From positions 1 to 15,086 of the forward strand of contig JADHWK010000051.1 in assembly GCA_016783505.1 (NCBI GenBank): 15,086 bases of DNA, read 5' to 3'. The notes beneath the pieces were generated by a model. That model worked only from the letters and a program-made list of their open reading frames with translations, ran no database searches and had not been told where the DNA came from. Shown in pieces: positions 1-15,086 of the stretch; position 1 is the first letter of the stretch; each line of letters begins with the position of its first letter. This stretch comes from Candidatus Zhuqueibacterota bacterium. GTDB lineage: Bacteria > BS750m-G25. The translations under genes and the position numbers were made by a program.

Positions 1-179
1 CAGGCCTGATGGGAATTGTCTTTTTTGTTGCTTCCATCTGGATGCTGGTGGCCATGGTGATTGCCGTGAGACAGGCCCTTGATTACACCGGGACCCTGCG
101 AGCGGTGGGGGTCTGCGCCATCGGATGGGCCATCCAACTCGTAATCATGCTGATTTTATTCTCGGTTCTAGGCAGATAA
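1..179 (+). CDS. Yip1-family membrane protein, C-terminal end (partial)
   Basis: The reading frame is open from the window edge (first full codon at position 3) to TAA at 177-179, giving about 58 residues. Two hydrophobic segments are visible: one rich in I, V, F, A and W (roughly GIVFFVASIWMLVAMVIAV) and a last one ending LILFSVLGR. They are separated by a short polar stretch containing RQALDYTGTLRAVGV. A tryptophan-containing helix followed by a 'R-Q-A-L-D' loop and a final helix resembles the end of Yip1-domain integral membrane proteins, whose bacterial role is unclear. The assignment rests on this pattern alone because the N-terminal part is outside the window. A generic multi-pass membrane protein is the alternative. 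Confidence 0.55.
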   Translation, partial: GLMGIVFFVASIWMLVAMVIAVRQALDYTGTLRAVGVCAIGWAIQLVIMLILFSVLGR

Positions 180-244
180 ACAAGGCCTAGTCCAGATTTC
201 TCACCCATTAGGTTGTGCTCTATTTCACGTAATAGTTCACCCCC

Positions 245-342
245 GTCATTCTGACCACGGCAACCGCGGGAGGAAGAATCTCTTTTTTAATTTACCGGCT
301 GTATCCACTGTGAAAAAGATTCTTCGTTTCACTCAGATTGAC
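245..342. repeat. Imperfect inverted-repeat element, about 98 bp
   Basis: The outer arms are GTCATTCTGA at 245-254 and TCAGATTGAC at 333-342 (one mismatch). The inner arms GAAGAATCT at 273-281 and AGATTCTTC at 317-325 match perfectly. The arms enclose a T-rich centre and no gene. The layout resembles the dispersed 'GTCATTCTGA...GAAGAATCT' intergenic palindromes common in environmental genomes. It may be a miniature non-autonomous element or a transcribed hairpin; no flanking target duplication is obvious. Confidence 0.6.
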
Positions 343-433
343 AAAAAAACAATAGTGTGGTGAGCTATTACTATTTCACTAACTCGACGTCTCGAAATTT
401 CTAAGATTTTTTGTTCAACTTTCCTCAATTGCC

Positions 434-529
434 AAGATTGCCAAAAGTTTCCCGAAACTTCGGGACCAAAATTATCTAAGTTTAGGAACTTTTTGCCCCG
501 ACACTTCGGGGTGAAATTTAGGCAATCTT
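434..529. repeat. Inverted-repeat block with two internal hairpins
   Basis: Nine-base perfect arms AAGATTGCC (434-442) and GGCAATCTT (521-529) enclose two compact hairpins: CCCGAAACTTCGGG at 451-464, and CCCCGA-cact-TCGGGG at 496-511. Neither hairpin is followed by a good T-run, so neither is a convincing terminator. The rest of 343-742 holds a direct repeat CCATTATTCC (about 541 and 567) and no credible coding frame. Confidence 0.5.
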
Positions 530-742
530 TCAATTTTTGTCCATTATTCCCTACGGGTTGTAGGCCATTATTCCAGTTGTCCCGAAGGGGCTAAGTTATA
601 TAAATAAGGGCTATCGTTCGATGACTATCGGGATGCGACTACAATTTTTGAAAGGGATGTTGACCGACGCCATTTCCCCGATGTCGTTGACAACCAATGG
701 GAAATCACCGGGGTAAGTATGGAGAAAAAATTGAATTTTTTT

Positions 743-770
743 TTGCTTTTTTAACCTTTTTTGCTATATT
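743..770 (+). promoter_or_regulatory. Candidate promoter, extended -10 type
   Basis: A -35-like TTGCTT (743-748) is followed after 16 bp by TATATT (765-770), preceded by TGC, which resembles an extended -10 box. It lies in a very AT-rich stretch (about 715-860) directly upstream of the CRISPR-like repeats. That stretch could be a leader for the mini-array; it could equally drive the lipoprotein gene that starts 250 bp further on. Confidence 0.35.
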
Positions 771-861
771 TAAAAGCAGACTGTTATCCTTAGGATTGGT
801 GATGGGGCTGCTTTTTTTGTTCGTGGTTGTGATCTTTGGGAAAAAGCAACTTAGGTTGAAA

Positions 862-964
862 CCAACATCCATTAAAACAAGGATTGAAACACTGCTAATT
901 ATCGCTAATTGCTGATTGTTGACTGCTGTCTAATGCCAACATCCATTAAAACAAGGATTGTAAC
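862..964 (+). CRISPR. CRISPR-like mini-array: two repeats, one spacer
   Basis: Two 29-bp repeats occupy 862-890 and 936-964. They are identical at 28 of 29 positions; the second has GATTGTAAC in place of GATTGAAAC at its end. They enclose a 45-bp unique segment (891-935). The GATTGAAAC 3' end is typical of many type I and type III CRISPR repeats and sets transcription rightward. An AT-rich, leader-like stretch lies upstream, and the degenerate repeat is at the distal end, as expected for an array trailer. No cas gene is present here. The spacer is rather low in complexity (repeated GCTAATT and GCTGATTG motifs), so this could be a decayed array or a stray repeat pair. A third, more diverged copy lies at 6921-6946. 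Confidence 0.5.
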
Positions 965-1016
965 AAAACGCCAATTGTTCGAAAAATATTTGACTATTTA
1001 ACAAAAGGATTTGAAG

Positions 1017-2726
1017 GTGAAAAAGATTGGGAAAATATTTGTTAGTGTAAGCATTTCGCTTCTGCTATTCACTTGTACTAATTCTGAAAAAAGTAAATTA
1101 ATTCACGAGCCCACAGAAGATGATGGCAATTGGTTCTTTCTTTCAAAAAACGATCTTACTGCCGGAACATATCATACTCGTCATGCTGAGATATTTGGAA
1201 AATATGTTAAAGGATATAACTATTATGTCCTTAAGGGAATTGATAAAGTTCAATCAACTGCAATGGATGGTGGAGGATACTTTATAGGTATAGATTCGAT
1301 ACCCACAGAATCTCCTGTCGGCTATGAACTTAAGCTTTTTGGTAAATCGCTATTAGATCCCCCAAGAAAGACGAGTTACTGCAGTGGTTCCGCATACTCA
1401 GCATTTATAGAGGGGCTTAATCTAATTTTTCCTGATGGCAATAGTCGGCTCTCCTACGAAAGATATGAAGCAATGCGAATGCAGGAATTGGATGGGGGGA
1501 GGCGCGAGGATGGCATTAAGTATTGGGGACATTGGAATGCTGATGGCTTTGGTAGCCAATATGCTCTGGTACAGTATTCGATGATGGGAGAGGAAATAAA
1601 GCCAATTAATGCCCGTCCAGGGGATTTTATTAATATTTCCTGGGAAAAAGGCCTGGGGCATTCGGTAATATTCTTAGGATGGTATCAGGATGAAAATGCT
1701 GATAAGAAAGTGGTATACTGGTCAAGCCAGCGGGGAACTAATGGCTTTGGTGATCAAGTTGTTTCGTTAGATAGGGTCAAGTATGTAAAAATTGTTCGGC
1801 TTGTCCGTCCTGAAAATCTTTTTACGTTTGATATTACAACAGAGGTAAAATGTGATATACCGGGTGATTTGGTTATTACCGCTAAGAATATTCAACACAG
1901 GTATATTGAATACGGAGAGGTTATAGTTGCTAACCTCCCTACCGCACCCTTCCCCCATCCAAAAAGAGAAGATGGACATTATTATGAAGATCAGTTTTTT
2001 CCGCCAGAGAAACATTACAGTGATAATAGCGTGACGATATTTATTCCGAAAAATTTCAGAAAAATGGATAGGGTTGATTTTGTCCTGTATTTCCACGGTT
2101 GGTGGAATAACATAGACTCTGTGCTGAGCAGATTCATGCTTATTGAACAATTGGTTGAGAGTGGGAAAAATGCTATATTTATAGTTCCTCAGGGACCACG
2201 TAATGCCCCCGATTCATTCGGTGGCAAACTTGAAGATGGGGATGGATTCAAACGATTTATGAAGGACATTATGGAATTGCTTCGGAAAAGAGGGAAGATA
2301 AAGAGCAAAAAAATTGGGAATATAATTCTTTCCGGTCATAGCGGGGGCTATCATGTAATATCCTTTATACTGATGAGGGGTGGACTTACTGATCGGATAC
2401 AAGAAGTTTATCTGTTTGATGCACTTTATGGGCAAACAGAAAAATTTGTGTATTGGTTTGATCACTATAACGGCAGACTCATCAATATCTATATTGAAGA
2501 TGGTGGGACGAAAAATGAGACAGAGAATTTAATTGATGATTTAAAAGGATGGGGTATTCCGCATGTAGCAAAAAATGAGAATGAATTAACACAGGATGAT
2601 TTAAAGGAAAATAGGCTGATATTTATTTTTACCGAGCTTGAGCATAATGAGGTGGTCTATAAAACCGGAAATTTTCAAAAATTCCTTAAAGCCAGTATGT
2701 TACTATCCATCGGTAAAAGTCAATAG
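1017..2726 (+). CDS. Lipoprotein with NlpC/P60-like cysteine peptidase and alpha/beta-hydrolase domains
   Basis: Predicted 569-residue surface or periplasmic lipoprotein. The GTG at 1017 is preferred because AAAAGGA (1003-1009) is well spaced for it; an in-frame TTG at 1011 lies too close. A short basic and hydrophobic leader ends in LLLFTC, an imperfect lipobox with Cys20 as the acylated residue. Residues about 100-270 look like a papain-fold NlpC/P60 or CHAP-type domain. A Tyr-Cys-Ser-Gly motif supplies nucleophile Cys122, followed by a helix, and RPGDFINI leads to GHSVIFLGW with His215. Residues about 335-565 form an alpha/beta hydrolase: YFHGWW oxyanion region, nucleophile elbow GHSGG (Ser442), probable acid Asp468 and His543. 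The first domain suggests peptide or cell-wall amide cleavage, the second an ester or amide bond. The true substrate is unknown. The gene stands alone, followed by hairpins and a terminator. Confidence 0.75.
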   Translation: MKKIGKIFVSVSISLLLFTCTNSEKSKLIHEPTEDDGNWFFLSKNDLTAGTYHTRHAEIFGKYVKGYNYYVLKGIDKVQSTAMDGGGYFIGIDSIPTESPVGYELKLFGKSLLDPPRKTSYCSGSAYSAFIEGLNLIFPDGNSRLSYERYEAMRMQELDGGRREDGIKYWGHWNADGFGSQYALVQYSMMGEEIKPINARPGDFINISWEKGLGHSVIFLGWYQDENADKKVVYWSSQRGTNGFGDQVVSLDRVKYVKIVRLVRPENLFTFDITTEVKCDIPGDLVITAKNIQHRYIEYGEVIVANLPTAPFPHPKREDGHYYEDQFFPPEKHYSDNSVTIFIPKNFRKMDRVDFVLYFHGWWNNIDSVLSRFMLIEQLVESGKNAIFIVPQGPRNAPDSFGGKLEDGDGFKRFMKDIMELLRKRGKIKSKKIGNIILSGHSGGYHVISFILMRGGLTDRIQEVYLFDALYGQTEKFVYWFDHYNGRLINIYIEDGGTKNETENLIDDLKGWGIPHVAKNENELTQDDLKENRLIFIFTELEHNEVVYKTGNFQKFLKASMLLSIGKSQ

Positions 2727-2860
2727 TTGATCACCAATGAGTTGAAACAAAATAAATAACGCCGAACCCCAGTGATTATCCACCTATTTTGTAACCGCAC
2801 TCCCAATGCCTGGGTGCGGAGCTATCGCAGGCGTAAAGCCTGCGGCTAAAATGCATAAAA

Positions 2861-2901
2861 AACCTCCCGGGGCTGGAGACCTTCGGGGGGTTATTTTTTT
2901 T
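2861..2901 (+). terminator. Rho-independent terminator, probably bidirectional
   Basis: ACCTCCCG (2862-2869) pairs with CGGGGGGT (2884-2891), with one G-T pair, and is followed by TTATTTTTTTT. An A-run (2857-2862) lies before the stem, so it could also stop leftward transcription. It ends the lipoprotein transcript. Confidence 0.8.
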
Positions 2902-2909
2902 AAAACGTA

Positions 2910-2938
2910 TTGCTTTTGATCTAAAAATTATGTAAATT
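2910..2938 (+). promoter_or_regulatory. Promoter in cassette copy 1
   Basis: TTGCTT (2910-2915), 17-bp spacer, TAAATT (2933-2938), continuing as TAAATTTA. It also fits the Bacteroidota-type pattern of TTG followed about 20 bp later by TAnnTTT. The same boxes with the same spacing recur at 7307-7335 and 11447-11475, which supports function. Here it would start a transcript with a leader of over 200 nt before the racemase-family gene. Confidence 0.6.
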
Positions 2939-2974
2939 TATTTGTAAATCAGTATTCAAAAAGGAGGTCTAGCT

Positions 2975-3104
2975 GTAGCCGCATCCCGTCGGCCCCAAGG
3001 GTCTTGAACCCGTAGGGTCTTGGGAAACGAGCTTGGGAAAGGCTCGGGGTGCGGAACTATCGCAGGCGTATCAGTGGGGCGCCTGACCGAAAGCCTGCGG
3101 CTAC
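2975..3104. repeat. 130-bp nested hairpin element with 9-bp terminal inverted repeats
   Basis: Perfect terminal arms GTAGCCGCA (2975-2983) and TGCGGCTAC (3096-3104) enclose a mosaic of hairpins. The backbone matches the two-hairpin unit at 2795-2848 (CCGCA...GGGTGCGG, then CTATCGCAGGCGTA...AAGCCTGCGG), but with extra DNA in each loop. About 50 bp sits in the first loop (around 2989-3038; it contains CCCAAG/CTTGGG and CGAGC/GCTCG stems), and exactly 20 bp in the second (3071-3090). The element lies between a promoter with strong ribosome-binding site and the racemase-family start, so it probably lengthened that gene's leader. Confidence 0.65.
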
Positions 3105-3177
3105 AATTTCTATTGTAATGCACGTGAATGTGATTTTGACTAAACCCAACCATCAACAAAAGAAAGTGAAGTTTGAA

Positions 3178-3882
3178 ATGTATAAGAAAATTGGCATACT
3201 TGGTGGATTGAGTCCGGAATCTACAATTGAATACTACCGATATATTACCAGAAAATATTACGAGCTTTTTGGAGATTACAACTATCCCGAAATCATCATT
3301 TACGGGGTCAATTTCCAACAGTTCATAAACTGGCAAAGAGAAGGAAATTGGAATAATATCGTGGAAAGGCTGGTACAAGCTACACAAGCCATCCATGCTG
3401 CCGGCGCTGACTTCGGATTAATTGCCACAAACACTATGCATATTATATTTGACAAGGTGCAAGAGAAATCACCAATACCCCTTATAAGTATTATCGAAGC
3501 CACCGCTACTGCAATTAATAAAGAGAAAATCGAAACCGTTGGACTTTTAGGAACCCTTCACACTATGAGAGAGCAATTCTATAAAGAAGGATTATTTAGA
3601 CACGGTATCAAAACGATAGTTCCAGAGCCACAAGAGCAAGAATTTATCAACAAAGTAATTTATGATGAATTGACAAGAGGACGAATAAATCAGAGGTCAA
3701 AGCAAGCCTACATAGAGATTATTAATAAACTCAAGGCTAAAGGAGCAGAAGGCATAGTTCTAGGTTGCACCGAAATACCCCTTTTAGTACAACAGATTGA
3801 CTGCAACATAAAACTATTTAATACAACACAGATACATGCACAAAATGCACTTAACCTTGCTACAAATACCGAGGTCAGATAA
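3178..3882 (+). CDS. Aspartate/glutamate racemase-family protein lacking the first catalytic Cys
   Basis: 234 residues, the usual length for the YgeA-like Asp/Glu racemase family, which interconverts L- and D-amino acids by a two-cysteine, cofactor-independent mechanism in the cytoplasm. The start is MYKKIGILGGLSPEST; the upstream in-frame extension (from 3049) runs through the hairpin element and is not protein-like. The N-terminal GGLSPESTIEYY and the second-site motif VLGCTEIPLL (Cys197) are intact. The first-site motif reads IATNTMH, so the position expected to be Cys (residue 83) is Ala. Loss of one of the two acid/base residues should impair racemisation, unless Thr84 substitutes or the enzyme does a different reaction. 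The ribosome-binding site is weak (AAAGTGAAG). A hairpin follows the stop closely. Confidence 0.8.
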   Translation: MYKKIGILGGLSPESTIEYYRYITRKYYELFGDYNYPEIIIYGVNFQQFINWQREGNWNNIVERLVQATQAIHAAGADFGLIATNTMHIIFDKVQEKSPIPLISIIEATATAINKEKIETVGLLGTLHTMREQFYKEGLFRHGIKTIVPEPQEQEFINKVIYDELTRGRINQRSKQAYIEIINKLKAKGAEGIVLGCTEIPLLVQQIDCNIKLFNTTQIHAQNALNLATNTEVR

Positions 3883-3884
3883 AC

Positions 3885-3906
3885 GGACAGACCTGAAGGT
3901 CTGTCC
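3885..3906 (+). terminator. Perfect 10-bp hairpin after the racemase-family gene
   Basis: GGACAGACCT (3885-3894) and AGGTCTGTCC (3897-3906) are perfect inverted repeats starting 2 bp after the stop codon. The following CTACACTTTTTATG gives only a delayed T-run, so termination is plausible but may be weak. Similar 'GACAGACCT' palindromes are common as dispersed intergenic repeats, which is the alternative reading. Confidence 0.5.
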
Positions 3907-4010
3907 CTACACTTTTTATGAAATAGGCGTATACATTGTAGGGCGAGGTTTATGTCGTCCGTAGGAAGAGAAAAAATGGCCAATTTATCCAGATTTTTAG
4001 GGGGTGTATC

Positions 4011-6890
4011 ATGACAAAACTTTTGGGTAAGACTCTAAAAATTGCCCCTCTCGTTGTAGCGATTGCTGTGATCGCATCCGTATTTACAGCATTGTCTTCA
4101 AAAGCTTCAACACCAGGGAAACGTACTAGCTATTCCTATGATGAACCCTTCTTTCCTGATGGAACTTACGATCCAGCGATTCCTCTACCTGACAGTGTCC
4201 TCGGTTATGCAATAGGTTCAAAGCCATCTCGCTACGATGAGCTGGTGCATTACCTCAAACGACTTGCTAAAGCCAGTACCCGGGTGCAACTCAAAAAATA
4301 CGGGGAGACATATGAGGGCCGTGCTCTTTATTATCTCATCATAAGTTCTGATGAGAACATAGCAAGGCTTGCTGATATAAAGGGTTCCATAGCTAAGCTT
4401 GCTGACCCACGCAAGTTACGCGGTGGTAATAAGGAAGTCTACTCACTTATTGAGCGTACCCCTGCCATTGCCTGGCTTGCCTACAGTATCCATGGGGATG
4501 AGCTCTCCAGCACGGACGCTGCCATACAGTTAGCATATCAGATCGCTGCTGGTACCGATTCGCTCACCAAAAAGCTCCGGCAAGAGCTGGTGATTATTAT
4601 TGACCCTTTACAGAATCCAGATGGTAGGGAGCGCTTCCTGGCCCAGCTACAACAGTTAGAAGGTACATTCCCAAACCCTGATCCCCAAAGCTTACAACAT
4701 AGTGGGTTCTGGCCGTGGGGACGGGGCAACCACTACCTGTTCGATCTTAACCGTGACTGGTTCCTACTGGTGCATCCAGCGACTCGGGGTAAGGTCGAGG
4801 CAATCCTTGAATGGAACCCACAATTATTTGTTGATTCACACGAGATGGGTTCCCTCAATACATATCTATTCTCGCCACCAAGAGAACCATTTCATCCCAA
4901 CATGAGCGAGACACTCAAGAAGTGGTGGCAGATATTCTCCCGAGATCAGGCCCATGCCTTTGACCAATACGGATGGAGCTATTATACCCGCGAATGGAAT
5001 GAATCCTGGTATCCAGGATATGGTACTTCTTGGAGCATTTATACGGGAGCCATCGGAATTCTTTACGAGCAGGCTGGTGTTGAAGGTTCGATCGTGAAAC
5101 AGAGGGATGGTTCAATACTCACTTATCGAGAGTCGGTGCACCACCAATTTGTAAGTTCCATCGCTAACCTGAAAACAGCCGCCAATCGTCGTAGTCAATT
5201 ACTGAGGGATTTCTATCTGGAAAAGAACAAGGCAGTGGGCGGTAAATCAGCTACTCCCATCTATGCATATATCTTTGTGCCGGGCAAGAATAAAGTTAGA
5301 ATCAATAAGTTCATTGAGACACTACTTCTACAGGGTATTGAAGTTCAAGTCGCCGGGGACAAATTTGTAGCCAATAACCTGCACGATTACTGGGGTCAAA
5401 GCTTCAGAAGAAAAGAATTACCAGCGGGAACCTACATCGTTTCAGTTGCTCAGCCTAAGCAATCGCTAATCCAAGTCATACTTGAGTTTGATCCCAGGAT
5501 GACCGACTCCTTCTTAGTTGAAGAACGTGGCGAACTAGAGAAGAAAAAGAAAACTCGCCTATATGAGGTTACCGCCTGGTCTGTACCTATAGCCTATAAC
5601 CTCGACGCCTATTGGACAGATAAGCCCATAAAGATAAAGACAAGACTTATCAATCAAATTGAAGTTCCCCAAGGCAAAGTAATCAACCCAAGTCCTAAGT
5701 ATGGATACGTATTTGACTATTCCAGCGACGCTGCTGTCCATGCACTCATCAGGTTCTTGGAAAACGACTACAAAGTTAGAGTTGCCAAAAAAGCGTTTAA
5801 GATTGAAGGGGTGGCATTCTCCAGGGGAAGCATTTTACTAAGGGGACACGAGAATAATGTAAGTTTACATGATTTTGTTAAAAAAGTGACCGCTGAAACT
5901 GGCATCATCATCTATGGTGTCAATACGGCGCTGAGTGATGAAGGTCCTGATCTTGGTGGCGAGGAGTTTGGTCTGCTGGAACCACCGCGTATAGGTGTGT
6001 TTGCAGGGGCACCAATAGCTTCCACCGATTATGGAGCAATATGGCATATGTTAGATAGGGGGTATCGGATTCGTTTTTCATCACTTAACATAAACACGAT
6101 ACAACGTTTAGATTTAGACAAATATAATGTGCTGGTGCTTCCTTCAGTATGGGGAGGATCCCAAGTATATAAAAATATTCTGGGTGAGAAGGGCATAGAT
6201 GAACTGAGAAGATGGATTAAAGATGGTGGAACCCTCATTGCTGTGGGGAGTGCAGCCGCATTTGCAGCTGATACATCAGTTGCTCTGAGCAGCGTAAGGC
6301 TTCGGAGGCAGGTACTTGACAAAATTGATGAATACGCAGAGGCGGTTAAGCGTGAGCAATCGGCTGTTAAGCCTTCCGTGGATGCTAAAGCAGTATGGGA
6401 GCCCCCCTTAAAAGAAGAGGAGGCGGAAGGTAAGGAAGTAACAGGGAAGAAGAAACGTGAACTGGAAGATCTTACCGAGGAAGATGAGATGCTTCGACCC
6501 TTTATGCCGCGTGGCGTCATACTTCGAGCAGATTTGGACAGAGAGCATTGGCTAACGAGTGGAATGGATGATTCTGAAATGGACCTCTTTGGAAGAGTTC
6601 CTGTCATACTATATACTTCCTATGCATTCATGTCAAAAGCACCGGTGCAAACGCCAGCACGCCTGGCGGGCGCCAAAAATCTTAGACTTAGTGGGCTGCT
6701 TTGGCCTGAGGCTCGTGGGCGGTGGGCCAAAACTGCTTATCTGACCCGCGAGGGCATAGGAAAGGGACAGGTCATTCTCTTTGCTGATAGGCCCAACTTT
6801 AGGGGCTACTTCCACGGTTCTGAGCGTCTTCTCCTAAATGCTCTATTACTGGGACCCGGATTAGGTGCCAGGCATCCTACGCCATGGTAA
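4011..6890 (+). CDS. Secreted M14-family zinc carboxypeptidase with C-terminal amidotransferase-like domain
   Basis: 959 residues; the ATG is preceded by AGGGGG at a suitable distance. A signal peptide (about residues 1-33, hydrophobic core IAPLVVAIAVIASVF) directs export. The catalytic domain spans about 60-400. Zinc ligands are His161 and Glu164 in the HGDE motif and His277 in DSHEMG. A substrate-binding Asn-Arg pair sits at 247-248 in FDLNRDW, and the probable general base is Glu353 in LYEQAG. All key M14 residues are present, so it should be active. A beta-rich region follows (about 410-560), then from about 655 a Rossmann-like, class I glutamine-amidotransferase-like domain (RIGVFAGAP..., VLVLPSVWGG, WIKDGGTLIAVG). 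A highly charged linker (about 775-828) interrupts it. Proteins of this build are typical of Bacteroidota and relatives and probably digest extracellular or periplasmic peptides. It appears to be a single-gene unit. Confidence 0.88.
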   Translation: MTKLLGKTLKIAPLVVAIAVIASVFTALSSKASTPGKRTSYSYDEPFFPDGTYDPAIPLPDSVLGYAIGSKPSRYDELVHYLKRLAKASTRVQLKKYGETYEGRALYYLIISSDENIARLADIKGSIAKLADPRKLRGGNKEVYSLIERTPAIAWLAYSIHGDELSSTDAAIQLAYQIAAGTDSLTKKLRQELVIIIDPLQNPDGRERFLAQLQQLEGTFPNPDPQSLQHSGFWPWGRGNHYLFDLNRDWFLLVHPATRGKVEAILEWNPQLFVDSHEMGSLNTYLFSPPREPFHPNMSETLKKWWQIFSRDQAHAFDQYGWSYYTREWNESWYPGYGTSWSIYTGAIGILYEQAGVEGSIVKQRDGSILTYRESVHHQFVSSIANLKTAANRRSQLLRDFYLEKNKAVGGKSATPIYAYIFVPGKNKVRINKFIETLLLQGIEVQVAGDKFVANNLHDYWGQSFRRKELPAGTYIVSVAQPKQSLIQVILEFDPRMTDSFLVEERGELEKKKKTRLYEVTAWSVPIAYNLDAYWTDKPIKIKTRLINQIEVPQGKVINPSPKYGYVFDYSSDAAVHALIRFLENDYKVRVAKKAFKIEGVAFSRGSILLRGHENNVSLHDFVKKVTAETGIIIYGVNTALSDEGPDLGGEEFGLLEPPRIGVFAGAPIASTDYGAIWHMLDRGYRIRFSSLNINTIQRLDLDKYNVLVLPSVWGGSQVYKNILGEKGIDELRRWIKDGGTLIAVGSAAAFAADTSVALSSVRLRRQVLDKIDEYAEAVKREQSAVKPSVDAKAVWEPPLKEEEAEGKEVTGKKKRELEDLTEEDEMLRPFMPRGVILRADLDREHWLTSGMDDSEMDLFGRVPVILYTSYAFMSKAPVQTPARLAGAKNLRLSGLLWPEARGRWAKTAYLTREGIGKGQVILFADRPNFRGYFHGSERLLLNALLLGPGLGARHPTPW

Positions 6891-6920
6891 ATGATTTAAG
6901 GGTAAAAAGGTCTGAGCTTG

Positions 6921-6946
6921 AAATCAATAAAAACAAGGAATGAAAC
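6921..6946 (+). repeat. Solitary diverged CRISPR-like repeat
   Basis: This 26-bp segment matches the end of the 862-890 repeat at 22 of 26 positions, in the same orientation, and ends in GGAATGAAAC. It lies 30 bp after the carboxypeptidase stop. No second copy is adjacent, so it is at most a relic. Confidence 0.45.
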
Positions 6947-7257
6947 AATCTATTACTCACATCTTTAACTTCCCTAAATCCCCCCCAGCCCCCCTTTTTT
7001 AAAGGGGGGATTTCAAAGGGGGACTTGAGTGGGGGGATAATAGTTAGTCATCAAGGGGGGGGGAAGAAGATGTCTCGAATGAAGTTTCCTCTCCTTTGGT
7101 GGAAGAAGATGAGTATGAGCAGAGTATTTTAGGGTGAAATAAGAATAAAGAAAACCTAATCCCAGCGATTATCATTTAATATGAAATCGTTTTCTTTATA
7201 GATGTTTGATGTAAAACAATCCGTAGGCGTAAAGCCTGCGGCTACAATGCATAAAAA

Positions 7258-7295
7258 ACCTCCCGGCCTGAAAACCTTCGGGAGTTTATTTTTTT
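7258..7295 (+). terminator. Rho-independent terminator in cassette copy 2
   Basis: CTCCCG (7260-7265) pairs with CGGGAG (7279-7284) and is followed by TTTATTTTTTT. An A-run at 7253-7258 precedes the stem, so leftward termination is also possible. Confidence 0.75.
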
Positions 7296-7306
7296 AAAAA
7301 AACGGA

Positions 7307-7335
7307 TTGCTTTTAATCTTAAAATTGCGTAAATT
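7307..7335 (+). promoter_or_regulatory. Promoter in cassette copy 2
   Basis: TTGCTT (7307-7312), 17-bp spacer, TAAATT (7330-7335), the same arrangement as in the other two copies. It sits directly after the terminator and about 70 bp before the radical SAM start, so it most likely drives that gene. Confidence 0.6.
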
Positions 7336-7406
7336 TATTCATAAATCAGTATTCAAAAAGGAGGATAACAGACCGATATGGTGTGGGAGGGGAGAGATAT
7401 GTCTAT

Positions 7407-8597
7407 ATGGAGGCCGGTCACGTGGGACAGATAATAGGGGGAAATATAGAAAGATTTCTTAAAGAAAAGACTTCCCGCCGAACATTTTTAAGAAGTGGTT
7501 GTTTATTTTTAACCTATTTGGGAATTTATCCTGGTTTATTTGACTTATTGACCAAAAAGGTATGGGCACAAGATGGTACACCCCCTTTACGAGAGGCAAT
7601 GTTTTATAAAAGGCTTGCCAATAATGTAGTTCAGTGCGGGGTCTGCTTCCGTGGCTGTAAATTGAAAGAGGGGTGGAGAAGTTTCTGCCGCAATAAAGAG
7701 AACATTGGCGGCCGATTCTATAATCTGGTCTACGGGAGGCCCTCAGCAGTACATGTTGACCCTATTGAAAAAGAGCCATCCCTCCATATGCTTCCCGGAA
7801 CAGAGATCCTTTGCTTTGGGACTGCGGGCTGCAATTTTCGCTGTAAATTCTGTCATAATTGGCACCTCTCCCAGAGATCAATTGAGGAGATGGAATATAC
7901 CTATGATCTTTTGCCAGAGGATGCGGTGAAAATAGCCCTAGAGAAGGGTATTCCCACCCTCTCTTTTACCTATAATGAGCCAACCAGTTTTTATGAATAT
8001 GTTTACGATATTGCCAGGATTGCCAAAGAGAGAGGCTTAAGGATTCTCTGGCACTCTAACGGCGGAATGAGGCCCGAACCCTTAAAAGAACTCCTCAAAT
8101 ATACCGATGCGGTAACTATTGATCTAAAGGGCTTTACTGAAGAATTCTACCAGAACATCTCCTCTGCAAAACTTGAACCGGTACTGAGGACATTGAGGAT
8201 TATCAGAGAGGAAGGCAGGTGGCTTGAGATCGTAAATTTACACATCCCCACCCTAAATGATAATCCTCAGGATGTGAAAAAGATGTGCCTTTGGATTAAA
8301 GAGAATCTGGGAGAATATACCCCCCTACATTTTTCCCGCTTTTTCCCCGCCTACAAGCTCACCAACCTTTCGCCAACGCCGATAGAAAAACTGGAAGAAG
8401 CCTATAAGATTGCCAAAGGGGTGGGCTTAGAATATGTAACCATTGGTAATGTCCCCGGCCATAAATATAACTCCACCTTCTGCCCCAATTGCGGGGAGAG
8501 GCTAATTCACCGTATCCATTTTACGGTTTTGAGTAATAACCTAACCGAGGGGAACTGTAAGTTTTGCGGCCACAAAATCCCCGGGATCTGGAAATAG
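7407..8597 (+). CDS. amrS: AmmeMemoRadiSam-type radical SAM protein with twin-arginine signal
   Basis: 396 residues from ATG 7407, preceded by GGAGGGGAGAG; an in-frame GTG at 7383 would add eight residues. The [4Fe-4S]/SAM motif is Cys142-x3-Cys146-x2-Cys149 (GCNFRCKFCH). Before it lies a conserved Cys cluster (77, 80, 84, 94) and the YGRPSAVHVDPIEKEPSLHMLPG stretch, matching the AmmeMemoRadiSam subfamily of pyruvate-formate-lyase-activase-like enzymes. The C-terminus has two CxxC pairs (359/362 and 384/387) and ends PGIWK, also typical. The family usually occurs with AmmeMemoRadiSam A and B (a Memo-like protein), which are not in the window; the reaction is unknown. Odd feature: residues 23-29 read SRRTFLR followed by a hydrophobic stretch and VWAQ, a Tat export signal. 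The next gene follows after 200 bp of palindromes. Confidence 0.85.
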   Translation: MEAGHVGQIIGGNIERFLKEKTSRRTFLRSGCLFLTYLGIYPGLFDLLTKKVWAQDGTPPLREAMFYKRLANNVVQCGVCFRGCKLKEGWRSFCRNKENIGGRFYNLVYGRPSAVHVDPIEKEPSLHMLPGTEILCFGTAGCNFRCKFCHNWHLSQRSIEEMEYTYDLLPEDAVKIALEKGIPTLSFTYNEPTSFYEYVYDIARIAKERGLRILWHSNGGMRPEPLKELLKYTDAVTIDLKGFTEEFYQNISSAKLEPVLRTLRIIREEGRWLEIVNLHIPTLNDNPQDVKKMCLWIKENLGEYTPLHFSRFFPAYKLTNLSPTPIEKLEEAYKIAKGVGLEYVTIGNVPGHKYNSTFCPNCGERLIHRIHFTVLSNNLTEGNCKFCGHKIPGIWK

Positions 8598-8640
8598 ATG
8601 AGAAGAGGTGCATTACGCGTTTGCTAGTCCTGTCTGAGTA

Positions 8641-8735
8641 TTCCCCCTCCCCTAACCCCTCTCACTAGGGGAGGGGAAAAAGAGCCAGAGCATGTTTTGG
8701 TTCCTCCCCCTTGATGGGGGAGGTTAGGTGGGGGT
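8641..8735. repeat. Two adjacent C/G-tract palindromes
   Basis: CCCCTCCCCT (8644-8653) pairs with AGGGGAGGGG (8667-8676), and CCTCCCCC (8703-8710) with GGGGGAGG (8716-8723). The layout resembles REP-like palindromes dispersed between genes in many bacteria. No T-run follows either arm, so they are probably not intrinsic terminators. They lie between the radical SAM and spermidine-synthase-like genes, and no promoter is evident in this gap. Confidence 0.6.
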
Positions 8736-8797
8736 GAAAGCCTCGCCAAGAGTAGCTGCAATGACAATTAACAAATAGGTAATGCTCCCGATGAGAG

Positions 8798-11104
8798 ATG
8801 AGAATGAGAAGACGCCTTATCTTTGCCATACTGGTAATGGGTTTTAGTGGTATTGTTGTCCAGATCCTACTTCTGAGAGAGTTTTTAGTAGTCTTCTCCG
8901 GCAATGAACTGGCGATCGGGATTATTCTGGCCAATTGGCTTATCCTGGAGGCCTTTGGCTCCCTCTATGTGGGGAAAAGGGTCGAGCACATCAAAGAGAG
9001 GATTGAGGCATTCGTTGGTCTTCAACTCTTTTTTTCCCTATGTTTACCCCTGGCGGTTTATTCAACCCGGATATTAAAGGATTTTATAGGAGTTATCCCA
9101 GGGGAAGGCCTGGGGCTGATTCCCATTCTATATTCATCTTTCCTCATTTTTGCTCCCCTGAGTATCGCCCATGGGGCATTATTTACCTTCTGCTGTAAGC
9201 TATATTCCCTCCACTTCGTCTCAGAAGGTAAGGCCATTGGTAAGGTCTATGTTCATGAGACGCTGGGCACCATTTTCGGAGCGTTTGCTTTTACCTATTT
9301 GTTTGTCCCTTACCTTCATTCCATCCAGATAGCCCTGGGGGTAGCGCTTTTGAACAGCCTCTTGTGCCTCCTTCTTCTGGGATCTTCTCTCCGTAAATCT
9401 TTAGCAGGCAGGGCTCTGGCAGGTGGGTCGGCAGTATTCTTAGTCCTGTGTGCCTATTTAATCATTGGTCCAAAGGCAGATGAGATTCATCATCTCTCCA
9501 TAAGCCAGCAGTGGAGGGGACAGGAGGTAGTCCACTATCAGAATTCTATCTACGGAAATATCACCGTCACCCAAAGGGATGAACAATACTCCTTTTTCTC
9601 TGGTGGGATTCCCATCATTACCACCCCGGTTCCAGATATAACCTTTGTGGAGGAGTTTGTCCATCTACCTTTGCTTTTTCATCCTGAGCCCAAAAAGGTG
9701 CTTGTTATTGGTGGTGGGGTAGGGGGGGTGATCCATGAGCTCTTAAAACACCCCATAGAAAGGGTTGACTATACTGAACTCGATCCCTTAATATTAAAGG
9801 TTGTTCAGGAGTTTCCTACCCCCTTGACTGAAGCTGAGCTCGCCGATCCTCGAGTAAATATCGAATATCTGGATGGCCGATTCTTTATCAAGAAAACTCC
9901 TCACAAGTACGACCTGGTTCTGGTCGGCATTTCTAACCCCTCAACCTTACAGATAAACAGGCTCTTTTCTAAAGAATTCTTCTCTTTGGTTAAGGAAAGG
10001 CTTGAGAAAGGGGGTATACTGGTTATGGTTTTAGCTGGTTCCCTAACCTACTTAAGCGAGGAATTGGGGGATCTCAACGCCTGTATCCTTAATACCCTTA
10101 AGGGGGTTTATCCTTATGTTCGGGTTATCCCCGGGGACTTCAACCTGTTTTTGGCCTCGATTTCAAGTGAGGTCTCTTTAATTAACCATACCTTACTCAG
10201 TCAGAGGCTAAATGAACGTGAACTTGAGGTAAGCCTTTTGACCCCATCCCATATCAAGTATAAATTAGATTCCAGACGGGTAGATTGGTTCTTTACCTCG
10301 CTAAAAGGTGCTACCGAGAAGATCAATCAGGATTTCTCCCCACTGGGGATGTTCTATAGTCTTGCATATTGGAATTCTCTCTTTTCTCCCCGTATGAAGT
10401 GGCTGTTTAGATGGTTTGAACAGGTAAATTTAAGGCTATTGATTATCCCTCTTTCTATATTTACCCTCATCTTTTTGATCATCTATTTTAAGGGCCGAAC
10501 AATATTTACAAAGCTAAGTATCCCTTTTGCCATTATGGCTTCCGGTTTTGCCGGGATGATATTTGACTTAGCACTAATCTATACCTTTCAGGCACTTTAC
10601 GGATATGTCTTTCACCAGATAGGACTTTTAGTGGCCGCCTTTATGGTGGGGATAGCAGTGGGTAGTTTGGCTATGACCTCTCTTTTGAAAAGGGTTAAGA
10701 GGGATTTTGCTTCATTTATCGGGTTAGAACTGGCCATGATTCTCTTTTCCGGGGCCCTTCCGGCGATATTTCTTCTCTTTTCCCCTTACTTAGACCGTCC
10801 GGCGGTATTTTCTCTTTTCCGGGTAATCTTTCTTGTGCTCTCCTTTTTTTCCGGTCTTCTCATTGGTACCCAGTTTCCCTTAGCCAATAAGATATATCTA
10901 AAGCGCTCTCCCGATCTGAGTGGTACTGCCGGTCTACTTTACGGAGCCGATCTTGCCGGCGGATGGATAGGTGGTCTGCTTGGGGGGGTGGTGCTTTTAC
11001 CGGTTTTGGGACTGGTTCAAACCTGCATAGCAGTAGTCCTTCTTAAAATGACCAGTCTCCTCATACTTCTTGTCTCAGCTCTCCTGAATAAGGAATTGGG
11101 ATAA
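8798..11104 (+). CDS. Membrane-embedded spermidine-synthase-like protein
   Basis: 768 residues built as N-terminal membrane bundle (about 7-225), soluble methyltransferase-fold domain (about 240-450) and C-terminal membrane bundle (about 545-765). This matches the 'fused transporter-like/spermidine synthase' family. The soluble part has VLVIGGGVGG (301-310), then YTELDP (325-330), which in spermidine synthases bind decarboxylated SAM. Two usual acidic positions are changed: the glycine-rich loop reads GGGVGG instead of GGGDGG, and the catalytic DxxDP site reads GISNP (377-381), followed by STLQINRLF. True aminopropyl transfer is therefore doubtful; binding or modifying another nucleoside or membrane substrate is an inference. 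ATG 8798 and ATG 8804 are both possible starts; the ribosome-binding sequence is weak. A tandem relation with the radical SAM gene is likely but co-transcription is not proven. Confidence 0.82.
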   Translation: MRMRRRLIFAILVMGFSGIVVQILLLREFLVVFSGNELAIGIILANWLILEAFGSLYVGKRVEHIKERIEAFVGLQLFFSLCLPLAVYSTRILKDFIGVIPGEGLGLIPILYSSFLIFAPLSIAHGALFTFCCKLYSLHFVSEGKAIGKVYVHETLGTIFGAFAFTYLFVPYLHSIQIALGVALLNSLLCLLLLGSSLRKSLAGRALAGGSAVFLVLCAYLIIGPKADEIHHLSISQQWRGQEVVHYQNSIYGNITVTQRDEQYSFFSGGIPIITTPVPDITFVEEFVHLPLLFHPEPKKVLVIGGGVGGVIHELLKHPIERVDYTELDPLILKVVQEFPTPLTEAELADPRVNIEYLDGRFFIKKTPHKYDLVLVGISNPSTLQINRLFSKEFFSLVKERLEKGGILVMVLAGSLTYLSEELGDLNACILNTLKGVYPYVRVIPGDFNLFLASISSEVSLINHTLLSQRLNERELEVSLLTPSHIKYKLDSRRVDWFFTSLKGATEKINQDFSPLGMFYSLAYWNSLFSPRMKWLFRWFEQVNLRLLIIPLSIFTLIFLIIYFKGRTIFTKLSIPFAIMASGFAGMIFDLALIYTFQALYGYVFHQIGLLVAAFMVGIAVGSLAMTSLLKRVKRDFASFIGLELAMILFSGALPAIFLLFSPYLDRPAVFSLFRVIFLVLSFFSGLLIGTQFPLANKIYLKRSPDLSGTAGLLYGADLAGGWIGGLLGGVVLLPVLGLVQTCIAVVLLKMTSLLILLVSALLNKELG

Positions 11105-11398
11105 GCCGGTGAGATTTTTATAGAGAGTCCCCCTTATATAATTTCATTTGTAACCCCCCCCTAAATCTACCCAAGCCCCCCTTTTTTAAAGGGGGGAGTT
11201 AAGGGGGGATAATAGTTAGCCATCAAGTTGGGAAAAGAAGATGTCTCGAATGAGGTTTGCTTTCCTCTGGTGGTAGAAGATGAGGGTGAGGAAAGTATTT
11301 TCAGGTGAAATAAAAACAAAGAGCACCTAACCCCAGCGATTATCTGTTAATATGTAGCCGTACCCCGAAGGCTCGGGGTGCGGTATAATGTATAAAAA

Positions 11399-11438
11399 AC
11401 CTCCCGGGGCTGGAGACCTTCGGGGGGTTATTTTTTTA
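11399..11438 (+). terminator. Rho-independent terminator in cassette copy 3
   Basis: The stem ACCTCCCG / CGGGGGGT is identical to that at 2862-2891 and is followed by TTATTTTTTT, with an A-run before the stem. It would end the spermidine-synthase-like transcript and shield the promoter that follows. Confidence 0.8.
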
Positions 11439-11446
11439 AAAACGGA

Positions 11447-11475
11447 TTGCTTTTAATCTTAAAATTACGTAAATT
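11447..11475 (+). promoter_or_regulatory. Promoter in cassette copy 3
   Basis: TTGCTT (11447-11452), 17-bp spacer, TAAATT (11470-11475). It lies 25 bp upstream of the LolA-like start. The ribosome-binding site GAGGGAGG (11489-11496) follows at the right distance from ATG 11501. Confidence 0.6.
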
Positions 11476-11500
11476 CATCCGTAAATCAGAGGGAGGAACG

Positions 11501-12256
11501 ATGAAAATAATCTCAATCTATTTCGGACTACTGTTTTTGCTGACGGGAACCATCCTGGCTCAGGAGCTCACCGGACCGGAGATAATAGATAAGGTCAGGG
11601 AACTCATGAATCAGGAGAATGTAAAGGGAATGATGACTCAGACCATCGAGACCACCTCGGGCCAGTTGCGTACCTTCGAGTATGAATACTTCGCCGCCAA
11701 CAAGGGGGAAAAGACACTGATGCGTTACACCAAGCCCAGAAGGGTTAAAGGCCTGGCCTTTCTTATAACCAACTACGCCGATGACATCTGGATTTATTTC
11801 CCACGAACCGGTAGGGTTTTGAAAAAGGCTTCACATTTCAAGAAACAAAAAGTTCAGGGAAGTGATTTCACCTATGAGGACATGGGCTCCGGGGAGGCCT
11901 GGATTGAAGAATATGAGTCCCGGAGACTAATGGATGAAAAAGCCGAGGGCTTTGATTGCTTCAAGGTAGAAATGGTGGCCATGCCGGAAGAAAATCCCAC
12001 CTATTCAAAAATGGTGATATGGGTGCGTAAGAGCGATTTCTCCACGGTGAGGATAGCTTACTATAACGATAAAGGGGTTCATGAGAAAACCCTTTATCTG
12101 CGGGATATTCAGGACGTGGATGGGATTCCTACGGCCATGACCATGGTAATGGAGAACCATCTGAACAACACCCGGACAGAGATGAAGACCATCTCTGTCA
12201 CCTATAATACTACCTACCCCAAGAACTTTTTTAGTGAAAGGGAGCTGAAGAGATGA
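11501..12256 (+). CDS. LolA-like outer-membrane lipoprotein-sorting protein
   Basis: 251 residues. ATG 11501 is chosen because GAGGGAGG precedes it and a clean signal peptide follows (hydrophobic core, cleavage after LA at residue 20). An in-frame TTG at 11447 lies in the promoter and is rejected. The mature protein matches the COG2834 type of periplasmic LolA/LolB-like half-barrel: repeated beta-strands, the signature QGSDFTYEDM (119-128), and a C-terminal strand reading TYPKNFFSERELK. Such proteins bind lipids or lipid-modified cargo and often accompany MMPL/RND exporters, as at the end of this window. Transcription probably starts at the cassette promoter just upstream. No terminator with a T-run on this strand follows directly. 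Confidence 0.82.
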   Translation: MKIISIYFGLLFLLTGTILAQELTGPEIIDKVRELMNQENVKGMMTQTIETTSGQLRTFEYEYFAANKGEKTLMRYTKPRRVKGLAFLITNYADDIWIYFPRTGRVLKKASHFKKQKVQGSDFTYEDMGSGEAWIEEYESRRLMDEKAEGFDCFKVEMVAMPEENPTYSKMVIWVRKSDFSTVRIAYYNDKGVHEKTLYLRDIQDVDGIPTAMTMVMENHLNNTRTEMKTISVTYNTTYPKNFFSERELKR

Positions 12257-12265
12257 TGGAATGAC

Positions 12266-12305
12266 GGATAATTGGATAGATGGATAAATGGATAGATGGA
12301 TAATT
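12266..12305. repeat. Five tandem octamers, GGATARAT-type
   Basis: Units: GGATAATT, GGATAGAT, GGATAAAT, GGATAGAT, GGATAATT. They are contiguous and start 10 bp after the LolA-like stop. The order of variants is symmetrical. It is a short microsatellite prone to slippage; no function is evident. Confidence 0.85.
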
Positions 12306-12375
12306 GAGTGAATAGGTCCCAGATTTGTACTCAGTAAATGATCCAGCACCGTCAGTCAGGTGCTCAACTAATGGG

Positions 12376-12408
12376 AAAAACCGACCCGCCTTAGGCGGGT
12401 GAATCGGT
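12376..12408 (-). terminator. Leftward terminator-like hairpin
   Basis: On the minus strand, ACCG...ACCCGCC-taa-GGCGGGT-CGGT is followed by TTTT (12380-12376). On the plus strand no T-run follows the stem. No minus-strand gene exists in the window, so this is either a transposed hairpin or protection against antisense transcription. Confidence 0.45.
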
Positions 12409-12697
12409 TAGTTCCATTGTTGGGGTGTTCGTTGATACCGAATGGAGTCGGGACTATTATGCCAAATCAGTAAAAATAACCCCCAGTTTCAAAGGGAGGT
12501 CAAACAAAATCCAAAATATTATCTTTAACCGTTTTAACGGTTTATTATTAGGGTGTTGTATCACTTCGGTAAGGTGCCCGACTGATTTTTGACCTTTTTT
12601 CAATGAAGCCATAAATTAATGAATAAATGGATGTTGAGTGGACGGGTCTCAGGTTTATAATTAAAATTGATTGGGAATAAAAGCGGAAGGACAAGCG

Positions 12698-13846
12698 ATG
12701 AAAAGAAAAAACCTATTCAAATTTGTCTTATGTCTTATTTTCTTGTTTCCATATTCCTTAACCGCTCAGCCAGAACTTTTTGGCTATTTTGAGAGCGAGA
12801 TGGATGGGATAAAGGTCTCGGGGCAAAATTATAGCTTTGGCTACAACAAGGTTCGGCTGGACCTTAAGGCATATCCCAGTGAGAATCTTACTGCCGGTGC
12901 TAACCTGAATTACCACATTTACCATGGCAAAACGGTCTGGAATCTTTTTGATTTCCTGCCGGAAAGGGTCTGGCCTGACTCCATTAATGAATATCCCTTC
13001 CCCATCAGGGATACCTTGTATCTGGACAACGCCTTTATGAAAATGCGCTTCCGGGCTTTCGACCTGACCATTGGGAAGCAACAAATATCCCTGGGAACGG
13101 GATACGCCTGGAACCCGGTTGACATCTTTAATATGAAGGAGCTTCTGGACCCGACCTACGAGCAGACCGGAGTAACGGCCTTGCGGTTGGAGGTCCCCTT
13201 GAGCGTCCGTGGTGGGCTGGACCTCATCGTTTCCCACGGAGAGGATTGGGAGTCCTCGACGAAAATGATCCGCACAAAGTGGGGTTTGGGAACCTTCGAC
13301 TTCACCGCCCTCTACGGGGAATTACGCTGGGAGTTAGTAGGATTTGATAGTTTAGTGCTGAATCGGCGGATGATTAGCGGCTCCTTGGTGGGGGAGGTGG
13401 CGGGGATCGGTGTGTGGTTTGAAGGGGGTCATAATTTCCTCAATGATGATGAGGACTTTGATGAGTTTTTAGTCGGCCTGGACCATACCTTTGACTTTCA
13501 GACCTATTTTCTCTGTGAATACTACCACAATGGTTTTGGCCCAAGTAAAAAGGAAAGTCTCACCATTGATAATTATCTCTACCTTCTTGGGGGAAGTACC
13601 CACAGCCTGATGCAGGATTACCTTTTTAGTTACGTGAATCAACCCGTCACCGACCTGATGGATTTTGGTATCTTTGGCATTTGTAATCTGAACGACGGGA
13701 GTTTTGTTTTGAACCCCCAGATAACCTACAATATCTTTGAGAATACCGATCTCAGCCTGGTGCTCAGTTATTTTCACGGGGAGGATGATTCAGAATTTGG
13801 CCTGCAGGATTTTGGGGGACGGATCAGAATCAGGGCATATTTTTAA
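12698..13846 (+). CDS. Outer-membrane beta-barrel protein
   Basis: 382 residues; ATG 12698 is preceded by GGAAGG seven bases upstream. The signal peptide is MKRKNLFKFVLCLIFLFPYS with cleavage after LTA (residue 23). The mature part consists of alternating polar/hydrophobic strands (for example RLDLKAYP, LTAGANLNYHIYH, FDLTIGKQQISLGTGYAW) and ends in RIRIRAYF. A terminal aromatic Phe is the usual recognition signal for the BAM assembly machine. The GKQQISLGTGYAWNPVD stretch resembles porin-like and alginate-export-like barrels in which a conserved extracellular loop follows 'G(K/R)Q'. Placed between a LolA-like protein and an RND exporter, it may form the outer-membrane step of the same pathway. 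The precise family is not identified. Confidence 0.75.
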   Translation: MKRKNLFKFVLCLIFLFPYSLTAQPELFGYFESEMDGIKVSGQNYSFGYNKVRLDLKAYPSENLTAGANLNYHIYHGKTVWNLFDFLPERVWPDSINEYPFPIRDTLYLDNAFMKMRFRAFDLTIGKQQISLGTGYAWNPVDIFNMKELLDPTYEQTGVTALRLEVPLSVRGGLDLIVSHGEDWESSTKMIRTKWGLGTFDFTALYGELRWELVGFDSLVLNRRMISGSLVGEVAGIGVWFEGGHNFLNDDEDFDEFLVGLDHTFDFQTYFLCEYYHNGFGPSKKESLTIDNYLYLLGGSTHSLMQDYLFSYVNQPVTDLMDFGIFGICNLNDGSFVLNPQITYNIFENTDLSLVLSYFHGEDDSEFGLQDFGGRIRIRAYF

Positions 13847-13897
13847 GGGTACAGTTCACCAGTAAATTTAATTTCTGAATCTTTTGGCCTTTCTCAA

Positions 13898-13945
13898 AAC
13901 CCCCCTTTACTCCCCCCTTTAATAAAGGGGGGCTAGGGGGGGGTT
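13898..13945. repeat. G/C-tract palindrome
   Basis: CCCCCCTTTA (13912-13921) faces TAAAGGGGGG (13923-13932), and outer AACCCCCC (from 13898) can pair with the GGGGGGTT tract near 13937-13944. It is related in type to the palindromes at 6989-7009 and 11176-11196. It lies 50 bp after the beta-barrel stop and may stabilise or end its mRNA; the T-run is missing. Confidence 0.6.
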
Positions 13946-13974
13946 AGGGTAAAACGACATAGAGTTAAATTTTT

Positions 13975-13992
13975 GGTCAGGCGCCCGACTGA
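13975..13992. repeat. Short dispersed palindrome GGTCAGGCGCCCGACTGA
   Basis: This 18-mer is the reverse complement, with one mismatch, of the segment at 3071-3088. A shortened relative occurs at 12573-12585 and rearranged pieces at 14629-14660. It is a near-perfect palindrome around GGCGCC, so it is probably a small REP-like unit. Confidence 0.6.
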
Positions 13993-14063
13993 AAAGATTA
14001 TTATATTCGTTTTTCTTTATGCCTTGTTGAGTCGGTGACATAATTGTTATTTAAAAGGAAATA

Positions 14064-14578
14064 ATGGGACAGACCATCTTGATTCTAGGGGGTTACGGTA
14101 ACACGGGACGGCTCCTTGCCAGGCTTCTTCTACTGGAAACCGACGTTAATTTGTATATTGCCGGAAGGAATAGGGAGAAAGCTCTGACCACCGCAGAACA
14201 GTTAAACAAAGAGTATCACACCAACCGAGTTCGGGGGATCTACGCAGATGCATCCAAGGTGAATACTCTAAAGAAAGCTTTTGAAAAGGTGGATTTCGTT
14301 CTTATTACATAGTGATGAAACTGGAAGCTGATGGGAAAAAAGATGGTAAACAGAAAGAAATGACGGTTCAACTTTACCATGAAGATGGTTATTGGTTCAC
14401 GGCAATACCGGTAGTGGCATGTTTGCTGCAGTATCTGGACGGCTCCATCCGCAAGCCAGGGCTCTGGCGTATGGGACAAATATGCGATCCGCAGAGATTG
14501 TTCCGTGATATGGAAAGACTTGGAATCAGGATTAAGATAAAAATTGAAGGGACGACCAATCACACCTTTCTCCAGTAA
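14064..14578 (+). pseudogene. Saccharopine-dehydrogenase-like protein, internally deleted
   Basis: Two pieces of one gene lie end to end. The first (14064-14312) starts after AAAAGGAA, has the Rossmann motif ILGGYGNTGR and reads through the first half of an NAD(P)-binding domain before a stop (FVLIT then TAG). The second (about 14312-14578, a different frame) reads LEADGKKDGK..., then FTAIPVVACLLQYLDGSI, KPGLW and DPQRLFRDMERLGI. That is characteristic of the C-terminal end of saccharopine-dehydrogenase-like NADP-binding family proteins. Together they give about 170 residues, whereas family members run to several hundred, so the central part is missing and the frames no longer join. The original role was probably NAD(P)-dependent, in lipid or amino-acid metabolism. 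The first piece could still be translated as an 82-residue fragment. Confidence 0.75.
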
Positions 14579-14706
14579 AATTTAGCCTCACCCCGAGCCT
14601 TCGGGGTTCGAATTCACCCGCAGGCATGACAGTCGGGCGTCAGTTAGGCACCTGACTAACCTGGCCGATGACCGAAATTCAAAATCCAAAATACAATAGA
14701 AACAAC

Positions 14707-14781
14707 CGGAGTTACCCGTTCATCCAGTCCTTACGGAATGGACGGATTTATTATAAACCCCGAATTTTCGGGGTAACTCCG
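14707..14781. repeat. 75-bp inverted repeat with 11-bp perfect arms
   Basis: Arms CGGAGTTACCC (14707-14717) and GGGTAACTCCG (14771-14781) are perfect. Inside is a second hairpin CCCCGAA-tt-TTCGGGG (about 14758-14773, overlapping the right arm) and an imperfect TCC...GGA stem around the TTAC at 14731-14734. It could switch between alternative folds or be a small mobile hairpin. Confidence 0.6.
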
Positions 14782-14834
14782 TATTATGTAAAAGTGAATA
14801 ACGTCTTGAACATTTGAATTTTATATTTGTTTCG

Positions 14835-14850
14835 TCCCGAGTACTCGGGA
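14835..14850. repeat. Perfect 16-bp palindrome upstream of the exporter gene
   Basis: TCCCGAGTACTCGGGA is fully self-complementary, about 80 bp before the exporter start and just upstream of its presumed promoter. It could be an operator for a dimeric regulator or a hairpin at the end of upstream transcripts. Confidence 0.5.
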
Positions 14851-14856
14851 TCAATA

Positions 14857-14887
14857 TTCGGATTTTGGATTTATTTTTGACTATAAT
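14857..14887 (+). promoter_or_regulatory. Candidate promoter for the RND exporter
   Basis: A perfect TATAAT (14882-14887) lies in an AT-rich stretch. The best -35 partner, TTCGGA (14857-14862), is poor and spaced 19 bp away. The ribosome-binding site CGGAGG (14918-14923) follows, six bases before ATG 14930. Confidence 0.35.
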
Positions 14888-14929
14888 AAAAATTCGAAAT
14901 GTGGTGAAATATATTAACGGAGGAATAAA

Positions 14930-15086
14930 ATGCGGGAGAATTTTCTAAAAGCCATAGCCAGATGGTCGGTTGAAAAAACCGGGTGGGTGATGACAGTGAT
15001 TTTAATCTTGACCGTATTCTTTGGCGTACTGGCCAGCCGGATACAGTTCACCACCAAATGGTCAGATATGCTTCCAAGAGGGGACA
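14930..15086 (+). CDS. MMPL/RND-superfamily exporter, N-terminal end (partial)
   Basis: The first 52 residues are visible, starting at ATG 14930 after a strong CGGAGG. A short amphipathic start (MRENFLKAIARWSVEK) precedes a first membrane helix (about residues 18-37, WVMTVILILTVFFGVLAS). It is followed by IQFTTKWSDMLPRGD. The basic-amphipathic segment, single helix and a 'D-[ML]-L-P' motif soon after are characteristic of MMPL/HpnN-like RND exporters, which use proton motive force to move hydrophobic molecules from the inner membrane. The gene is cut by the window edge. The LolA-like and beta-barrel genes upstream are plausible partners. Confidence 0.75.
   Translation, partial: MRENFLKAIARWSVEKTGWVMTVILILTVFFGVLASRIQFTTKWSDMLPRGD

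Follow-up and report, generated by a model that had tools for sequence, protein, structure and literature searches.

A terminator-promoter junction repeated three times in direct orientation on one contig of a Candidatus Zhuqueibacterota bacterium

Introduction

Correia elements of Neisseria are small dispersed intergenic repeats that can carry promoters as well as termination signals. GTAG-tagged REP dimers, or REPINs, are likewise intergenic and consist of a GTAG end, a hairpin, a spacer, an inverted hairpin and a CTAC end (PMC3116915, PMC3733652). Repeats of another kind arise at insertion sites: prophage e14 at icd is enclosed by a direct repeat of its target sequence, with 12 exchanges in 165 bp and the reading frame kept (PMC11148124). 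Putative mobile promoters are homologous intergenic sequences that bear promoters and stand, within one genome, in front of non-homologous genes (Matus-Garcia et al., 2012 NAR, "Promoter propagation in prokaryotes"; van Passel et al., 2014 Genetics; via PMC8049555) and, as far as the account in PMC8049555 goes, they are the closest published kind to the repeat described here.

The window analysed is a stretch of 15,086 nucleotides (contig C67) from a Candidatus Zhuqueibacterota bacterium, in which a repeat of about 110-145 nt, termed module A, occurs three times inside 8.6 kb. Like Correia elements, module A is a small intergenic repeat bearing promoter and termination signals, but alignments of its three copies revealed neither common terminal inverted repeats nor target-site duplications, which sets it apart from a Correia-like MITE. 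Module A and a second junction family of the same genome, family B, both place homologous promoter sequence before non-homologous genes as mobile promoters do; compared with the account in PMC8049555, they differ in that a terminator lies inside the repeated piece, that family A is clustered in 8.6 kb, and that their movement is hypothetical. With REPINs the locus shares a GTAG-tagged hairpin pair in front of terminators, present in many copies across phyla (PMC3116915, PMC3733652), whereas its terminator and promoter are not part of the REPIN and do not accompany REP at the loci fetched from other genomes. The e14/icd case (PMC11148124) resembles gene-tail repeats found elsewhere in this genome, three of which likewise differ mainly at synonymous sites. 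In the window, by contrast, what is repeated is a junction of terminator and promoter, and no recognisable integrase is present.

Results

Three copies of one junction between unrelated genes

The original prediction had named three homologous gaps, and alignments confirmed them at the positions given, with module A delimited as follows:

2842..2967, plus strand: module A copy 1 (alignment; covariance model, 156 bits)
7238..7364, plus strand: module A copy 2 (alignment; covariance model, 138.6 bits)
11378..11495, plus strand: module A copy 3 (alignment; covariance model, 139.4 bits)

The core order leads from the end of a REP hairpin via a terminator to TTGCTT-N17-TAAATT. In pairwise alignments, copies 1 and 2 are 87.5% identical over 144 nt and copies 1 and 3 90.2% over 112 nt, and the aligned blocks (110-144 nt) gave E values of 1e-35 to 1e-43. 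Since blastn within the own genome returned E values of 1.7e-30 and 8e-37, this likeness goes beyond chance. Upstream of module A, homology between copies 2 and 3 continues for about 200 nt, and the two are alignable across 379 columns, including a G/C palindrome and the adjoining "block". Copy 1 does without the leading palindrome, as had been noted before, and without the block as well; because its alignment begins only where the block stops (GTGAAA/GTTGAAA), it looks like a state free of the palindrome-block element.

All copies are in direct orientation and bracket two two-gene segments, one with a racemase and an M14 peptidase (copies 1-2), the other with an AmmeMemoRadiSam radical SAM protein and a spermidine-synthase-like protein (copies 2-3). 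The outer genes are an ORF ending at 2726 before copy 1 and a LolA-like gene at 11501 after copy 3. According to Pfam and NCBIfam, the genes before and after the copies are mutually unrelated, in agreement with the earlier claim. The SD-like end of copy 1 (AAAAAGGAGG) and the racemase ATG at 3178 are about 210 nt apart, separated by a REP cluster.

Terminators and promoters

Every copy contains a GC-rich stem-loop followed by a T-run, the signature of an intrinsic terminator, and downstream of it a predicted promoter:

2861..2892, plus strand: copy 1 intrinsic terminator stem-loop, T-run 2893-2901 (predicted fold -18.8 kcal/mol)
7257..7286, plus strand: copy 2 terminator with a shorter and weaker stem, T-run 7287-7296 (predicted fold -9.6 kcal/mol)
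11398..11429, plus strand: copy 3 terminator, same as that of copy 1, T-run 11430-11437 (terminator call and fold)
2910..2938, plus strand: copy 1 predicted promoter TTGCTT-N17-TAAATT (genome promoter type)
7307..7335, plus strand: copy 2 predicted promoter TTGCTT-N17-TAAATT (motif match)
11447..11475, plus strand: copy 3 predicted promoter TTGCTT-N17-TAAATT (motif match)

The terminators do look bidirectional, as had been proposed, with A-runs and T-runs flanking the stem and a match on the minus strand too, and the predicted boxes were recovered identically in all three gaps. By contrast, the higher conservation claimed for stems and boxes relative to the connecting DNA was not confirmed: invariant columns amount to 12/12 in the boxes, 20/24 in the stems and 43/54 in the connecting DNA (Fisher p = 0.39).

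Genome statistics were taken from 532 kb of sampled sequence, about a fifth of the genome, in which some stretches had been picked for holding these repeats and repeat frequencies do not equal genome averages. In this sample, 13 of the 230 upstream regions contain TTG-N20-TAAATT, module A copies accounting for three, versus 0.9 in mononucleotide shuffles, and TATAAT is depleted upstream of genes (27 versus 44 in shuffles). The predicted module A promoter thus matches the over-represented motif of the genome. Besides, of 213 other codirectional gaps, 19 contain a terminator that ends 0-60 nt upstream of such a promoter, versus 0.5 in dinucleotide shuffles. These 19 junctions share the arrangement but have unrelated sequences; terminator-then-promoter is the usual way in which junctions are built in this genome.

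Repeats upstream of module A

A REP doublet stands directly before the terminator in all three copies, and the window holds further repeats:

2791..2848, plus strand: copy 1 REP doublet, REPIN-like, with two hairpins (GTAACCGCAC...GCGGCTA); full 58-nt relative at C1:94379 (L083)
7222..7245, plus strand: copy 2 REP doublet, second hairpin kept, first decayed (alignment)
11354..11383, plus strand: copy 3 REP doublet, first hairpin (GTAGCCG...) present, second apparently deleted (alignment)
2975..3104, plus strand: additional REP cluster, downstream of the SD-like end of copy 1 and ahead of the racemase start (repeat comparison)
6950..7139, plus strand: element P (G/C palindrome plus block) upstream of copy 2 (repeat comparison)
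11156..11310, plus strand: element P upstream of copy 3 (alignment)

What had been taken for an interchangeable hairpin looks like one two-hairpin REP doublet instead, its copies being in differing states of decay. The complete doublet at C1:94379 reads GTAGCCGCAGGC-TTTAC-GCCTGCG-TATTTATTCT-CGCACCC-ATAAA-GGGTGCGGCTAC. In copy 3, the second hairpin was apparently lost through a deletion between TGCGG repeats, since the hairpin junction is what such a deletion would leave. Considered alone, the hairpins are two inverted GTAG-tagged REPs, each a hairpin, in the L083 copy (GTAGCCGCAGGC..CTAC), in the window and in other phyla. The cassette as a whole does not end at GTAG/CTAC: homology runs about 75-120 nt beyond CTAC, and this flank is missing beside REP at the other loci fetched.

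REP hairpins also occur at genome sites without module A, and the exact hairpin GCAGGCDTAAAGCCTGCGGCTAC was found in at least 118 stretches, which come from many phyla and frequently hold the same doublet. Modules A and B were absent beside REP in 80 fetched loci, whose flanks are unrelated or diverse. Letter-for-letter hairpins were seen in Calditrichota, Nitrospinota, Nitrospirae, Planctomycetota, WOR-3, Chloroflexi, Deltaproteobacteria and others (loci L087-L166). Three Y1_Tnp genes exceed the Pfam cut-off in the genome, all flanked by other hairpins.

Element P is also present at C27:46500-46616 and C49:9821-10023 without module A, and the G/C palindrome at 17 genome sites. Because REP hairpins and element P occur elsewhere without module A, the gaps are best read as a mosaic of independently dispersed repeats joined to an ordinary terminator and promoter, not as the one modular unit initially proposed; by all indications from these comparisons, the upstream parts disperse separately from module A.

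An origin of the block as a gene remnant was rejected: one copy pair reads EEDVSNEV..., but the frames break between copies. A hidden RNA was rejected too, as Rfam reports only the CRISPR repeat in the window; at family B loci, Rfam gave nothing. The two CRISPR repeats, at 854-890 (Rfam CRISPR-DR7) and about 928-965, enclose one spacer upstream of the first ORF, and positions 6918-6947, just before copy 2, are 77% similar to them. Positions 13848-14034 hold a copy of a dispersed palindromic element of 170-230 nt also found on C22, C27, C52, C85 and C88, better copies of which end GTAACAGTT...AACTGTTAC.

Copy number and distribution

Using blastn on the 2.5 Mb bin, we found only three copies of module A, every one on C67; with the bin at 59.9% completeness, this number is a lower bound. 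The same three were returned by a covariance model built from them, with the next match at 21 bits (E 0.25). Under random scatter, the location of all three on one 15-kb contig would be expected with about 4e-5. A search of the phylum, which covered this genome alone, gave no relative with the arrangement before copying; nothing comparable appeared in 59 other genomes, and the exact pattern had no match across GTDB genomes. Phage and plasmid collections gave no match either, and an origin from these sources was rejected. The copies expected elsewhere in the genome thus did not turn up in these searches, and judged from its distribution module A is not a single genome-wide mobile cassette. What stands of the proposed mobile unit is the reuse of a junction before unrelated genes, seen in the three copies and in family B.

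A second junction family

Family B has the order REP hairpin - CATTCARAAAGAA - terminator GCCCCATTTAACGATGGGGC - CTTGACAATATGCTTTTTTATC... and is about 90% identical among three contigs:

C35:4145-4260 (L053): family B copy
C87:1036-1136 (L056): family B copy
C20:5707-5800 (L077 1501-1594): family B copy
C32 (L081 1501-1551): weaker terminator-promoter copy

At C1, C81 and C5 the family B terminator occurs without the promoter. The genes that follow family B encode a PfkB kinase, an MBL-fold hydrolase and a patatin, and also a sodium:sulfate symporter-family protein. Merging families A and B was rejected, their similarity being limited to the shared REP end. Since family B precedes unrelated genes on three contigs, junctions do get reused, and because C35, C87 and C20 are unlinked, they can spread beyond local copying.

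Direct repeats around small gene inserts

Within the sampled 532 kb, nearly every local repeat is direct, and in several cases the copies enclose a small gene insert. On C23 (L025 882-993, 1884-1995, 2562-2671), three direct etfB 3' ends surround two ParE-type toxin modules (toxin and antitoxin genes), with the reading frame kept and mostly synonymous differences. Further cases are an AMMECR1 3' end flanking a mannosylglycerate synthase gene (C28), a terminator plus about 100 nt flanking a BrnT/CopG pair (C54), a peptidase gene tail flanking an AlbA_2 gene (C9) and a respiratory-complex gene tail flanking a DUF6883 gene (C66). For three tail repeats, pS was 0.19-0.29 and pN 0.02-0.07, rough values from few sites.

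C28 (L057 9354-14870) also encodes a paralogue of the spermidine-synthase-like protein found in the window, close to a Memo-AMMECR1 fusion gene, an arrangement that echoes the AmmeMemoRadiSam radical SAM gene adjoining the spermidine-synthase-like gene in the window. No viral relative of this radical SAM gene was found.

Discussion

Our preferred reading, to which we assign a probability of roughly 0.6, is that local copying of an ordinary junction, composed of a terminator and a housekeeping promoter, placed direct repeats around two two-gene segments. The intrinsic terminator would end the upstream transcript, and the housekeeping-type promoter about 20 nt further on would start the next codirectional gene. 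By analogy with other loci of the genome, this particular junction would have been copied by recombination or by insertion leaving direct repeats, so that its copies now bracket the two segments, while the REP doublet upstream of all three and the G/C-palindrome element upstream of copies 2 and 3 would be separately mobile repeats. The confinement of module A to one 15-kb contig counts for local copying, the scatter of family B over unlinked contigs against it.

Recombination may have copied the junction alone. Alternatively, by comparison with the gene-tail loci, the copies could be scars of two insertions, in which the two-gene segments entered successively at one junction, flanked by the ORF that ends at 2726 and by the LolA-like gene, each segment bringing or duplicating junction sequence like prophage e14 at icd. 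This is one version of local copying, and its likelihood overlaps with the figure given above; we regard it as a tentative possibility at well under even odds. It is consistent with the direct orientation of the copies and with the parallel etfB, AMMECR1, BrnT/CopG and AlbA_2 loci, three such loci having gene tails that differ chiefly at synonymous sites. GC3 differs by gene, weakly in favour of insertion (ORF1 0.34, racemase 0.35, M14 peptidase 0.43, radical SAM and spermidine synthase 0.48, LolA-like and porin-like 0.57-0.60); however, it is unchanged at copy 1 and shifts within the first segment. Moreover, the window has no recognised integrase gene, and the segments are larger than most other cases and lack toxin-antitoxin genes.

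A true mobile composite, in which a Y1 (REP-associated) transposase moved the REP doublet together with the adjoining terminator and promoter, would give any downstream gene an insulated housekeeping promoter. Both families show a REP doublet, about 12 nt, a terminator and a promoter before unrelated genes, and the genome does encode Y1 transposases, yet none of the three genes is flanked by this REP. We consider such a composite unlikely: its ends vary among copies, with no common terminal repeats or target duplications in the alignments, family A is restricted to one contig, three family B terminators lack the promoter, and the doublet occurs in other phyla with diverse flanks and neither module at the fetched loci. 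Even less can be said for a regulatory region kept alike by selection for co-expression of three operons. The full agreement of the copies in their -35 and -10 boxes, and the near-identity of their spacers, fit this idea, but conservation that is not significantly higher in stems and boxes than in connecting DNA, the general type of the promoter and the extension of the likeness into REP and palindrome repeats make it very improbable. A binning or assembly artefact has the slightest chance of all. C67 is short, and its GC content of 0.437 is low in the range of the stretches sampled; nevertheless, the copies differ in sequence, so the assembler did not repeat a single stretch, and element P and the REP elements of C67 recur on other contigs. 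The tetranucleotide profile of C67 lies inside the range of other stretches, and contamination of the bin is not supported.

In a wider and rather doubtful extension, terminator-promoter junctions would travel as functional modules beside REP doublets in this lineage, inserted genes would arrive insulated and housekeeping-driven, and the same recombination habit would leave gene-tail direct repeats around small cargo genes. Families A and B provide concrete sequences to seek in further genomes of the lineage. If junctions are indeed reused in modular form, genes newly acquired by members of poorly known phyla would be expressed immediately and leave their neighbours undisturbed, which would bear on how foreign genes are accommodated.
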